Source: Methylocystis heyeri
Lineage (GTDB): Bacteria; Pseudomonadota; Alphaproteobacteria; Rhizobiales; Beijerinckiaceae
Length of the DNA: 64,000 nt
Assembly: GCF_004802635.2 (NCBI RefSeq)
Contig: NZ_CP046052.1
Span: forward strand, 2,542,001 to 2,606,000
Direction of reading: 5' to 3'
Shown: positions 1-64,000 of the stretch, piece by piece
Layout: every line of letters begins with the position of its first letter
Position numbering within the stretch: the stretch's first letter is position 1
Position numbers and translations under genes: made by a program
Notes under the pieces: model-generated
What the model saw: only the letters and a program-made list of their open reading frames with translations
Told to the model about the DNA's origin: nothing
Database searches by the model: none

Positions 1-103
1 GGGTCTGCTCGTCGCCGATCTGCGGCGAAAAATGCGGCGCGGTGGGGTAGCTCGTGTAGCGCGGCGCGGCGCGCTCCGCGAGCGCGAGGGAAGCAGAATT
101 CAT
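1..103 (-). CDS. hemN: Oxygen-independent coproporphyrinogen III oxidase, N-terminal fragment
   Basis: Only the first 34 codons lie in the window; the gene runs off the left edge. The visible N-terminus contains the PRYTSYPTAPHF segment, the conserved start of radical-SAM HemN enzymes, which convert coproporphyrinogen III to protoporphyrinogen IX without oxygen in haem synthesis. The CxxxCxxC cluster motif would lie beyond the edge. ATG at 103 is the assigned start. A GTG at 133 with a GAGG just upstream is an in-frame alternative that would add ten residues. I see no clear FNR box (TTGAT-N4-ATCAA) between 104 and 280. Confidence 0.8.
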   Translation of the reverse strand, partial: MNSASLALAERAAPRYTSYPTAPHFSPQIGDEQT

Positions 104-279
104 CAAAGGGCTCGCCGGGTTGTACTTGCGCACATTACCTCGAAGCCTCGCCGATTTGAAGCCTCCGGGGCAAATTCGGGCGGATCGTCGCGCATGGGAC
201 CCTCTTTCATTTCATATTGTTCCAATGTTAATTCTTGGGGCGAATTCAGTCCGCGCCATTCGATACCGGGAGAAAGACT

Positions 280-672
280 TTGACCTTGAGGGTCTTCACG
301 CCTGCCCTTGCACGAAAGCTCTGTTTCCTGGCGGCTGTCGCGGCCCTCGCGCCGACGAACGCGAGCGCGATGGAATCGCGCGCAAACGGCGCAGCCGGGC
401 GCTACTCCATCCTCCGCGCCGAGGACAAAGACACCGGCTGCATGCTCACGCTGGACACGCAGCCCCGCGCCGGCGGCTTCAAGGCGCAGCTCGCGCCCGC
501 CTGCCGGGACAATGGGATGGTGATTTTCGATCCCGTCTCGTGGAGCCTCGAGCGGGGGCGACTGGCCCTGACCGCGCGCAAAGGCCACAAGACCCATTTC
601 GAGCGCCAGGACGACGGAATCTGGCGCCGCGACGTCAAGGAAGGCAAGGCGCTGAGCCTCAAGCCGCTGTGA
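280..672 (+). CDS. Secreted AprI/Inh-family metalloprotease-inhibitor-like protein
   Basis: This 130-aa product has a basic, hydrophobic N-terminus ending in an AxA-type cleavage site (NASA) near residue 30, so export to the periplasm is likely. The mature part has the AprI/Inh pattern: a GCMLTLD strand, a second cysteine about 25 residues later (PACRDNG), a VSWSLE strand and a C-terminal small barrel. The family binds serralysin-type metalloproteases, and the two cysteines would form its disulfide. I chose the TTG at 280 because GGGAGA lies 7-10 bases upstream; an ATG at 235 is in frame but lacks a ribosome site and would bury the signal peptide. No protease gene is adjacent, so the target is unknown. 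Confidence 0.6.
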   Translation: MTLRVFTPALARKLCFLAAVAALAPTNASAMESRANGAAGRYSILRAEDKDTGCMLTLDTQPRAGGFKAQLAPACRDNGMVIFDPVSWSLERGRLALTARKGHKTHFERQDDGIWRRDVKEGKALSLKPL

Positions 673-680
673 AAAAAAAA

Positions 681-710
681 CGGCCTTCCGGAGGGAGATC
701 CGGAAGGCCG
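681..710. terminator. Perfect 10-bp hairpin after the inhibitor gene
   Basis: CGGCCTTCCG (681-690) pairs exactly with CGGAAGGCCG (701-710) across a 10-nt loop, 8 bases after the stop codon. A run of nine A residues (672-680) precedes it, so the U-tract expected of an intrinsic terminator is present only for minus-strand transcription. On the plus strand it could still protect the 3' end or terminate weakly. Confidence 0.6.
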
Positions 711-950
711 CCCGTCGCCGTGAGGGCGGGGAGCGGAAGGCGACGGGGCTTGCGAGCAATCTCGGGGCAAGCCGAAGGAGCGCTCGCAAACTCGAAACCG
801 ATCGATCGGCCGGGCGCTTGAAGCCTTTGTTCGTCCCGGCGATAATGAGAAGCCTACAGTCTGCTGTCTGAACAGAGCCTGTCTGCGCCGTTCATCTTGC
901 AGTCAGGCAGGATTGGTTTAGCTCGTCCGAAAAACGTTTGCGCGAGCCCG

Positions 951-1622
951 ATGGAAACTCGTCGATTGATCGAGCGACAACAGATCCGCCTGCTGATCGC
1001 GGAAGACCAGCCCTTGATCCGAAAGGCGGTCGTCGCCCTGCTCGAGCTCGAACCGGATATTTCGGTCGTCGCCCAGGCGGCCGACGGCGTGGAGGCGATT
1101 CAGGCGGCCCGGGCTTTTCGTCCCGATGTCGTCCTCATGGACGTCAAGATGCCGCGCCTCGACGGCATCTCGGCCACCCGCGCGATTCTGCAGGACAATC
1201 CCGACGCCCAGGTCATCATGCTCACGACTTTCGAGACCGACGACCTCGTCTTCGAGGCCATTCTGGCGGGCGCCAAGGCCTATCTGCTGAAGGACGCCGA
1301 GGAAAAAGAGATCCTGGAGGCTATCCGCGCCGCGGCGCGCGGCGAGCCGCGGCTTTCGCCGCGCATCGCCGAAAAGATCATCGGCGAGTTCCGCCGGGTC
1401 AAATTTCCCGAGAGAGCCGAAGCCCAGCTCGAACGCGAGCCGCTCACCGAAAGGGAAAGGGAAGTGCTGGCGGGGGTGGCTGCGGGCAAAGGCAACCGCG
1501 AGATCGCAAAAGAGCTTCGTCTTGCGGAAGGCACGGTGAAGAATCACGTGAGCGCGATTCTCGCCAAGCTGCATTTGCGCAGCCGCACCGAGCTCGCGAT
1601 CAAGGCGCTGTCGGGGAAATAG
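951..1622 (+). CDS. NarL/FixJ-type response regulator (orphan)
   Basis: The 223-aa protein has an N-terminal receiver domain (residues 12-130) with the acidic pair E18-D19, phospho-acceptor D64 in VLMDVKMPR, a conserved Thr after the fourth strand (LTTFE) and Lys in YLLKD. A C-terminal LuxR-type helix-turn-helix follows (LTEREREVL to GTVKNHVSAILAKL). It should bind DNA after phosphorylation. No histidine kinase is adjacent, so its partner lies elsewhere. ATG at 951 fits the usual short leader before the first strand; TTG at 897 is in frame and would add 18 residues. The flanking genes run in other directions, so it is probably monocistronic. Confidence 0.85.
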   Translation: METRRLIERQQIRLLIAEDQPLIRKAVVALLELEPDISVVAQAADGVEAIQAARAFRPDVVLMDVKMPRLDGISATRAILQDNPDAQVIMLTTFETDDLVFEAILAGAKAYLLKDAEEKEILEAIRAAARGEPRLSPRIAEKIIGEFRRVKFPERAEAQLEREPLTEREREVLAGVAAGKGNREIAKELRLAEGTVKNHVSAILAKLHLRSRTELAIKALSGK

Positions 1623-1683
1623 GAAGTTCCGTTCTACTCGGCCCGCCTCCAGCCTCCGGCGACCGCAAGACGGCGCGTCCCGC

Positions 1684-3105
1684 TTATGGCGCGCACACAC
1701 TGTGCTGCGTCCCGCCAAACACTTCTTTCACCTGGTTCACGCACTCCAATGTGTAGACCGTGCCGTTGTTGGTGGGGCCGTAATATGAGGTGACCCCGAA
1801 TGCCGCCAGACCGAAGCCGAAGCCGGGCGCCCCGAACATCACGCCGCCCATCGGGTAGCCGCCATCGGCCCCTCCGGTGAAACTGTAAAGGTTGGCGTAA
1901 ACCCATTGCGCCGAAGGAGAGACCGCCGGCCTGATCTGAAAGACCGCGCCGAATCCATTCTTGCCGCCGCCGTAAGTCGTTCCGTAAATCGCTCCGCCCA
2001 TGAGGGTCAGGGGAGCGTAGGGATAAATGCCGTCGTCGCCGTTCGCGTAACTGAAACTGTGCAGCACGCTCTCGGTCCACTGCATCGAAGGCGAAACTGG
2101 AGGATTCAACCGGAACACGACGCCGGCGTTCTCGGCTCCGCCTCTGAGCGTCGCGCCAAAGAGCGCGCCGTTCGTATCCATTACGACCCCGGCGTTCGGC
2201 TTCGCCCCGTCGCTTCCGCCGAAACTATAAAGCACGGTCTCGCACCAAAAATTCGGGGCGTTGGGCGCGCATGCCGCGCCGGAAGGCCTGAGCTGGAACA
2301 CGACGCCGTTTCCGCTCCCGCCGGCCTGAGTCGAGCCATAGAGCGCGCCGCCCGTATCCATGATCAGTTGAGACAGGGGGTTGGCCCCGTCTGCGCCTCC
2401 GGTGAAGTTGTAGATCGCCGTCGCGGTCCATTGCCCTGAAGGCGTAGCGGGAGGCGTCAGCTTAAAGACGGCGCCGCCGCCGGAAGCGCCCCCGCCCCTC
2501 GCCGTTCCGTAAAGAGCGCCGCTGCTGTCGAAGATAACGCCCGCGGCGGCATTGGCGCCCACGGTCCCGTCAAATTGGTAGAGCGAGGTCAGGGTCCATT
2601 GGCCCGAGGCGGTGACGGGCGGCTTCAGCTTGAAAACCGTGCCCATGCCATTGGCGCCCCCGGTGTTGGTCGTGCCGTAGAGCGCGCCCTGCGAGTCGAA
2701 GGTCAGTGACGAAATCGGGGATCCGCCATCCAGGCCGTCGCCGAAACTGTACAGCAGGGTCTCGGTCCACCTGGATCGCCCCAAACCGGGAGGCGATATT
2801 TTGAACACGGCCCCGAAGCCTTGGACGCCGCCCTGGAGCGCCGTGCCATAGAGCTCGCCCGAGCTGCTCATCGTCAACGTTACATTTTGCGGCTCGCTTG
2901 CATCGAGCCCGCCTGAAAAGGCGTAAAGCGTCGCTTCGGTAAGCGGTGGCGACGCCCAGATTTGGGCCACAGCCGGGGACTTGTTCCAGCGCCTATGGAA
3001 ACAAGCGACAAACAGCAGCAAAATCGAAAACCAGATCGAATCATGGATTGGGCCCCAAAAACGTAAGTATCGCGTTATTAGGGAAGCAAAAGGCGCAAGC
3101 GTCAA
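1684..3105 (-). CDS. GloVer-repeat protein, secreted (seven repeats)
   Basis: After a hydrophobic stretch near the N-terminus (IWFSILLLFVACF), the protein consists of seven tandem units of about 50-60 residues. Each carries LYxFxGGxDG, GALYGTT and GTVFKLxPP, the pattern of the 'choice-of-anchor tandem repeat GloVer' family (TIGR03803). Seven units would suit a beta-propeller, but that is inference; the function of the family is not established. The start is uncertain: the frame stays open into the upstream GTPase gene, no ATG exists after that gene's stop, and TTG at 3105 (AAGGAGGAG about 15 nt upstream) is my best choice. A second, frameshifted GloVer gene lies at 21650. Confidence 0.65.
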   Translation of the reverse strand: MTLAPFASLITRYLRFWGPIHDSIWFSILLLFVACFHRRWNKSPAVAQIWASPPLTEATLYAFSGGLDASEPQNVTLTMSSSGELYGTALQGGVQGFGAVFKISPPGLGRSRWTETLLYSFGDGLDGGSPISSLTFDSQGALYGTTNTGGANGMGTVFKLKPPVTASGQWTLTSLYQFDGTVGANAAAGVIFDSSGALYGTARGGGASGGGAVFKLTPPATPSGQWTATAIYNFTGGADGANPLSQLIMDTGGALYGSTQAGGSGNGVVFQLRPSGAACAPNAPNFWCETVLYSFGGSDGAKPNAGVVMDTNGALFGATLRGGAENAGVVFRLNPPVSPSMQWTESVLHSFSYANGDDGIYPYAPLTLMGGAIYGTTYGGGKNGFGAVFQIRPAVSPSAQWVYANLYSFTGGADGGYPMGGVMFGAPGFGFGLAAFGVTSYYGPTNNGTVYTLECVNQVKEVFGGTQHSVCAP

Positions 3106-3205
3106 CGCCGCGCCGACGCCCTCCTCCTTGGTCCGTCGGCTTCCCGACCGCCAAGTCCGACCTCGACGTTTCTTGTCGCAGAGCTTCAGCAAGAGAGCTG
3201 ATATG

Positions 3206-3709
3206 CTACGACGCCCGCCGCCAGATGGCCGCGCCCAGTCTTTGAAACAGCTCCGCCACGCCTTCGCCGGTCTTGGCGCTGGAGTAGAGCACATCCCCTG
3301 CAAAGCCGGCGGCGGGCCCGAGATCGCCCGGCGGGGGCGCAATATCGACCTTGTTGACGATGACGATCGCGGGGCGGCCGGGAAACCGCTCTTCGAACCT
3401 CTGCGCCAGCGAAGCCGCCTTTACGATCGTGCTCGGACGGGAAGCGTCCGCGACCACGATCGCGCCCGAAGCTCCCGCCACATAAACTGTGTCGAAGATC
3501 CTGTCGCCGAAATCGCCGTCGGTGTCCCACAGCACCAGCCGCAGCGTTTCCCCGCCGCAGTCCGGCCCGAGGCCGATGTCGTGGGTGAGAACGTCGACGC
3601 CGATCGTGGTTTTGTAGTCGCTTTCGAATTTATTGAACACGCAACGACGCGCCAGGGAGGTTTTCCCGACCCCGATATCGCCCAGAAGCATGACTTTCGC
3701 CGATATCAT
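3206..3709 (-). CDS. Ras/Rab-like small GTPase
   Basis: This 167-aa protein is a single Ras-superfamily G domain. Visible motifs are G1 GDIGVGKT (10-17), G2 TTIGVD (34-39), G3 WDTDGD (61-66), G4 NKVD (119-122) and G5 SSAK (143-146). At the position of Ras Gln61 there is Asp66, so intrinsic hydrolysis is probably slow or needs a partner. There is no C-terminal cysteine for lipidation. ATG at 3709 overlaps the stop of the upstream OmpA-domain gene by four bases (ATGA), so the two are translationally coupled. The OmpA-domain protein, with its cytoplasmic longin/roadblock-like segment, is the obvious candidate partner. The family is clear; the cellular role is unknown. Confidence 0.85.
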   Translation of the reverse strand: MISAKVMLLGDIGVGKTSLARRCVFNKFESDYKTTIGVDVLTHDIGLGPDCGGETLRLVLWDTDGDFGDRIFDTVYVAGASGAIVVADASRPSTIVKAASLAQRFEERFPGRPAIVIVNKVDIAPPPGDLGPAAGFAGDVLYSSAKTGEGVAELFQRLGAAIWRRAS

Positions 3710-5322
3710 CGGATGTCGAATTCGCCTTCGAACGGCCGCTCGAATACGACGCGCCGGCTTCGGTTGGGGTTGAGGCTCCAATCGGCGAGAGGCTCGAGCG
3801 TGGAGCGCGAAAGAACCGCGAGTCGCGACCGCGGCACCCCCCGTTCGACCAGCATGGCGGCGACCTTTTCCGCGCGCTGGCGGGAGACGGTCGCGTTTCT
3901 GGCCTGCGAGCCGGTGACCGGATCGGCGTAACCCACGATGCGAAGGTTGACGCCCGCCTTCTTGATCAGATCGGCGAGCTCGTCGAGACGGGGATTGACG
4001 GCGGCGGGATCGGCGAGATTGTCCTGTCGGTTGAAGAACACGGCGAAATGCTCGATCAGGCGATTGAGCTGCGTCCCCGGAGCCTCGGCCTGCTGTTCCA
4101 TGCGCCGTAGCGTGGCCTGCGACTGTTCCAGCTCCTGCCTCAAAGAACCTAGAGCCGCGGCCGTCGCCAGCGCCGCCACGTCGCGCTCGACCCGATAGGG
4201 TTCGGCCGCCGGCGCGATTTTGCTGATGATTCGCTGAGGGCCGTCTTCGTCGGCGGCGAGCCCGCGCAGCATCACCCGCTGTTTTTCATGGTCCACTTCG
4301 AGCCGCAGGGGATATTGGGCCAGAGAAGGCTCCGCGGCATGGGCGGCGGCGTAGGCGGTTTCGATGCGATGGTCGCGCAAGGCCCGCAATGCGGGCTTGT
4401 AGACCGCAAAGGCGGCCAGGATCGCCACGCCGGCGGCGACGATCTTCAGCGGAGTTTTGCTCGAAGGCTTGGCCGACTGGGTTTTCAGCGCCTCGCCGAG
4501 ACCGTCGGCGAGCGTCTGGCCATCGATCGCTTCGCCGTTTTTTTCCTGAAGCTCGACGATCGCCAAAAAAACCGCATCGAGCTGGCGCTCGAACGCTTTC
4601 GACAACTCGCCCGAAAACTCGGCCGCCACGATAAGCCGCGCCGAAGCGCGCAGAAAGACATGGTTGGCGCCGAGATCGAGCATTCGCAGCTCGCCGCCCC
4701 TGTCTGCGTAGACCGTGGCCGCGAACTCCGTGATGGCGGCGATGAGGCCGCTCGTCAGCTCGTTCTGTTCGCCGGATTCGGCGGCGGCCGTCGGCCATGC
4801 CGTCAACACGCGCCCGCTGCCGCGCTCCAGCAGCAGGGCGCGCCTGAGACGAGCCACCTTCTCGGCCTCCGCCAGCGCCACCTCGGCCATCGAGCGCCCC
4901 GTCATCAGCGCGCGCAAACGCAGCCGCCAGACATTGGTCGACACCATGTCGTCGATGCGGCGGTTCAGCGATTCGATGAGCTCGGCGAAGGCGTTGGCCA
5001 CCGCGGCGGTGACGAGGCGCCCCGTGATCGGGTAAAGCGCCTCGACCATCATGTCTTTGGAGTTCCTGATCTCGCTGCGGATCGCCGCCACGATCAAGGG
5101 AGCGATGACGCCCGCGAGCTCCTTGTGACGCGAGACTTCCGCCCTGCGCAGGGCGTCGACCAGAATCTCCGCCGTGGCCGCCTCGAGTCGCGACCTGTCG
5201 CCCACATAGCCGTCGACCCGGCGCAGCTCCTGCTCGATTTCGCCCAGGCGGCGGAAGTCGTCCCCGATAATGAGGGATTTCAACCGGTCGAAGCTTTCGC
5301 TTTCTGCTTCGTCGCCGGCCAT
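3706..5322 (-). CDS. Inner-membrane protein with cytoplasmic domain, one TM segment and periplasmic OmpA/MotB domain
   Basis: The 538 residues divide as follows: an alpha-helical N-terminal region (1-175), a 190-270 segment resembling a longin/roadblock fold (my inference from its strand/helix pattern), a single membrane helix at about 291-309, a short BON-like stretch (337-372), a coiled coil (387-412) and a C-terminal OmpA domain (420-530). The OmpA domain keeps the peptidoglycan-binding signature NATVSRQRAEKV and the preceding GYAD aspartate. The protein would therefore link a cytoplasmic domain to the cell wall. It starts one base after the upstream small gene ends and overlaps the downstream GTPase gene by four bases. 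I recall similar N-terminal regions in cyanobacterial OmpA proteins but cannot verify this here. Confidence 0.75.
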   Translation of the reverse strand: MAGDEAESESFDRLKSLIIGDDFRRLGEIEQELRRVDGYVGDRSRLEAATAEILVDALRRAEVSRHKELAGVIAPLIVAAIRSEIRNSKDMMVEALYPITGRLVTAAVANAFAELIESLNRRIDDMVSTNVWRLRLRALMTGRSMAEVALAEAEKVARLRRALLLERGSGRVLTAWPTAAAESGEQNELTSGLIAAITEFAATVYADRGGELRMLDLGANHVFLRASARLIVAAEFSGELSKAFERQLDAVFLAIVELQEKNGEAIDGQTLADGLGEALKTQSAKPSSKTPLKIVAAGVAILAAFAVYKPALRALRDHRIETAYAAAHAAEPSLAQYPLRLEVDHEKQRVMLRGLAADEDGPQRIISKIAPAAEPYRVERDVAALATAAALGSLRQELEQSQATLRRMEQQAEAPGTQLNRLIEHFAVFFNRQDNLADPAAVNPRLDELADLIKKAGVNLRIVGYADPVTGSQARNATVSRQRAEKVAAMLVERGVPRSRLAVLSRSTLEPLADWSLNPNRSRRVVFERPFEGEFDIR

Positions 5323-5323
5323 T

Positions 5324-5653
5324 TCAGCCGCCCTTGCGCTGAGCGCTCAGATTTTGAACCGTGGCTCCGAGCTGCGCGATGGCGGAGCCGACCGCGTGTA
5401 TCGAAGCCGCGCGATTGTCCTCGGTGTCGCGGGCGAGCTGAATCAACTGATTTTCGAGCGCCGACAGGCGCGCCAGCAGATCGGCCCGCATCGCCTCCAG
5501 TTTTTCGTCCAGCGCCTGAAGGTTCTGTTCGGTCGACCGCTTCGACTCGCCGAACAACAGCTCCCGAACCTGCTCCATCGGATCGTGAGCAGGCGCAACA
5601 TTTCCCGTTGCGCCCGAGGCTTCTGCTCCGGTTCCGTTTCCGAACTCAGACAT
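5324..5653 (-). CDS. Small coiled-coil protein, first gene of the GTPase/OmpA module
   Basis: The 109-aa product has no signal peptide or membrane helix. Residues from about 25 to 85 are rich in heptad-like Leu/Ala/Glu/Arg (EQNLQALDEKLEAMRADLL), predicting a coiled coil; the ends are Gly/Ala-rich and flexible. ATG at 5653 is preceded by CAGGAG. The stop is followed one base later by the OmpA-domain gene, so the two form one transcription unit with the GTPase gene. I do not recognise a family. A scaffold or regulator for its neighbours is the simplest inference. Confidence 0.65.
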   Translation of the reverse strand: MSEFGNGTGAEASGATGNVAPAHDPMEQVRELLFGESKRSTEQNLQALDEKLEAMRADLLARLSALENQLIQLARDTEDNRAASIHAVGSAIAQLGATVQNLSAQRKGG

Positions 5654-6266
5654 TTTTCAACTCCTGAAAACCAGTTGCAAACTACGCGAGAACGCAAACG
5701 ATAAAGGCCGGGCCTGCGCTCCAACTCGTCGATCTGGCGCGATTTTTTCGCTCGAACAATCTCGAGCCCTACGCGCGGGAGCCCATCGTCCGCAAAAGTC
5801 GAGAGTCTCTTGCGATGAAAATGCGCTCCAATTTATTGAATCGGCGCGATTTCTCGGCGCTCGAACGATTCCGTCCGAGCGAGGAGCGCGCTGATCGGGC
5901 GCTTTGAATCACGCTCAAAGGCGCCGCTGCGGCGACAGCCAACCGATTGATGCAACGGGCTTTCTCTACCAAAGGCGCCCCAAGGTGGAAACACGAATCT
6001 TTGGTTAACGTGCGGAGCCGATGCGCATATCGGCGCCCGGGCTGACCGTAAGTCGATGTAGTAATTAAATTTTTACTATAATCGAAAGCTTTTGCCCGGG
6101 GATGGTCCTCGATGTTGTGCGGCGCCAGAACGCAGCCCTGGCGAAAGTCATTTCATATTCGTGACTAAAAGCACTTTCGCCCCGGAAAGCGATGGCGCAG
6201 TTTCGGCTTAGCGACCATCTCCGCGGACCTGCCGGTCTTGGGGGGAAGGGAGCGGGAAACAGCAAA
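5654..6266. other. Divergent intergenic region
   Basis: About 610 bases separate the GTPase/OmpA module (minus) from ihfA (plus) and must hold both promoters. I see no convincing gene. It contains one copy of the dispersed TTGCGAT repeat (5791-5832) and a locally AT-rich stretch around 6058-6085. The short open frames here have no coding character. Confidence 0.5.
5791..5832. repeat. Dispersed intergenic repeat, TTGCGAT/GCGCTCCAA family (copy 1)
   Basis: The stretch CGCAAAAGTC...TTGCGATG followed by AAAATGCGCTCCAA matches copies at 8474, 21354 and 54191. All copies lie between genes and are partly self-complementary. Confidence 0.5.
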
Positions 6267-6734
6267 ATGATAGAGCGTAAATCAATGTTCCTGAGCGAAT
6301 ACACCTCCCTTCACGCGGCTGGCTCCGCTGCGGGATACGACGAGCCTGAGAAGATTCAGGGCACGCTCACCCGCCATGACATCGCCGAGACCATATCAGA
6401 GCGATGCCCGGGCCTGTCGAAACGCGAGGCCAAAAAACTCGTCGACTCGGTAATCGAGGAGATGACCGTCGCCCTATGCCGGGGCGAAACCGTCAAGCTG
6501 CATGATTTCGGCTCATTTGTCGTGCGCAGCAAAGGCGAACGCGAGGGGCGCAACCCGCGCACCGGCGCCAAAGTGCCGATCGAACCCAGGATCGTCGTGG
6601 TCTTCAAGCCTTCGCCCAATATGAAGGGGACCGTGAACGGAGACGAAGGCGGCGAGAGGCAGCGTCCGGGCCGAAAGAAAGGCGCGGCGAAAAATCCGGG
6701 CGACGGCGACGGCGGCGCTTTCCGCAACAACTGA
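6267..6734 (+). CDS. ihfA: IHF-alpha/HU-family DNA-binding protein (divergent, with extensions)
   Basis: The core (about residues 30-120) is a HU/IHF domain: dimer helices, the KLHDFGSFVVR strand, and the beta-arm GRNPRTG whose proline intercalates and bends DNA. TLTR at the domain start and VPIEPR after the arm are IHF-alpha-like. Compared with a roughly 100-residue IHF-alpha, it carries about 30 extra residues in front and a basic Gly/Lys/Arg tail behind, and the core itself differs from the canonical sequence, so it may be a paralogue. ATG at 6267 has GGGAGCGGG upstream; ATGs at 6192 and 6285 are alternatives. The symbol denotes the family rather than proven orthology. Confidence 0.75.
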   Translation: MIERKSMFLSEYTSLHAAGSAAGYDEPEKIQGTLTRHDIAETISERCPGLSKREAKKLVDSVIEEMTVALCRGETVKLHDFGSFVVRSKGEREGRNPRTGAKVPIEPRIVVVFKPSPNMKGTVNGDEGGERQRPGRKKGAAKNPGDGDGGAFRNN

Positions 6735-6756
6735 CGGGCTCGAGTTCGATCCGGCG

Positions 6757-6777
6757 CCGCCCGGCCCCCCCGGGCGG
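6757..6777. terminator. GC-rich hairpin between convergent genes
   Basis: CCGCCCGG pairs with CCGGGCGG across a short C-rich loop, between the stop codons of ihfA and the convergent acyl-CoA synthetase. No U-tract follows on either side, so termination activity is inferred from position only. Confidence 0.4.
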
Positions 6778-6800
6778 ACGCCCCACGGAAAATGAGGTTC

Positions 6801-8312
6801 TCAGTTCAAGGCGCCGCGCACGAGCTTGCCGTTGGCGTTGCGCGGCAGGGCCTCCAGCACGGCCGCCGCCCGCGGGCGCTTGTAGCTCGCGAGATGCTGC
6901 GCGCAGTGCCCGAGGATCTCGGCCTCCGTCAGCTCATATCCTTCGCGCGCCACCACATAGGCCTTGATGATGGTCGTTCCGGCGTCGCGGCCGGGTCTCT
7001 CCGCGACCGCCGCCTCGATAATGCAGGGGTGCTCGAGCAGGCAGCGCTCGACTTCGGCCGGCGAGACGCGATAGCCGCCGGCGTTCATCACCTCATCGGC
7101 GCGCCCATGCAGCCAGACATAGCCGTCGGCGTCGATTTCCACGAGGTCGCCGGAGATGAACCATTCCCCGCGAATCGCCTCCTGCTCCTCGGCCGGGCGC
7201 TTCCAATAGCCGATCATCAGTCCCGGTTCGTCCCGATGCACCGCCATCAGGCCGACCTCCCCCGCCGGCAAAGGCGTATCCCCGCCCTCGCGAGGAAGCG
7301 CCGCGATGCGGCGCCCCGGCTGCGGCCGGCCCGGCGAACCGGGCCGCACCGGAGTGGTGGGGCCGCTGGAGACGAAGGTGGAGATTTCGCTCATCCCATA
7401 GGCTTCGAAAATCTCCTTGCCGGTGTGGCTGCGCCATTGCGACAGCAGATCGGGCGTGAGGGCGGCTCCCGCCGAAAGCCCGTGCCTGAGGCTCGCAATG
7501 TCCTGCGCCGCGTCCGCCGCATATTTGAGGATCTGGCGATAAACGCCGGGAACCGCCGCGAAGATGGTCGCGCCGCAAGCCTTGATCAGGCGAGGCCAGA
7601 CCGCCGGGTCCGGGCGGCCGTTGTAGAGCACCGCCTGGGCGCCGCAGGCCAGCGGGTCGACGACCCCGACGCCGAGCGTATAGGTCCAGTTGATCGCGCC
7701 GGCGTGGAGCATTACATCGCCAGGCCCGAGCCCCATCCAGTGCGGATACATGACCCGCCGCGCCCACGCCGCGCGATGGGCGTGCATGACGCCCTTCGGC
7801 CGGCTGGTGGTGCCGGAGGTGTAGACCATATAGGCGGGATCGTCCGCGCCGGTGTCGGCGTAATCGGCGAGAGGCGCGGTCTTCTGCAAACTCTCCAGAT
7901 CCGGGGGCGAGAGGACCTGCAGGCTCTCGGATTCATAGGCCTCATGAGCGAAGGCCGCTCCGAGGACCAGCGCCGAGGCTTCGCAGTCGCCGCGCAGAAA
8001 ATCGGCCTCCTCGAAGGTGAGCTGCGACGAGGCCAGCAGCGCCACATAGCCGGCGGCTATCGCGGCGAAATAGGCCAGCGCCGCGTCGGCCTCGTTGCCC
8101 ATGCGAATCATGATCCGCGCCTTGGGCGGGAGGCCCAGCGACACGAAGCCGGCCGCGAGCCGGCGCACCTTTTCGTCGAGTTCGCCGTAGGTCCAGCGCA
8201 GGACGCTGTCGTCGCCTATGATGGCGAGCGCGGCCTTGTCGGGGCTGTTGCGCGCGTTTTCCGCGAGGCAATAGCGGGCGAGATTGAAACGGTGTGGGAC
8301 CGGTTCGCGCAT
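6801..8312 (-). CDS. AMP-forming acyl-CoA synthetase (benzoate-CoA-ligase-like)
   Basis: This 503-aa ANL-superfamily enzyme activates a carboxylic acid with ATP and then transfers it to CoA. Motifs seen are the P-loop YTSGTTSRPKG, the YGMSE adenine-pocket motif, GEWFISGDL, the hinge region GRADEVMNAGGYRVSP and the C-terminal catalytic lysine in PRNANGKLVR. The sequence resembles short aryl- or acyl-CoA ligases, but the substrate cannot be read from motifs alone. ATG at 8312 gives the normal length; the upstream frame extends through a repeat and is not real. It stands alone, with no beta-oxidation or ring-degradation genes nearby. Confidence 0.8.
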   Translation of the reverse strand: MREPVPHRFNLARYCLAENARNSPDKAALAIIGDDSVLRWTYGELDEKVRRLAAGFVSLGLPPKARIMIRMGNEADAALAYFAAIAAGYVALLASSQLTFEEADFLRGDCEASALVLGAAFAHEAYESESLQVLSPPDLESLQKTAPLADYADTGADDPAYMVYTSGTTSRPKGVMHAHRAAWARRVMYPHWMGLGPGDVMLHAGAINWTYTLGVGVVDPLACGAQAVLYNGRPDPAVWPRLIKACGATIFAAVPGVYRQILKYAADAAQDIASLRHGLSAGAALTPDLLSQWRSHTGKEIFEAYGMSEISTFVSSGPTTPVRPGSPGRPQPGRRIAALPREGGDTPLPAGEVGLMAVHRDEPGLMIGYWKRPAEEQEAIRGEWFISGDLVEIDADGYVWLHGRADEVMNAGGYRVSPAEVERCLLEHPCIIEAAVAERPGRDAGTTIIKAYVVAREGYELTEAEILGHCAQHLASYKRPRAAAVLEALPRNANGKLVRGALN

Positions 8313-8683
8313 TTTAGTCGTGTTCCGTTTGATCTTTCGCGCCGCGAGGCCGGCCCGACGGCCTCGCGGCGAGGCGCTTCTTAGCGGAACGCAAAAGCCT
8401 CGAACCATGATCGAGAGCGTTTTCCGACCGGAGGGAATCATCCGGTCGATGAGAAATAGCTCCAAATCCAGAATTGGAGCGCGTTCTTATCGCAAAAGCC
8501 TGTCAACTCTTGCGAAATGCGCTTGCGACGCCCGGCGGACCGCACCTTCGATGCACCCGCTGCGCGGGCGCCTCACAGGGCCAGGGGATCGGCTTACTCG
8601 ACCTGGCCGCCCCCAAAACCGCTCCGCCGGAAACCGTATTGCGGGCGTTCGGGGAAAGCAACGGCCGCACGACGTCCCGCAGC
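8313..8683. other. Intergenic region with repeat
   Basis: This 370-base gap separates prs (upstream) and the acyl-CoA synthetase gene (downstream), both on the minus strand. It holds an imperfect hairpin at about 8416-8449 (CCGACCGGAGG...CCGGTCG) and a dispersed repeat copy at 8474-8523. I see no gene. Confidence 0.5.
8474..8523. repeat. Dispersed intergenic repeat, TTGCGAT/GCGCTCCAA family (copy 2)
   Basis: TTGGAGCGCGTTCTTATCGCAAAAG followed by TTGCGAAATGCGCT forms two inverted arms, the reverse arrangement of the copy at 5791. Confidence 0.5.
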
Positions 8684-9625
8684 CTAATCGAACAGGCTGG
8701 AGACGCTTTCTTCCTTGGCTGTGCGGGCGATCGCCTCGCCGATCAGATGACCGATCGGGATGACCCTGATGTTGTGCGCCGCCTCGACCTCCGGCGTCGG
8801 CTTGATGGTGTCGGTGATGACCAGCTCGAGCAGCTTCGATTTCGAGATTCGCTCGGCCGCTTTGCCGGACAGCACGCCATGGGTGATGTAGGCGGAGGCC
8901 GAATGCGCCCCGGCCGCCAGCAGCGCCTCGGCGGCGTTGCACAGCGTTCCGCCCGAATCGACGATGTCGTCGATCAGGATGCAATTATGGTCCCGGACGT
9001 CGCCGATGATGTTCATGACTTCGGATTCGCCGGCTCTCTCGCGCCGTTTGTCGACGATGGCCAGAGGCGCGTCGATCCGCTTGGCGAGAGCCCGCGCGCG
9101 CACGACGCCTCCGGTGTCCGGCGAAACCACCATCACGTTCTTGAGCTTGGAATGGGCCTTGATGTCCGCGACCATCACCGGCGCAGCGAAGAGATTGTCC
9201 GTCGGTATGTCGAAGAAGCCCTGCAGCTGGCCTGCGTGAAGGTCGACCGTGAGGACGCGGTCGGCCCCAGCCCTCGTGATGAGGTTGGAGACGAGCTTGG
9301 CCGAGATCGGCGTGCGCGGCCCTTGCTTGCGGTCCTGCCGGGCGTAGCCGAAATAGGGAATCACCGCCGTTATGCGTCGCGCGGAAGCGCGGCGCAAAGC
9401 GTCGATCATGATGAGCAGCTCCATCAGGTGGTCGTTGGCGGGGAAGGAGGTGGACTGGATGACGAAAACATCCTGTCCCCGCACATTCTCCAGCACCTCG
9501 ACCCAGATTTCCTCATCCGCGAAGCGGCGGACCACCGCCCGGCAGAGCGGGACATGCAAATGCGCCGCGATCGCCTCCGCGAGCGCTTTGTTGGAATTGC
9601 CTGCGATTAGCTTCATCGCCGCCAT
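8684..9625 (-). CDS. prs: Ribose-phosphate pyrophosphokinase
   Basis: The enzyme makes PRPP from ribose 5-phosphate and ATP for nucleotide, histidine and tryptophan synthesis. At 313 aa it is the normal length for class I. Visible motifs are FADEE near the N-terminus, the flexible loop YARQDRK, the [14 protein letters not shown] segment and the PRPP-binding loop [24 protein letters not shown] at 9625 is the chosen start; the second ATG at 9616 is equally possible. The longer open frame upstream overlaps mnmA's start region and is not coding. It is transcribed divergently from mnmA. Confidence 0.95.
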
Positions 9626-9861
9626 TAATCGTTCTCGACCCTTGAACCTGGATAACTCGACCTGCGGCCTCATAGCAGCCGGGCGCCGCGCGAACAATAC
9701 GACGAAACGATGACCCGGCGATTTCGGTCGAGTTGGCCAGACGATGGTAAATCTTGTAGCAATTGCGCCAAAATCGCAAAATGCGCTAGATAGTGGATCG
9801 AAGCGGCGCGGAAGAGCCCGGCATGGGCCGTCCGCCGCTGTCCACCCACGGTTGTTCGCGA

Positions 9862-11100
9862 ATGACGCTCCTTTCACCCGACCACGCGCCTCTGGTCGCC
9901 GGCAAGCGCCCGGCCGATACGCGCGTCGTCGTGGCGATGTCCGGCGGCGTCGACTCCAGCGTCGTCGCCGCGCTGCTCAAAAGCCAGGGTTATGACGTCA
10001 TCGGCGTTACCCTCCAGCTATACGATCACGGCGAGGCCACGCACCGCAAAGGGGCCTGCTGCGCCGGCCAGGACATACAAGACGCGCGCCAAGCCGCGGC
10101 TCGCCTCGGCATTCCTCACTACGTGCTGGACTACGAGGCGCAGTTCCGGGAGAAGGTGATCGACGGATTTGCGGCGAGCTACGCCAGCGGCGAGACTCCG
10201 GTCCCCTGCGTCGCCTGCAACCAGTTCATCAAATTCACCGATCTTTTCGACACCGCGCGCGATCTAGGCGCCGACGTGCTGGCGACGGGGCATTACATCT
10301 CTTCCCGCGACGACGGCGAAGGCGGGCGAGCGCTGTTCCGGGCGCGCGACGCGGCGCGGGACCAGAGCTATTTCCTTTTTGCAACCACTGCAGAACAATT
10401 GAAAATGCTGCGCTTTCCCTTGGGGGACTACCCCAAGACCGAGGTTCGCGAACTCGCGCGCCAGTTCGGCCTCGAGGTCGCCGACAAGCCGGACAGCCAG
10501 GACATCTGCTTCGTGCCGTCCGGCCATTACACCGACGTCGTGGAAAAGCTGGCTCCGGGCGCTGTCGTCCCGGGCGAGATCGTCCATATCGACGGCCGGG
10601 TGCTGGGACGCCATGCCGGGGTCATCAATTTCACCGTCGGCCAGCGCCGCGGGCTCGGCCTCGGCGCCGCTCAGGCCGGCAGCGCCGGCGAGCCCCTTTT
10701 CGTGGTGCGAATCGACGCCCCCCGCGCCCAGGTCGTCGTCGGCCCGCGGGACGCCCTGGAGACGCGGGCGGTGGGCCTGCGCGACGTCAACTGGATCGGG
10801 CCGGGGCGCTTCGAGGACCTGCCGCCCAAAGGCCTCGACATTTACGCGAGGGTCCGCTCGACCCGGCCGCCGGTGCAAGCGCGGCTGGTCGCACGCGGGG
10901 CGAACCAGGCCGCCGTCGTCTTCGCCGAAGGGGAATTCGGGGTTTCGCCGGGTCAGGCATGCGTCTTCTACGACGGTCCGGCCGACGAGGCCCGCGTGCT
11001 AGGGGGCGGCTTCATCACGGCGGTCGAGCAGCCCTTCGCGCCCCTGCCCGTCCCGCCCGGCGACGTCCGGCGCAGCGAGGCGGAGCGCGCCGTCGGCTGA
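9862..11100 (+). CDS. mnmA: tRNA-specific 2-thiouridylase
   Basis: MnmA places sulfur on U34 of tRNA-Lys, -Glu and -Gln. The 412-aa protein has the PP-loop SGGVDSS near residue 28, the first catalytic cysteine in [13 protein letters not shown] and the second in [10 protein letters not shown], followed by the C-terminal beta-barrel ([13 protein letters not shown]). ATG at 9862 places the PP-loop at the usual distance; in-frame ATGs at 9793 and 9823 exist but add sequence unlike the family. Its last 102 bases overlap the 3' end of the opposite-strand gene ending at 10999. Confidence 0.93.
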
Positions 11101-12045
11101 CCGGGCTTCGCCCTCGACGACCGGTTTCCACTGGCCGAAATCTTCGACCCCCGGGTTCACGACATTGGGGTCGACCTCGTGCTTCTCGCCGCCGAGATTG
11201 CTATACGCCGGGGTGGAGAGGCATTGTTTGAGGGTCCATCGCCCCTCGCCGGCGTAGCTCGCGGATTCGGAATGGCGGCTGGATTGCGAGAGCCAGCAGT
11301 AATCGGCAAGACCCGATTCGTCCTTGATCGCCCGGCAGGCGTATCCGCTGCCGTAAACGCCCACCTTGTAACCCGCCGGCTTCAGGTAATCGCCAATCGT
11401 CCTGAAATATCGAGCGATGTGAGCCATGCCATGGTCGGCTTCGCCCCGCTCGCGGAATTTTTCGTCGGCGCCGTCGACCCCAAAATAGATCGCCGTTCCA
11501 GCCGGTTGCGCAAGCGAGCGCGCGAGTTCGAGAGCGCGCCTCGCGTCATAGGCCGCGCGGCGCTCGTCCAGCCAGGTCTCCACGCATTCGTTGAAGTGCT
11601 GGAACACGACCAGAATTTCGAGTCCCTGAGAGAAAATCAGATCGCGCTCGGCGGGACTCAGCGTCTTGACGCAGCGCTCCGGAGGAATGCGGCGTCTTTC
11701 CTCCGCGGAGAGAGCGCCGCCGCAGCGCTTGGGCGTGTAGATCTTCTGGCAGATCGACTCGGCCTGCTCCCATTTGCCGTCGTCGAGATCGACCGGAGCC
11801 TCGCCGGGCCGATGGGCCCAATCGTAATAGCGAATGACTGTCCTTACGCCCTTTTCCCGCGCCTTCCGCAAAAACCTGCCGGCCCCCGGATCGGACGGAT
11901 CGAAGGCGTAGGCGGTGTCGATCGCGCTCGCCCGCTCATGAGGCGAAGGCTTGTTGGGGCAGCCGGCCCATTGCCCGAAGGCGCCGGTTGCGCAGCCGAG
12001 CGACAGCATCGCCGCCAATGCGGCGCAGCCAGTTTTTTTCATCAT
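10999..12045 (-). CDS. Secreted DUF1906-like (glycoside-hydrolase-like) protein
   Basis: The 348-aa product begins with a lysine-containing signal peptide ending AFG near residue 24. The rest matches the glycoside-hydrolase-like DUF1906 pattern: AIDTAYAFD at the start, VIRYYDW, an internal [12 protein letters not shown] strand, IYFGVD and [11 protein letters not shown]. These TIM-barrel-like proteins resemble lysozyme-type GH25 folds; substrate and activity are not established. Its last 34 codons lie antisense to the end of mnmA and read as a low-complexity Arg/Gly/Asp tail, so the functional domain probably ends before the overlap. Confidence 0.7.
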
Positions 12046-12221
12046 TTACCCGTAAAGGAGAAGAATTGAGCCGGGCGGGATCTATCCCGCCGCGGCGCCG
12101 TAAATGAGACCAAAGCAGAGTCGCATCGCCGGCCTTCGGTTTCGCCGAATCTTCTTGTTTCTTTTTGCGCCGCAACCATAATCGCCGCCCGTTGCAGCTC
12201 GTCGCGGCGATATCCGCGATC

Positions 12222-13688
12222 ATGGAAGAGGACGGCGCCTTGGCGGAGCAATCGACGACGCATATTTACCTCACCCGAAAATCCGTCGAAGCCCTCCTGG
12301 CCGCCAATGAAGGCGAGCGGCACGGCCTCAAGCGGGCGCTTGGCTGGGCCTCGCTGATGGCGCTCGGCATCGGCGGCATCATCGGCGCGGGCATTTTCGT
12401 GCTGACGGGCACCGCCGCGGCTCATTACGCCGGTCCGGGCGTGATGATTTCCTTCATGTTGTCGGGCCTCGCCTGCGCCTTCGTCGCCCTATGCTACGCC
12501 GAGCTCGCCTCGCTGATCCCCGTGTCGGGCAGCACCTATACCTACACTTACGCCACGCTGGGCGAGATTTTCGCCTGGATCATCGGCTGGGACCTGGTGC
12601 TTGAATATGGCGCGGGCGCCGCGACGATCGCCGTGGGCTGGGCCGGCTATTTAGCCGATACTCTCGCGGGTTTCGGCATTCATCCTCCGGCCGCGCTGAT
12701 GACCGCCTATTTCGCCGAGCCTTCGGGCCATGGCCAAACCACGCCGGGACTGTTCAACGTCCCCGCTGCGACGATCATTCTGCTGCTCACCGGCATCCTC
12801 GCCTTCGGGACCAGGGAATCCTCGCGCTTCAACAATGTCATCGTGGCGATCAAGGTTTGCGTCGTCCTCGCCGTCATCGTGTTCGGCGTCGCCCATGTGA
12901 ACCCCGCCAACTGGATTCCGCTGGTTCCGGAGAACACCGGCGAATTCGGCCATTTCGGCTGGAGCGGCGTCGTCACCGGCGCCTCGGTGGTGTTCTTCGC
13001 CTACATCGGCTTCGACGCGGTCTCGACCGCGGCGCAGGAGGCCCATACGCCCCAGCGCGACGTGCCGATCGGCATTCTCGGCTCTCTGATCATCTGCACC
13101 ATTCTTTATATTGCAGTCGCGGCCGTCGCGACCGGAATCGTGCCCTTCAAGGAGCTCGGGGTTCCCGATCCCATCGCCGTCGCCATGGACCGGACCGGCG
13201 TGGCCTGGCTCTCCTGGATGGTGAAATTCGGCGCCCTCGCCGGCCTCACCACCGCCATGCTGGTGCTTCTCTTCGGCCAGACCCGCGTATTCTACGCCAT
13301 GGCCCAGGACGGGCTGCTGCCGCCGCTTTTCGCAAGGCTCCACGACAGCTGGCGCACCCCGGCGATCAGTCAGGTTCTGGTCGGCGTGCTCACAGCGCTC
13401 ATCGCCGGCCTGCTGCCGATCGAAGTGCTGGGCAAGCTGGTCAATATCGGGACTCTCGCGGCTTTCGCCCTGGTCTGCGGCGCGGTCCTGCATCTGCGCC
13501 GCACCAGCCCCGAACTGCCCCGGCCTTTCCGGGCCCCCGGCATACCGTGGCTGCCGATCCTCGGCATTCTGTCCTGCCTGGGCCTGATGGCCTTCCTGCC
13601 GCTGCTGACCTGGATCAGCCTCATCGGTTGGACCGGCATCGGCCTCGTGGTCTATTTCCTTTACGGCGCCCGCCACGCGCGGCGGTGA
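12222..13688 (+). CDS. APC-superfamily amino acid permease (cationic amino acid transporter type)
   Basis: This 488-aa inner-membrane protein has about 12 helices. The hallmark GIGGIIGAGIFVLTG motif of APC transporters forms the first helix, and FFAYIGFDAVSTAAQE corresponds to the helix-6 region of the CAT subfamily. The C-terminus ends with paired helices and a short basic tail. It probably imports an amino acid by proton symport; the substrate is unknown. ATG at 12222 gives a 50-residue cytoplasmic N-terminus typical of CAT proteins. An upstream ATG at 12165 is in frame but unsupported. It may be cotranscribed with the YcjX-like gene 94 bases downstream. Confidence 0.85.
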   Translation: MEEDGALAEQSTTHIYLTRKSVEALLAANEGERHGLKRALGWASLMALGIGGIIGAGIFVLTGTAAAHYAGPGVMISFMLSGLACAFVALCYAELASLIPVSGSTYTYTYATLGEIFAWIIGWDLVLEYGAGAATIAVGWAGYLADTLAGFGIHPPAALMTAYFAEPSGHGQTTPGLFNVPAATIILLLTGILAFGTRESSRFNNVIVAIKVCVVLAVIVFGVAHVNPANWIPLVPENTGEFGHFGWSGVVTGASVVFFAYIGFDAVSTAAQEAHTPQRDVPIGILGSLIICTILYIAVAAVATGIVPFKELGVPDPIAVAMDRTGVAWLSWMVKFGALAGLTTAMLVLLFGQTRVFYAMAQDGLLPPLFARLHDSWRTPAISQVLVGVLTALIAGLLPIEVLGKLVNIGTLAAFALVCGAVLHLRRTSPELPRPFRAPGIPWLPILGILSCLGLMAFLPLLTWISLIGWTGIGLVVYFLYGARHARR

Positions 13689-13743
13689 GGAGCGGTAACG
13701 AGGGGCGTCGCGGCGGCGGAGACGCTCCGTCCGCCCGCGCGGG

Positions 13744-13782
13744 CCTCATGCGCGGCGCTACCCAAAAGGCGCGCATGAGGGT
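13744..13782 (+). promoter_or_regulatory. Stem-loop covering the ribosome-binding site of the YcjX gene
   Basis: CCTCATGCGC (13744-13753) is the exact complement of GCGCATGAGG (13771-13780), with a 17-nt loop. The second arm contains the AUGAGG that would serve as Shine-Dalgarno sequence for ATG 13783. The folded RNA would hide the site, which suggests translational control; this is inference from sequence. Confidence 0.45.
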
Positions 13783-15309
13783 ATGAGCTATGCGCCGCCA
13801 GCCAATTTACGGAATGCCGTGTCGCAGTTCTCTGATCTCCTGTTCGAAACCCGCGTAGCCGCGGAAAGCTTCGCCGATTACATCTCGGGCGGAAGATTGC
13901 GGCTCGGCGTCACGGGCCTCTCGCGCTCCGGCAAGACCGTGTTCATCACGGCGCTGGTGCATCAGCTCACGCGCGCGCTGGCGGCCGGAACCGGCCGGCA
14001 GACCAATCTGCCGGTGTTTCGCGTGCTCTCCGAGGGGCGGCTGGAAAGCGCCTATCTCGATCCGCAGCCCGACTACAACGTCCCGCGCTTCGCCTATGAG
14101 GAACATCTCGGCGCGCTCACCGGACTGGATCGGCATTGGCCCCACTCGACGAGGCGCATTTCGGAACTGCGCGTCACCCTGGAATACAAGCGCAAGGGGG
14201 CCTCTATGTTCGCGCGCTCCGGCCCCGGGCGCCTCGACATCGACATCGTGGATTATCCCGGCGAGTGGCTGCTCGATCTGCCGCTGCTCGGCAAATCCTA
14301 CGCCGAGTGGTCCCGCGAGACGCTCGAGGCTTCGAGCGCCGCCGCCCGCGCCTCGATCGCCGCCGACTGGCGCGGCGCCAATGCGCTGGTCGACCCGCTG
14401 GCCCGCATCGACGAGCCGACCGCCCAGCGCCTCGCCTCGCTCTTCACCCAATATCTGCGTCACGCCAAGACCGACCGCTACGCACTCTCCACGCTTCCCC
14501 CCGGGCGCTTCCTGATGCCGGGAGACCTCGAAGGCTCTCCCATGCTCACTTTCGCGCCTCTTGCGGTGGAAGAAGGGGCCGAACTGCCCCGCCGCAGCCT
14601 CGCCGCGGAAATGGAGCGGCGCTACGAGGCCTATAAGGCCCAGATCGTAAAGCCCTTCTTCCGCGATCACTTCGCCCGTCTCGACCGCCAGATCGTGCTG
14701 GTCGACACTCTGGCCGCGCTGAATTCGGGGCCTGCGGCGGTGCGCGACCTCGAAACCGCGCTGACCGAAGTGCTCACCGCCTTCCGCACCGGAAGATCGA
14801 GCCTGTTCTCCGCCATTTTCCGGCCCAAGATCGACAAGATCCTGTTCGCCGCGACCAAAGCCGACCATCTCCACCACACCAGCCACGACCGGCTGGAGGG
14901 AATTCTGCGCCTCCTGACTTCGCGCGCGATCAAGCGGGCCGAAGGCGTCGGCGCCAAAATCGACGTCATCGCCCTCGCCGCCGTGCGCGCGACGCGCGAA
15001 GCCATGGTGCGGCATGAGGACGAAATGCTCAGCGCCATCGTCGGCACGCCCATAGCGGGCGAGCGGATCGGCCTCGACGCCTTCGACGGCGTGGCCGAGG
15101 GCGCCATTTTTCCGGGCGAACTGCCGGCCGATCCCCGCCTCGTCTTCCGCGGCGACGCGCTGGCGGTCGCCGAAGAGGAGGCGGACTTCCGCTTCCTCAA
15201 ATTCCGCCCGCCCGTCGCCCAATTGGCCAAGGACAGCGAGGCGCTGCCCCTGCCCCATATCAGGCTCGACCGCGCCATGGAGTTTTTGCTGGGGGACAGG
15301 CTCGATTAG
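13783..15309 (+). CDS. YcjX-family (DUF463) GTP-binding protein
   Basis: The 508-aa protein opens with a P-loop in GVTGLSRSGKTVFITALVHQL (about residues 43-63) and has the DIVDYPGEWLLDLPLL segment, which serves as the switch/G3 region in this family, and a FAATKADHL stretch in place of NKxD. The YcjX family is a large cytoplasmic nucleotide-binding ATPase/GTPase family, often next to the membrane protein YcjF and linked to envelope stress; its activity is poorly defined. No YcjF-like gene follows here. ATG at 13783 is preceded by ATGAGG, which lies inside a 10-bp stem-loop. Confidence 0.88.
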   Translation: MSYAPPANLRNAVSQFSDLLFETRVAAESFADYISGGRLRLGVTGLSRSGKTVFITALVHQLTRALAAGTGRQTNLPVFRVLSEGRLESAYLDPQPDYNVPRFAYEEHLGALTGLDRHWPHSTRRISELRVTLEYKRKGASMFARSGPGRLDIDIVDYPGEWLLDLPLLGKSYAEWSRETLEASSAAARASIAADWRGANALVDPLARIDEPTAQRLASLFTQYLRHAKTDRYALSTLPPGRFLMPGDLEGSPMLTFAPLAVEEGAELPRRSLAAEMERRYEAYKAQIVKPFFRDHFARLDRQIVLVDTLAALNSGPAAVRDLETALTEVLTAFRTGRSSLFSAIFRPKIDKILFAATKADHLHHTSHDRLEGILRLLTSRAIKRAEGVGAKIDVIALAAVRATREAMVRHEDEMLSAIVGTPIAGERIGLDAFDGVAEGAIFPGELPADPRLVFRGDALAVAEEEADFRFLKFRPPVAQLAKDSEALPLPHIRLDRAMEFLLGDRLD

Positions 15310-15337
15310 CTGATACTGAAGATGAATCAGGCCGCGC

Positions 15338-15434
15338 CGTCATCGCGAGGAGCGTAAGCTCCGCGGCGATCCAGGAGGGCTGGCGCGGCTCTGGATCGCT
15401 TCCCGCTTCGCTGCCGCTCGCGGTCGCTATGACG
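15338..15434. repeat. REP-like palindromic repeat (copy A)
   Basis: A 97-base imperfect palindrome begins CGTCATCGCGAGGAGCG and ends CGCTATGACG. An inverted copy at 27161-27246 shares the CGTAAGCTCCGCGGCGATCC core and CTCTGGATCGCTTC. It sits between the YcjX gene and cobT and may act as an mRNA-end structure. Confidence 0.75.
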
Positions 15435-15520
15435 CGCACCAATCATGCGGAATCCCTGTGATTCATCGCCGCGGCCCCGTGTGTAACCTCATTCCCGCGA
15501 CCCATCCGCTCAGCGAGCCC

Positions 15521-16540
15521 ATGCCCAAAGACATCCGACCTTTTGAAGAAATCCGCCTGCTGTTCGCCAATCTGCCGGCGCCTTGCGCAAAAAGCCTCGC
15601 GGCCGTGCGTGCGCGGGACGCGCAATTGACCAAGCCGCCGGGCGCTCTGGGGCGGCTCGAGGAAATCGTCGAATGGCTGGCGGCATGGCAGGGCAAGGCC
15701 GAGCCGACCATAGACGGGCCGCTGGTCGCCGTCTTTGCGGCCAACCACGGCGTCGTCGCCAAGGGCGTGTCGGCCTTTCCGCCCAGCGTCACCCAGCAGA
15801 TGCTGGATAATTTCACCGCCGGCGGCGCCGCGATCAACCAGATCTGCAAGAGCTTCGGCGTCGGGCTGAAGGTTTTCGAGCTCGCGCTGGAACATCCCAC
15901 CGGGGATTTCAGCGAAGGCCCCGCGATGGAGGAGAACGCCGCGGCCGCGACGCTGGCCTATGGCATGGAGGCGATCGACGGCGGGATCGATCTTCTCGCC
16001 CCCGGCGAGATGGGCATCGGCAACACCACTTCCGCCGCGGCCATATACGCCGCGCTTTACGGCGGCCCGGCCTCCAAATGGACCGGGCGCGGAACCGGCG
16101 TCGACGATGAAGGCCTCGCCCGCAAGAACGCCGTCATCGATTCGGCGCTCGCCCTGCACGGCCCGCATCTTTCCGACCCGCTGGAAATCCTGCGCCGCCT
16201 CGGCGGGCGCGAAATCGCCGGCATGATGGGCGCGATTCTCGCCGCAAGGCTCAACCGCATTCCGGTCGTGCTCGACGGATTCGTGGCCTGCTCGGCCGCC
16301 GCGCTGCTGCACGCGATGGACGAAAACGCCATCGCTCATTGCATCGCCGGCCATGTCTCGCCGGAAGGCGGCCATCGCGAGGTTTTGCGGCGCCTCGGCA
16401 AGAAGCCCTTGCTCGATCTCGACATGAGGCTCGGCGAGGGTTCCGGCGCTGCGATGGCGATCGGCGTCGTCAAGGGCGCCCTCGCCTGCCACCGCGGCAT
16501 GGCGACCTTCGAGAGCGCAGGGGTCAGCGGGAAGAGTTGA
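15521..16540 (+). CDS. cobT: Nicotinate-nucleotide--dimethylbenzimidazole phosphoribosyltransferase
   Basis: CobT transfers the phosphoribosyl group of nicotinate mononucleotide to 5,6-dimethylbenzimidazole, giving alpha-ribazole phosphate for the lower ligand of cobalamin. The 339-aa sequence has KPPGALGRLEE near the N-terminus, the FAANHGV core, the GEMGIGNTTSAAA loop that binds the nucleotide and the catalytic glutamate in RLGEGSGAA near the C-terminus. ATG at 15521 fits the family; the frame continues upstream to 15458 without support. No cobalamin riboswitch is evident upstream, and no other cobalamin genes are adjacent. B12 supply would matter for a methylotroph with B12-dependent acyl-CoA mutases. 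Confidence 0.93.
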   Translation: MPKDIRPFEEIRLLFANLPAPCAKSLAAVRARDAQLTKPPGALGRLEEIVEWLAAWQGKAEPTIDGPLVAVFAANHGVVAKGVSAFPPSVTQQMLDNFTAGGAAINQICKSFGVGLKVFELALEHPTGDFSEGPAMEENAAAATLAYGMEAIDGGIDLLAPGEMGIGNTTSAAAIYAALYGGPASKWTGRGTGVDDEGLARKNAVIDSALALHGPHLSDPLEILRRLGGREIAGMMGAILAARLNRIPVVLDGFVACSAAALLHAMDENAIAHCIAGHVSPEGGHREVLRRLGKKPLLDLDMRLGEGSGAAMAIGVVKGALACHRGMATFESAGVSGKS

Positions 16541-17008
16541 GCGTCGGGGCTCAGAGAGTCCGAAACGCCATGATGTGGGGCCTCCGGCCCAGGGCGATCG
16601 GGCGAAGGGCCCAATCCCTTCCCTTGACGGCTGAGGGAGTCACACCTCTCCTGGAGGCCGTCCTGGCCGGGCTTGTCCCGGCCATCCACGCCGGGACATT
16701 GGGGTTTCTCGCGGAATTGCGCGTCGCTCCTCAGATGAAGCGATCGTCTGGTTCCTCATCAGGCGTTGATTACGCAAAAACCCGGGAACCCCGCGGATTG
16801 AAGGCCCACTCCGAAGATTTCGCTGCTGCTCGGCGTGGATGACCGGGACAAGCCCGGTCATGACCATACTGGCGAATTTTCGAGATGTGTGAATTCGATA
16901 GCCGCAACGGGGAGGGTTGAGGCTGCATTATTATCGCAGGCCAATTTCAACCTTTTGGCCTGCGGGACTCATGCAATGCTGTGCCGGCTTGGGGGCTTTT
17001 CCGCTCAC
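16541..17008. other. Intergenic region dominated by an inverted repeat pair
   Basis: About 470 bases between convergent cobT and the 17009 gene carry no credible gene. Most of it is the repeat structure 16669-16868, and the remainder is unremarkable. Confidence 0.5.
16669..16868. repeat. Pair of inverted GGCCGGGCTTGTCCCGG elements around a 130-base core
   Basis: The left arm at 16669-16703 reads GGCCGGGCTTGTCCCGG then CCATCCACGCC. The right arm at 16836-16868 is its near-exact reverse complement (GGCGTGGATGACCGGG...). Each arm also contains a short internal palindrome. It resembles Rhizobiales intergenic palindromes and has no open reading frame of its own. Confidence 0.6.
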
Positions 17009-17767
17009 CTAATTCCGCCGCGCCAGCGACCGCAAAAATCCCGCGGTTTCGTCGGTCAGCTCCACATCCACCCCTGGAGCCGATTTCAGCAGCAGATTGG
17101 CGATGAAAGGCGGATCGTTGCGGGTTTCGGCCAGCGCCTCGCGCAGGATCGGCACATTGTCCTCGATGTGATGAAGAAAGGCGACGCCCTTTTCCGCGGT
17201 CTCGTTCCAGCGCTCGCGATGCCATTTCGCCAGAGGAAACATGATCTCGCTGGAAAAATTCGAGTCTCGCGCCTTCTCGAAGAAGCGCAGCCCCGTCATC
17301 CAGTTTTCCTTGGCGCGCATGGGCGGGGGCAGCGGATCGCCGGCCAGCATCTTCCTGCCCGCCTGACCCACCGCGTCTTCGAGCGTCGCCGGCTCGTCGC
17401 TGGTGGAGCGAAACGGCCACAGCGCCACCGAGCCCGGAAAGTCCTCGCCCAGGCTTTCCTTCAGGCCGGTCTCGATTTTTTCGACCGCCGGCTTGTCGCC
17501 GCTGAGCGCGGCGGTCATGCAGAAGGCGAATACGGCGTCCCTGGCGTATTTGGTCGCCACGCCGCCCTTGAGTTCCTGCGGCGACAGTTTCGGCGGCGCC
17601 CCGTCGTCGGAGACCGCAGCCTCGCCCGCCTTCAGCGCGGTCACATAATGGGTGATTTCGAGCCAGCCCAGGAAACTGGAGACGAAAGCCTCCGGATCGA
17701 CGTAAACGATCGCGAGATTGATCGGCTGTTTGCGCTTTTTGTATTCGGCGACGACACGTTCGTCCAT
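17009..17767 (-). CDS. Conserved hypothetical cytoplasmic protein
   Basis: The 252-aa product starts at ATG 17767, preceded by GGAAG. It has no signal peptide or membrane helix, is mixed alpha-helical with many acidic residues, and contains no catalytic motif I recognise. Good coding character throughout (balanced composition and ordinary codon use) supports a real gene. It lies 103 bases downstream of fau on the same strand and may be cotranscribed with it. No function is proposed. Confidence 0.6.
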   Translation of the reverse strand: MDERVVAEYKKRKQPINLAIVYVDPEAFVSSFLGWLEITHYVTALKAGEAAVSDDGAPPKLSPQELKGGVATKYARDAVFAFCMTAALSGDKPAVEKIETGLKESLGEDFPGSVALWPFRSTSDEPATLEDAVGQAGRKMLAGDPLPPPMRAKENWMTGLRFFEKARDSNFSSEIMFPLAKWHRERWNETAEKGVAFLHHIEDNVPILREALAETRNDPPFIANLLLKSAPGVDVELTDETAGFLRSLARRN

Positions 17768-17870
17768 CGACTGCTTCCTTCCGCCAGAGTGTGCGCTCCG
17801 GCTGTGCGGAGGCGAACCTGACAGGGCGGAAGCAATCGGCGCGCCAAACTGCAAGACGAAGGCTCCCGGC

Positions 17871-18449
17871 TCAGCAGCAGCGAATGGTTTCGCGCTCGGT
17901 GATGATGTAGTCGAGTTTCTGGTCGTGCGGCTCGATGGGGATGGCGTCCGCCTCCTGCACCGCATAGGCGAGGCCGACCGCCGTTACGCTGCGCCTTTTG
18001 CGCAGGGACGCGAAAGTGGCGTCGTAGATGCCGCCGCCATAGCCCATCCTGAAGCCTTTGCGGTCGAAAGCGGCCAAAGGCGCGAAGACGATCGCGGGAT
18101 CGACGCCAGGCTTGTCCGCCGAGGGCTCCGAAAGGCCGAAAGGCCCTTTGGCCAGATCGTCTCCGGGCGAAAAACTGCGGAACACGAGGGGCTCGCGCAC
18201 GGCGCTCATGACCGGCAGCGCCACCGCGACGCCGCGGTCGCAGAGCGCATCGATCAGAAGCCGCGTGTTGATCTCGCTACGGATCGGCCAATAGACCGAA
18301 ACGACGGGTTTTTCGCCCTTCGAAAGCGCCTCCACCAGCGCGAGCCCGGCGGCGCGAATCGCGGCGGCCGCCTCATGGGCCTCGTGAGGCGTGACGAGAT
18401 CGCGTTTTTCGAGAGCGTGCCGGCGCAGATTCGTTTTTATATCGGTCAT
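17871..18449 (-). CDS. fau: 5-formyltetrahydrofolate cyclo-ligase
   Basis: This 192-aa enzyme (YgfA/MTHFS) uses ATP to convert 5-formyl-H4F to 5,10-methenyl-H4F, returning an inhibitory folate to the C1 pool. Family features are the basic N-terminus (IKTNLRRHAL), the VSVYWPIRSEINT strand and the FRMGYGGGIYDATFA nucleotide-binding motif. It follows the 6S RNA gene directly, the same ssrS-ygfA order known in many proteobacteria, so the two probably share a transcript. It also fits the C1-folate theme of the serine-cycle genes in this window. Confidence 0.92.
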   Translation of the reverse strand: MTDIKTNLRRHALEKRDLVTPHEAHEAAAAIRAAGLALVEALSKGEKPVVSVYWPIRSEINTRLLIDALCDRGVAVALPVMSAVREPLVFRSFSPGDDLAKGPFGLSEPSADKPGVDPAIVFAPLAAFDRKGFRMGYGGGIYDATFASLRKRRSVTAVGLAYAVQEADAIPIEPHDQKLDYIITERETIRCC

Positions 18450-18475
18450 TTAAGCAAACATGCGCCAGATGAGAG

Positions 18476-18628
18476 AAAGGTGCGGGCCACCTGGGCCGTG
18501 GGACATCGATCCCGGGAACCTACAACGTAGGTGGGCGCCGTGTGTCCAAGCCCACGGGCGAGGTCAGGAACAGCTCCCTTGGAGATCGATAAGGCCCCGG
18601 GGAATAAAGTCCAACACGCACCCCGCAG
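18476..18628 (-). ncRNA. ssrS: 6S RNA
   Basis: On the minus strand the sequence carries the hallmarks of alphaproteobacterial 6S RNA: TTCCCCGGGGCC, GGGAGCTGTTCCTGACC, TTGGACACACGGCGCCCACC and GGGATCGATGTCCCACGG, closing with a GGTGC/GCACC terminal stem. These fold as a long hairpin with a central bubble that mimics an open promoter and binds sigma70-RNA polymerase. It lies just upstream of fau, its conserved neighbour. The ends are estimated from the terminal stem and may be off by about ten bases. Confidence 0.9.
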
Positions 18629-18694
18629 CGCCGCATGATCAATGTAGCGTCGCCCCCGGCAAAACGCCAGAGGCTGAAAGCCGATCGGCTGCCG

Positions 18695-19312
18695 CTATTC
18701 CTTGCCGACGAATCTCGGATCGGTTGCGAAAATGGCCGCCAGCCCCTGCGAGGTCTTCATGACCCCCCGGCCCTGCGGCGTGATCTCCCAGCGCTCGCCC
18801 TTGTGGGCGAGGTTGCCGGAGCGCTCCTGCTCGCTGAGGCGGCGGGAAATCTGGCTCCACCCGTCGACATAGCGCGAAACGAAGAGGTCGCGCGCCTCCC
18901 GCTCGGTCAGGCCCTGCTCGGCGGCCGCGAAGCGCGACAGCATGAAGATCGAGATCGAGCGGTCCACCGTCACCGGGCCGAGCACGAAAAAGGCGCACAG
19001 CAGCGACGAGGAGACCAGCGCCGCGCTGACCTCCTCCATCTGCGACAGCGCCCCGAAGGCGCGGATTCTCTTCAAGCGATTGAGGCAGAAGACCAGGGGC
19101 AGGAAGCCCGCCGCCAGGGCGTAAATGCCGTCGTAGAACAGAATATGGCTGAAGGAGACGAGGCCGGAGCGCATAAGCGCAACGAACAGCGCCGCCCCGA
19201 TTACGAGCGCCGCCGCATAGAACAGCGCGAGCGCGAACAGCCGGGCGCCGAAGGAGCGCCAGCCGCCGCCGTTCATGGCGGCGCTGAGAGGAGTCGCGGC
19301 GCCGGCGCTCAT
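18695..19312 (-). CDS. Hypothetical membrane protein with winged-helix-like C-terminus
   Basis: The 205-aa protein has about four hydrophobic helices in its first 125 residues, including LFALALFYAAALVIGAAL, ILFYDGIYALAAGFLPLVF and SAALVSSSLLCAFFVLGPV. A soluble C-terminal part contains WEITPQGRGVM, reminiscent of a winged helix wing. Its ATG overlaps the stop of the upstream large membrane protein gene by four bases, so they are translationally coupled and probably act together. No known family is recognised. Confidence 0.65.
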   Translation of the reverse strand: MSAGAATPLSAAMNGGGWRSFGARLFALALFYAAALVIGAALFVALMRSGLVSFSHILFYDGIYALAAGFLPLVFCLNRLKRIRAFGALSQMEEVSAALVSSSLLCAFFVLGPVTVDRSISIFMLSRFAAAEQGLTEREARDLFVSRYVDGWSQISRRLSEQERSGNLAHKGERWEITPQGRGVMKTSQGLAAIFATDPRFVGKE

Positions 19313-21303
19313 GGCCGCACCGCTTTGGTCAGGTAAACCCGCGCGCGCGGCGAGGAGAAAGCCGGCTCGCGTTTTTGCGTCCAGGCTTCGGACGCGCCGA
19401 ATGTGGGGTCGGCTGCGTTCACCACAATGGCCTTGACGCCGTAGCGCGCGGCGAGCGCGTCGACCTCCTCGGGGCCGAGCGCCTTATTGTCGAAGATGGG
19501 CAGCAGCTCGGCGACGCGCGTTTTCACGGCCTGCTCCTGGACGCCGAAAAGCTGGCCGACATGAATGTCGGCGACGGCGGCGCGGCGTCTTGAATAGAGC
19601 CCGAACTCATAGGCGCGAATATGATCCGGCCGCGCCTGAACCACGGCGTCTTCCGGCGTGTTGGCGTTGACCCAATCCCAGGCGCTTTTTTCGTCGAGCG
19701 CCACGGCGCGTTCCTCGGCCGGCCACAGCCGCCAGGCCCCGACGCGCATCTGCAGCGCGCCATAGGCGACGCTGGCGTAACCGAGCCACAGCAGGCCGGC
19801 CATGAGGGGAGAGCGCAGATCTAGCGCGCCCGCGCGCACGGCGGAAACGGTCCAGAGCAGCGTCGCGGCCTGCGCGAACAGCACGACCCGCCAGCCGAGA
19901 TCGTTGTCCAGAATGACCGATTGCAAGAAGGACCCGAGCAAAAAGGACGCCGCGGCGCCGCAGACCAGCAGCAGGGCGGCGTCTCCCTGCAGTCCCTTGC
20001 GGCCGGCCTTTTTCCAGAACAGATAGGCGCCGACGATGAAGATGCCGAAATTGGCGCAATAAATCGCCATCATCGCCCAAAGCCGCACCACGACGTCGAG
20101 GGCGGGCGCGCCGGTCGAAATATCCACCATGTCGGCGTTGCGGATGCCGAAGGCGATCGCCGTCTTGTGATCCGGCGAAACGCGCCCGACGATCGTGAGC
20201 AGCCAGGGTGTGGCGAGAATCGCCGATATCCCGCCCGCCGCGACCAGCCGCAGGGCATCGAGGTAGCGGCGCGACAGCGCCAGCGCGCACAGCCAGAAAA
20301 ACGCCGTCAGCGCCGCGGCCATGGCGACATAGACCGACATTCCCGCCATGGAGGCGAAAGCAAGGCCGGCGAAAAACACCCGGCGCCGGTCGGCGGGCGC
20401 CGAGCCCGCGAGCGCCAGCAGGCCGATGAAAGCCACGCCCAGGGCGCAGACGTGATGCGGCACCCAGAGCGCGCTGTCGAACCAGGAGGTGACGCGCTGG
20501 GACCAGGATTCGGGGATATACGGCCATTGGCCCGTGAACACGCCTTTCGCCAGCACGAACAATATGTCGGGCCCCGAGGTCAGCAGCAGTGCGGCGATCA
20601 GCAGTCCGGGGCGCGGCGCCTCGCTCGAAGCGCCCGCGGCTTCGTCGAGACGCGCACGCGACCACAGCAGATTCATCAGCGCGAGCAGCGCAAAGCCCGC
20701 AACCGCGGCGGCGGCGTAGGCGGCGTGGCGCGGCTCGGCGCCGAAAAACCAGCCCGAGAGCGCGGCGACGGCGGCCGTGAGCGTGTAGAAGAAGTAATAA
20801 TAGGCGGCGCGGCCTTCCTCCGAATAATAGGTGGGGTTGACCGGCGGCGCGCCGGTTTGCGCAATCGCCCAGGTCGTCTCGCTGTGCTTGACGTAATCCA
20901 GCGCCGTGATGCTGTGCGCGACACCGCTGGCCCCGTCCGGGCAGTCGACGACGAACGAGAGGGCGACGACGACCCAGGCGGCGCCGCCCGCCAGCCAAAG
21001 CGCCCGGCGCGTTTTCGGCAACGGACAGCCGCTGCGCGCCAGCTGAGGAAGACCCGCTGCGATAGCCAGCGCCGCGAGAATTGGAATGGCTTTCGGAGAG
21101 ACGCGGCCGGCGAAGTCGAACAGGATGGGCAGAACCGCCAGGGCGCAGAGCAGCGCAATCCCATGGCGCTCCGGGACGCTGGCGTCGTCATAGCCGGGAA
21201 AGCGGAAAAACCGCGCGAACAGCCCGCCCGCCGAAAGCAGCAGAAGCATAAAGACGCCCGCAGCGGCTAGCGACGAGGCGAACTCGCCGAAGAAAAGGCT
21301 CAT
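19309..21303 (-). CDS. Large polytopic membrane protein, GT-C glycosyltransferase-like
   Basis: The 664-aa protein has roughly a dozen or more membrane helices followed by a soluble C-terminal domain of about 130 residues (from WDWVNANTPEDAVV). An early lumenal loop with DYVKHSETTW and a YYYFFY helix recall GT-C-fold glycosyltransferases and the DUF2298-type membrane proteins, but no diagnostic motif is certain. The start is ATG 21303 (CAGG eight bases upstream); the open frame continues upstream to 21741, but that extension is a ParE-like remnant and noncoding sequence. It is coupled to the downstream 205-aa gene. Envelope glycan synthesis is inference. Confidence 0.65.
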   Translation of the reverse strand: MSLFFGEFASSLAAAGVFMLLLLSAGGLFARFFRFPGYDDASVPERHGIALLCALAVLPILFDFAGRVSPKAIPILAALAIAAGLPQLARSGCPLPKTRRALWLAGGAAWVVVALSFVVDCPDGASGVAHSITALDYVKHSETTWAIAQTGAPPVNPTYYSEEGRAAYYYFFYTLTAAVAALSGWFFGAEPRHAAYAAAAVAGFALLALMNLLWSRARLDEAAGASSEAPRPGLLIAALLLTSGPDILFVLAKGVFTGQWPYIPESWSQRVTSWFDSALWVPHHVCALGVAFIGLLALAGSAPADRRRVFFAGLAFASMAGMSVYVAMAAALTAFFWLCALALSRRYLDALRLVAAGGISAILATPWLLTIVGRVSPDHKTAIAFGIRNADMVDISTGAPALDVVVRLWAMMAIYCANFGIFIVGAYLFWKKAGRKGLQGDAALLLVCGAAASFLLGSFLQSVILDNDLGWRVVLFAQAATLLWTVSAVRAGALDLRSPLMAGLLWLGYASVAYGALQMRVGAWRLWPAEERAVALDEKSAWDWVNANTPEDAVVQARPDHIRAYEFGLYSRRRAAVADIHVGQLFGVQEQAVKTRVAELLPIFDNKALGPEEVDALAARYGVKAIVVNAADPTFGASEAWTQKREPAFSSPRARVYLTKAVRP

Positions 21304-21353
21304 GGCGATACCTGAGGGTTGGGGACAGGAGGCAGTCCGTCGACGAAACGCAT

Positions 21354-21397
21354 TGTCGCAAGTTGATATGCTTTTGCGATTAAAAATGCGCTTTAGG
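21354..21397. repeat. Dispersed intergenic repeat, TTGCGAT family (copy 3)
   Basis: TGTCGCAAGTTGATATGC followed by TTTTGCGATTAAAAATGCGCTTTAGG matches the other copies with several substitutions. Confidence 0.4.
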
Positions 21398-21474
21398 CTT
21401 CTCGACCCCGCGCGATTTCCGGCCGCCTGAACGGAAAGCGCGCGACCGTTCCGTTTCAGCCCTGAAGGAATAGC

Positions 21475-21612
21475 AAAGGCTCTTAATTCGCAGCCCCCAT
21501 GAAGCATATGGATTACGTCGACGGTCTCGTCCCCGATCCGGTAGAAGATCAGGTAATGCGCGTGGTGGGTGGACAACAACCGGACTGCTTTGTCCGGGCT
21601 CCCGATCAATGC
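21475..21612 (-). pseudogene. ParE/RelE-family toxin remnant (C-terminal part)
   Basis: The minus strand encodes HAHYLIFYRIGDETVDVIHMLHGG, which matches the last two strands of ParE toxins (typically YxIFYRxxxxxVxIxRVLHxxxD). The N-terminal half and a start codon are missing, the frame simply runs on into noncoding sequence, and no antitoxin gene is adjacent. It is therefore a decayed fragment of a toxin-antitoxin locus. Confidence 0.5.
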
Positions 21613-21649
21613 TAGCCTGAGCCTTTGTTGGCTGATAGGGGGCTTTTTC

Positions 21650-22992
21650 ATGGCGTTTTTTGCATTTTCCCTAAGGAAAGCCGCTCGCGCCGTTGGGAAG
21701 TCTTTCTCCCTGATCTGCGGGATCGGACCTGCGGTCTCCACGCCCGCCGCCGCGACGGAAACCGAGACCGTCCTATGGGATTTCGACGGCTATTATCTTA
21801 GCAATCCAAAGAGCGGCCTGGTCTTCGGCCCCGGCGGCGTTCTCTATGGCGCGACCTTCGACGGCGGCGCCGGCACGGTGTTCCAGCTCACGCCGCCGGC
21901 TCAGGGTCAAACCCATTGGACCGAGACACGCTATACGCCTTTCGTGGCTCGTTCTGGGGAGAGCCCGAACAACCCAACGGCGATTTGATCCTGGGCAGCG
22001 ACGGCGCCCTTTACGGCATGTCGGTGGTCGGAGGCAAAGGCAACGGCACAGTCTTCCGCGTCGCACCGCCCCCTCCCGGCCAGACCCGATGGACCGAGAC
22101 GACGCTTTACAGCTTCACCTACGGAGCCGATGGAGCCTACCCGGGCGCTGGCCCGATCTTCGGCGCCGACGGCGCCCTCTACGGCACAACCGCGGTTACA
22201 GGAGTAGCCCCGTATCTCAATGGCACGGTGTTCAGGCTGGCGCCGCCGACGGCCGGAGAGACCAAATGGACTTTGACGACGCTTTACACCTTCACCGGCG
22301 GGGCGGACGGAGGCCAGCCGGCCTCCGGTCTGATCCTCGGCACCGACGGCGCCCTCTACGGCACAACCTGGTACGGCGGGACGGGGACCCATTGCCAAAG
22401 GGGCTGCGGAACCGTTTTCAAGCTGACGCCGCCGTCTCCCGGTCAAAGCCAATGGACGGAAACGGTAATTCACTGCTTTCAAGGCGGACGCGACGGCGTT
22501 TACCCTAACCAAAGCCTCATTTTTGGCAGGGACGGCGCGCTTTATGGAGTCACCCAACCCGAGATGGTCGCCGGCGGTTTCGCCAGCGGCGGGACGGTCT
22601 TCAAGCTGACGCCGCCCCCTCCCGGCGAGCGCCAGTGGACCGAAACCGTACTGTACAACTTCAACAGCTGGAAGGATGGCCTCACCCCTTCAAGCCCTTT
22701 GATCTTAGATACGAGCGGGTCCCTTTACGGCCTGACAGTTGAAGGAGGCGCGACATCGTCTCAATCCTGCGGGGCGGTAGGGTGCGGGACCGTGTTCAAG
22801 CTTGCTCCGCCAACCTATCCGCATCCCCCGCAGCTTCAGTGGGACAAGACGATCCTGTACAGTTTCCATGGCGGCGACGGCGAAATGCCCAACGCCAGAT
22901 TGGTTTTTGACACCAGCGGCGCGCTGTATGGCGTAACCTTGTTCGGCGGAACCGGGGGCAATGGGGTCGCGTTCAAATTACAGAATAAATAA
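21650..22992 (+). pseudogene. GloVer-repeat protein, secreted, with a single-base frameshift
   Basis: ATG 21650 (AGGGGG upstream) opens a signal-peptide-like N-terminus ending in a TPAAA site, followed by seven GloVer repeats (LYSF..GADG, GALYGTT, GTVFKLTPP). The frame breaks in the second repeat: it reads WTET to 21927 in one frame and LYAFRG from 21931 in another. Restoring one base between 21927 and 21928 would give WTETTLYAF, exactly the wording of the next repeat (WTETTLYSF). The gene is otherwise intact to the stop at 22992, about 448 codons. The shift is either recent inactivation or a sequencing error. The function of the family is unknown. Confidence 0.7.
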
Positions 22993-23060
22993 CCTTCGGC
23001 GTTTTCAGGCGGGACGGACTGCCCCGGGCGCGAGGCAGAGAATGGGGCGGCGCGCGACCC

Positions 23061-23735
23061 TCAGGAGTCTGCCTGCGCACCGACCTTTTCATAGTCGGAT
23101 TTGGCGACGTCCTTGATCGCGAAAGAAACGATGAGGCTGAAGATCGCCGCCGACATGCACCACAGCGAATACCACGCCGCCCTGTTCTGTATCAGCGCAT
23201 AAATGAAGGCGCCCAGCACCGTCGCGCCGAACAGTTTCAACGCGCGATTGTCGGCGCCGATCAGCGGGACCACGGTCAGGCCCAGATAGAGGATATCCAC
23301 GATCAGCGGCGGCCGCTCGAACTGGGGGTCGTAAGCCAGCGAATGCTTCACGACGCTGACGTCGATTCCATCGGCGTCCGCCAGCCTGACCGCAAGATAG
23401 AGGGCGAGAAGGACGCCGCAGCCGGTCATCGCCGCCCAGATCTTCCGGCGCCGCGGGTCGGCCTCGGCCATCGTCGCTGCGAAAGGCGTCAAGACCGGCC
23501 AGACCAGAAAAGCGATGATCGTATAAAAATAGCGATAGAACTCCTCGCCCGCGAAAGGCCGCTCCAAAGACCACCAGACGACGCCCTCGACGAACTGATG
23601 CGCCGAGAAAACCAGCGGGAAGACCGCAAAACCCAGCATTCGTGGATCGTTCAGGCGGGCCTTGCGCACGGTCGCCGCGCCGATGACCGAAAGGGCGATT
23701 CCTGCATTTACGCTTGCTGCGAGAGAATAGCACAT
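23061..23735 (-). CDS. DUF6629-like membrane protein
   Basis: The 224-aa protein starts MCYSLAASVNAGIALSVIG and has a HQFVEGVVW segment, both typical of the DUF6629 family (usually MCFSAxAS..., QQLIEGVVW). About seven hydrophobic helices cover the sequence. Function is unknown. ATG 23735 is preceded by AAAGGCG. It is divergent from hslVU. Confidence 0.65.
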   Translation of the reverse strand: MCYSLAASVNAGIALSVIGAATVRKARLNDPRMLGFAVFPLVFSAHQFVEGVVWWSLERPFAGEEFYRYFYTIIAFLVWPVLTPFAATMAEADPRRRKIWAAMTGCGVLLALYLAVRLADADGIDVSVVKHSLAYDPQFERPPLIVDILYLGLTVVPLIGADNRALKLFGATVLGAFIYALIQNRAAWYSLWCMSAAIFSLIVSFAIKDVAKSDYEKVGAQADS

Positions 23736-23916
23736 TGATCGACTTCGCCTTTCTGAATATTCGCGCTCGGCCGAACAGAAAGGGAGCGCAAAAAACGCAA
23801 GCTCGTCGGATATTCTCGGAAATTAGCCTCATTTTTGAGCATTTCAACCATATGAGGGTCCTCTGCGGCGTCCGCGCAGGCGGAATGGTTTCGCCGGTCG
23901 GGCGCCCGACATTGCT

Positions 23917-23945
23917 CTTGCTCGACAGGCGGACAACCCCTACAT
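23917..23945 (+). promoter_or_regulatory. Candidate RpoH (sigma-32) promoter of hslVU
   Basis: CTTG at 23917-23920 and CCTACAT at 23939-23945 are separated by 18 bases, close to the alphaproteobacterial RpoH pattern (CTTG, 17-18 nt, CYTATNT). The position would give a leader of about 25 bases before hslV. Heat-shock control of hslVU is established in other bacteria; here it is inference. Confidence 0.4.
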
Positions 23946-23978
23946 CCGCAGTTCGGACCGGCCCCTCGCGAGGCGCGA

Positions 23979-24545
23979 ATGGAAAATAATCGACCCCAAA
24001 TATCCTCCGGCTGGCACGCCACCACCATCGTCATGGTGAAGAAGGCGGGAAAGACGGTCATCGCCGGCGACGGGCAGGTCAGCCTCGGCCAGACGATCAT
24101 GAAGGGCAACGCCAAGAAAGTGCGGCGCCTCGGCAAGGGCGACGTCATCGCGGGATTCGCGGGCGCCACGGCGGACGCCTTCACTCTTTTCGAGCGGCTG
24201 GAAAGCAAGCTCGAACAATATCCCGGCCAGCTCACGAGGGCCTGCGTCGAACTCGCCAAGGATTGGCGCATGGATCGCTATCTGCGGCGCCTCGAAGCCA
24301 TGATGCTGGTGGCCGACAAGGAAGTCGGCCTGGTGCTCACCGGCTCGGGAGACGTGCTGGAGCCGGAGCCCCATGAAGGCGGGTCGGTCGCGGCGATCGG
24401 CTCGGGCGGCAATTATGCGCTCGCGGCCGCCAAAGCCATGATCGACAGCAGCCATGACGCCGAGGCCATCGCCCGCCGCGCCATGAACATCGCCGCCGAC
24501 ATCTGCGTTTACACCAATCACAATGTGGTCGTGGAGACGATCTAG
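23979..24545 (+). CDS. hslV: ATP-dependent protease subunit HslV (ClpQ)
   Basis: HslV is the proteasome-like peptidase that works with HslU. The 188-aa sequence has the catalytic N-terminal threonine (T15 in [10 protein letters not shown]), exposed after cleavage of a 14-residue propeptide, and the conserved AGDGQVSLG and GNAKKVRRL segments that line the active site. [11 protein letters not shown] near the C-terminus belongs to the same fold. It starts at ATG 23979 and is followed 51 bases later by hslU; a candidate heat-shock promoter lies just upstream. Confidence 0.96.
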
Positions 24546-24596
24546 CGCTGGTCCGCTCTTGTCGGGCCGCCCGCGCGTTTTTGAAGGATGAAGACA

Positions 24597-25901
24597 ATGG
24601 CCGATTTCTCGCCGCGCGAGATCGTCTCGGAACTCGATCGCTTTATCGTCGGCCAAAAGGAAGCCAAGCGCGCCGTCGCCATCGCCCTGCGCAACCGCTG
24701 GCGCCGACTGCGGCTCGAAGGGCAGATGCGCGAGGAAGTCCTGCCCAAGAACATCCTCATGATCGGGCCCACCGGCTGCGGCAAGACCGAAATCGCGCGC
24801 AGGCTGGCGCGACTCGCAGACGCTCCCTTCCTCAAGGTGGAAGCCACCAAATTCACCGAGGTCGGCTATGTCGGGCGCGACGTCGAGCAGATCGTCCGCG
24901 ACCTCGTGGAAGTGGCGATAAGCCTCGTCAAGGAGCGTCGCCGCAAGGGCGTCGAGGCGCGCGCGCAGCTCGCGGCCGAGGAGCGCGTGCTCGACGCGCT
25001 GGTCGGTCCCGCCGCCTCGCCGCAAACGCGAGAAAGCTTCCGCAAGAGATTCCGCGCCGGCGAGCTCGACGACAAGGAAATCGAGATCGAGATCGCCTCC
25101 GCCGGCCCCAGCGGCCCGGTGTTCGAAATGCCGAACATGCCCGGCAGCGTGACCGCCTTCTCGATCGGCGACATATTCGGCAAGGCCTTCCAGGGAAGGC
25201 CGAAGTCGCGCCGCCTGCATGTCAAGGACGCGATCGGTCCGCTGGTCTCGGAAGAGAGCGAAAAGCTCATCGACCAGGAAGAGAGCGTGCGCGAAGCGAT
25301 CCAGGACGTCGAGAACAACGGCATCGTCTTCATCGACGAAATGGACAAGATCTGCGCGCGCGAGGGACGCGGCGGCGCCGACGTCTCGCGCGAGGGGGTG
25401 CAGCGCGACCTTCTGCCCCTGATCGAAGGCACCACGGTCACCACCAAACACGGCTCGGTCAAGACCGACCATGTGCTCTTCATCGCCTCGGGCGCGTTCC
25501 ATGTGGCGAAGCCGTCCGATCTGCTGCCGGAGCTGCAGGGACGCCTGCCGATCCGCGTCGAGCTCGCCTCGCTCAACGAAGACGACTTCCGCAGGATTTT
25601 GACCGAAACCGAAGCCTGCCTCACCAAGCAATATGTCGCGCTTCTCGGCACCGAGGGCGTGGAGCTGGAATTTGCCCCGAGCGCGGTGGAGGCCATCGCC
25701 AAGGTGGCGGTCGAGGTCAATACGTCGGTCGAAAACATCGGCGCCCGCCGGCTGCAGACGGTGATGGAGCGGGTTTTGGACGATGTGAGCTTCACCGCCT
25801 CCGATCGCAACGGCGAGAAAATCGTCATCGACGGCCCCTATGTCGAGAAACACATCGGCGACCTCGCCAAGAACCGCGATTTGAGCCGGTTTATATTGTA
25901 A
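24597..25901 (+). CDS. hslU: ATP-dependent protease ATPase subunit HslU (ClpY)
   Basis: HslU is the AAA+ unfoldase that feeds substrates to HslV. The 434-aa protein has the Walker [10 protein letters not shown], the substrate-gripping pore loop GYVGRD, the Walker [10 protein letters not shown], the sensor region IASGAFH and the C-terminal DLSRFIL tail that docks on HslV. The intermediate I-domain spans about residues 105-235. GAAGGA lies nine bases before ATG 24597; ATG 24588 three codons upstream is a weaker alternative. It forms an operon with hslV. Confidence 0.96.
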
Positions 25902-26061
25902 CGCTGGCCGCGGCGGGGCTCGTCGCCCGCACTTGCGCCCGGCGCGAAGCATTGCGATAAGGATCGCCAACTGACCCCCTTGGAGAATTTCTGGACCGGA
26001 AATTCTGCACGGTTCCTGTTTGATCGTGTTTTCGCGTGAAAACACTCTATCCGGCGATCCC

Positions 26062-27132
26062 ATGGCTGAGCACGACGAGAAGACCCAACTCCCCGCTCCT
26101 TCTTTCCCCGAGCGCGTCTTTTCCGGCGTGCAGTCCACCGGCAATCTGCATCTCGGCAACTATCTCGGCGCCATCGTCAAATTCGTCGAGCTGCAGAAGA
26201 GCCACGAATGCCTTTACTGCGTCGTCGACCTGCACGCCATCACCGTGCCGCAGGACCCCATCGCGCTGCGCAACAACACAAGGGAGATCGCGGCGGCCTT
26301 CATCGCCTGCGGCATCGACCCCAGGAAGAACATCGTCTTCAACCAGAGCCAGGTGCCCGAACACGCCGAGCTCGCCTGGGTGCTCAATTGCGTGGCGAGA
26401 ATCGGCTGGCTGAACCGCATGACGCAGTTCAAGGACAAGGCCGGCAAGGATCGCGAAAACGCCTCGATGGGCCTGCTCGATTATCCGGTGCTGATGGCCG
26501 CCGACATTCTGCTCTATCGCGCCACCCATGTGCCGGTCGGCGAGGATCAGAAGCAGCACCTCGAACTCGCGCGCGACATTGCGCAGAAGTTCAACAACGA
26601 CTTCTCCGAGTCGATCCTTCGCAACGGTTATGAAAGCGGCGTTTTCTTTCCGCTGCCGGAGCCTCTCATCTCCGGTCCCGCGACGCGCGTGATGAGCCTG
26701 CGCGACGGCTCCAAGAAAATGTCGAAATCCGACGCCTCGGAATATTCGCGCATCAATCTTTCGGACGACGCCGACCAGATCGCGCAAAAGATCCGCAAGG
26801 CCAAGACCGATCCCGAGCCCCTGCCGAGCGAGGAAAAAGGACTGGAAGGGCGCCCCGAGGCCAATAATCTCGTCGGCATTTTTGCCGCGCTCTCCAGTCG
26901 CGCCAAGACCGATGTGCTGAGCGAATTCGGCGGCGCCAATTTCTCCAGCTTCAAAAATGCGCTGGTCGATCTTTCGGTGGCGAAGCTGTCGCCGATCACG
27001 GCGCAGATGCGCCGCATCCGCGAGGACGAAGGCTATATCGATCAGGTGCTGCGCGACGGCTCCGAACGCGCCCGCGCCATCGCCCGCGAGAATATGAACG
27101 CGGTGAAAGATATTGTGGGGTTTTTGCGCTGA
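26062..27132 (+). CDS. trpS: Tryptophan--tRNA ligase
   Basis: This class I aminoacyl-tRNA synthetase of 356 aa charges tRNA-Trp. The HIGH-type motif appears as [11 protein letters not shown] near residue 25, and the KMSKS motif as KKMSKSDAS. The tryptophan pocket segment ([13 protein letters not shown]) and [10 protein letters not shown] are also typical. ATG 26062 is chosen; the upstream in-frame ATG at 26020 is not supported. The gene ends facing glcF with a palindromic repeat between the two stops. Confidence 0.95.
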
Positions 27133-27160
27133 CGAAGTGTGGCCCCCTCTGATCGGTTCG

Positions 27161-27246
27161 CGTCATCGCGAGCCGAAGGCGAAGCGATCCAGAGCAGCGC
27201 CCAGCCCCCCTGGATCGCCGCGGAGCTTACGCTCCTCGCGATGACG
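27161..27246. repeat. REP-like palindromic repeat (copy B)
   Basis: This 86-base element is the inverted counterpart of 15338-15434: it starts CGTCATCGCGAGCC and ends GCTCCTCGCGATGACG. It lies exactly between the convergent ends of trpS and glcF, where it could end both transcripts. Confidence 0.75.
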
Positions 27247-27258
27247 GCGTGAAACCAA

Positions 27259-28560
27259 TCAGGCGCCCGCCGCCGCGGTGAGCGCCTCAGGTTTCGGCCC
27301 GCCGCTCGCCCAATCGAGCAGCTCGACCGTATGAACCACGGGAATGCCGGTTCCCGAGCCGATCTGGACCATACAGCCGAGATTGCCGGCCGCGATGACC
27401 TGCGGCGCGAGAGACTCGATATTGGCGAGTTTGCGATCGCGTAACTGCGTCGCAATCTCGGGCTGGAGCAGATTATAGCTTCCCGCCGAGCCGCAGCAGA
27501 TATGGCCCTCGGGAACGCTCAGGGTCTCGAACCCCGCCGCCTTCAGCAAGCTGAGCGGCTCCTGAGTGATTTTCTGTCCGTGCTGGAGCGAGCACGCCGA
27601 ATGATAGGCGATGCGCAGCGGCGCGGCGTTTCCCGTGGACCTGAAATCCAGCGCCGCCACGATTTCGCTGACGTCGCGCGCCATGGCCGATATGCGCGCG
27701 GCTTTTTCGGCAAGCTGCGCATCGCCCCGGAACATGAAGCCGTAATCCTTCACGCTGGTTCCGCAGCCCGAGGTGTTGATGACGATATGATCGAGCCCGC
27801 CGGCTTCGATCTCGCGCGTCCAGGCCTCGATATTCTTGCGCGCGAATGCGTGGGACTGGCTGGCCTTGCCGAGGTGATGGGCGAGCGCGCCGCAACAGCC
27901 GGCCCCTTGCGCGACGACGACCTCCGCCCCCAGCCGCGTCAGCAGACGCACCGTCGCCTCATTGATGCGCGTGTCGAGCACGGTCTGGGCGCAGCCGTTC
28001 AGCAAAGCGACGCGCATCTTCCGCGCCCCTTGCGCGGGAAAAACCTGCGGCCGGTCGACCGTCGAGGGCTCTGGCAAGGTCCGCGGCGCCATGGCGACGA
28101 GCCCGCGCAGACGACCCGGCAGTAACCCAGAGAGGCCGCGGGCAAGACCCGCCCCGCGCAGACTGAGCCGAAACAGCGCCGGGCGCGCCAGCACCAAGGC
28201 GAGAAGGCCGCGCATCAGACGATCCCCGAGGGGTCGTGCAAAGCTCTTTTCGACATGGGCGCGGGCATGATCGACGAGATGCATGTAATGCACGCTCGAA
28301 GGACAAGTCGTCATGCAGGAGAGGCAGGAGAGGCAGCGGTCGAGATGACGCGCGATGCGCGCGTCGGCGGGCCGCTCGTTCTCCAGCATGTCCTTGATGA
28401 GATAGATCCGCCCCCGCGGCGAATCGAGCTCGTCGCCGGTCAAAAGAAATGTCGGGCAGGTCGCGGTGCAAAAGCCGCAATGCACGCAGGCGCGCAATAT
28501 CTTTTCGCTTTGCGCCACATCGGGATCGGCAAGGGCGGCGAGGGAAAAATGGGTCTCCAT
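27259..28560 (-). CDS. glcF: Glycolate oxidase iron-sulfur subunit
   Basis: GlcF is the electron-transfer subunit of glycolate dehydrogenase. The 433-aa protein has two CxxCxxCxxxCP 4Fe-4S motifs (C25/C28/C31/C35 and C76/C79/C82/C86) and two copies of the CCG domain, seen as GCCGALAHHLG and ICCGSAGSYN, which bind a further cofactor or quinone-reducing centre. It starts three bases after glcE ends, so glcD-glcE-glcF form one operon. With GlcDE it oxidises glycolate to glyoxylate, feeding the serine cycle encoded nearby. Confidence 0.93.
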   Translation of the reverse strand: METHFSLAALADPDVAQSEKILRACVHCGFCTATCPTFLLTGDELDSPRGRIYLIKDMLENERPADARIARHLDRCLSCLSCMTTCPSSVHYMHLVDHARAHVEKSFARPLGDRLMRGLLALVLARPALFRLSLRGAGLARGLSGLLPGRLRGLVAMAPRTLPEPSTVDRPQVFPAQGARKMRVALLNGCAQTVLDTRINEATVRLLTRLGAEVVVAQGAGCCGALAHHLGKASQSHAFARKNIEAWTREIEAGGLDHIVINTSGCGTSVKDYGFMFRGDAQLAEKAARISAMARDVSEIVAALDFRSTGNAAPLRIAYHSACSLQHGQKITQEPLSLLKAAGFETLSVPEGHICCGSAGSYNLLQPEIATQLRDRKLANIESLAPQVIAAGNLGCMVQIGSGTGIPVVHTVELLDWASGGPKPEALTAAAGA

Positions 28561-28563
28561 GCC

Positions 28564-29763
28564 TTAAAACTCCGCCCGCAAGCGCCCACGCTCCAGAATA
28601 TGCGCCGGATCGAAGCTTTCCTTCACGCGCCTCGAGAGCGCGGCCAAGGCCGGCGGCTGGGGATGGAACACATCGACCGCCGCGCGCGTTGTCGCGCTGG
28701 CGCGAATGAGCGTCGCATGTCCGCCAAGCCGGTCGACGGCCGCGCGCAAAGGCTTTGCGTGAGCGTCCTCTGCATCCGCCATGCACAGCCACACCAGGCC
28801 GCCCGCCCAATCATAGAAATAACCCAGCAGCGGCAGGGCGCTTTCTTTCAGCGCGCTGACGAGAGCGAAGCCGTCGCTTGGCGCAACCGAAACGCGCCAG
28901 ATATGGCCATCGAGGCTTGCGACCGGCTCTGCGTCGCGCAGCGCCCGCCACAGCGACGCCGAACTTTCGCCGCCGAGAATTTCTACCCCGCCGCCGAAAG
29001 GCTTCAACAGGCCGCGCAAATCTTCGAGCCTTTGCGCCACGGAAATCTCAGGCCCCTCGAGACGGATTGCCGCGGCGTTCTCGCCGAGGTCAAGGGGCGC
29101 GGCGCCCTTGGGAAGCAGCGCCAGAGCGCTCGCCTCCAGCGGCGCGCCAGAGACCTTGCGCAGCGCAAGGAGACCCGCCTGCTCCTCGGTTCCGAGCAGC
29201 ACAAGCGTCTGTGAGGTCTCAGGGGCCGGCAGCGTTTTCAGAGTGATCTGCGTCAACGCGGCAAGGGTGCCGAAAGAGCCTGCGACGAGCTTTGAAAGGT
29301 CGTAGCCGGTGACGTTCTTCATCACCCGGCCGCCGGATTTCACAATCTCGCCCCGCCCGGTGACGCAGCGAAAGCCGAGCACATGATCGCGGGCGGCGCC
29401 GGCCTTGATGCGCCTCGGCCCCGAGGCGTTGACCGCGACTAGGCCTCCCACCGTGCCCTGCCCTGCTCCGGCTCCGAGCAACGGCCCGCAATCCATCGGC
29501 TCGAAGGCAAGATGCTGATTGTGGGAGGCGAGCAGAGCCTCGATCCCGGCTATGGGCGTCGCCGCGCCGGCGATCAGCACCAGCTCTTCCGGCTCATAGA
29601 GAACCACGCCGCTCAACGCCCGCAACGAAAGCTCTTCGCCGATCGACGGCCGGCCGATACCGGCTTTCGAGCCGGAGCCGGTTATCCGCAAGGGCCGGGC
29701 TTCCGCCGCCGCGGCGGCGACGACCTGCGAGAGTTCTTGCTCGTCGGCGGGCGCGAATGCCAT
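28564..29763 (-). CDS. glcE: Glycolate oxidase FAD-binding subunit
   Basis: This 399-aa protein carries a PCMH-type FAD-binding domain in its first half (PLRITGSGSKAGIG, then GAGQGTVGGLVAVNASGPRR) and a shorter C-terminal domain than GlcD. It is an accessory flavoprotein of glycolate oxidase. ATG 29763 overlaps the stop codon of glcD by four bases (ATGA), marking translational coupling. The open frame upstream of this ATG lies inside glcD and is not real. Confidence 0.92.
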   Translation of the reverse strand: MAFAPADEQELSQVVAAAAAEARPLRITGSGSKAGIGRPSIGEELSLRALSGVVLYEPEELVLIAGAATPIAGIEALLASHNQHLAFEPMDCGPLLGAGAGQGTVGGLVAVNASGPRRIKAGAARDHVLGFRCVTGRGEIVKSGGRVMKNVTGYDLSKLVAGSFGTLAALTQITLKTLPAPETSQTLVLLGTEEQAGLLALRKVSGAPLEASALALLPKGAAPLDLGENAAAIRLEGPEISVAQRLEDLRGLLKPFGGGVEILGGESSASLWRALRDAEPVASLDGHIWRVSVAPSDGFALVSALKESALPLLGYFYDWAGGLVWLCMADAEDAHAKPLRAAVDRLGGHATLIRASATTRAAVDVFHPQPPALAALSRRVKESFDPAHILERGRLRAEF

Positions 29764-31256
29764 CAGAACCTCGGCAGATCGGGAAAGGGCAGCGCGCCCC
29801 CGACGACATGCATTGCGCCCAGCTCCGCGCAGCGATGCAGCTCGGGAAACACTTTGCCGGGGTTGAGCCGCCCGGAAGGGTCGAAAGCGCATTTGACCCG
29901 CATCTGCTGGGCGAGGTCGATCTCGTTGAACATCTCGCCCATGAGGTCGCGCTTTTCCACCCCGACGCCATGCTCGCCGGTCAGCACGCCGCCGACGGCG
30001 ACGCAGAGCCGCAATATGTCAGCGCCGAGATTTTCCGCGCGCTCGATGTCGCCCTCGATCGAGGCGTCATAAAGGATGAGCGGATGGAGATTGCCGTCGC
30101 CGGCGTGAAACACATTGGCGACGCGAAGCCCGTGTTTTTTGGCCAGCTCGTCCATGCCGGTCAGCACCTCGGGCAAGCGCTTGCGCGGAATGGTCCCGTC
30201 CATGCAGAGATAATCCGGGCCGATGCAGCTCACCGCCGGAAAGGCGTTCTTGCGTCCCGCCCAGAATTGCAGGCGCTCGGCCTCGCTGTTCGAAACTTTT
30301 GTCGTTGTCGCCCCTTCCGCGCGCGCGATTTTCTCGACCACGCCGACCAGATGATCGACCTCCGCCGGCGTTCCATCGAGCTCGACGATGACGATAGCCG
30401 CCGCGTCCTGCGGATAGCCGCAGGGCTGAAAGCGCTCCACCGCCCTTATTGTGGCCTTGTCCATCATTTCCATGCCGCCGGGAATGATCCCTTGCGCGAT
30501 GATGGCGCCGACGCAGCGCGCGCCGGCCTCGACGCTGGCAAATCCCAGCAGAAGCCCCCGCGCAACGGGAGGCTTTTGCAGAATGCGCACCGTCACTTCG
30601 GTCACGACGCCGAGCAGGCCTTCCGAGCCGGTCATGAGGCCGAGAAGATCGTACATCTCGCTGTCGAGATGCTTGCCGCCGAGGCGCAGGATTTCGCCGC
30701 CCATCAGCACGACTTCGAGGCCGAGGATGTTATTAGTGGTCAACCCATATTTGAGGCAATGGACGCCGCCTGCGTTCTCGGCGACATTGCCGCCGATCGA
30801 ACAGGCGATCTGCGAAGATGGATCGGGCGCGTAATAGAAGCCGGCATGCTCCACCGCTTTGGAAATGGCGAGGTTCTGAACTCCCGGCTGCACCCGCGCG
30901 CAGCGGTTCTCGTAATCGATTTCGAGAATGCGATTGAACTTCGACATTCCCAGAAGAATACCGTCTTCGAGAGGCATGGAGCCGCCCGAGAGCGAAGTGC
31001 CGCCGCCTCGCGGCACCACCTTGACGTTCATCTCCTGCGCCAGCGCCAATATCGACTGAACCTGCGGCACGGTCTCCGGCAGGACCACCACCAGCGGCAG
31101 CGCGCGATACATGGTGAAGGCGTCGCATTCATAGGCGCGGCGCGCAGTCTCGTCGGCGATAACGTTCTGCGCCGGGAGGATCTGCGCGAGACGCGTCAGC
31201 AGTTCGGAGCGGCGGGAGAGAATCTCCGGCTCCGGCGCCGGCATCAACAGAGGCAT
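29763..31256 (-). CDS. glcD: Glycolate oxidase subunit GlcD
   Basis: GlcD is the catalytic flavoprotein that oxidises glycolate to glyoxylate. The 497-aa sequence has the FAD-binding PRGGGTSLSGGSMP motif, DPSSQIACSIGGNVAENAGG, the TGSEGLLGVVTEVTVRI segment and, near the C-terminus, HAGDGNLHP and LTGEHGVGVEK with active-site histidines. D-lactate dehydrogenases share the fold, but the glcDEF gene set points to glycolate. In a methylotroph it could recycle glycolate from side reactions to glyoxylate. It is the first gene of the operon. Confidence 0.93.
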   Translation of the reverse strand: MPLLMPAPEPEILSRRSELLTRLAQILPAQNVIADETARRAYECDAFTMYRALPLVVVLPETVPQVQSILALAQEMNVKVVPRGGGTSLSGGSMPLEDGILLGMSKFNRILEIDYENRCARVQPGVQNLAISKAVEHAGFYYAPDPSSQIACSIGGNVAENAGGVHCLKYGLTTNNILGLEVVLMGGEILRLGGKHLDSEMYDLLGLMTGSEGLLGVVTEVTVRILQKPPVARGLLLGFASVEAGARCVGAIIAQGIIPGGMEMMDKATIRAVERFQPCGYPQDAAAIVIVELDGTPAEVDHLVGVVEKIARAEGATTTKVSNSEAERLQFWAGRKNAFPAVSCIGPDYLCMDGTIPRKRLPEVLTGMDELAKKHGLRVANVFHAGDGNLHPLILYDASIEGDIERAENLGADILRLCVAVGGVLTGEHGVGVEKRDLMGEMFNEIDLAQQMRVKCAFDPSGRLNPGKVFPELHRCAELGAMHVVGGALPFPDLPRF

Positions 31257-31329
31257 TGGCGAGGCCTTCTAAAGGGGCGCGTTTTCCTGATGGCGACCGG
31301 TGAAGGGCCATACCATTCGATATAGGGCG

Positions 31330-31510
31330 GCCCTACCTCCCCCTGCGTGGGGAGGTCGACCGCCGGAGGCGGTCGGGCGGGGGAAAAAGCGTTAAATGAG
31401 CGTGTCACCCCACCCCGCCGCTTCACGGCGACCCTCCCCCTCCAGGGGAGGGTGAGCGCCCTTCACGCCGCCACCGTGGCGAACTCCCCGCCCGCCGGGG
31501 AGAGGAGATC
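31330..31510. repeat. Cluster of CTCCCC/GGGGAG palindromes
   Basis: Three short inverted repeats lie side by side in the gap between glcD and gckA: CCTCCCC...GGGGAGG (31336-31351), CCCTCCCC...GGGGAGGG (31433-31451) and CTCCCC...GGGGAG (31486-31503). This type of element is common between alphaproteobacterial genes. It follows the gckA stop and could end its transcript. Confidence 0.55.
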
Positions 31511-31516
31511 AGCTTC

Positions 31517-32791
31517 TCACACCCGCTTCGGCACGAGGATCACGCGGAAGTCGTTCACATTGGTCCGCGTCGGCCCAGTGACGACGAGATCGCCCAGTTT
31601 TTCAAAAGCGGTGAAGGCGTCGTTATTGGCGAACAGCGCCTTGAGATCGACGCCGGCCTTTTGCGCCCGGGCGTAGCTGTCGGCCGTCATGATGGCGCCG
31701 GCGTTGGTCTCGACCCCGTCGATGCCGTCGGTGTCGCAGGCGATGGCCGAAATTCCGCCGAAACCTTCCAGCGCCAGAGTGAGGCCGAGCAGGAATTCGG
31801 CGTCGCGGCCGCCCTTGCCGTCGCCGCGCACCGTCACAGTGGTCTCGCCGCCGGAAATGATCGCGACCGGCGGCTCGAAGGGCTGGCCATGCAGCGCGAT
31901 CTGGCGCGCAATGCCGGCGTGAACCAGCGCGACGTCGCGCGATTCCCCTTCGAGATCGCCGAGGATACAAGGCGTAAAGCCGCCCCTTTTGGCCACCGCC
32001 GCCGCAGCGTCGAGCGACCCTTGAGGCGTGGCGATGAGGATGTTCTGGACCCGCTCGAAGATGGGATCGCCCGGCTTGGGGGTTTCGCAGGCGGGGCTGT
32101 TCAGATGCGCGAGGACGGCCGCGGGCGCCTCGATCTTATATTTGGCGAGGACCGCGAGCGCATCGTGCCGGGTGGTGGCGTCGGGAACCGTCGGGCCCGA
32201 GGCGATCACCGAAAGATCGTCGTTGGGCACATCCGAGATCATCAGCGCCACGACGCGCGCCGGCGCGGCGGCGCGGGCGAGACGGCCGCCCTTGATCGCC
32301 GAGAGATGTTTGCGCACGCAATTCATCTCGGAAATATTGGCGCCGCTTCTGAGGAGCGCCTTGTTGACGGCCTGTTTTTCTTCCAGCGTCACGCCCTCGG
32401 CCGGCAGCGCCATCAGCGCCGAACCGCCGCCGGAGATTAGCGCCAGAACCAGATCGTCGCTGGTCAGCCCCTGCACCCGCTGGAACACCCGCGCGGCGGC
32501 TTCGCGCCCGGCGGCGTCCGGCACCGGATGGGAGGCCTCGATGACCTCGATATGTCTGGTCGGCGCGCCGTGATCATAGCGGGTGACGACCAGCCCTTCG
32601 ACCGGGCCGGGATAATGCGCTTCGACGGCGGCGGCCATGGCGGCGGCGGCCTTGCCCGCGCCTACGACGATGGTGCGGCCCTTGGGCGGCTCGATCCCGG
32701 CCAGAAAAGGCGGCACGCAGACCGAGGGATGGGCCGCGCCCACGGCGGCGTCGAACATTTCGCGGAGAAGCTGGCGGTGGTCGATGGTCAT
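31517..32791 (-). CDS. gckA: Glycerate 2-kinase (MOFRL family)
   Basis: GckA phosphorylates D-glycerate to 2-phosphoglycerate, the step between hydroxypyruvate reductase and PEP in the serine cycle. The 424-aa sequence has the GAGKAAAAMA segment near residue 45, the ALISGGGSALM loop, the EKQAVNKALLRSGANISEMNCVRKHLS family core, and the C-terminal MOFRL domain (ISGGETTVTVRGDGKGGRDAEFLLGL). The same family includes TtuD/GarK-like enzymes; the serine-cycle neighbours favour GckA. It is transcribed alone, about 3.2 kb downstream of mcl. Confidence 0.9.
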   Translation of the reverse strand: MTIDHRQLLREMFDAAVGAAHPSVCVPPFLAGIEPPKGRTIVVGAGKAAAAMAAAVEAHYPGPVEGLVVTRYDHGAPTRHIEVIEASHPVPDAAGREAAARVFQRVQGLTSDDLVLALISGGGSALMALPAEGVTLEEKQAVNKALLRSGANISEMNCVRKHLSAIKGGRLARAAAPARVVALMISDVPNDDLSVIASGPTVPDATTRHDALAVLAKYKIEAPAAVLAHLNSPACETPKPGDPIFERVQNILIATPQGSLDAAAAVAKRGGFTPCILGDLEGESRDVALVHAGIARQIALHGQPFEPPVAIISGGETTVTVRGDGKGGRDAEFLLGLTLALEGFGGISAIACDTDGIDGVETNAGAIMTADSYARAQKAGVDLKALFANNDAFTAFEKLGDLVVTGPTRTNVNDFRVILVPKRV

Positions 32792-32940
32792 GGAGATAAG
32801 AAACCCTTCATGGACGCGAGCGCGTCTGCCTCTGTGTTATCCATTGTCCGACGGGAGGTAAAAAGTTTTTTTGCACTATCGGCGGCAGCCCGGGACGCCA
32901 AGGGCCGACGCCGGCGGGAACGAAGCCTGCCGCCAGATAT

Positions 32941-33060
32941 TCATTTCTCTTCGTTTATTCGAAAGATGTGCATTTTATGCGCGGTCCGGCGCAAACGCCA
33001 GCCGAGATAAAAGCCCAGGAAAAACGCTACAATCACCACTATTTCGAAAACGATCGTCAT
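32941..33060 (-). CDS. 39-aa single-span membrane protein
   Basis: This short frame encodes one membrane helix (residues 3-20, IVFEIVVIVAFFLGFYLG) followed by a basic segment WRLRRT and a polar C-terminus ending INEEK. ATG 33060 has GAGG at an ideal seven-base distance, and it begins nine bases after the DUF3142 gene ends on the same strand. The position and ribosome site argue that it is translated as the third gene of the TPR-DUF3142 operon. No family is recognised. Confidence 0.6.
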   Translation of the reverse strand: MTIVFEIVVIVAFFLGFYLGWRLRRTAHKMHIFRINEEK

Positions 33061-33069
33061 TGCGTGTCC

Positions 33070-33783
33070 TCAATGCTGGTTGCGGAGAAAGACGACATAG
33101 CCGCGGAAGTAGGGATGCGCTGCGAGCGCGTCGGCCGAGCGCCATTGCGCCCCTTCGGCGAGGCCGAGGCGAAACGGCGTATGCAGACGCTTGAGCCGCG
33201 CGACATAGGCGTCGATATCGGGCACGGTCTCGCGGCCGCGATAGGTCTGAAAGACCAGCTCGTCGACGCTGCCGGCGAGCGCGTCGATATCCTCCGGCCG
33301 CGCCTGCGAGGCCCAGTCCATCAGGCCGGTGACGCTGAGCGCGCAATCGGGCGGCAGGGCCGACCGCAACTCCCGCAGGAAGGCCGTGTATTGCTGCAGC
33401 CCGCGGGTCGAGGCGTCGAAATCCACCTGCACTCCCGCCACATCGCCGGGCTGGGCGCGCCAGAGCGCGAAGCGGCGGCGCACGCCGGCGACGACTTCCG
33501 GCCTCCAGGCGAGGCTGCGGACGCGGTAGACCAGCCAGAGGCGCGGACGATGCGGGCCGGGCTCGGTCGCCCCCTGCGCCCGCAGCCGCACGGCGCCGGA
33601 AGCGTCCTCGGCGATCTCGCCCTGCAACAGATAGAGCGTCTTGGCCGCCTCTAATCCGGGGCGGGATCTGACGCCCGCCCAGAGCCAATAGGCGTCGTAA
33701 TCCGCGGCGCGCACCTCGCTTTCGGCGCCCGCGGAGGCGGCCGGGCCGAGCAGAGCGAGCACGACGAGGATCAGCCGCTTCAT
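33070..33783 (-). CDS. DUF3142 protein, exported
   Basis: The 237-aa product has a signal peptide (MKRLILVVLALLGPAASAGA). The mature part has the DUF3142 features VAGVQVDFDASTRG, a Y-F-L-R-E-L-R stretch, ALSVTGLMDW and LVFQTYRG, which read like strands of a TIM barrel similar to glycosidases. Activity is unknown. It starts one base after the upstream TPR gene ends, so they are tightly coupled, and it is followed by the 39-aa gene. Confidence 0.75.
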   Translation of the reverse strand: MKRLILVVLALLGPAASAGAESEVRAADYDAYWLWAGVRSRPGLEAAKTLYLLQGEIAEDASGAVRLRAQGATEPGPHRPRLWLVYRVRSLAWRPEVVAGVRRRFALWRAQPGDVAGVQVDFDASTRGLQQYTAFLRELRSALPPDCALSVTGLMDWASQARPEDIDALAGSVDELVFQTYRGRETVPDIDAYVARLKRLHTPFRLGLAEGAQWRSADALAAHPYFRGYVVFLRNQH

Positions 33784-33784
33784 G

Positions 33785-35917
33785 TCACCAGTAATATTTC
33801 AGGCTCTTCGCCCAGGGCGTCGCGCCGTAGCGGGCCTTGAGCTGGTCATGCCAGGCCTTGCGCTGCCGAAGATCCACATCCTTGCCGCCGCAGCCGTTGG
33901 CGCCGACCGGAGCGTAGCAGTTGACCGCCCGGAAGAGCGCATAGGCCTTTTTGCGATCGGGCGTCTTCGGGTCGGCGATGAGCTTCTTGTAGATTTCGCC
34001 GCGGGAGAATTTCTCGCCGGGGAAGATCGATTTGGAGCCGCCCAGCTCGTTCGGCGCCGGCCTGTCATATTCGAAGTCGTCGAGATCGGAGCTGCGCGTG
34101 AAGTCGCCGAGGCACAGCAGCCCGTGGGGCGAGCGCGGATCGGCGGCAAGCTCGGCGACGACCGACTTCAATGTCGGACAAGGGTAGGATTCCGCCGAGC
34201 CGTCCCATTTGAACAGCGTCGACTTCGGCGTCATCTCCTGCGGATCGGCGCCGGCGTCGTCCTTCTCGACGGCTTCCGGCGAATAGTCCTTCAGAAAGCC
34301 GGCGTATTGGCCGCGCGTCGCCTCCTTGTAGAGCAGCACGAAGCGCGCGAGCCGCCGCTCCGCTGGAATCGACGACGGGTCCTCGACGGCCATGCGCAGC
34401 AGGATCGGCCCCGCGACATGGCGCAGGATAATGGCGCGCACGCTCGGCGTGGAGAGGCGCGTCTCGGGCAGGAAGATTTTGTTGGCGGTCCCGGCCCGTT
34501 CCCAGGCCATGGCCAGACCGACCTCGACCGCCTCCTTCCGCCAGGGCTGCGCGGCGAGCGGCAGCAGGCGCGAAAACTGCTCGGCGGCCTCGGAAAAGCG
34601 CGCCGAGGCCAGCAGCGCCTGACCCCGCAGCATCTCGGCGCTGAAAGCCACCCATGACAGCGGCGGGAAGGCGGCGGGCGCCTCGCCGAGCAGCCGCAGC
34701 GTCGTCGCGGAGTCGCCGTCGATATAATAGGCGCGGGCGGCTTTGAGAAAAGCGAGCAGCCGCTCGTTGCCGGAGAAGCGCGGCGCCTCTGCGTCGAGAT
34801 CGGCCGCGGGGAATTGCGGCGCCTTGTCGCCGGCCTCCCGCCGCATGCGCATCAGATCGGCGACGGCGAGAAGGTTGGGGTCGACGCCTTCGGCGGCTGC
34901 AGCCTTGCCGTCGCCGAGATATTTGAGGTCGATCTCCTGCGCCAGTGCGGGGATGTCGGGATCTGTAGCCGAGCCGGCGGCGCGCTTGATGCGCGCGCCA
35001 TAATCGGCGGCGAGCCGCGCCTTGTCGCCGGCGAGCCAGTAGATGCGCCGCTGCAGGCCGCGCGCCGAGGCGGCGTAGCGTCCCGCCGGATAATCGGCGA
35101 GATAGGATTTGAACGCGGCTTCTGCGGCGTCGAGCGAGGCCCGGTCGGTCACCTTGGGCTCGGGAACGCCGTCGAAATCGGCGAAGGCGCCCTTCTGCGC
35201 CTTGTTGAGCAGCGTACGCGCCACCATGTAGCGGGCGCTCTCGCGCAGCCAGGCGTTTTGGGCTTTCGCCAGCCCCTCGAAACCGGCCCGCGCCTCGTCG
35301 AAGGCGCCGTCGTAGAATTGCTGCGCCGCGACCAGATAGGCCGCGAAATCCCGGGCGGCGGCGGAAGGTTTCGGCGCGCCCGCGAGCGGGTCCTCGCTCG
35401 TCGCCGGACTCGTCTTGTCGTCGCAGGTCGCGGTCACGCGCGCGCGCGCCGCCGTCAGCGCGTCGCGCTCGGCTTCGGACAGCGACTTGTCCGCTTGCAC
35501 GGCCTCGACGAAGGCCTTCCTGCCCGCCTCCAGCGAAAGGCAGCGGCTGCCTTCGCCGTCCGCCAATGCGGGCGAGGCAGCGCTGGCGTCCGGAGGCGCG
35601 ACGCCCGGCGCCGGGATGCGGCCGCAGGCGCTGCTGAGATCGGCGATGGTGAACATCGAGGCTGCGTCGACGTCCTTCGAGGCCTCGGGCGTCGCGCCGG
35701 CCGGCAGCGTCAGCGAACGCGCGTCGAGCGTCAGCAGTTGGAGATTGATGCGGCTGTCGTTGCCGGGGCTGAGAAAAGGCAACCCGGCGCCGCCGGCATA
35801 GGATTTATGGTCGAGCGACCAATGCTGGGCGGGCGGTCCGCCGGCGCCCCCGCAGGCATGCGCCGCGCCGGGCAGGAACAGGAGGCAGGAAATCGCGCCG
35901 AGGAGAATCTGCCGCAT
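33785..35917 (-). CDS. Large exported TPR-like repeat protein
   Basis: The 710-aa protein begins with a signal peptide ending AAHACGG near residue 24; the cysteine could be lipidated, though a classical lipobox is not clear. Most of the rest is helical hairpins resembling tetratricopeptide units (for example QQFYDGAFDEARAGFEGLAK and ASARFSEAAEQFSRLL), similar to BamD/YfiO-type proteins. It is the first gene of the operon with DUF3142 and the 39-aa gene; GAGG precedes ATG 35917. I take it as an envelope scaffold; function unknown. Confidence 0.65.
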   Translation of the reverse strand: MRQILLGAISCLLFLPGAAHACGGAGGPPAQHWSLDHKSYAGGAGLPFLSPGNDSRINLQLLTLDARSLTLPAGATPEASKDVDAASMFTIADLSSACGRIPAPGVAPPDASAASPALADGEGSRCLSLEAGRKAFVEAVQADKSLSEAERDALTAARARVTATCDDKTSPATSEDPLAGAPKPSAAARDFAAYLVAAQQFYDGAFDEARAGFEGLAKAQNAWLRESARYMVARTLLNKAQKGAFADFDGVPEPKVTDRASLDAAEAAFKSYLADYPAGRYAASARGLQRRIYWLAGDKARLAADYGARIKRAAGSATDPDIPALAQEIDLKYLGDGKAAAAEGVDPNLLAVADLMRMRREAGDKAPQFPAADLDAEAPRFSGNERLLAFLKAARAYYIDGDSATTLRLLGEAPAAFPPLSWVAFSAEMLRGQALLASARFSEAAEQFSRLLPLAAQPWRKEAVEVGLAMAWERAGTANKIFLPETRLSTPSVRAIILRHVAGPILLRMAVEDPSSIPAERRLARFVLLYKEATRGQYAGFLKDYSPEAVEKDDAGADPQEMTPKSTLFKWDGSAESYPCPTLKSVVAELAADPRSPHGLLCLGDFTRSSDLDDFEYDRPAPNELGGSKSIFPGEKFSRGEIYKKLIADPKTPDRKKAYALFRAVNCYAPVGANGCGGKDVDLRQRKAWHDQLKARYGATPWAKSLKYYW

Positions 35918-35970
35918 GGTGACCTCAGATGCGGGATGCGTAGGCAGAAAGGAAAAAATTCAATGAAAGC

Positions 35971-35996
35971 GTCGGCCGCTCGGGGGAGCGGCCGAC
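35971..35996 (-). terminator. Intrinsic terminator at the end of the serine-cycle cluster
   Basis: On the minus strand GTCGGCCGCTC pairs over 11 bp with GAGCGGCCGAC around a CCCC loop, 17 bases after the mcl stop, and a T-rich tail with six T residues follows. This is a good rho-independent terminator for the operon. Confidence 0.75.
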
Positions 35997-36013
35997 GGGA
36001 TTCTCGTAACGCC

Positions 36014-36988
36014 TCAGGCGGAGGCCATCGCGTCGGCCTTTTCGATCAGGGCCTCGGCCATGCGGATCGAGGCGATGTCGATGAGGCGGCCGTCGAGCGA
36101 AACCGCGCCCTTGCCTTCCTTCGCGGCCTGAGCCATCGCCTCGAGGATGCGGCGGGCCTTGGTCACTTCGGCTTCCGACGGGGTGAACACCTCGTTGGCC
36201 AGCTCGATCTGCGAGGGATGAATCGCCCACTTGCCCTCATAGCCGAGCACCGCGGCGCGCTTGGCGGCGGCCTTATAGCCTTCCGGATCGTTGAAGTCGC
36301 CGAACGGGCCGTCGATCGGGCGCAGGCCATAGGCGCGGCAGGCCACCATCATGCGGGTCTGGGCGGCGTGCCACTGGTCCATCCAGTAGTAGTCGCGGTT
36401 GCCGTCCTTGTCCTTGTCGGTCAGAACGCCGTAGTCCGGGTTCACGCCGCCGATGACGGTGGTGCGGGCGCGGGTCGAGGCGGCATAGTCGGCGACGCCG
36501 AAGGACATGGCCTCAAGGCGCTTGGAGGACTGGGCGATGGCTTCGACATTGGCCATGCCGAGAGCGGTCTCGATCAGGATTTCGATGCCGATCTTCTTGG
36601 TGCGCTTCTTGTACTGCTCGATCTGCGTGATCATCATGTCGATCGCGTAGACGTCCGCCGGCACGCCGACCTTGGGAATCAGCACCACGTCGAGACGCGG
36701 GCAGTTCTCAAGCACGTCCACGACGTCGCGGTAGCAATACTGCGTGTCGAGGCCGTTGATGCGCAGCGTCATCACCTTCTTGCCCCAGTCGATGTCGTTG
36801 AGGCCCTGGATGATGTTCTTGCGCGCCTGCTCCTTGTCGTCCGGAGCGACGGCGTCTTCGAGGTCGAGGAAGATCTGGTCGGCCTTGGACTGCGCGGCCT
36901 TTTCGAACATGCCCGGCGCCGAACCCGGCACGGCCAGCTCGGAGCGGTGCAGACGCGGGGTCGCCTGTTCGATCAGTGTAAAGCTCAT
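36014..36988 (-). CDS. mcl: Malyl-CoA lyase
   Basis: Mcl splits malyl-CoA into acetyl-CoA and glyoxylate, the last step of the serine cycle. The 324-aa protein is a CitE-type TIM barrel: FLDLEDAVAP carries the metal-binding acidic residues, PKVGVP and IETALGMANVEAI line the active site, and SFGVADYAAS and the C-terminal lid (EGKWAIHPSQIELANEVF) are conserved. GGGAATTGAA precedes ATG 36988. It follows ppc by 83 bases and ends the nine-gene cluster before a terminator. Confidence 0.95.
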   Translation of the reverse strand: MSFTLIEQATPRLHRSELAVPGSAPGMFEKAAQSKADQIFLDLEDAVAPDDKEQARKNIIQGLNDIDWGKKVMTLRINGLDTQYCYRDVVDVLENCPRLDVVLIPKVGVPADVYAIDMMITQIEQYKKRTKKIGIEILIETALGMANVEAIAQSSKRLEAMSFGVADYAASTRARTTVIGGVNPDYGVLTDKDKDGNRDYYWMDQWHAAQTRMMVACRAYGLRPIDGPFGDFNDPEGYKAAAKRAAVLGYEGKWAIHPSQIELANEVFTPSEAEVTKARRILEAMAQAAKEGKGAVSLDGRLIDIASIRMAEALIEKADAMASA

Positions 36989-37071
36989 TTCAATTCCCTT
37001 CCTTGGGTGTTTGGCACATTCCCAGAAAACCTAAAGGCTTCCTCCCCGGAACATGCGTTGAAAACTAAAAA

Positions 37072-39813
37072 CTAGCCGGTGGCGCCGAGACCGGCTGCGA
37101 TGCAGCTGATCGAGAGCAGCAGTGGAACCTTGATCGCTTCTCTCGCGGCCTCGTCTTCCGTATTGCGGAAGCGTCGCAACAGCTCGACCTGCTCGCGATT
37201 GACTTCGTTGATGGTCGGCAGACGGTCGGCGAGCCTTGCGCGAAGGGCGGGAAAACGATCCCCGATCTGCTCGGCGCCGGTGACGCGCAGAACCACAGAC
37301 CGGGTCAGCTCATACTCCGCCTCGATGGTCGAGAAGATTCTCGCCCGCAATTCTTCGTCGGCGACCAGCGAGGCATAGGCCCGGGCGATCGAAATATCGA
37401 CCATCATCAAGGCCTTTTCGACCTCGTCGAGAACCAGCTTGAACAGCCGCGACTGGTCGTACATGCGCCGCAGCAGCTCCAAACCCTTGTCGCCGCGCGC
37501 ATCCAGAAAGACCTTGAGGCCAGAGCCGACGCCGTACCAGCTGGTGATCGCATGGCGGTTCTGAGCCCAGGCGAAGACCCAGGGAATGGCGCGCAGGTCC
37601 GCGAGGCTGCGGGCGCCGAAGCGCCGCGCCGGGCGCGACCCTATGTTGAGCATGGAGATTTCCTCCAGCGGGCTCGCGGCCTGGAAATAGGCGACGAGAC
37701 CAGGATCGCCGATGAATTTGGTGTAGGCGTCCAACGCGGCGACCGACATTTCCTCGAAGGCTTCCTCGAACTCGGCCCGCGGGATCAGCGCGTCCTCGCG
37801 CTCCGACTTCAGCGCATGCATGAAGACGGAAGAAGCGAGAAGCTCCATCTGATAGGCGGCGGTGCCCCGATTGGCGTATTTGAACGAGACCACCTCGCCC
37901 TGTTCGGTGACGCGGAAACGCCCCCTGATCGAACCCGCCGGTTGCGCCGCAATCGCCTGGCCGGTGGGCGCCCCGCCGCGGCTCACCGAGCCGCCGCGCC
38001 CGTGGAAGAAGGCGATGGCGACGCCTTCTTCAATTCCCACGGCGGTCAGACGCGCCTGAGCCTTGTAGAGCTCCCAGTTCGACGGCAGGAAACCTCCGTC
38101 CTTGTTGCTGTCCGAATAGCCGATCATCACCTCCTGCAAATCGCCCTGCGATTTGGCGCTGGAGCGCACGAGCGGAATTTGGAGAAGCTCGCGCATGATT
38201 GCTGGAGCGTCCTGCAGATCGGAGATGGTCTCGAACAGCGGAACGATGGGCAGGGTGCAGTAGACGCCCTTCGAACCCTGGCGCACCAACCCGGCTTCCT
38301 TCGCCAGCACATAGGCGCCGAGCACGTCGGCCGCGCTGTGCGTCATCGAAAGGACGAAGCTGCCGAAAGCTTCGCGGTCGAGCCGGCTCTGCAGCTCGGC
38401 CACGAGTTCGAACGTCTCGATGGTCTCGCGCGTGTCGCTCGAGAATTTCTCGCGTTCGTCGGCGCTGAGCGGCGGCGTCTGGAGCTGGGCGTCGAGCCAG
38501 GCGCGCCATTCCGGCGTCTCCACTCCCGGCGGCTCGCCCTCCTGGGTGGCGCGCCACAAATCGCACAGCGCTGCTGTAGTGCGGGTGGTGTTCTCACGCA
38601 GATCGAGGCGCACGGTGGAAAAGCGGAATATCTCGACCGCGCGCCGCAGCGGCCGCACCAGATCGCTGGCGAGAGTCGCCGACCTGCCTTCGATCAGGCA
38701 TTCTTCGATGAACCGAAGCTCCGCGATGAGTTCGTCGGCGTTGCTGTAGCGCAGATCGGCCGGCGCTTCGCCCCTCGTGGCCCGGAGCGTCTGATCGAGC
38801 TTGTAGAGGATGAGATTGCAGAACTGCCGATAGGGCTCCATCTGGTTGCGGCTGCGGATGGAGCTCGCATCCTTCAGCGCATTCAGGCGGCGCTCCAGAT
38901 CGTCGCGGAGCTTCTGCGGAATATGGGCGGCGCGGGGGCTGAGCGACAGCATCCGTCCCAGTTCGACGATGCGCTGGCGATAATAGCCGAGGCTCGCGAG
39001 CGCGTTGTCGCTCATCGTCTTGCGCGTCACCGCATTGGTGACGAAAGGATTGCCGTCCCGGTCGCCGCCGATCCATGAGCCGAACTGGAAGAAGGGCGAG
39101 ACCTCGAATGTCTCGTTGGGATAATGCTTTTCCAGCGCCCGCTCGAAAGCCGCGAGGAGATCGGGCGCGAGATCGAAGATCGTTTCCGAGAAGAAATGCT
39201 GGCCCCAGGCGACCTCGTGCTCGACGGTGGGCTTTTCGAGATGAAGGTCTCCGGTGAGGAACAGCAGCTCGATCTGGTCGCGCACCTGGGCCGCGAGCGC
39301 ATTGCGCTCCCGGTCGGTCCAGCGGGTCGATTCGAGATCGCGCATCAGCAGATAGATGCGGCGGTTCTTCTCGAGGATCGATACGCGCTTGGCCTCGGTG
39401 GGATGCGCCGTGATCACCGGGCGTATCCGCAGGGCGTGCAGCTGGGCGCGAATTTCGTCGGCGGAGACGCCCGCCTTGGCCGCGGCCGACAGAACCTGGT
39501 CGAAGGTGCCGAGCAGCTGGTCGTGGCCGCGCTCGCGCTCTATGAAGCGCCGGCGGCGCATGGCATAGGCCTGCTCGGCGATGGAGACGAGCTGGAACAA
39601 GATCCCCTGCGCCTGCAGGGCGCGACCCATCTCGTAATCGGTCAGGTTCGAGCCCGCCGCAAAACCGCGCAGCACCGGATCGATCTGGGGCATGTGGCGC
39701 TTCACCACCGACACCAGCTGATCGATGAGATAGGCCGAAGCCTCCTTGGCCGAGCGCGTCGCGAAGGCGGACGGCGCGACGACGGGCGGGATTTCCTGAG
39801 AAGCTTCAGTCAT
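37072..39813 (-). CDS. ppc: Phosphoenolpyruvate carboxylase
   Basis: Ppc fixes bicarbonate onto PEP to give oxaloacetate, the CO2-fixing step of the serine cycle. The 913-aa protein is near the usual size. Catalytic motifs are TAHPTEAKR with His137, GYSDSNKDGG, FHGRGGSVSRGG and the RPARR loop. The C-terminus reads AAGLGATG where E. coli has AAGMRNTG, so the aspartate-inhibitor-binding Asn881 (third from the end) is replaced by Ala. The enzyme may therefore not be inhibited by aspartate or malate. The gene lies between mtkB and mcl on the same strand. Confidence 0.95.
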   Translation of the reverse strand: MTEASQEIPPVVAPSAFATRSAKEASAYLIDQLVSVVKRHMPQIDPVLRGFAAGSNLTDYEMGRALQAQGILFQLVSIAEQAYAMRRRRFIERERGHDQLLGTFDQVLSAAAKAGVSADEIRAQLHALRIRPVITAHPTEAKRVSILEKNRRIYLLMRDLESTRWTDRERNALAAQVRDQIELLFLTGDLHLEKPTVEHEVAWGQHFFSETIFDLAPDLLAAFERALEKHYPNETFEVSPFFQFGSWIGGDRDGNPFVTNAVTRKTMSDNALASLGYYRQRIVELGRMLSLSPRAAHIPQKLRDDLERRLNALKDASSIRSRNQMEPYRQFCNLILYKLDQTLRATRGEAPADLRYSNADELIAELRFIEECLIEGRSATLASDLVRPLRRAVEIFRFSTVRLDLRENTTRTTAALCDLWRATQEGEPPGVETPEWRAWLDAQLQTPPLSADEREKFSSDTRETIETFELVAELQSRLDREAFGSFVLSMTHSAADVLGAYVLAKEAGLVRQGSKGVYCTLPIVPLFETISDLQDAPAIMRELLQIPLVRSSAKSQGDLQEVMIGYSDSNKDGGFLPSNWELYKAQARLTAVGIEEGVAIAFFHGRGGSVSRGGAPTGQAIAAQPAGSIRGRFRVTEQGEVVSFKYANRGTAAYQMELLASSVFMHALKSEREDALIPRAEFEEAFEEMSVAALDAYTKFIGDPGLVAYFQAASPLEEISMLNIGSRPARRFGARSLADLRAIPWVFAWAQNRHAITSWYGVGSGLKVFLDARGDKGLELLRRMYDQSRLFKLVLDEVEKALMMVDISIARAYASLVADEELRARIFSTIEAEYELTRSVVLRVTGAEQIGDRFPALRARLADRLPTINEVNREQVELLRRFRNTEDEAAREAIKVPLLLSISCIAAGLGATG

Positions 39814-39999
39814 GAAAACTCTCGAACTCTTCGGCGTTGCGCCATTGAATAGGACCGGTCCGGCTTCCCTCGCTCCCCATCCGGGGATGATCTGCTTTCC
39901 GAGGCTTCAGCAAGCGGCGCCGGCGACTGTATCCCTGGATCGACAGGGTTGAATGACACGAGCCTCGCATCCTCGAGGTTTTCCGCCAAGCCCGGGCGC

Positions 40000-40033
40000 G
40001 CCTTCCTCCTTCTCCGAAGAAAAGGAGGAAGGC
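40000..40033 (-). other. Intercistronic stem-loop between mtkB and ppc
   Basis: GCCTTCCTCCTT (40000-40011) is the exact complement of AAGGAGGAAGGC (40022-40033), giving a 12-bp stem with a 10-nt loop, in the 296-base gap. No U-tract follows. It may stabilise the upstream mRNA or reduce read-through. Confidence 0.6.
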
Positions 40034-40109
40034 CCCTTCCCGCCCCTGACGCGCTTTGCGCTCATGCGAGCATAGCGCGGCGCGCCCGATTACGTGAGCC
40101 GAACGCGCT

Positions 40110-40997
40110 TCAGGCCCGCTTCAGCACCTTCGCCACCGTCTCGCCGAACTCCGAAGGACTCGGCGCGACCGCAAGACCGTAGGAACGCATGATTTCCGTC
40201 TTCTCGGCGGCGCTGTCGCCGGTCGAGGAGATGATCGCGCCGGCGTGCCCCATGCGGCGTCCCTTCGGCGCCGTGAGGCCGGCGACGAAGCCGATCACCG
40301 GCTTGGAGAAGTTTTCCTTGATCCAGGCGGAAGCCTCGGCTTCCTGCGGGCCGCCGATCTCGCCGATGATCAGCACGGCCTCGGTCTCAGGGTCCTTGTC
40401 GAAGAGAACCAGATGATCGAGGAAGGACGAGCCGTTGATGGGGTCGCCGCCGATGCCGACCGAGGTGGAGACGCCGATGCCCAGTTCCTTGAGCTGGGCC
40501 GCCGCCTCGTAGCCGAGCGTTCCCGAGCGGGTGATCAGGCCCACATTGCCCTGCTTGTAGATGTGGCCGGGCATGATGCCGAGCATGGCCTTGCCGGGGC
40601 TGATGATGCCCGCGCAATTGGGGCCGACCATCATGGGCCGGCGATCCTTGGGATAGCGCATGAAATAGCGCTTCACGCGCATCATGTCCTGGGCCGGAAT
40701 GCCGTCCGTTATCGCGCAGATCAGGCGGATGCCGCCGTCCGCCGCCTCCATGATCGCGTCCGCGGCGAAAGGCGGAGCGACGAAAACGATGCTGGCCTGG
40801 GCGCCGGTCTCCTTCACGGCGTCCTTGACCGTATTGAACACCGGAACGCCATGGACGCTCTTGCCGCCCTTGCCGGGCGTCACGCCGGCGACGATCTTGC
40901 TGCCGTAGTCGAGCATTTCCTTGGTATGGAAGCTGCCCTTGTCGCCGGTGATGCCCTGCACCAGAATCGGCGTCTTCTCGTCGATAAGAATGCTCAT
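40110..40997 (-). CDS. mtkB: Malate--CoA ligase (malate thiokinase) alpha subunit
   Basis: MtkB is the SucD-like subunit that carries CoA binding and the phosphohistidine. The 295-aa sequence has the Rossmann-type CoA motif GITGDKGSFHT, the VGPNCAGIISPG segment, RSGTLGYEA and the active-site histidine in RMGHAGAIISST. With MtkA it makes malyl-CoA from malate, CoA and ATP. Succinyl-CoA synthetase shares the fold; the cluster position and the paired mtkA decide the call. GGGAGG precedes ATG 40997. Confidence 0.93.
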   Translation of the reverse strand: MSILIDEKTPILVQGITGDKGSFHTKEMLDYGSKIVAGVTPGKGGKSVHGVPVFNTVKDAVKETGAQASIVFVAPPFAADAIMEAADGGIRLICAITDGIPAQDMMRVKRYFMRYPKDRRPMMVGPNCAGIISPGKAMLGIMPGHIYKQGNVGLITRSGTLGYEAAAQLKELGIGVSTSVGIGGDPINGSSFLDHLVLFDKDPETEAVLIIGEIGGPQEAEASAWIKENFSKPVIGFVAGLTAPKGRRMGHAGAIISSTGDSAAEKTEIMRSYGLAVAPSPSEFGETVAKVLKRA

Positions 40998-41053
40998 TGT
41001 TTCCTCCCGGCGGCGCGCGAGTCTTTCAGCTCGCCGCCATCATAACCGTTGCG

Positions 41054-41074
41054 CCCGGACCGAGACGGTCCGGG
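41054..41074 (-). other. Intercistronic stem-loop between mtkA and mtkB
   Basis: CCCGGACC (41054-41061) pairs with GGTCCGGG (41067-41074) around a 5-nt loop, seven bases after the mtkA stop. No U-tract is present. Confidence 0.6.
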
Positions 41075-41081
41075 GGATCGC

Positions 41082-42251
41082 TCAGCCCGCGTTCTTGATG
41101 GCGGCCACGGCCTTGTCGGCCGCTTCCTTCAGCGTTGCGGCGGTGATGATCGGAATGCCGCTTTCCGCGATGATCTTGTTGCCGGCCTCGACATTGGTGC
41201 CGGCCAGACGCACGATCAGGGGGACGGAGATATTGGTTTCGCGCACGGCGTCGACGACGCCCTGGGCTACCCAGTCGCAGCGGTTGATGCCTGCGAAGAT
41301 GTTGACGAGAACGGCCTTGACGTTCTGGTCCGAAAGCACGAGCCGGAAAGCCGTCGCCACGCGCTCGGGAGAGGCGCCGCCGCCGACGTCGAGGAAGTTG
41401 GCCGGGCTGCCGCCGGCGTGCTTGATCATGTCCATCGTCGCCATGGCGAGGCCGGCGCCGTTGACGATGCAGCCGATCTCGCCGTCGAGCCCGATGTAGT
41501 TCAGGCTGTGCTCGGCCGCCTGCGCCTCGCGCGGATCGGACTGGGACGGATCGTTCATGTCGACGATGTTGCGGCGGCGGAACAGCGCATTGTCGTCGAA
41601 GGACATTTTGGCGTCGAGCGCCAGCACCTTGTCGTCCTTGGTCACGACCAGCGGATTGATCTCCAGCATGGTCGCGTCGCAGTCGCGGAAGGCGCGATAG
41701 GCCCCGAGAATGGTCTGCACCGCGCGCGAAACCTGCTTGAGGTTGAGTCCCAGCTGGAAGGCGAGTTCGCGCGCCTGGAACGGCTGAAGTCCGACCGCCG
41801 GCTCCACGATGACCTGAAGCAGCTCGTCGGGCGTGTTCTTGGCGATCTCCTCGATCTCCATGCCGCCATGCTTGGAGGCGATGACGCGAACGCGCTCCAG
41901 TTTGCGGTCGAGCACATAGCCGAGATAGATCTCGCGCTCGTAAGGGTCGGCGAGTTCGATGTAGACCCGCTGAACCGGCTTGCCCTCGGGGCCGGTCTGG
42001 GCGGTGACCAGGCGCTTGCCCAGCATCTCTCGAGCCGCCTGCTGGACTTCGTGATAGGTGCGACAGAAACGGACGCCGCCCGCCTTGCCACGCGCGCCGG
42101 CGTGGATCTGCGCCTTCACCACCCAGTTGGAGCCGCCGAGCTCGGTCGCGGCGTAGACGGCCTGATCGGGACTGAAGGCGATCGTGCCGGGCGGAATAGC
42201 TACGCCGTGGGCGGCAAGGAGTTCCTTGGCTTGATACTCATGGACGTCCAT
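41082..42251 (-). CDS. mtkA: Malate--CoA ligase (malate thiokinase) beta subunit
   Basis: MtkA is the SucC-like ATP-grasp subunit of malate thiokinase. The 389-aa protein begins [17 protein letters not shown], a standard SucC/MtkA start, and has [15 protein letters not shown], the LEINPLVVT nucleotide/metal motif, [11 protein letters not shown] and GGGASPERV near the C-terminus. ATG 42251 is chosen; the ORF extends upstream without support. It precedes mtkB by 84 bases, as in other serine-cycle clusters. Confidence 0.93.
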
Positions 42252-42331
42252 CTTGTCCTCCCCGAACAAGTATTTTTCTTGGCGCGCGTTTGGTATCGGC
42301 GTCGAACGCGCTTCAAACGTCATTCGGCCGG

Positions 42332-42374
42332 GCATGTCGTCCCGAAAAACGCCGAGCGCTTTTCGGGAACATGC
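42332..42374 (-). other. Long intercistronic stem-loop between fchA and mtkA
   Basis: GCATGT pairs with ACATGC, and internally CCCGAAAA (42341-42348) pairs with TTTTCGGG (42360-42367), forming a two-part stem beginning about ten bases after the fchA stop. Similar elements occur between genes in related bacteria, so it may also be a dispersed palindrome. Confidence 0.65.
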
Positions 42375-42383
42375 TTTCAGCCC

Positions 42384-43013
42384 TCAGGAGCCGATCTTCC
42401 CCCGCACCACATCATAGACCTCTTCCGTCTTCGTGGCGGCGAGATCGAGCAGCGCATTGGTCTCGCCGAGGCGGATCTCGGCGAATTCGCGATCCTTGAT
42501 CGACTTTGCGTTGATGAAGACGTTGAGAGCGGCGCTTCGCAGGCCGGCGTTGGCCGCCAGCACCGCGACGCCGGCGTCGCTGATCACATTGAGGTTGCCC
42601 TTTTCGGCGACGATCGCCGAAAGCTGGATGACCTCATAGCAGGCCTTGACCGCGCGCAGCGGCGCATCGGTGGCCTGCTTGAGCGCCGCCTGAATCGCGG
42701 CGGCCCGCGCCGCCTTGTCCTCGTCGGTGGCGCGCGGCAGGCCATAGGCGCCCATGACCGCGTTGAAAGCCACCACGTCTTCGTCGATTGCCGCCGTGAG
42801 CTCGGCGCGAACCGCCTCCGCCCTGGCGTTGGCTTCCTTCAGATCGGCCTCGAAAGCCTCGTAGTTCTTCTTGCCGATGGTGAGATTGGCCACCATCGAG
42901 ACGAGAGCCGCGCCGACGGCGCCCATAATGGCGGCGGCGCCGCCGCCCCCCGGGGTCGGCGCTTCGCTGGCGAGCCCGTCGAGAAATTTCGCGATCGTTT
43001 CATTCTTGGTCAT
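42384..43013 (-). CDS. fchA: Methenyltetrahydrofolate cyclohydrolase
   Basis: FchA interconverts 5,10-methenyl-H4F and 10-formyl-H4F. The 209-aa helical protein belongs to the FTCD-cyclodeaminase/FchA family, with PTPGGGGAAAIMGAVGAALVSMV near the N-terminus and a DEDVVAFNAVM helix. In serine-cycle methylotrophs it links FtfL to MtdA. It starts 15 bases after mtdA ends and is cotranscribed with it. Confidence 0.94.
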   Translation of the reverse strand: MTKNETIAKFLDGLASEAPTPGGGGAAAIMGAVGAALVSMVANLTIGKKNYEAFEADLKEANARAEAVRAELTAAIDEDVVAFNAVMGAYGLPRATDEDKAARAAAIQAALKQATDAPLRAVKACYEVIQLSAIVAEKGNLNVISDAGVAVLAANAGLRSAALNVFINAKSIKDREFAEIRLGETNALLDLAATKTEEVYDVVRGKIGS

Positions 43014-43028
43014 GACAAACCCATCCGG

Positions 43029-43889
43029 TCAGGCGAGCGCCTTGGCCTGCGCATAGATATTTTCGCAGTCGAACACCTGGTCGGCGCTCTCGAACATCTT
43101 GGCCACGCATTCGCGGTGAAGCTTGAGCTTGAGCCCGCCGAGGCCGAGAGCCCCGATGACGATCTTGCCGTGGCGTTCCTTCGCCTTGTCGATCGCTTCG
43201 ACGCCGCCGACGCCGAGCGGGGGCTGGGCGTTGCAGTCGGCGATGAGTTCGACGGTGGGATCGTCGCGCCAGTCTTTCTCGTCCAGCAGCGGGACGCCGA
43301 TCGCGCCGGCCGCGAACACGACCTGCGCGCCCTTGATCGCCTGGGCGCGGGCGTCCTGGTCGGCCGCCTCGATGGCGGTGGGCGTGAAGCCGAAGCGCTC
43401 CTGGATCGCGGCGGCGGAAGCCTTCGCGCGAGCGAGAGTGCGGGAGGTGATGGCGACTTCGGCGCCCTCGATGTGGAGCATGGCGGCGGCGCGCATGCCG
43501 ACCGGGCCGGTGCCCGCGAGCACCACCGCCTTCTTGCCTGCGAGCGGCTTCGCTTTGGCGAGCAGGGCGACGCCCGCGGCCGCGGTGGTGTTGGAGCCGT
43601 TGCTGTCCAGCATGACCGAGACGCGGAAATTGGAGAAGAAGCGCTTCTTGACCAGCTTGAAGAGCTCTTCGCCCGCGGTCATGCTTCCGCCGCCGACGAA
43701 GATGGCGGTGAATTGCTTTTCCTTCGGCCCGCGGGTGTAAATCGTTCCGTCGACCAGAGCCCCGACATTGGCCGGATTGACGCCGCCATAGCCGATCACA
43801 TGATCGGCGCCGCCGTCGTAGCCGACCACCGTATCGAAGACGCTCGGCGCGGGATCGGTGTCGAGGAGGAAAAGAAGCTTCTTGGTCAT
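43029..43889 (-). CDS. mtdA: NADP-dependent methylene-tetrahydrofolate dehydrogenase MtdA
   Basis: MtdA reduces methenyl-H4F to methylene-H4F with NADPH, supplying the C1 unit that condenses with glycine. The 286-aa protein has the N-terminal LLDTDPAPSVFD and the Rossmann motif VLAGTGPVGMRAAAML followed by SRTLARA, whose Arg/Ser fit NADP. This methylotroph-type enzyme differs from FolD. It is followed by fchA and preceded by hprA, the usual order. Confidence 0.95.
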   Translation of the reverse strand: MTKKLLFLLDTDPAPSVFDTVVGYDGGADHVIGYGGVNPANVGALVDGTIYTRGPKEKQFTAIFVGGGSMTAGEELFKLVKKRFFSNFRVSVMLDSNGSNTTAAAGVALLAKAKPLAGKKAVVLAGTGPVGMRAAAMLHIEGAEVAITSRTLARAKASAAAIQERFGFTPTAIEAADQDARAQAIKGAQVVFAAGAIGVPLLDEKDWRDDPTVELIADCNAQPPLGVGGVEAIDKAKERHGKIVIGALGLGGLKLKLHRECVAKMFESADQVFDCENIYAQAKALA

Positions 43890-44114
43890 GAGCGTGTGGT
43901 TCCGAAATGGTTGCGGCTCGTGATTGGCGAGCGTAGCGACGCAATCCGGGGGGATTGCGGAAGACCCTGACTAAGAGGGCGCCGGGGGCGCCCCTGAGTT
44001 TGCGCCGCTCCGCCGGCGATCGCGGCGTCGCGGTAGTCGTTCGGCTCTCGTGGCCCGCATTTGCGCAAAGGACGGCCCTTCGCGTTTCGAATGCGCTCCC
44101 TCTCCGCGGCGTCG

Positions 44115-44136
44115 GCCCGCATGTTTTCATGCGGGC
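44115..44136 (-). other. Intercistronic stem-loop after hprA
   Basis: GCCCGCATG (44115-44123) pairs perfectly with CATGCGGGC (44128-44136) around a 4-base loop, ten bases after the hprA stop in the 257-base hprA-mtdA gap. There is no U-tract; mRNA stabilisation is the simplest role. Confidence 0.65.
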
Positions 44137-44146
44137 TGAGAACGCG

Positions 44147-45088
44147 TTACGCAGTCACCACATTGCGCGGCTCGCCGGCGGCGAAAGCCTCGATGTTGTC
44201 GACGAGCTGGTCGGCGAGCACCTGCATGGCCTCCTTGGAGGCCCAGGCGACATGCGGCGTCACGATCAGATTGGGAATGGTCGGATCGAGCAGCACATTG
44301 CCGTTCTTCGGCGGCTCCACCGTCAGCACGTCCATGCCCGCGCCGGCGATCACGCCGTTGCGCAGCGCGTCGACGAGGGCCTGCTCGTCGATGATGCCGC
44401 CGCGCGCCGTGTTGATGATGCTGGCGGTCTTCTTCATCGAAGCGAATTCCTTCGCGCCGATCATGTTCCGGGTCTGCGGCGTCAGGGGCAGATTGAGCGT
44501 CACGACGTCCGATTCGCGCAGAATTGTGGCGACGTCGACCTTGTTGGGGACGTCGGCGACGTCGTTGATCAGCACTTTCATGCCGAGCGCCACGGCGCGC
44601 CTCTCGATTTCCTTGCCGAGGGCGCCATAGCCGATGATGCCGAGCGTCGAGCCGGCGATATCGTAGATCGGATAGTCGAAGTAGCAGAACTGGTTGTTGT
44701 AGCCCCAGCGGCCGTGGAACACCGAATTATGGTAGTTCACGAGATTGCGGCGCAATGCGAAGAGCAGCGCGAAGACATGCTCGGGCAGCGTGTTGAACGC
44801 GTAGTTGCGGATGTTCGAGACCGTGATTCCGTGAGCCGTCGTGTAGGCTTTGTCGATCACGTCGGTGCCGGTCGCGGCGACGGCGATCAGCTTGAGGCCG
44901 GGAAGCTGCTTCAGCGCGTCTTCGCGCAGCGGCACCTTGTTGGTGATGCAGATGTCCGCGCCCTTCAGGCGCTCCACGACTTCGGACTGAGCAGTCTGGG
45001 CGTATTCGACATATTCATGCGGGAAATTGGGCTTGCGCAAATTGGCGTCGAGCGTCTCGCGATCGAGAAAAACGATTTTGTGCGACAT
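44147..45088 (-). CDS. hprA: Hydroxypyruvate reductase
   Basis: HprA reduces hydroxypyruvate to glycerate in the serine cycle. The 313-aa D-2-hydroxyacid dehydrogenase has the NAD motif TLGIIGYGALG, the catalytic Arg region INTARGGIIDE, the Glu in LTVEPP and the His in VTPHVAWAS. GAGGGA precedes ATG 45088. It lies between sgaA and mtdA as in Methylobacterium-type clusters, and a strong stem-loop follows it. Confidence 0.95.
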   Translation of the reverse strand: MSHKIVFLDRETLDANLRKPNFPHEYVEYAQTAQSEVVERLKGADICITNKVPLREDALKQLPGLKLIAVAATGTDVIDKAYTTAHGITVSNIRNYAFNTLPEHVFALLFALRRNLVNYHNSVFHGRWGYNNQFCYFDYPIYDIAGSTLGIIGYGALGKEIERRAVALGMKVLINDVADVPNKVDVATILRESDVVTLNLPLTPQTRNMIGAKEFASMKKTASIINTARGGIIDEQALVDALRNGVIAGAGMDVLTVEPPKNGNVLLDPTIPNLIVTPHVAWASKEAMQVLADQLVDNIEAFAAGEPRNVVTA

Positions 45089-45142
45089 TCCCTCATCCCC
45101 TCAATGGTAATCGGCGGCGCGTTCGTCGCGCTCGTTTGGGAG

Positions 45143-45168
45143 GCGTCCGGCGCGGTTGCGCCGGACGC
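45143..45168 (-). other. Intercistronic stem-loop after sgaA
   Basis: GCGTCCGGCGC (45143-45153) and GCGCCGGACGC (45158-45168) form a perfect 11-bp stem with a 4-base loop, 11 bases after the sgaA stop. No U-tract follows on the transcribed strand. Confidence 0.7.
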
Positions 45169-45179
45169 TTTCGATTTTC

Positions 45180-46373
45180 TTAGGCCTTCAGCAGCGGATC
45201 GGCGCGATACACGGCCTGGGCGGCGGCGACGCCGGAGCCGGGCTGGATCTTGATGCCGTTGTCGAGCATGGCCATTTCCGCGCCGGCGATGGCGCCGAGC
45301 AGCATCAGCTCGTTGAGGTCGCCGAGATGGCCGATGCGGAACACCTTGCCCGCGACCTCGGAGAGGCCGGCGCCGAGCGCGAGGTTATAGCGCTTGTAGG
45401 CGGTCGAGATGACCTTGGCCGCGTCATAGCCTTCCGGCACGACGATGGCGGTCACGGTGTCCGAATTCCACTTGGCTTCCTTGGCGCAGGGCTTCAGGCC
45501 CCAGGCTCCGACCGCGGCGCGCACGCCCTCGGCGAGGTGATGGTGGCGCTTGTAGACCTGATCGAGGCCTTCTTCGAACAGGATCGCGAGAGCTTCCTTG
45601 AGGCCATGGAGCAGCGGGATCGACGGCGTATAGGGGAAATAGCCGGTCTCGTTGTTCTTGATCATGTCCTGGAATTCGAAATAGGCGCGACGCGAGCTGT
45701 TCTTCTTGCCCGCCTCGATCGCCTTGGGGCTCGCCGCCATCAGCGCGAGGCCGGCCGGCAGCATGAAGCCCTTCTGCGAACCCGAAACGATGACGTCGAC
45801 GCCCCACTTGTCCATGTGGAAGGGCAGCGAAGCGACCGAGGACACGCCGTCGACGAACAGCAGGGCCGGATGCTTGGCGTTGTCGATGGCCTTGCGCACC
45901 GCGCCGATGTCCGAGGTCACGCCGGTGGCGGTCTCGTTATGGGTGGCGAGAACGGCCTTGATCTCGTGGTTCTTGTCGGCGCGGAGCGCCTCTTCGATCT
46001 TCTCCGGATCGTTGCCGGTGCCCCACGGGCATTCCTGCTTGATCACTTCGAGGCCGAGACGGCCGCAGAGGTCGATCCACAGATGAGAAAACTGGCCGAA
46101 ACGCTGGGCGAGAACCTTGTCGCCGGGCGAGAGCGTGTTGGTGATCGCCGCTTCCCAGCCGCCGGTGCCGGACGCCGGGAAAATGAAGGCGTGGCCGGCG
46201 TCGGTCTCGAAGACCTTCTTGAGCTGCGGGAAGAGCGGCTTCACGAGATCGGGGAAGGTCGGCGAACGGTGATCCTCCGACGCGACCATCATCGCGCGCT
46301 GCACGCGATCCGGCAGGTTGGTCGGACCCGGCACGAAAAGAAAATTGCGGCCGGGAATTCTGGAATTCGACAT
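45180..46373 (-). CDS. sgaA: Serine--glyoxylate aminotransferase
   Basis: SgaA transfers the amino group of serine to glyoxylate, giving hydroxypyruvate and glycine. The 397-aa protein is a class V PLP aminotransferase: FLFVPGPTNLP at the start, the FPASGTGGWEAAI phosphate-binding loop, the VDGVSSVASLP aspartate segment and the PLP lysine in SGSQKGFMLPAG. ATG 46373 has GAAGGGAG upstream; the frame upstream of it is not coding. It follows ftfL and precedes hprA. Confidence 0.95.
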   Translation of the reverse strand: MSNSRIPGRNFLFVPGPTNLPDRVQRAMMVASEDHRSPTFPDLVKPLFPQLKKVFETDAGHAFIFPASGTGGWEAAITNTLSPGDKVLAQRFGQFSHLWIDLCGRLGLEVIKQECPWGTGNDPEKIEEALRADKNHEIKAVLATHNETATGVTSDIGAVRKAIDNAKHPALLFVDGVSSVASLPFHMDKWGVDVIVSGSQKGFMLPAGLALMAASPKAIEAGKKNSSRRAYFEFQDMIKNNETGYFPYTPSIPLLHGLKEALAILFEEGLDQVYKRHHHLAEGVRAAVGAWGLKPCAKEAKWNSDTVTAIVVPEGYDAAKVISTAYKRYNLALGAGLSEVAGKVFRIGHLGDLNELMLLGAIAGAEMAMLDNGIKIQPGSGVAAAQAVYRADPLLKA

Positions 46374-46413
46374 ATTCGGCTCCCTTCGAGCGCTTTGGTT
46401 GGTAACCATGCCG

Positions 46414-46443
46414 GATGCGCCATGGGCGGCGCCCAAGCGCATC
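46414..46443 (-). other. Two-part stem-loop upstream of sgaA
   Basis: GATGCGC/GCGCATC encloses an inner TGGGC/GCCCA stem in the ftfL-sgaA gap, about 40 bases ahead of the sgaA start. It may be part of a leader or processing structure. Confidence 0.45.
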
Positions 46444-46454
46444 GCGGCGATTGC

Positions 46455-46482
46455 AAAAAATCGGGCGGACCTGAATGTCCGC
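46455..46482 (-). terminator. Weak intrinsic terminator after ftfL
   Basis: On the transcribed strand GCGGAC pairs with GTCCGC around a 6-base loop, five bases after the ftfL stop, and a run of six T residues follows four bases later. The stem is only 6 bp, so partial termination or attenuation before sgaA is more likely than a full stop. Confidence 0.5.
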
Positions 46483-46487
46483 GCGGA

Positions 46488-48224
46488 TCAGAACAGGCCG
46501 GCGATACGCCCGTCGGTCCCGACCTCGATGCTGTTGGCGGCTGGCGTTTTCGGCAGGCCGGGCATCGTCATGATGTCGCCGCAGACGACGACGACGAACT
46601 CGGCCCCGGCCGAAAGACGCAATTCGCGTATCGGAATGACGAAACCCGACGGAGCGCCCTTGGCGTTCGGATCGGTGGAGAAGCTGTACTGCGTCTTGGC
46701 GATGCAGACCGGCAGATTGCCGAAGCCTTCCTTCTCGAGTTCGGCGAAGCGCGCCTTGATGCTCGAGTCGAAGGAGATGTCGGAGGCGCCGTAAAGCTCC
46801 TTGGCGACCGTGCGCACCTTTTCGGCGAGCGGAAGCTCGTCGGCGTACAGCGGCTTGAACTGCGAAGGCTGCGCCTCGATGGTCTTGACCGCCGCCCGCG
46901 CCAGATCCGCGGCTCCGGCTCCGCCCGAGCCCCAGTTGTCGGCGACGACGCATTCCACGCCTTCCGCGCCGCAGAGTTTCTGGAGCAGCGCCATCTCCGC
47001 CTCGGTGTCGGACGAGAATTTGTTCACGGTCACCAGCAGGGGCACGCCGAACTTCTTGACGTTGCCGATATGGCGCTTGAGGTTGGAGAAACCCTTCTCC
47101 AGCGCTTCGAGATTCTCGGCCTTGAGGTCTTCTTTCGCCACGCCGCCATGCATCTTGAGCGCGCGAATGGTCGCGACGATCACAGTGAGGTCGGGCTTGA
47201 GCCCCGCCTTGCGGCACTTGATGTCGAAGAACTTCTCGGCGCCGAGATCCGCGCCGAAGCCGGCTTCGGTCACGACGTAATCGGCGAGCTTGAGCGCGGA
47301 TTTCGTCGCGATCACGGAGTTGCATCCATGCGCGATATTGGCGAAAGGCCCGCCGTGGATGATGGCGGGGTTGTTCTCGAGCGTCTGCACGAGGTTGGGC
47401 GCGATGGCGTCCTTGAGCAGCGCGGCCATCGAACCCGCGGCCTTCAGCTCGGAGGCGCGGATGTTCTTTTTCTCGCGGGTCTGACCGACGACGATGTTGC
47501 CGAGCCGCTTCTGCAGGTCTGCGAAGTCGGACGCGAGGCAGAAGATCGCCATGACTTCCGACGCGACGGTGATGTCGAAGCCGTCCTCGCGCGAGAAGCC
47601 GTTGGAGACGCCGCCGAGGGAGGAGACGATCGAGCGCAGCGCGCGGTCGTTCATGTCGACGACGCGGCGCCAGCTGATGCGGCGGGTGTCAAGCGCGAGG
47701 GAATTGCCCCAATAGACATGATTGTCGATGAGGGCGGCGAGCAGATTGTTGGCCGCGCCGATGGCGTGGAAGTCGCCGGTGAAGTGGAGGTTGATGTCCT
47801 CCATCGGCACCACCTGGGCGTAGCCGCCGCCGGCCGCGCCGCCCTTGACGCCGAAGCACGGGCCGAGGCTCGGCTCGCGCAGGCAGCACAGCGCCTTCTT
47901 GCCGATGTGGTTCAGCCCGTCGGTGAGGCCGACCGTGGTGGTGGTCTTGCCCTCGCCGGCCGGCGTCGGGGTGATGGCGGTCACCAGAATGAGCTTGCCG
48001 TCCGGCTTGCCCTCCAGCGAAGCGATGTAGTCGAGCGAGATTTTGCCCTTGTAGTGGCCATAGGGCTGGACGTGCTCTTCCGCGATGCCCAGCTTGTCGC
48101 GCGCGACGTCGACAATCTTGCGCATCTTCGCCGCTTGCGAAATCTCGATGTCGGATTTGGGCGCAAGATGCTGATTATTGATTCCGCTTGCGCCTGGCGC
48201 GGCGGCCGACGATGGCGTCGTCAT
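46488..48224 (-). CDS. ftfL: Formate--tetrahydrofolate ligase
   Basis: FtfL joins formate to H4F with ATP to give 10-formyl-H4F, the entry of formate carbon into assimilation. The 578-aa protein has the P-loop [16 protein letters not shown], the [24 protein letters not shown] segment and the FTGDFHAI motif characteristic of the family. ATG 48224 (AGGGAGTGGAAG upstream) gives a slightly long N-terminus; the upstream in-frame ATG at 48305 is unlikely. It heads the serine-cycle cluster here, whereas in Methylobacterium extorquens ftfL lies apart from the sga-mtdA cluster. Confidence 0.95.
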
Positions 48225-48909
48225 TCCACTTCCACTCCCTTCGAGCGCCCGAATGGCGGCCCCTGCAAAAATTTTCTGAACTGCGCTCAACGCGGTTGAG
48301 CTCAAGGGGCGACGTGGCGCAAAACGCGCCGGCTCCCCCCAATGACAGCCGGGCCGATACGACGGTGAGCGTCGTTCGGCCGATTTCTGACGACCCTAGA
48401 ATCTTCTTTACCGATCATCAAGCACAGGGCCGCGTTCAGCAGCCAGCCCCGAAGCCGGAGGACCTACCCGCCGCACGGGCTGCGTCAAGCGCGCGGCGAC
48501 ATCGCCCCTATGCGGGCGGAGCAACTGTTCGTCAAGTGGAATTTCATTCAAACCGGGCGATTGCGGGCGCTTCGCCGCGCCGTCGAAAGACCCGCCCCAT
48601 CCTGACGACATGAGTCGAACCCTTATGCGCGAGAAGATGGAATAGGCTCTCCGGCCTACCTTCTACCTATCCAAACGATCAGGTCATGACGCCATCCCCT
48701 CGAACGGCGCGGGCTGGCTGAATCGCCGGGAAAACCTCGCGCGGCCCTCTCGGCGCTTCCCCCCTTTGGCGGGTCGCCCGGGCGTCCCGACACGGCGAAT
48801 CGTATAGGGGGAAAGCTCGTCCGCCCGTCTGCGCAGACAGGGTTGCGCGCGGCGCGAACCGGGGAGAGAGAAAAATTGTCGCAGCCGTTTCCCGCAGGTC
48901 TCGCAGGAG
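48225..48909. other. Long leader/promoter region of the serine-cycle cluster
   Basis: This 685-base gap lies between ptsH and ftfL, both on the minus strand. I see no tRNA, no credible gene and no clear terminator. It must carry the promoter of ftfL and, by inference, the sites for a serine-cycle regulator such as the LysR-type QscR known in Methylobacterium; no operator can be assigned by eye. Confidence 0.5.
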
Positions 48910-49215
48910 CTATTCGTCCTCGCCGAAACGATTGGCGACCAGCTGCGCGAGCGCATCCAGAACCTCGCCCGCCTGCGCGCCCTCGGCCGCGACGCTGATG
49001 ACGGAGCCCTTCGCTGCGCCCAATGTCAGAATGCCCATGATCGAACTGCCCCCGACCGTCTCCCCGTCCTTGGTGACGGTGACGCTGGCGTCGTAGCGAT
49101 CGCAGCACTGAACGAATTTGGCGGTCGCCCGGGCGTGCAACCCCTTGCGGTTGACGATCGTGAGGTCACGGGAGAGGCGCGCGCCGGCGACCGTTTGGTC
49201 CTGTTGGGAACTCAT
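48910..49215 (-). CDS. ptsH: Phosphocarrier protein HPr
   Basis: This 101-aa HPr has the active-site His27 in NRKGLHARAT and the regulatory Ser58 in GGSSIMGILTLGA, the site phosphorylated by HprK. Its start codon overlaps the stop of the EIIA gene (TAATG). It belongs to the alphaproteobacterial regulatory PTS, which has no sugar-specific permease and signals carbon or nitrogen status. Confidence 0.94.
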   Translation of the reverse strand: MSSQQDQTVAGARLSRDLTIVNRKGLHARATAKFVQCCDRYDASVTVTKDGETVGGSSIMGILTLGAAKGSVISVAAEGAQAGEVLDALAQLVANRFGEDE

Positions 49216-49655
49216 TATTTTTGCGATTCGATCTTTTGTTTTTTGTCCTCGGCGCAACGGGGAGAAAGAATTCTGCTCGCCACATGGACATATTTGCGCC
49301 CGGCGTCCTGCGCTTGCAGAACCGCCTGCTCGAGGGTTTGCCCCTCGCGAACCGAAGCGAGTTTTATCAGCATCGGCAAGTTCACGCCCGCCAGAACCTC
49401 GACATTGGCGCCGTTCATGACCGAGATCGCCAGATTCGACGGGGTTCCGCCGAACATGTCGGTCAAAAGCACGACCCCGTCGCCTGTGTCGGATTGCTTG
49501 ACGGCCTCGATGATGTCGAGACGTCGACGCTCCATATCGTCCTCGGGCCCGATCGAAATCGAGGCGATCTGCTTTTGCGGACCGACCACGTGTTCGAGCG
49601 CGGCGCGAAACTCCGTGGCGAGGTGGCCGTGGGTCACCAGGACCATTCCTATCAT
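49215..49655 (-). CDS. manX: PTS EIIA component, mannose-type (regulatory)
   Basis: This 146-aa protein is an EIIA-Man domain with the phospho-acceptor His9 in VLVTHGHLA, the LTDMFGGTPSN loop and the GVNLPMLIKL helix. Only the IIA domain is present, and no EIIB/C/D genes are near, so it acts as a phosphorylation sensor rather than in sugar uptake. It lies between hprK and ptsH, the usual alphaproteobacterial order. Confidence 0.92.
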   Translation of the reverse strand: MIGMVLVTHGHLATEFRAALEHVVGPQKQIASISIGPEDDMERRRLDIIEAVKQSDTGDGVVLLTDMFGGTPSNLAISVMNGANVEVLAGVNLPMLIKLASVREGQTLEQAVLQAQDAGRKYVHVASRILSPRCAEDKKQKIESQK

Positions 49656-49890
49656 TCGACGCTACCACTCATGACGACGTCTCACGAGGCGACTCGGGGA
49701 AAGGATCCCAGCCCGATGGCCGCCGGTCCATGTCCGGGCTCCCCGCATGCGAGGAGCGAGGAACGGACAAATACCATAGTGTCCCGCGAGGCGTTATACA
49801 CGAGCGTCGCCATCCTGTCGCGGGCGCTTTTTTCAGCTTATCATTTTGTGCAATGCGGCGAAATTGGCAAGCCAAAATCCGCGCCTTTGG

Positions 49891-50355
49891 CTATTTTAGG
49901 CTTAAGTTCCGAATAAAATGAAGCATTTTTTCCAGTACGGCGGCGTCGCGGATCGCGGCGGCGCAGCGTGGAAGGCTCACGCCGCAAATTTGTGTCAGAT
50001 CCGCTTCCGGCGACGGATATCGAGGATGGCTCTCGCCCGAGGGCGGCTCGAGGTCGACGACGCCGAGAATCGCCCCTGCGGGTTCGAAGGCGACTGAAAC
50101 CAGACCGCGCCCGCGCATTTCGATCAGGCCGGCGACGGCGGGATGGGGACGTGCGATCAACCGCCCGCTGCGATTTTCGACCGCCACCCGGTCGTCTCCG
50201 ATCAATCTGGCGAAAAAGCCTCGCGAGGCGGCCCACTCGACGAGGCGCAGGGTCAAGGCGCTTTTGCCTGAGCCCGGGACGCCGCGCAGGAGGAGGCCGG
50301 TCTCGCCGATGAGGAGCGCATTGGCGTGGATGAAGGTCGGCGGCCGCTCGATCAT
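49891..50355 (-). CDS. hprK: HPr kinase/phosphorylase, short alphaproteobacterial form
   Basis: The 154-aa protein is only the C-terminal kinase domain of HprK, as usual in alphaproteobacteria. The P-loop GVPGSGKS is at residues 25-32, the IGDDRVAV acidic motif follows, and GRGLVSV corresponds to the family's capping region. It phosphorylates the regulatory serine of HPr. Its ATG overlaps the stop of chvG by four bases, coupling it to the two-component system. The short stem AGCCAAA/TTTGGCT (49870-49892) lies at its stop. Confidence 0.9.
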   Translation of the reverse strand: MIERPPTFIHANALLIGETGLLLRGVPGSGKSALTLRLVEWAASRGFFARLIGDDRVAVENRSGRLIARPHPAVAGLIEMRGRGLVSVAFEPAGAILGVVDLEPPSGESHPRYPSPEADLTQICGVSLPRCAAAIRDAAVLEKMLHFIRNLSLK

Positions 50356-52229
50356 CGCTCCGCGGGCAGCCACACGACGAAACGGGCTCCGAGCACGGCG
50401 TCGCCCTGCGCCGCCTCCCCCGAGCCGGCGTCGCAATGCGGCGGCTCGTCCGTGCCCTCGGGGGCCGAAAGAGTGCGGTTGAGAGCGCGGACGCGTCCGC
50501 CATGGGCCTCGACGATCTGGCGGGAGATCGACAGGCCGAGACCCGAATTCTGGCCGAATCCCTGCTGGGGGCGATCGGTGTAGAAGCGCTCGAACACCCG
50601 CTCGAAGGCCCCCTGGGGAATTCCCGGACCGTCGTCGTCGACCAGAATCTCATATCCTTCCCGCAGCTGGCCCGAAATATCGATCCCGGTTTCGGGCCGC
50701 AGAGTCACCCGCACCACATCGCCGGGAGAAGAAAACGACCGCGCATTGGCGATGAGATTGTCGAACACCTGAGCCAGACGAGAATCATGCCCGAACACGC
50801 GCCAGCGCCGCCGCAGAGCCTCGCCGGCGACGGTCTGTTTCACGAGGGTCACGGTTACGCGGTCGTCGCGGGCGACGCCCTGCGCCATGTCGACGACGGT
50901 GTCGAGCACGGAAGAAATATCCACGCTTCCCATGTCCGCGCGCGCGAGTTCGGCGTCCAGGCGCGAGGCGTCAGAAATATCGGTGATGAGGCGATCCAGC
51001 CGGCCGACGTCGTGCTTGATGATTTCCAGCAGCCGCTCCCGCGCGCTGTCCGTCTTCGCGATCGGCAGCGTCTCCACCGCGCTACGCAGCGAGGTCAGCG
51101 GGTTTTTCAGCTCATGCGCGACATCGGCGGCGAAATGCTCGATCGCCTCGATCCGGCTGTACAGCGCCCTGGTCATGTCCCTCAGCGCGCCGGAGAGATG
51201 GCCGATCTCATCCTGGCGATCGGAAAAATCGGGAATTTCCTGGCGCGATCTCACGCCGCGGCGCACGCGCTCGGCGGCTTCGGCCAGCCTGCGCATCGGC
51301 TCGGCGATGGTCCCCGCGAACAGCAGCGAGAGCAGGAGCATCACGCCCGCCGACACCAGAAAAATGCGGATGATGGCCCAGCGCTCGGTCGCGATTATCG
51401 CGTCGATGTCTCCCCCTAATGTGGAGAGCAGAAGGGCGCCCCGCACGGAGCGGAAGCGCTGCACCGGCACCCCGACGGAGATTATGGTCTCTCCCTTGGC
51501 GTTGACGCGCACGATGGATTGCGCCGTACCGCCGAGCGCCGTCGCCACCTCGGGATAGGCCTTGCCGTTGGCCATCCCGATGTCTTCGTAGAGCGGCAGG
51601 TCGGGCCTGCGCGACCAGCGCCTCAAGGCGTTGGCCGCCTGCTCGAAAAGCGTGGCTTCGTCCCACCCGCCATGCCCGGCTCCGGCGGGCGGCAGATCGA
51701 AGCGGAGGATGTTCGAGCGTCCCGAAACCGAGCGAGAATCCAGCAGAAGCGAACCGTCCCGGTCGTAGATGCGGGCGCGCGTGCGCGTCGGCGACGCCAG
51801 CCGGCGCAGCAAAGGCCCGACCCTTTCGGGGTTGAGAGAAAATTCGAGCGGAGGCTGGCTTCCGTCGGCGGCGCTGAAGCTTTCGCCGGGCGCGAGCTTG
51901 AGCAGCTTTTCCGGGTCTATCGTGATGGCGTCGGTGTCTATGGTGGCCGAGGCCGCCACCGCCGCGGCGATGATCTCGCCCTGGGTCTGCAGGCTTTGGA
52001 CGCGGGCGTCGATGAGGCCTTCGCGAAACTGGTTGAGATAGAGAAAACCGCCGAGAAGCGCGACGAGGCCGCCGAGGTTGAGCACGACGATGCGGCGCGT
52101 GAGCGAAGACGACAGCCGCGCCTGGGCCGTGCGCAACAGCCGCATCACGCGCACCGACGCGACGCGCCCTGCCCGGCTCTGCCGAACCGGCGAGACCGAC
52201 TGCGCCCGTTGCTGCGCCTCGACGCTCAT
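50352..52229 (-). CDS. chvG: Sensor histidine kinase ChvG/ExoS type
   Basis: The 625-aa kinase has two membrane helices (about 46-66 and 284-305) around a periplasmic sensor domain, a HAMP linker, the phospho-acceptor His382 in VAHELKNPLTSLRS, the N box (DNLIANA) and the G boxes (DDGPGIP and GLGLSISRQ). In relatives it responds to envelope or acid stress together with ChvI, and the repressor ExoR controls it from the periplasm. ATG 52229 is chosen; an in-frame start at 52253 adds eight residues. It is followed directly by hprK. Confidence 0.9.
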   Translation of the reverse strand: MSVEAQQRAQSVSPVRQSRAGRVASVRVMRLLRTAQARLSSSLTRRIVVLNLGGLVALLGGFLYLNQFREGLIDARVQSLQTQGEIIAAAVAASATIDTDAITIDPEKLLKLAPGESFSAADGSQPPLEFSLNPERVGPLLRRLASPTRTRARIYDRDGSLLLDSRSVSGRSNILRFDLPPAGAGHGGWDEATLFEQAANALRRWSRRPDLPLYEDIGMANGKAYPEVATALGGTAQSIVRVNAKGETIISVGVPVQRFRSVRGALLLSTLGGDIDAIIATERWAIIRIFLVSAGVMLLLSLLFAGTIAEPMRRLAEAAERVRRGVRSRQEIPDFSDRQDEIGHLSGALRDMTRALYSRIEAIEHFAADVAHELKNPLTSLRSAVETLPIAKTDSARERLLEIIKHDVGRLDRLITDISDASRLDAELARADMGSVDISSVLDTVVDMAQGVARDDRVTVTLVKQTVAGEALRRRWRVFGHDSRLAQVFDNLIANARSFSSPGDVVRVTLRPETGIDISGQLREGYEILVDDDGPGIPQGAFERVFERFYTDRPQQGFGQNSGLGLSISRQIVEAHGGRVRALNRTLSAPEGTDEPPHCDAGSGEAAQGDAVLGARFVVWLPAER

Positions 52230-52262
52230 CGACCGCCCGCGCCCTCCCTGCACCGGTTCAAC

Positions 52263-52961
52263 TCAGCCCTCCTTGAAACGATAGCCGACGCCGTAAAGCG
52301 TCTCGATCATCTCGAATTCGTCGTCCACGACCTTGAACTTCTTGCGCAGCCGCTTGATGTGGCTGTCGATGGTGCGGTCGTCGACATAGACCTGATCGTC
52401 ATAGGCGGCGTCCATCAGGGCGTTGCGGCTTTTGACGACCCCCGGGCGCTGGGCGAGCGCCTGGAGAATCAGAAACTCGGTTACCGTGAGGGTCACGGGG
52501 TCTCCGCGCCAGGTGCAGGCGTGGCGTTCGGGGTCCATCGTCAGGGCTCCCCGCTCCAGGATCTTGGCTTCGGACTCTTTCTGCGCCGCGGCCTCTTTGG
52601 GGTTGGCGCGACGCAGGATCGCCTTCACGCGCTCGACCAGAAGCCGCTGTGAAAACGGCTTGTGGATGAAATCGTCCGCGCCCATCTTCAACCCGAACAA
52701 TTCGTCGATTTCCTCGTCCTTGGAGGTGAGGAAGATCACCGGAAGATCGGATTTCTGCCGCAGGCGCCGCAAGAGCTCCATGCCGTCCATGCGCGGCATC
52801 TTGATGTCGAAAATCGCGAGATCCGGCGGATTGGCGCGCAGGCCGTCGAGCGCGGCGGCGCCGTCCGTATAGGTCTGGACGCGATAGCCTTCTCCTTCAA
52901 GGGCGATCGACACGGAGGTCAGAATGTTGCGATCGTCGTCGACGAGAGCGATGGTCGGCAT
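52263..52961 (-). CDS. chvI: Response regulator ChvI
   Basis: The 232-aa OmpR-family regulator has acidic D8-D10, phospho-acceptor D52 in [11 protein letters not shown], the LTSKDEE switch and a C-terminal winged helix ([29 protein letters not shown]). ATG 52961 is preferred to the TTG at 52967. It is the first gene of the operon chvI-chvG-hprK-manX-ptsH; the 235-base gap before manX may contain an additional promoter. Confidence 0.93.
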
Positions 52962-53416
52962 TATCAACCTTTGCTGTTAACGGGCCCGGCTGTCCCCGAC
53001 AGGCCAGGACCCTGGCGACATGAGGCCGGCGCCGAAGGCCTCATGTCATGCTGGACGCTGTTTCGACGCGGGGCTCCTGCAACCGGCCATGCGAGAAACG
53101 TCGCATTCGCCCGCGAACGGCCTGGGCGAACCCGCCGATTTGCTCCGGCATCGCGTCCAAATTGCGACCTTGGCGCCATTTTGGCCCGCGATCGTCGCGG
53201 CGCGCTTTCCGCTCGCCCTGACTCATGCGAGAACAGGAAAATGCGCCGGTTCGCCCGGTCGAAGGCGCGTTTCGACCCTGTGCGTCCCAGTCCGGCAAAA
53301 CGCGCTCCAGGGCGGCTGCGCCGCCGCCTTGTCCGTCATATATACCGGCTTTCGTCACAAAAAGCACGCTTTCCCGCAAGAACCGCGCCCGGCGCTCCGA
53401 CAAAGGATCGAAAAAC
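52962..53416. other. Divergent promoter region
   Basis: These 455 bases separate chvI (minus) from the HugZ-like gene (plus). I see no gene, repeat or clear operator in it. Confidence 0.5.
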
Positions 53417-54172
53417 ATGTCGAATGCAGAAGATGCGCCCCGGCCCGGGCCGGGGCAAGACCCGTCTTTCGATCCCGCCGGCGAGGCGAAGCGCCTGCTG
53501 CGGGCCATCAGAACGGCGGCGCTGGGCACGTTGAACGAGGACGGCGCGCCTTTCGTGACCCTGACCGCGGTCGCCACCGACCACGACGGCAGTCCGATCC
53601 TGCTGATGTCGCGCCTTGCGGCGCATACCCGGAACCTCGAAAGAGATCCCCGCCTCTCGCTTCTCCTGCCTGAAATCGGAGGAGGCGATCCTCTCGCGCA
53701 TCCGCGCCTCACCTTGATCGCAACGGCGGAGCGCAGCGCGGAGCCGTCGCTGAAGGCGCGCTATTTGAGGCGCAACCCCAAGGCCGCCCTCTATGCCGAT
53801 TTCCCCGATTTTTCGTTCTGGCGGACCAGGGTCCTGAAGGTTCATCTCAACGGGGGGTTCGCACGCGCCGCCGATTTCGGGCCTCAGGCCTTGCTCACGC
53901 CGCTCGACGACGCGCAAGGCCTGATCGCGGCCGAAGAAGAGACGCTCGCCCGGCTCGACGCCGAATGCGCCGAAGCGCTCGCCCTGCTGGCGAAGAAAGC
54001 GGGCGGCGCGGGAAAAACGCGCTGGCGCGCCAGCGGACTCGATCCGGAAGGTCTGGACCTCTGCGCCGGCGACGCCTGCGCCCGCGTGGTTTTTCCCGAG
54101 CGCGTCACGACGCCCGAGAGCCTGCGCGCGACGCTCGCGGCGATGACGAAAAACGCCGCCGGGGAAGCCTAG
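53417..54172 (+). CDS. HugZ-like pyridoxamine-phosphate-oxidase-fold protein
   Basis: The 251-aa protein has an N-terminal split-barrel flavin/haem-binding domain (AKRLLRAIRTAALGTLNEDGAPFVTL, then LMSRLAAHTRNLERDPRLSLLL) and a C-terminal DUF2470-like domain. HugZ-type members bind or degrade haem; others are flavin reductases. AAAGGA lies ten bases before ATG 53417, while the open frame further upstream is not coding. It stands alone. Confidence 0.8.
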   Translation: MSNAEDAPRPGPGQDPSFDPAGEAKRLLRAIRTAALGTLNEDGAPFVTLTAVATDHDGSPILLMSRLAAHTRNLERDPRLSLLLPEIGGGDPLAHPRLTLIATAERSAEPSLKARYLRRNPKAALYADFPDFSFWRTRVLKVHLNGGFARAADFGPQALLTPLDDAQGLIAAEEETLARLDAECAEALALLAKKAGGAGKTRWRASGLDPEGLDLCAGDACARVVFPERVTTPESLRATLAAMTKNAAGEA

Positions 54173-54190
54173 CCAGGAGAGCGCACGCCC

Positions 54191-54243
54191 GGAGCGCATT
54201 TGGGCAAAAGCAGACATGCTCTTGCGATGAGAATGCGCTCCAA
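54191..54243. repeat. Dispersed intergenic repeat, TTGCGAT/GCGCTCCAA family (copy 4)
   Basis: This is the most symmetrical copy: GGAGCGCATTTGGGCAAAAG faces CTTGCGATGAGAATGCGCTCC, forming an imperfect palindrome between two convergent genes. Confidence 0.55.
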
Positions 54244-54310
54244 CCCTCTGCGGGCCAGGCCCTCGCCGTAGCCGGAGGCCGCAGCGGGGGGACCGCACGT
54301 CGGCTCGCCT

Positions 54311-54544
54311 TCAGGCGAGGAACTTCGCGATTTCGTCCTTCAGCGTGAGCCTCTGCCTCTTCAGTCCTTCGAGCGTCTCGTCCGCGACCGGCTCGACCTC
54401 GCTCTCCATGCGGTGAATGGCGCGATTGAGCTCGTGATAGGCCTCGGCGATCTTGGCGAAATGCGCGTTTTCGATCTTCAACTGCTTGATCGCCTCGGCC
54501 TTTTGAGGAAATTCATCATGCAGCTCATGCGCGACGTGGCTCAT
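54311..54544 (-). CDS. DUF465 (YdcH) family protein
   Basis: This 77-aa helical protein has the DUF465 core (HLxxxFP, with a long coiled coil LKIENAHFAKIAEAYHELN and the KRQRLTLKDEIAKFL ending). Function is unknown; related small proteins occur throughout alphaproteobacteria. ATG 54544 has AAAGGCG upstream. The open frame continuing to 55378 is a GC-rich artefact. Confidence 0.85.
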   Translation of the reverse strand: MSHVAHELHDEFPQKAEAIKQLKIENAHFAKIAEAYHELNRAIHRMESEVEPVADETLEGLKRQRLTLKDEIAKFLA

Positions 54545-54922
54545 TGCTTCGACGCCTTTTGCTTTTGTCTGTTGCGATACCGTCCGAGAGCCTTTCGCCC
54601 CCAGGCGAAGAAATCTAGCCAGTCTCAGCATAAGCGCAACGAGGAAGGACTTTGTGCGGCGATCGGTCGCGCAAAGGAAGCCGATCGAAGGCAAAGCTGC
54701 GCAGCTTATGGCGAATATGGCCCGCCGAGGCCCGCCCGGGCGCCGTTGCGATAAAAATTTGAAAGACTTTTTCGATGAGACGTTATCCATCCGGCGCGAT
54801 CCCTGCTTGCCGGATGCGATGGCGGGAGAAGCAAGCGCGCTGACGTGCCGCACGGCCGGCCGATTGCGTCGCCCCAGGACATGCCGCAAGTTTTTTTGGT
54901 CGTCGAGCCGCTGGAGTTGTTC
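54545..54922. other. Intergenic region
   Basis: About 380 bases between the divergent DUF465 gene and the small membrane-protein gene. No repeat, RNA or convincing gene is seen. Confidence 0.45.
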
Positions 54923-55120
54923 ATGGTGGCGATCAGCGAAAAAAACAGATCCGCGGATCTTTACGTGCGACACGCATGCGCTTTGGCGGTGATCGCGCTG
55001 GCGCTCGTCTTCGCACTCGGATTCCTCGAGCGTCACGGCCGCGAGTCGCCTGCGGCGCCCGATTGGAACGAAACGCCCGCCGTTCAAGGAGGCGATCAAA
55101 GCGCGCCGGGAAATCAATAA
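54923..55120 (+). CDS. Possible 65-aa single-span membrane protein
   Basis: ATG 54923 with GGAG at nine bases opens a frame with a polar start, one membrane helix (ACALAVIALALVFALGFL, about residues 18-36) and a Pro/Gly/Asp-rich polar tail. It precedes the CYTH-CHAD gene on the same strand by about 100 bases. The composition fits a real small protein, but no family is recognised and the evidence is only compositional. Confidence 0.4.
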   Translation: MVAISEKNRSADLYVRHACALAVIALALVFALGFLERHGRESPAAPDWNETPAVQGGDQSAPGNQ

Positions 55121-55218
55121 TCCCGCATGACGGCCTTTCATTTTGACCGTAGCGCAACCGCGGGGTAAGACTTGCAAGCTGGTCCTGAGGCTTGATCTCC
55201 AGCAGCCCCCGATTGCAC

Positions 55219-56760
55219 ATGAAAGCGGACGATCAGGAGATCGAATTAAAATTTCGCACCACGCCGGCAGGCCTGCGTGCGGCGTCGGACTCCCCGCTGA
55301 TCGCCTCGGCTGAACCGCAAGGCAGATCAAAGACCCTTTCCTCGATCTATTTCGACACGCAGGACCTCGCGCTTTCAAAACGCAGGATTTCGCTGCGCAT
55401 CCGCCGCTGCGGGCGCAGTCCCCTGGTCATGACGCTGAAGCGCAGGCCCGGCAAGCCGCATGGCCCGTTCTCGCGCGAAGAGATCGAGATCGCGGTCACC
55501 GCCGCCACGCCTCGGATCGATTTGTTCGACCCCGAAATCGCGCAATATCTCACGCGGATTCTCGACAGCCGGCCGCTCGAGCCGCAGTTCGAAACTCGGG
55601 TGCGCCGAAAGACGCGCATGGTGCGGGTCAACAGCTCCGTGATCGAGGCCGCCTTCGATCACGGCTTCGCCCTGGTCCAGGAACGGCGCCTGAAGATCAA
55701 CGAGCTCGAACTGGAGCTGAAATCGGGTTCGCCGCTCGACCTCTACAGCCTCGGAGCCAATCTCGCCGCCGCCCTGCCGCTGCGCCTCGAAGTGGCGAGC
55801 AAGGCCCAGGCTGCCTTCGCCTTCGCCCGCAGCGGGACTCCGACGCCGGTCAAGGCCGCGCCGATCCGCTTTGCCGGCGACGCCGCGCTCGATGACGGCT
55901 TCGCCGCGATCCTGTTCAACGCGCTCGAACATTTCCTCGGCAACTGGTCGGCCTTGCGCGACGGGCGGCACCCCGAGGCGATCCACCAGATGCGGGTGGC
56001 GTTGCGGCGGATGCGCTCGGCTCTCGGGATCGTGAAGATCCTCGCCCCAAATCCGGAAGTCGAGATCCTGCGCGCCCGCGCCCGTGAGATAGCTACGGCT
56101 CTGGGACCGGCGCGACAATGCGACGTGCTTCAGGAGCTGATCGAAAACGGACCCAAGACGCGGGCGGGCGCCGACGGCGATTTTTCGGGGCTGGAGGCCA
56201 TTCTCAAGAAGCGCTCGAGCCAGGCCTACGCCCAGGCGATCGTCCTGATCGACGCGCCCGCGACCACCATCTTCGGCATCGAGGCGCAATCCTGCGTCGC
56301 CCGGCGAGCCTGGCGCGAAGGCGCGGCCGAGGACGCGCTCGCCGCCCTCGATCGCCCGGGCAAGGCCTTCGCCGCATCGACGCTCGACCGCCTGCATCGC
56401 CGGGTGCGCAAGAAAGGCGCAAACCTCGCCGAGCTGCCGGATGCGGAGCGGCACCAGGTCAGGGTCGCGCTGAAAAAACTGCGCTACGCCGCAGAGTTCT
56501 TCGGCCCCTATTTTCGCGACGAACGCAGCATGAAGGAATTCGAGCGGGCGGCCGCCGAGCTTCAGGAAGTGCTGGGCGCGCACAACGACGTGGCCGAAGC
56601 CAGCTCGTTTCTGGACGCCCTCGATCCCGAGGCCGCCCGGCGAAACGCGCGGGCGGCGGGCCTGATGATCGGCTGGTACGCCCGCGACGAGGCCTTCGAG
56701 GAGCGACGCCTCGCCAAGGCCTGGAAGGCGTTCCGCCATGCGGGGCAGTTCTGGCGCTGA
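55219..56760 (+). CDS. CYTH and CHAD domain protein (inorganic triphosphatase-like)
   Basis: The 513-aa protein has an N-terminal CYTH domain with the metal-binding ExExK motif (E7, E9, K11) and the tunnel strands SSIYFDTQDLAL and RISLRIRR, as in inorganic triphosphatases. The C-terminal CHAD domain is helical with conserved basic and His residues (IHQMRVALRRMRSAL and HQVRVALKKLRYAAEFFG), which bind polyphosphate. Tripolyphosphate hydrolysis on a polyphosphate surface is the likely role. ATG 55219 places the ExExK at the normal distance; the upstream frame to 55192 is unsupported. Confidence 0.9.
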   Translation: MKADDQEIELKFRTTPAGLRAASDSPLIASAEPQGRSKTLSSIYFDTQDLALSKRRISLRIRRCGRSPLVMTLKRRPGKPHGPFSREEIEIAVTAATPRIDLFDPEIAQYLTRILDSRPLEPQFETRVRRKTRMVRVNSSVIEAAFDHGFALVQERRLKINELELELKSGSPLDLYSLGANLAAALPLRLEVASKAQAAFAFARSGTPTPVKAAPIRFAGDAALDDGFAAILFNALEHFLGNWSALRDGRHPEAIHQMRVALRRMRSALGIVKILAPNPEVEILRARAREIATALGPARQCDVLQELIENGPKTRAGADGDFSGLEAILKKRSSQAYAQAIVLIDAPATTIFGIEAQSCVARRAWREGAAEDALAALDRPGKAFAASTLDRLHRRVRKKGANLAELPDAERHQVRVALKKLRYAAEFFGPYFRDERSMKEFERAAAELQEVLGAHNDVAEASSFLDALDPEAARRNARAAGLMIGWYARDEAFEERRLAKAWKAFRHAGQFWR

Positions 56761-56872
56761 CGCACGCCGCCTCCGACCGGCGCGCAAAGCTCGCACGCGT
56801 TTAAACCGAACGCGCTCTAACCAGGAACGAATACGAAACGCCGCTCCAATCCGGCGGATCTCGTATCGGCCC

Positions 56873-58594
56873 TCAATGGAACAGTCCCAGCGCCTTCTGG
56901 AAGGTGACGCCGACGCCCCAGGCGAGCGGAATCCCCACCGCCGCCCAGGAGAAGACGAGGACGGCCGCGCCGTTGATCCGGGCGCTTGAGGCCCCCGCCG
57001 ACGCGCCGGCTCCCCGCTCGGGATGAGCCGGCTCCAGCGCTTCCTCGACGAAATCCTCGAAGTCGGCGTGCACGCCCTCTTCTTCTTTCTCCACCTCGGC
57101 GACCGATATGTGCTTTTTCGCGGCGACCTCTTCGTCGGTCATGTAGAAGCGCTCGGCCACCGGCCTCACCAGAAGATTGCAGACGAAACCGACCACCAGC
57201 AGCCCGGCGAGCACATACATGGTCTGGTTATAGGCCGCCTCTCGCGGGACGCCCGCGGAAAGCTGATATTCGCGCAGATAATTGACCAGCCCCGGACCGA
57301 CCACGCCCGCGGTCGACCAGGCGGTGAGCAGGCGGCCGTGAATGGCGCCGACCATATGGGTGCCGAAGAGATCCGCGAGATAGGCCGGGATGGTGGCGAA
57401 GCCGCCGCCGTACATGGTGAGAATGACGCAGAAGAGCAGAACGAATATGGGAAGCGCCCCCGCCGTCGCCGCGTGAGGAGCAAGAGCGTAAAGGACGAAA
57501 CCCACCGAGAAAAACACGGCGTAGGTCATCTTGCGACCCAGCCGGTCCGAGGCGGAGGCCCAGCCGATGCGTCCGCCGATGTTGCACAGGCTCAACAGGC
57601 CGGTGAAGCCGGCGGCGATGGTCGCGATCTGCTGTTTCTGTTGCAGGGTGAGGCTGTCGAAGCTGACGTCGAGGCCGAGCAACCGCCCGCCGAACACTTC
57701 CTGAAGCATCGGCGAAGCCATGCCCAGCACGCCGATGCCCGCCGAGATGTTGAGGCACAGCACGGCCCAGAGCAGCCAGAACTGCGGCGTCTTCCAGGAG
57801 ACGTCGAGATGGACGTGGCGATGCGTCACCAGCCCGCTCGCGGCGGCCGACGGTGCGGTCCAGCCCTCCGGCTTCCATCCCTCCCGGGGCACGCGATAGC
57901 TGAGCGACCCCGCCACCATGAACACGAAGTAGATGCCGGCGAGGGTCACGAAGGTCTGCCACACGCCGGGCGAGGCCGGCGTGGCGTAATAGGCCATCAG
58001 GCGGTCGGCGAGCGGCGCGCCGATCATGGCGCCGCCGCCGAAGCCCATGATGGCGAGGCCGGTGGCGAGGCCGCGGCGGTCCGGAAACCATTTGATGAGC
58101 GTGGACACCGGCGAGATGTAGCCGAGCCCGAGGCCTATGCCGCCGATCACGCCCGATCCGAGCCAGATCATCCAGATCTGGTGCAGATTGACGCCCAGAG
58201 CGGAAATCAGGAGGCCGCCGCACCAGCACAGCGCCGCCGCAAGACCGGCCTTGCGCGGCCCCGCGGTCTCCAGCCAATGGCCGAACACCGCGGCGGAAGA
58301 GCCCAGAAAAACGAAGAACAGCGTGAAGGTCCAGCCCAGCATGCTGATCTTCCAGTCGCAGTCGGTCGCGAAGACGGACTGCAGGAAGCTGATGGTCTGC
58401 GGACATTCCTTCGGCTGGGCGCCGCCGACGACGCGCGACAGGGGCAGCCAGAACACGCTGAAGCCATAGGCCATGCCTATGCACAGATGCACGGCGAGCG
58501 CCGCAGGTGGGGCGAGCCAGCGATTATAGTCGGGTCTCGCGACGGAGCCCTCCCGGCTCAGAAAATGAGGCGACCCTGCAAGAGTGACAGACAT
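56873..58594 (-). CDS. OFA-family MFS transporter (oxalate/formate antiporter-like)
   Basis: The 573-aa transporter shows the MFS fold with the OFA pattern: RWLAPPAALAVHLCIGMAYGFSVFWLPL at the start, GLGYISPVSTLIKWFPDRRGLATGLAIMGFGGGAMIG in helix 4-5 and GRIGWASASDRLGRK in the central loop. Compared with OxlT it has a large insertion after helix 1, an acidic C-terminal segment and an extra membrane helix at the end. The family exchanges small carboxylates such as oxalate and formate; formate would fit this methylotroph, but the substrate is inference. ATG 58594 is chosen. Confidence 0.8.
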   Translation of the reverse strand: MSVTLAGSPHFLSREGSVARPDYNRWLAPPAALAVHLCIGMAYGFSVFWLPLSRVVGGAQPKECPQTISFLQSVFATDCDWKISMLGWTFTLFFVFLGSSAAVFGHWLETAGPRKAGLAAALCWCGGLLISALGVNLHQIWMIWLGSGVIGGIGLGLGYISPVSTLIKWFPDRRGLATGLAIMGFGGGAMIGAPLADRLMAYYATPASPGVWQTFVTLAGIYFVFMVAGSLSYRVPREGWKPEGWTAPSAAASGLVTHRHVHLDVSWKTPQFWLLWAVLCLNISAGIGVLGMASPMLQEVFGGRLLGLDVSFDSLTLQQKQQIATIAAGFTGLLSLCNIGGRIGWASASDRLGRKMTYAVFFSVGFVLYALAPHAATAGALPIFVLLFCVILTMYGGGFATIPAYLADLFGTHMVGAIHGRLLTAWSTAGVVGPGLVNYLREYQLSAGVPREAAYNQTMYVLAGLLVVGFVCNLLVRPVAERFYMTDEEVAAKKHISVAEVEKEEEGVHADFEDFVEEALEPAHPERGAGASAGASSARINGAAVLVFSWAAVGIPLAWGVGVTFQKALGLFH

Positions 58595-58909
58595 TTTTTC
58601 TTCTCGTCTTCCTGAAACGGGCGTTCGCGATGCGGAGAGAGCGCTCCCGGCCCTCGCCGCGAAAGCGTTCGAAGCCGCCTGGTTTGCGTGGTTCCTGCGC
58701 TTGCAGAAATCCCAGCCGGCGATAGGGCGCCGGCATCCGATGCAACCTCGGCGCCTGGGGCGGGCGGCGGCTTTGCAGCCGATAACATGAGCAGGGCGCG
58801 GGCGCCAATATCGGCCCGGGCGCAAGCTGGGCTGCCCGGCAGTCTGCCCCCGCGGCGTGACAAAGGGATTACGACTGGCGGGCCCTCGGCCGGCGAGCCA
58901 CGCGTTCGA
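58595..58909. other. Intergenic region upstream of the OFA transporter
   Basis: About 315 bases, with no gene, repeat or clear regulatory site visible; it presumably carries the transporter promoter. Confidence 0.4.
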
Positions 58910-59038
58910 TCAGGGCGCGACGTCGTAGAAGACGGCCTGAGCTTCCCGCCACAGGGCGTCGTTGTGACGACCGCCACAGGCGTAGGCGTCATATAAAGCG
59001 CCCACGATGCAGATTGAAAGTGCAATGAGGATACGCAT
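58910..59038 (-). CDS. 42-aa exported small protein with a Cys motif
   Basis: The frame encodes a hydrophobic N-terminus (MRILIALSICIVGALYDAYA) typical of a signal sequence, then CGGRHNDALWREAQ and a short acidic tail. Similar tiny proteins with DAYACxG followed by xALW occur in Rhizobiales as I recall, but I cannot confirm it here. GTGAG precedes ATG 59038. It is oriented towards the OFA transporter gene but separated from it by about 315 bases. Confidence 0.5.
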   Translation of the reverse strand: MRILIALSICIVGALYDAYACGGRHNDALWREAQAVFYDVAP

Positions 59039-59416
59039 AGAATCTCACTACATGTAACAACATGATGATATATTAATATTTTTTGTTGTTTTTTATAGAT
59101 ATACACAGATGATGAGAGCATTGCAGACATCACTTAGGTGTAAATACTTATATTGTCGACATGGGTCAAGCTCAAACAACGGCTATAATAGGAATGCTTC
59201 ACGCCGGAGGGGCCGCCGCCTCCCAGGGAACCCGCCAAGTTGTCGCGAGTTAAAATGCAGCGCCTCGGAGCCTGTTCCCGGAAAGCGCGAAGCAGCATCC
59301 GGCAAAGAGCCAGTTCGATCAGTGGCGCACGATGCGCGTTCGATTGTGTTTGAAGCGAACGCGCGCGCAGGCGCCCCATCGCGTTTTTGATGGAGTCGAT
59401 TTCAAGGAGCCGTTTC
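59039..59416. other. AT-rich intergenic island
   Basis: The first 120 bases (about 59040-59160) are far richer in A/T than the rest of the window and contain T-runs and TATAAT-like words; the remainder returns to normal composition. No gene is seen. It separates the 42-aa gene from the frameshifted unknown gene and likely carries promoters, or marks foreign DNA. Confidence 0.5.
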
Positions 59417-61136
59417 ATGACAAAAAAATTGCCGCCGGACGAGGGCCGGCCCCGCAGCCGGCTATGGGGTTTGCTTCCAGCGTTTTTCCTGGGCGCGGCC
59501 GGCGGAGGCGAAACCGCCCCGACCCCGGCGCGCGCCGACCGACGCTATGCGATCAGGGCCTCGCGCACCCTCGCCCACCGCGCCGTAGCGCTGCTGCCGC
59601 GACATTGGCGCGAGCGCGGCGCCGAGGCGCTGCTGCGCCGCCGCGCGGCTCCCGGCCCCGCCGCCGAACACGCGATCCAATACATGCTCAGCGAACAAGA
59701 CCGGCGGCGCGAACCTGCGCGCGGGCGGGAGGCCTCGATCTCCAAGGGCGCGGATAATTTCTACGAGCGGCAGTATCGGCAGTCTCTCAACCCCGTCATG
59801 GGCGCTTTCGCCATGACGGCGACGCGCGCCCTGGCCGCGAGCGGCGGCGCGGCGCAAGGGCCTTTTTGGGCGCGCCGGCGTCCGGCCTGCGCCGTCATGC
59901 TCGACGAGGCGGCGATCGGCGCGCCGCCGATCATGGTCCTGGACGACCGGACCGTGGCGATCCCGCTGCTGGCGCCGAAGCCGCGGACCGCCGCCGAGAG
60001 CGCGGCGATCGCGAAATGGCTGGCGCGGCGCGGACCGATGCCGCTCTTCTGGCTTGAGCTGGCGCAGGGGCGCAAGATCGTCTGCGCCGAGGCGGGCGCG
60101 TCCGCCCGCGAGCGCTCGGCCGACGCTGCGGCGCTGGAGCTGATCCAGGCGGCGGCGCAAAGCCGCAAGCTGGCGCTACTGGCTTTGAACCCCGGCGATC
60201 CCGACGCCATGGGCCTGCATATCACGCTGTTCGGCGTCGAGACGATCCCGCCGCGCTTCGTGGAGGAGGACTACGGCCTCGACCTTTCCTCGCTCGCGCC
60301 CTGGCGCGAGGCGGCGCTGGCGCGCGGGCGCATGCTGCTCTTTTGCGTCGGCGGCGCGGAGGAAGTCTTCACCCAGTGCTCGCAAAACCTTTTCGTCAAG
60401 CGGCCGCTGTCGCCGGCATCGCCGGCGGGCCAGGCGGCGCAGAGCTCATGGAGCGCCGGAGAACCGCTGGAGCGTCTGATCGAAACCCAGTTCGAATTGT
60501 TCCAGATCACCGTTTCGGCGGCGGGCCTGCCCGGCGTCTCGCCCCGCAACGGCCTGCGCGGCAAGGCGGCATTCGTCGCGCGCGAGGTAACGAAGTCCTA
60601 TGTTCTCGTCCCCTATCGCTCCGGCAACGCCATTCACGGCCACGCCGCAAAACTCTGGTCCAACGGCCATGGCGCGCTGATGGCCTACGACGACTCGGAG
60701 ACGCTCGCCGCCGTCACTCTGTCCGGCCCCTGCCGCACGCTCCCGCATGAGGCGGCGACGCGGCGCTTCCCCGATCTCGCCGCAAAAGCCGACAGTCAGC
60801 GACGGCTCGCCCGCGCCCGAGCCGGAATATTGGTTCGAGCAGGAGGTTGCGGAAATCGCCTGCCTGGATCAGCCGCTCATCCCTCACGCGCTCGATCCGG
60901 CCCGGCCCACCTGCACCATCAACGCCGGCGGGCTGGCGCTGCACGGCAAGAAACCCGCCTATTTCGCGGCGGAGGGGCTGCCCCGCTACGATCAAGGACT
61001 GCAGCACGAGCGCGAGGCCGCCGGCCGTCCCGTCGACCCCACGGGCGAGCGGCCCCGCCACTGGCGCGCAACGGTGCGCGAGGCGCTGGCGGCGCGGCGA
61101 GCGCATCTCGCCTCGGCGGCGGCCGACGGGGGGTGA
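59417..61136 (+). pseudogene. Unknown protein gene with a one-base frameshift
   Basis: ATG 59417 has AAGGAG eight bases upstream. The reading frame is well behaved to about 60784 and continues in the +1 frame to the stop at 61136. Removing one A from the AAAA run at 60784-60787 joins the frames into AAKPTVSDGSPAPEPEYWF and gives about 572 residues. The protein has no membrane helix beyond a possible weak one near residue 20 (LLPAFFLGAAGG), long Arg/Ala-rich helices and a C-terminal part with PTCTINAGGLALHGKKP. I recognise no family. The shift may be a sequencing error. Confidence 0.55.
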
Positions 61137-61168
61137 CGCCGCAACCAGGATTCCTGTTTTTGCCGACA

Positions 61169-62437
61169 TCAATCCGGGGCGTAGCCTTGCGCCTGGTTGA
61201 GTCTGGATTGCGCGACGCGGAGATCGACCAGCCCCGTGGCCTGCGCCCGCTGGGCGTCGAGATAGGATTGGCGCACGCGATAGAGGTCGACGGCGTTCGC
61301 TTCCCCCAATTGGAACGACTTTCGCTCGAGTTCGAATTGCTCGCTCGCGACCGCGAGGCGCCTGGCCGAGATGGCGGCGTTGCGTTGCGCTGCGGCGACC
61401 GCCGTGCGCGCTGCGGCGATCTCGGCGGCGACGATGCGCCGCGCGCGTTCATATTCGGCGCGCGATTTGACGAGGTCGGCTTCCGCCTCGGCGCGGCGCG
61501 GCTCGTTGCGGCCGGGCGTCGGCAGGGGAATCTTGATGCGAAAGCCCAGAGTCGTCGAATCGGTGCGGCTCAGATCCGCGGGATTCTTGCCGAATTCATA
61601 TTCCCGATTCTGCTCGTGACGGCCGAACACGCCGATTTCAGGATTCTCGATGAAGCTGGCGTCGACCAGCCGAAGTTGCGACTCGGCGCGGGACACAGCG
61701 GCGAGCGGGGCGCGCAAGGCCGGATGATCGTCGATGGCGACGCCGCGCCCGACAGGCTCCAGCTCCCCGTCCGGCGCCACGCCGTTCGTCAGCACGGCGT
61801 AAGCGGCCCGAGCGGCCTTGCTGGCGGCTTCGGCCTGCGCCACCTCGCTCGCAGCCGCCAGCGTCTCGTTTTGAGCGAGCAGCGTATCCTGATGCGCGGA
61901 CTCGCCGAGGGTCTCGCGCCGCGACATGTCGGCTTCGATGTCGCGCGCGGTGGAGAGACGACTCCGGGCGATCGCCGCTTCGCGCGCGGCTCTTTGCGCG
62001 CGCCACCAGGCGTCCCGCACCAAAGCGGCGACCTCGAGCCGGCGCAGGGCCAGCCGCTCGTCGATTTCGACGACGCCGGCGTCGACCGTTTCTCGAAGCG
62101 CCTGGCTTTGCCCGGGCAGCCAGACCGGCATGCTCGCCTCGATTTCGGTCTCTCTCTCGCCGTGCAGATTGCCGCCGGCGTTGGACCGCCGCGCGCTCGA
62201 AATATAGGGCGACCCCGGCGAAATCGAGTCAGCCGTGTGATAACGCGCGCCGATGGCGCGGCGCTGCGCCTCGAGAGCCGCGCTCTGGGCGTCGATATCG
62301 ACGGCGGAGGTCAGATGCCGCGCAATGACGAAGCCCGCGGCGGCCTTTGGTTTGGGTTTGGGCTTGGCGTCCGTGGGACCGGAGCCGAGCAGGAGAAGAC
62401 AGGCGACGAGGAGACGGATCATAAGCCCATTGCTCAT
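61169..62437 (-). CDS. Outer-membrane efflux protein, TolC/CzcC family
   Basis: The 422-aa protein has a signal peptide (MIRLLVACLLLLGSGPTDA), a Lys/Pro stretch, and two OEP helical repeats with the ALEAQRRAIGARY and EYERARRIVAAEIAAARTAVA coiled coils. It forms the outer-membrane channel of the tripartite metal efflux pump. ATG 62437 overlaps the RND gene stop by four bases. It would export metal ions together with the RND protein and a membrane-fusion protein expected beyond the right edge. Confidence 0.88.
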   Translation of the reverse strand: MSNGLMIRLLVACLLLLGSGPTDAKPKPKPKAAAGFVIARHLTSAVDIDAQSAALEAQRRAIGARYHTADSISPGSPYISSARRSNAGGNLHGERETEIEASMPVWLPGQSQALRETVDAGVVEIDERLALRRLEVAALVRDAWWRAQRAAREAAIARSRLSTARDIEADMSRRETLGESAHQDTLLAQNETLAAASEVAQAEAASKAARAAYAVLTNGVAPDGELEPVGRGVAIDDHPALRAPLAAVSRAESQLRLVDASFIENPEIGVFGRHEQNREYEFGKNPADLSRTDSTTLGFRIKIPLPTPGRNEPRRAEAEADLVKSRAEYERARRIVAAEIAAARTAVAAAQRNAAISARRLAVASEQFELERKSFQLGEANAVDLYRVRQSYLDAQRAQATGLVDLRVAQSRLNQAQGYAPD

Positions 62438-64000
62438 GACTCGCTCCCCTTCTCCTCGGCGCCGGGTTCGACGCGTTTCGGAAAGCCGAAGCGCTCGTAA
62501 AGGATCGGGAGGAGAATGAGAGTGAGCGACGTCGCGGTGACGAGGCCGCCGATGACGACCACCGCGAGCGGGCGTTGAATCTCGGATCCGGGACCAGTCG
62601 CGAAAAGGAATGGCGCAAGGCCGAGCGCGGCGATGGTCGCCGTCAGCATGACCGGCCGCATCCGTCGCTGCGCGCCCTCCACGACGACTTCGCGCGCCGT
62701 GCGTCCGCCCTCGACTGCGAGCTTGTTGAAATAGGAGATCAGCACGACGCCGTTCAACACGGCGATGCCGACCAGCGCAATGAAGCCCACCGAGGCCGGC
62801 ACCGAGAGAAACTCCCCCGAGAGCCAGAGGCCGACGACCCCGCCGATCGCCGCGAAGGGCACGTTGCAAAAGACGAGCGTCGCCTGGGCCGCGGAATTGA
62901 AGGTCAGGTAAAGCAACAGGAAAATCAGCGCCAGCGCCAGCGGCACGACGACGGCGAGGCGAGCCGACGCCCTCTGCTGGTTCTCGAATTGGCCGCCCCA
63001 TATGTAACGGTACTGCGGCGGCTTCTGCACCTCTCGCGCCACCGCCGCCTTCGCTTCCTCGACGAAGCCGACCAGATCCCGGCCCGTGACATTGGCGAGC
63101 ACGGTGGCGAATCTCTGGCCCTCCTCGCGAATGACCTGGATCGGACCATTCTCGGCGGCGACCTCGGCGAGCTGCGACAGCTCGACGACTTTGCCTTCTC
63201 CGGAGACGATCGGCACGCGCGCGAAATCGACTGGCGACCGGCGCGAAGTTTCCGAGCCTCGCACCACGAGGGGCGTGCGGATCGGGCCTTCGAGAACGAT
63301 CCCGACCTGGCGTCCGTCGATCAGGACGCGCAATGCGTCCTGGATCTCTCCGGCGTTGATTCCAAAACGACCGGCCGCAAGACGGTCGATTCTCGCGGTC
63401 AGATATCGCATGCCGTCGTTCTGGAGCGCGAAGACGTCCTGCGCGCCGGGAAGCTTGCGCAAGACTGCGGCCACGTCGCGGGAAATCCGATTGAGCTCGT
63501 CGATATCGTCGCCGAAAATCTTCACGACGACGTCGCCGCGCGCGCCGATGATCATTTCCTGCACGCGCATGTCGATCGGTTGGGAGAATGAGTAGGAAAT
63601 GCCGGGAATCCTGTCGAGCACGGAGCGCAGCTCTCCCAGCAGCCAGTCGGCGCCGTGGCCTCTCCACTCCTTTTCCGGAGCCAGGGTCAGGAAGTTGTCG
63701 GTCTCGTTGAGGCCTACCGGATCGATGCCGAGCTCATCCGCGCCCGCGCGCGAGATCACGCCCCTGACCTCGGGAATCGCCGCCATGATTTCGCGCTGAA
63801 TGCGCAGGTCGGTTTCCGCGGCCACGTCGACGCTGATCGTCGGGTGCTTTCGGACGGTGACGACGGGCGTCCCCTCGTTCATCACCGGCATGAAAGTCTG
63901 GCCGATCCGCGACGCCGCGACCCCGGAGGCGACAAGTCCCGCAACCACGATCGCCGCGACGGCGAGCGGACGCGCGAGGGCGCGGAGCAGCAAGGGCTCA
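62434..64000 (-). CDS. Heavy-metal efflux RND transporter, CzcA/CusA type, C-terminal half
   Basis: Only the C-terminal ~520 residues lie in the window; the gene continues off the right edge. The visible part is the second RND half: a transmembrane helix (LAVAAIVVAGLVASG), the porter loop from FMPVMNEGTPVV, NFLTLAPEKEW and the five-helix bundle with FIALVGIAVLNGVVLISYFN. FMPxxxEGxxxx and the GxAVLNGVV helix are typical of the HME family. It pumps divalent or monovalent metal ions; the exact metal cannot be told from this half. Confidence 0.92.
   Translation of the reverse strand, partial: EPLLLRALARPLAVAAIVVAGLVASGVAASRIGQTFMPVMNEGTPVVTVRKHPTISVDVAAETDLRIQREIMAAIPEVRGVISRAGADELGIDPVGLNETDNFLTLAPEKEWRGHGADWLLGELRSVLDRIPGISYSFSQPIDMRVQEMIIGARGDVVVKIFGDDIDELNRISRDVAAVLRKLPGAQDVFALQNDGMRYLTARIDRLAAGRFGINAGEIQDALRVLIDGRQVGIVLEGPIRTPLVVRGSETSRRSPVDFARVPIVSGEGKVVELSQLAEVAAENGPIQVIREEGQRFATVLANVTGRDLVGFVEEAKAAVAREVQKPPQYRYIWGGQFENQQRASARLAVVVPLALALIFLLLYLTFNSAAQATLVFCNVPFAAIGGVVGLWLSGEFLSVPASVGFIALVGIAVLNGVVLISYFNKLAVEGGRTAREVVVEGAQRRMRPVMLTATIAALGLAPFLFATGPGSEIQRPLAVVVIGGLVTATSLTLILLPILYERFGFPKRVEPGAEEKGSES

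What the first reader, a model, noticed from the sequence alone, without database searches (positions are those of the whole stretch)
3206..5653. Three-gene module linking a Ras-like GTPase to a cell-wall-binding membrane protein
A small coiled-coil protein, an OmpA-domain protein with one membrane helix, and a Ras/Rab-like GTPase are encoded with gaps of +1 and -4 bases. The middle protein has a cytoplasmic part with a longin/roadblock-like segment, a coiled coil and a periplasmic peptidoglycan-binding domain. Roadblock/longin proteins are established partners of prokaryotic small GTPases (MglB for MglA). The module thus looks like a GTPase-controlled trans-envelope device, with no described role that I know of in methylotrophs. 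This is the best candidate here for an undescribed system.
Basis: partly seen in the sequence, partly recalled or inferred. Interest (0 to 1): 0.75.

Follow-up and report, generated by a model that had tools for sequence, protein, structure and literature searches.

The report
Wall-anchored bacterial Ras-GTPase signalling module
Next to a Ras-like switch protein this methanotroph encodes a cell-wall-anchored membrane protein that seems to hide a roadblock/longin domain, the kind that regulates such switches in animals; the gene set was predicted in 2014, and here it occurs together with a far-away sensor kinase and a nearby regulator gene.

Summary
The triad is real: coiled coil 5324-5653, OmpA-domain protein 3706-5322, GTPase 3206-3709, all on the minus strand, gaps +1 and -4 bases. 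It is not undescribed: Wuichet & Sogaard-Andersen 2014 (PMC4316618) predicted it as the 'Group 1 Rup' system (GTPase, coiled coil, unknown domain + membrane helix + OmpA, output kinase or c-di-GMP enzyme). My searches found no bench test.
New here: (1) AlphaFold gives the unknown domain (residues 145-262) roadblock/longin topology; the fold-search rows shown are, by title, almost all roadblock, longin, TRAPP, adaptor or dynein-arm entries, an MglA-MglB complex first in Foldseek. Sequence methods see no homology. (2) The output was found: a PAS-HisKA_3 kinase about 0.9 Mb away and a NarL-type regulator in the window (897-1622). GTPase, kinase and regulator share the same 9 of 39 genus genomes (5 changes on a 36-tip tree). 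The kinase's PAS domain is in 16 of 20 GTPase-bearing relatives and 0 of 100 others, one marginal hit aside. (3) Gln61 is absent from all 74 readable GTPases.
Most likely a wall-sensing GTPase switch feeding a two-component system; every interaction is inferred.

The parts
5324..5653 (-). small coiled-coil protein, 109 aa
   Evidence: ORF; relatives just upstream of the OmpA gene in 72 of 80 loci
3706..5322 (-). 538-aa protein: helical N-terminus, roadblock/longin-like domain, one membrane helix, periplasmic OmpA domain
5011..5073 (-). most conserved segment (residues 84-104, ...ALYPI.GRLV); part of it is modelled with low confidence, possibly a partner-binding site
   Evidence: P75, A95, L96, Y97, P98, I99, G101 and G170 are invariant in 62 sequences; pLDDT below 50 at residues 95-107
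4537..4890 (-). roadblock/longin-like domain, residues 145-262
   Evidence: AlphaFold topology a-b-b-a-b-b-b-a; Foldseek and VIA-align matches
4387..4443 (-). predicted membrane helix, residues 294-312
   Evidence: hydropathy; a peak at the matching place in 18 of 18 aligned sequences
3757..3990 (-). OmpA peptidoglycan-binding domain, residues 445-522
   Evidence: PF00691 E 2.9e-10, 40.8 bits against a cut-off of 27.2
3206..3709 (-). Rup-type Ras-like small GTPase, 167 aa
   Evidence: Pfam Roc/Ras; G1-G5 motifs present, no Gln after DxxG
3659..3682 (-). P-loop of the GTPase (GDIGVGKT); Ile at the place of Ras Gly12
   Evidence: Ras numbering recalled
897..1622 (+). NarL-type response regulator in the same genomic block; true start uncertain
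   Evidence: Response_reg + GerE; in the same 9 of 39 genus genomes as the GTPase; its relative lies beside kinase and triad in L068

Best explanation
This is a Group 1 Rup signalling system in a Methylocystis-like methanotroph. The middle protein crosses the inner membrane once and holds peptidoglycan through its OmpA domain. Its cytoplasmic roadblock/longin-like domain docks the small GTPase and sets its nucleotide state according to the state of the wall or envelope. The coiled-coil protein is a structural adaptor. The GTPase probably hydrolyses GTP slowly by itself: it has no Gln61 and a bulky residue at Ras position 12. It passes its state to the PAS domain of a cytoplasmic histidine kinase, encoded elsewhere in this genome, which phosphorylates the NarL-type regulator at 897-1622 and so changes transcription. 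Shown: gene order and conservation, domains, motifs, co-occurrence. Predicted: both folds. Inferred: every interaction, the direction of signalling and the stimulus.
For: Conserved order in 65 of 80 loci. The literature system has the same four parts, with a Group 1 member in M. loti, and my relatives include an M. loti locus with the triad (L135). Gln is absent at position 61 in 74 of 74 readable GTPases. Roadblock/longin fold matches. A gene with the kinase N-terminal domain lies within the fetched DNA in 58 of 80 loci; in 34 it is on the same strand and starts within 1.2 kb after the OmpA gene, i.e. behind the GTPase. Of 14 such proteins scanned with Pfam, 13 are histidine kinases and one (L075) carries a LuxR DNA-binding domain instead, as expected if the PAS domain is the common input. 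In L068 triad, kinase and regulator are neighbours. GTPase, kinase and regulator sit in the same 9 of 39 genus genomes (Fisher 4.7e-9, not corrected for kinship), with 5 presence changes on a ppc tree. The kinase PAS domain is in 16 of 20 GTPase-positive and 0 of 100 GTPase-negative genomes, one marginal hit aside.
Against: No protein-protein contact was tested. The roadblock assignment rests on one model (pTM 0.53, mean pLDDT 76.9); no Foldseek match had E at or below 0.001 (best 1.1e-3); profile comparison with five alphaproteobacterial roadblock sequences found nothing, nor did Pfam Robl_LC7 (not among the 25 of 58 families shown) or a PDB sequence search. The kinase is not linked to the triad in this genus. 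Four of 20 GTPase-positive genomes show no such kinase. In the genus the kinase match is in two pieces in G010 and has a stop inside in G050. The Gln that the 2014 paper calls invariant in the output N-terminal region is not invariant in my 62 sequences.
Confidence: 0.66

Rival explanations
1. The module is a polarity or positioning device: the GTPase marks a site on the wall through the OmpA protein and recruits machinery there, as MglA does, with gene regulation secondary.
For: Roadblock-like partner as for MglA/MglB; wall anchor; a T4P-related PA5441-family gene lies elsewhere in the window, though that is only a neighbourhood.
Against: The recurrent linked partner, in the 14 cases scanned, is a histidine kinase (13) or a DNA-binding protein (1), not a motility or cytoskeletal protein; presence in the genus tracks kinase and regulator.
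Confidence: 0.15
2. The triad works alone; the shared presence of kinase and regulator reflects common gene gain by related strains, not function.
For: The kinase is unlinked in this genus, and related strains share accessory genes; the regulator sits in the same block as the triad.
Against: The 9 carriers are not one clade on the ppc tree (5 changes); a kinase of this kind is near the triad in other genera; its PAS domain is absent from 100 GTPase-negative genomes apart from one marginal hit.
Confidence: 0.12
3. The middle protein is an ordinary OmpA/MotB-like wall tether, and the roadblock resemblance is a chance of a small alpha/beta fold.
For: No Foldseek E at or below 0.001; no sequence-level match.
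Confidence: 0.1

Closest known systems
Group 1 Rup GTPase systems (Wuichet & Sogaard-Andersen 2014, PMC4316618)
   Same: The four parts: Gln-less Ras-like GTPase, coiled coil, unknown domain + membrane helix + OmpA, signal output with a conserved N-terminal domain; an M. loti member is named there.
   Different: In this genus the output kinase is unlinked and of HisKA_3 type, and the block holds a NarL-type regulator. The Gln that the paper calls invariant is not invariant here. The paper's 'domain of unknown function' is given a predicted roadblock/longin fold here.
MglA/MglB polarity switch
   Same: Small Ras-like GTPase with a (predicted) roadblock-fold partner.
   Different: The GTPase has DxxG with no Gln instead of MglA's xxPGQ motif; the partner is membrane- and wall-anchored and was not found by a Robl_LC7 search.
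Actinobacterial conservons / AGPS (CvnA-D)
   Same: Histidine kinase, roadblock protein, small GTPase and an extra protein in one pathway (passages of PMC13343842 including the start of its abstract).
   Different: The conservon GTPase is of the MglA family and its roadblock protein is a separate MglB homologue; the OmpA anchor and coiled coil are not among the conservon parts named in those passages.
Eukaryotic longin/roadblock platforms (Mon1-Ccz1, TRAPP, Ragulator, Fuzzy-Inturned)
   Different: Soluble multi-subunit complexes on endomembranes; no cell-wall anchor (recalled).

Membership tests
Group 1 Rup system | Ras-like GTPase with G1-G5 motifs but without the G3 Gln | tested here: met
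   0 of 74 readable sequences have Gln at that place; 2 of 76 gapped
Group 1 Rup system | adjacent coiled-coil gene and adjacent unknown domain + membrane helix + OmpA gene | tested here: met
   window and 65 of 80 loci
Group 1 Rup system | adjacent output gene (histidine kinase or GGDEF/EAL) | tested here: inconclusive
   not adjacent in the window's genus, but a related kinase is in the genome; within the fetched DNA in 58 of 80 relatives
Group 1 Rup system | invariant Gln in the N-terminal region of the output protein | tested here: not met
   no alignment column has Gln in more than 21 of 62 sequences; the paper's own logo could not be seen, so its exact place is unknown
Group 1 Rup system | GTPase branches with Group 1 in a tree | not tested
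   the reference sequences were not at hand; indirect only: M. loti has a Group 1 member and an M. loti strain is among my relatives
Roadblock/LC7-longin superfamily (residues 145-262) | a-b-b-a-b-b-b-a fold | tested here: met
   AlphaFold model only
Roadblock/LC7-longin superfamily (residues 145-262) | match to the Robl_LC7 profile or to known members by sequence | tested here: not met
   genome-wide Robl_LC7 search of 150 genomes: of the 9 genus carriers only G000 matches, at another locus; not among the 25 of 58 families shown for 62 members; hhalign E 0.75 against five sequences
Roadblock/LC7-longin superfamily (residues 145-262) | binds or regulates a GTPase | not testable with these tools
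   needs biochemistry
MglA family | G3 motif ending PGQ, gene coupled to an MglB homologue | tested here: not met
   G3 is DTDGD in the window; no Robl_LC7 match at this locus
PAS domains (kinase N-terminus) | PAS fold | tested here: met

The most novel reading that the evidence does not exclude
The unknown domain of the whole Group 1 Rup class is a hidden roadblock/longin regulator. Both prokaryotic branches of the Ras superfamily, MglA and Rup, would then share one partner logic, and a wall-anchored bacterial counterpart of the longin/roadblock platforms of eukaryotic Rab and Rag GTPases would exist, coupled to a two-component system. [quoted passage not shown]
Probability: 0.5. Interest if true: 0.72.

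Novelty: new member of a known kind. Interest (0 to 1): 0.52.

Why it matters
Group 1 Rup systems were predicted in 2014 and, in the searches made here of open-licence papers, no experimental follow-up was found. The 2014 paper proposed ancestral Rup GTPases as the source of the eukaryotic Ras superfamily. Giving the unknown partner domain a roadblock/longin fold, and naming the kinase and regulator in one methanotroph genus, turns a cartoon into a testable pathway: one deletion, one pull-down and one structure would go far to decide it. It would also be a case in which a Ras-like switch is wired both to the cell wall and to a two-component system.

Tried and rejected

Sequence-level homology of the cytoplasmic domain to roadblock proteins: hhalign against five alphaproteobacterial roadblock sequences found nothing (that alignment is shallow), and a profile search of PDB sequences gave three matches, ferritin and nucleoporins, E 0.56 or worse. 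A relation between the cytoplasmic domain and the kinase PAS domain was also not seen.

AppA_4HB (Pfam E 0.04 and 0.015): below the curated cut-off, one member of 62 only, rejected. Type VI, MotB and YiaD names from NCBIfam reflect the shared OmpA domain, all far below their cut-offs.

A biological-conflict reading (DO-GTPase/GAP1 systems, PMC7159879, passages read) was set aside: those passages describe another GTPase clade with GAP1 partners. I did not search for GAP1 genes here.

In-trans Gln from the output protein as GAP (the 2014 speculation): not supported in my set, but the exact residue meant is in a figure that is not held.

The four GTPase-positive genomes without the PAS kinase (G031, G055, G078, G119) were not resolved. 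In one search only the best 33 first-look candidates were scored in many genomes, and only 6, so absences there are not proof.

Full report
WHAT IS THERE. Three genes lie on the minus strand: a 109-aa coiled-coil protein (5324-5653), a 538-aa protein with a C-terminal OmpA domain (3706-5322) and a 167-aa Ras-like GTPase (3206-3709). The GTPase has all five G motifs (GDIGVGKT, TTIG, WDTDG, NKVD, SSAK). The middle protein has one hydrophobic stretch, at about residues 294-312.

IT IS ALREADY DESCRIBED. Wuichet & Sogaard-Andersen 2014 (PMC4316618; abstract, sections 12, 15-18 and found passages read) split prokaryotic small GTPases into MglA and Rup families. Group 1 Rup genes sit with a coiled-coil protein, a protein with an unknown domain often followed by a membrane helix and an OmpA domain, and an output protein (histidine kinase or diguanylate cyclase/phosphodiesterase). 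Group 1 GTPases lack the G3 Gln. The paper names a Group 1 member in Mesorhizobium loti. It says that no Rup protein had been characterised, and my literature searches found no later work on this system (open-licence papers only).

CONSERVATION. A scan of named genomes found 183 relatives of the cytoplasmic part. The best 80 were fetched: Methylocystis, Rhodoblastus, Mesorhizobium, Bradyrhizobium, Hyphomicrobium, Devosia and others, three loci titled Granulosicoccaceae and one Leptobacterium locus. Of the 80, 75 have the OmpA domain, 72 the coiled-coil gene just upstream, 71 the GTPase just downstream, 65 all three, and 58 a gene with the kinase N-terminal domain within the fetched DNA, in 34 on the same strand starting within 1.2 kb after the OmpA gene. 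Some loci end at contig edges, and the set is biased towards near relatives. In an even draw of the phylum the cytoplasmic domain is in 50 of 398 genomes, a lower bound as few candidates per genome were scored.

THE OUTPUT WAS FOUND, IN TWO PIECES. In a related genus (L068) the triad is flanked by a PAS-HisKA_3 kinase and a NarL-type regulator. The regulator's relative is in the window at 897-1622, 59% identical. The kinase's relative (40% identical) lies elsewhere in the same genome, at G000:C1:3500702-3502150, about 0.9 Mb from the window. Across 39 genomes of the genus, GTPase (E at or below 1e-20), regulator (1e-50) and kinase (1e-30) each occur in the same 9 (Fisher p 4.7e-9, ignoring kinship). 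The kinase match is split in G010 and interrupted by a stop in G050. On a PEP-carboxylase tree of 36 of the 39, presence needs 5 changes, so the 9 are not one clade there; two of the nodes involved have support of only 0.26 and 0.54. In G021, which lacks the system, both flanks are kept with about 0.6 kb between them and no triad; in G011 both flanks are kept with about 3.6 kb of other DNA between them. In G007 and G047 the flanks were only partly found. Over 120 relatives, 20 have the GTPase at E at or below 1e-24; nine weaker hits to frames of about 600-690 aa were counted as absent, a cut chosen after seeing the list. The kinase PAS domain is in 16 of these 20 and in 0 of the other 100, not counting one 51-position hit at E 2e-4 in G047 (p 1.6e-16, ignoring kinship). 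None of the nine genus kinases was in that profile, but the G070 kinase was (as L117). The PAS domain of L117 is modelled with pLDDT 91.7 and matches PAS/LOV structures. Of 14 proteins with this domain scanned by Pfam, 13 are histidine kinases (HATPase_c), and L075 has a LuxR DNA-binding domain instead.

THE GTPase. Gln61 is replaced in all 74 readable sequences of 76 (Asp 36, Asn 15, Gly 9, Ser 7, others 7). At the place of Ras Gly12 there is Ile 39, Met 17, Phe 11, Val 6, Ala 1, Gln 1 and one gap, of 76. From general knowledge (recalled), such changes slow hydrolysis and hinder an arginine finger, so this family probably needs another way to switch off.

MECHANISM. Most likely: wall or envelope state, sensed through the OmpA anchor; the roadblock-like domain sets the GTPase; the GTPase acts on the kinase PAS domain; the kinase phosphorylates the NarL-type regulator; transcription changes. 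Only genes, motifs, folds (predicted) and co-occurrence are shown. It works like a conservon (kinase, roadblock protein, GTPase; PMC13343842, passages) but is not one: the GTPase is not of the MglA family and the roadblock-like domain is wall-anchored.

VERDICT. Real, conserved and already named as a class; the fold assignment and the dispersed output are additions. Interest is moderate; it would be higher if the fold is confirmed.

Noticed in passing
window 6192-6734 (+): An HU-type DNA-binding protein (Pfam Bac_DNA_binding E 4.8e-26) beside the coiled-coil gene; relatives (45-65% identical) lie beside the triad in all 8 other carriers of the genus and in none of the other 11 loci compared, and none was found at the site in G021 and G011.
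   Followed up: partly
window 1684-3342 (-): Repeat protein with a sub-threshold Tachylectin match (E 1.7e-6, 28.4 bits against a cut-off of 29.8), lying between regulator and GTPase; no relative in the nearest other carrier locus, L066.
   Followed up: no
G000:C1:1900164-1902480 (outside the window): The same genome has separate Robl_LC7 matches next to what looks by eye like a metallo-beta-lactamase-fold protein; 3 of 150 genomes have Robl_LC7 matches.
   Followed up: partly
L075:7758-8429: A relative in which the kinase-type PAS domain is followed by a LuxR DNA-binding domain and no kinase, directly downstream of the GTPase.
   Followed up: partly
window 33785-35917 (-) and 50352-52253 (-): PA5441-family T4P-related protein (above its cut-off) and a ChvG-like sensor kinase (below its cut-off).
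   Followed up: no
OmpA protein residues about 330-380 (window 4183-4335): The periplasmic stretch between membrane helix and OmpA domain looks by eye like a BON-type domain; Pfam did not report it.
   Followed up: no
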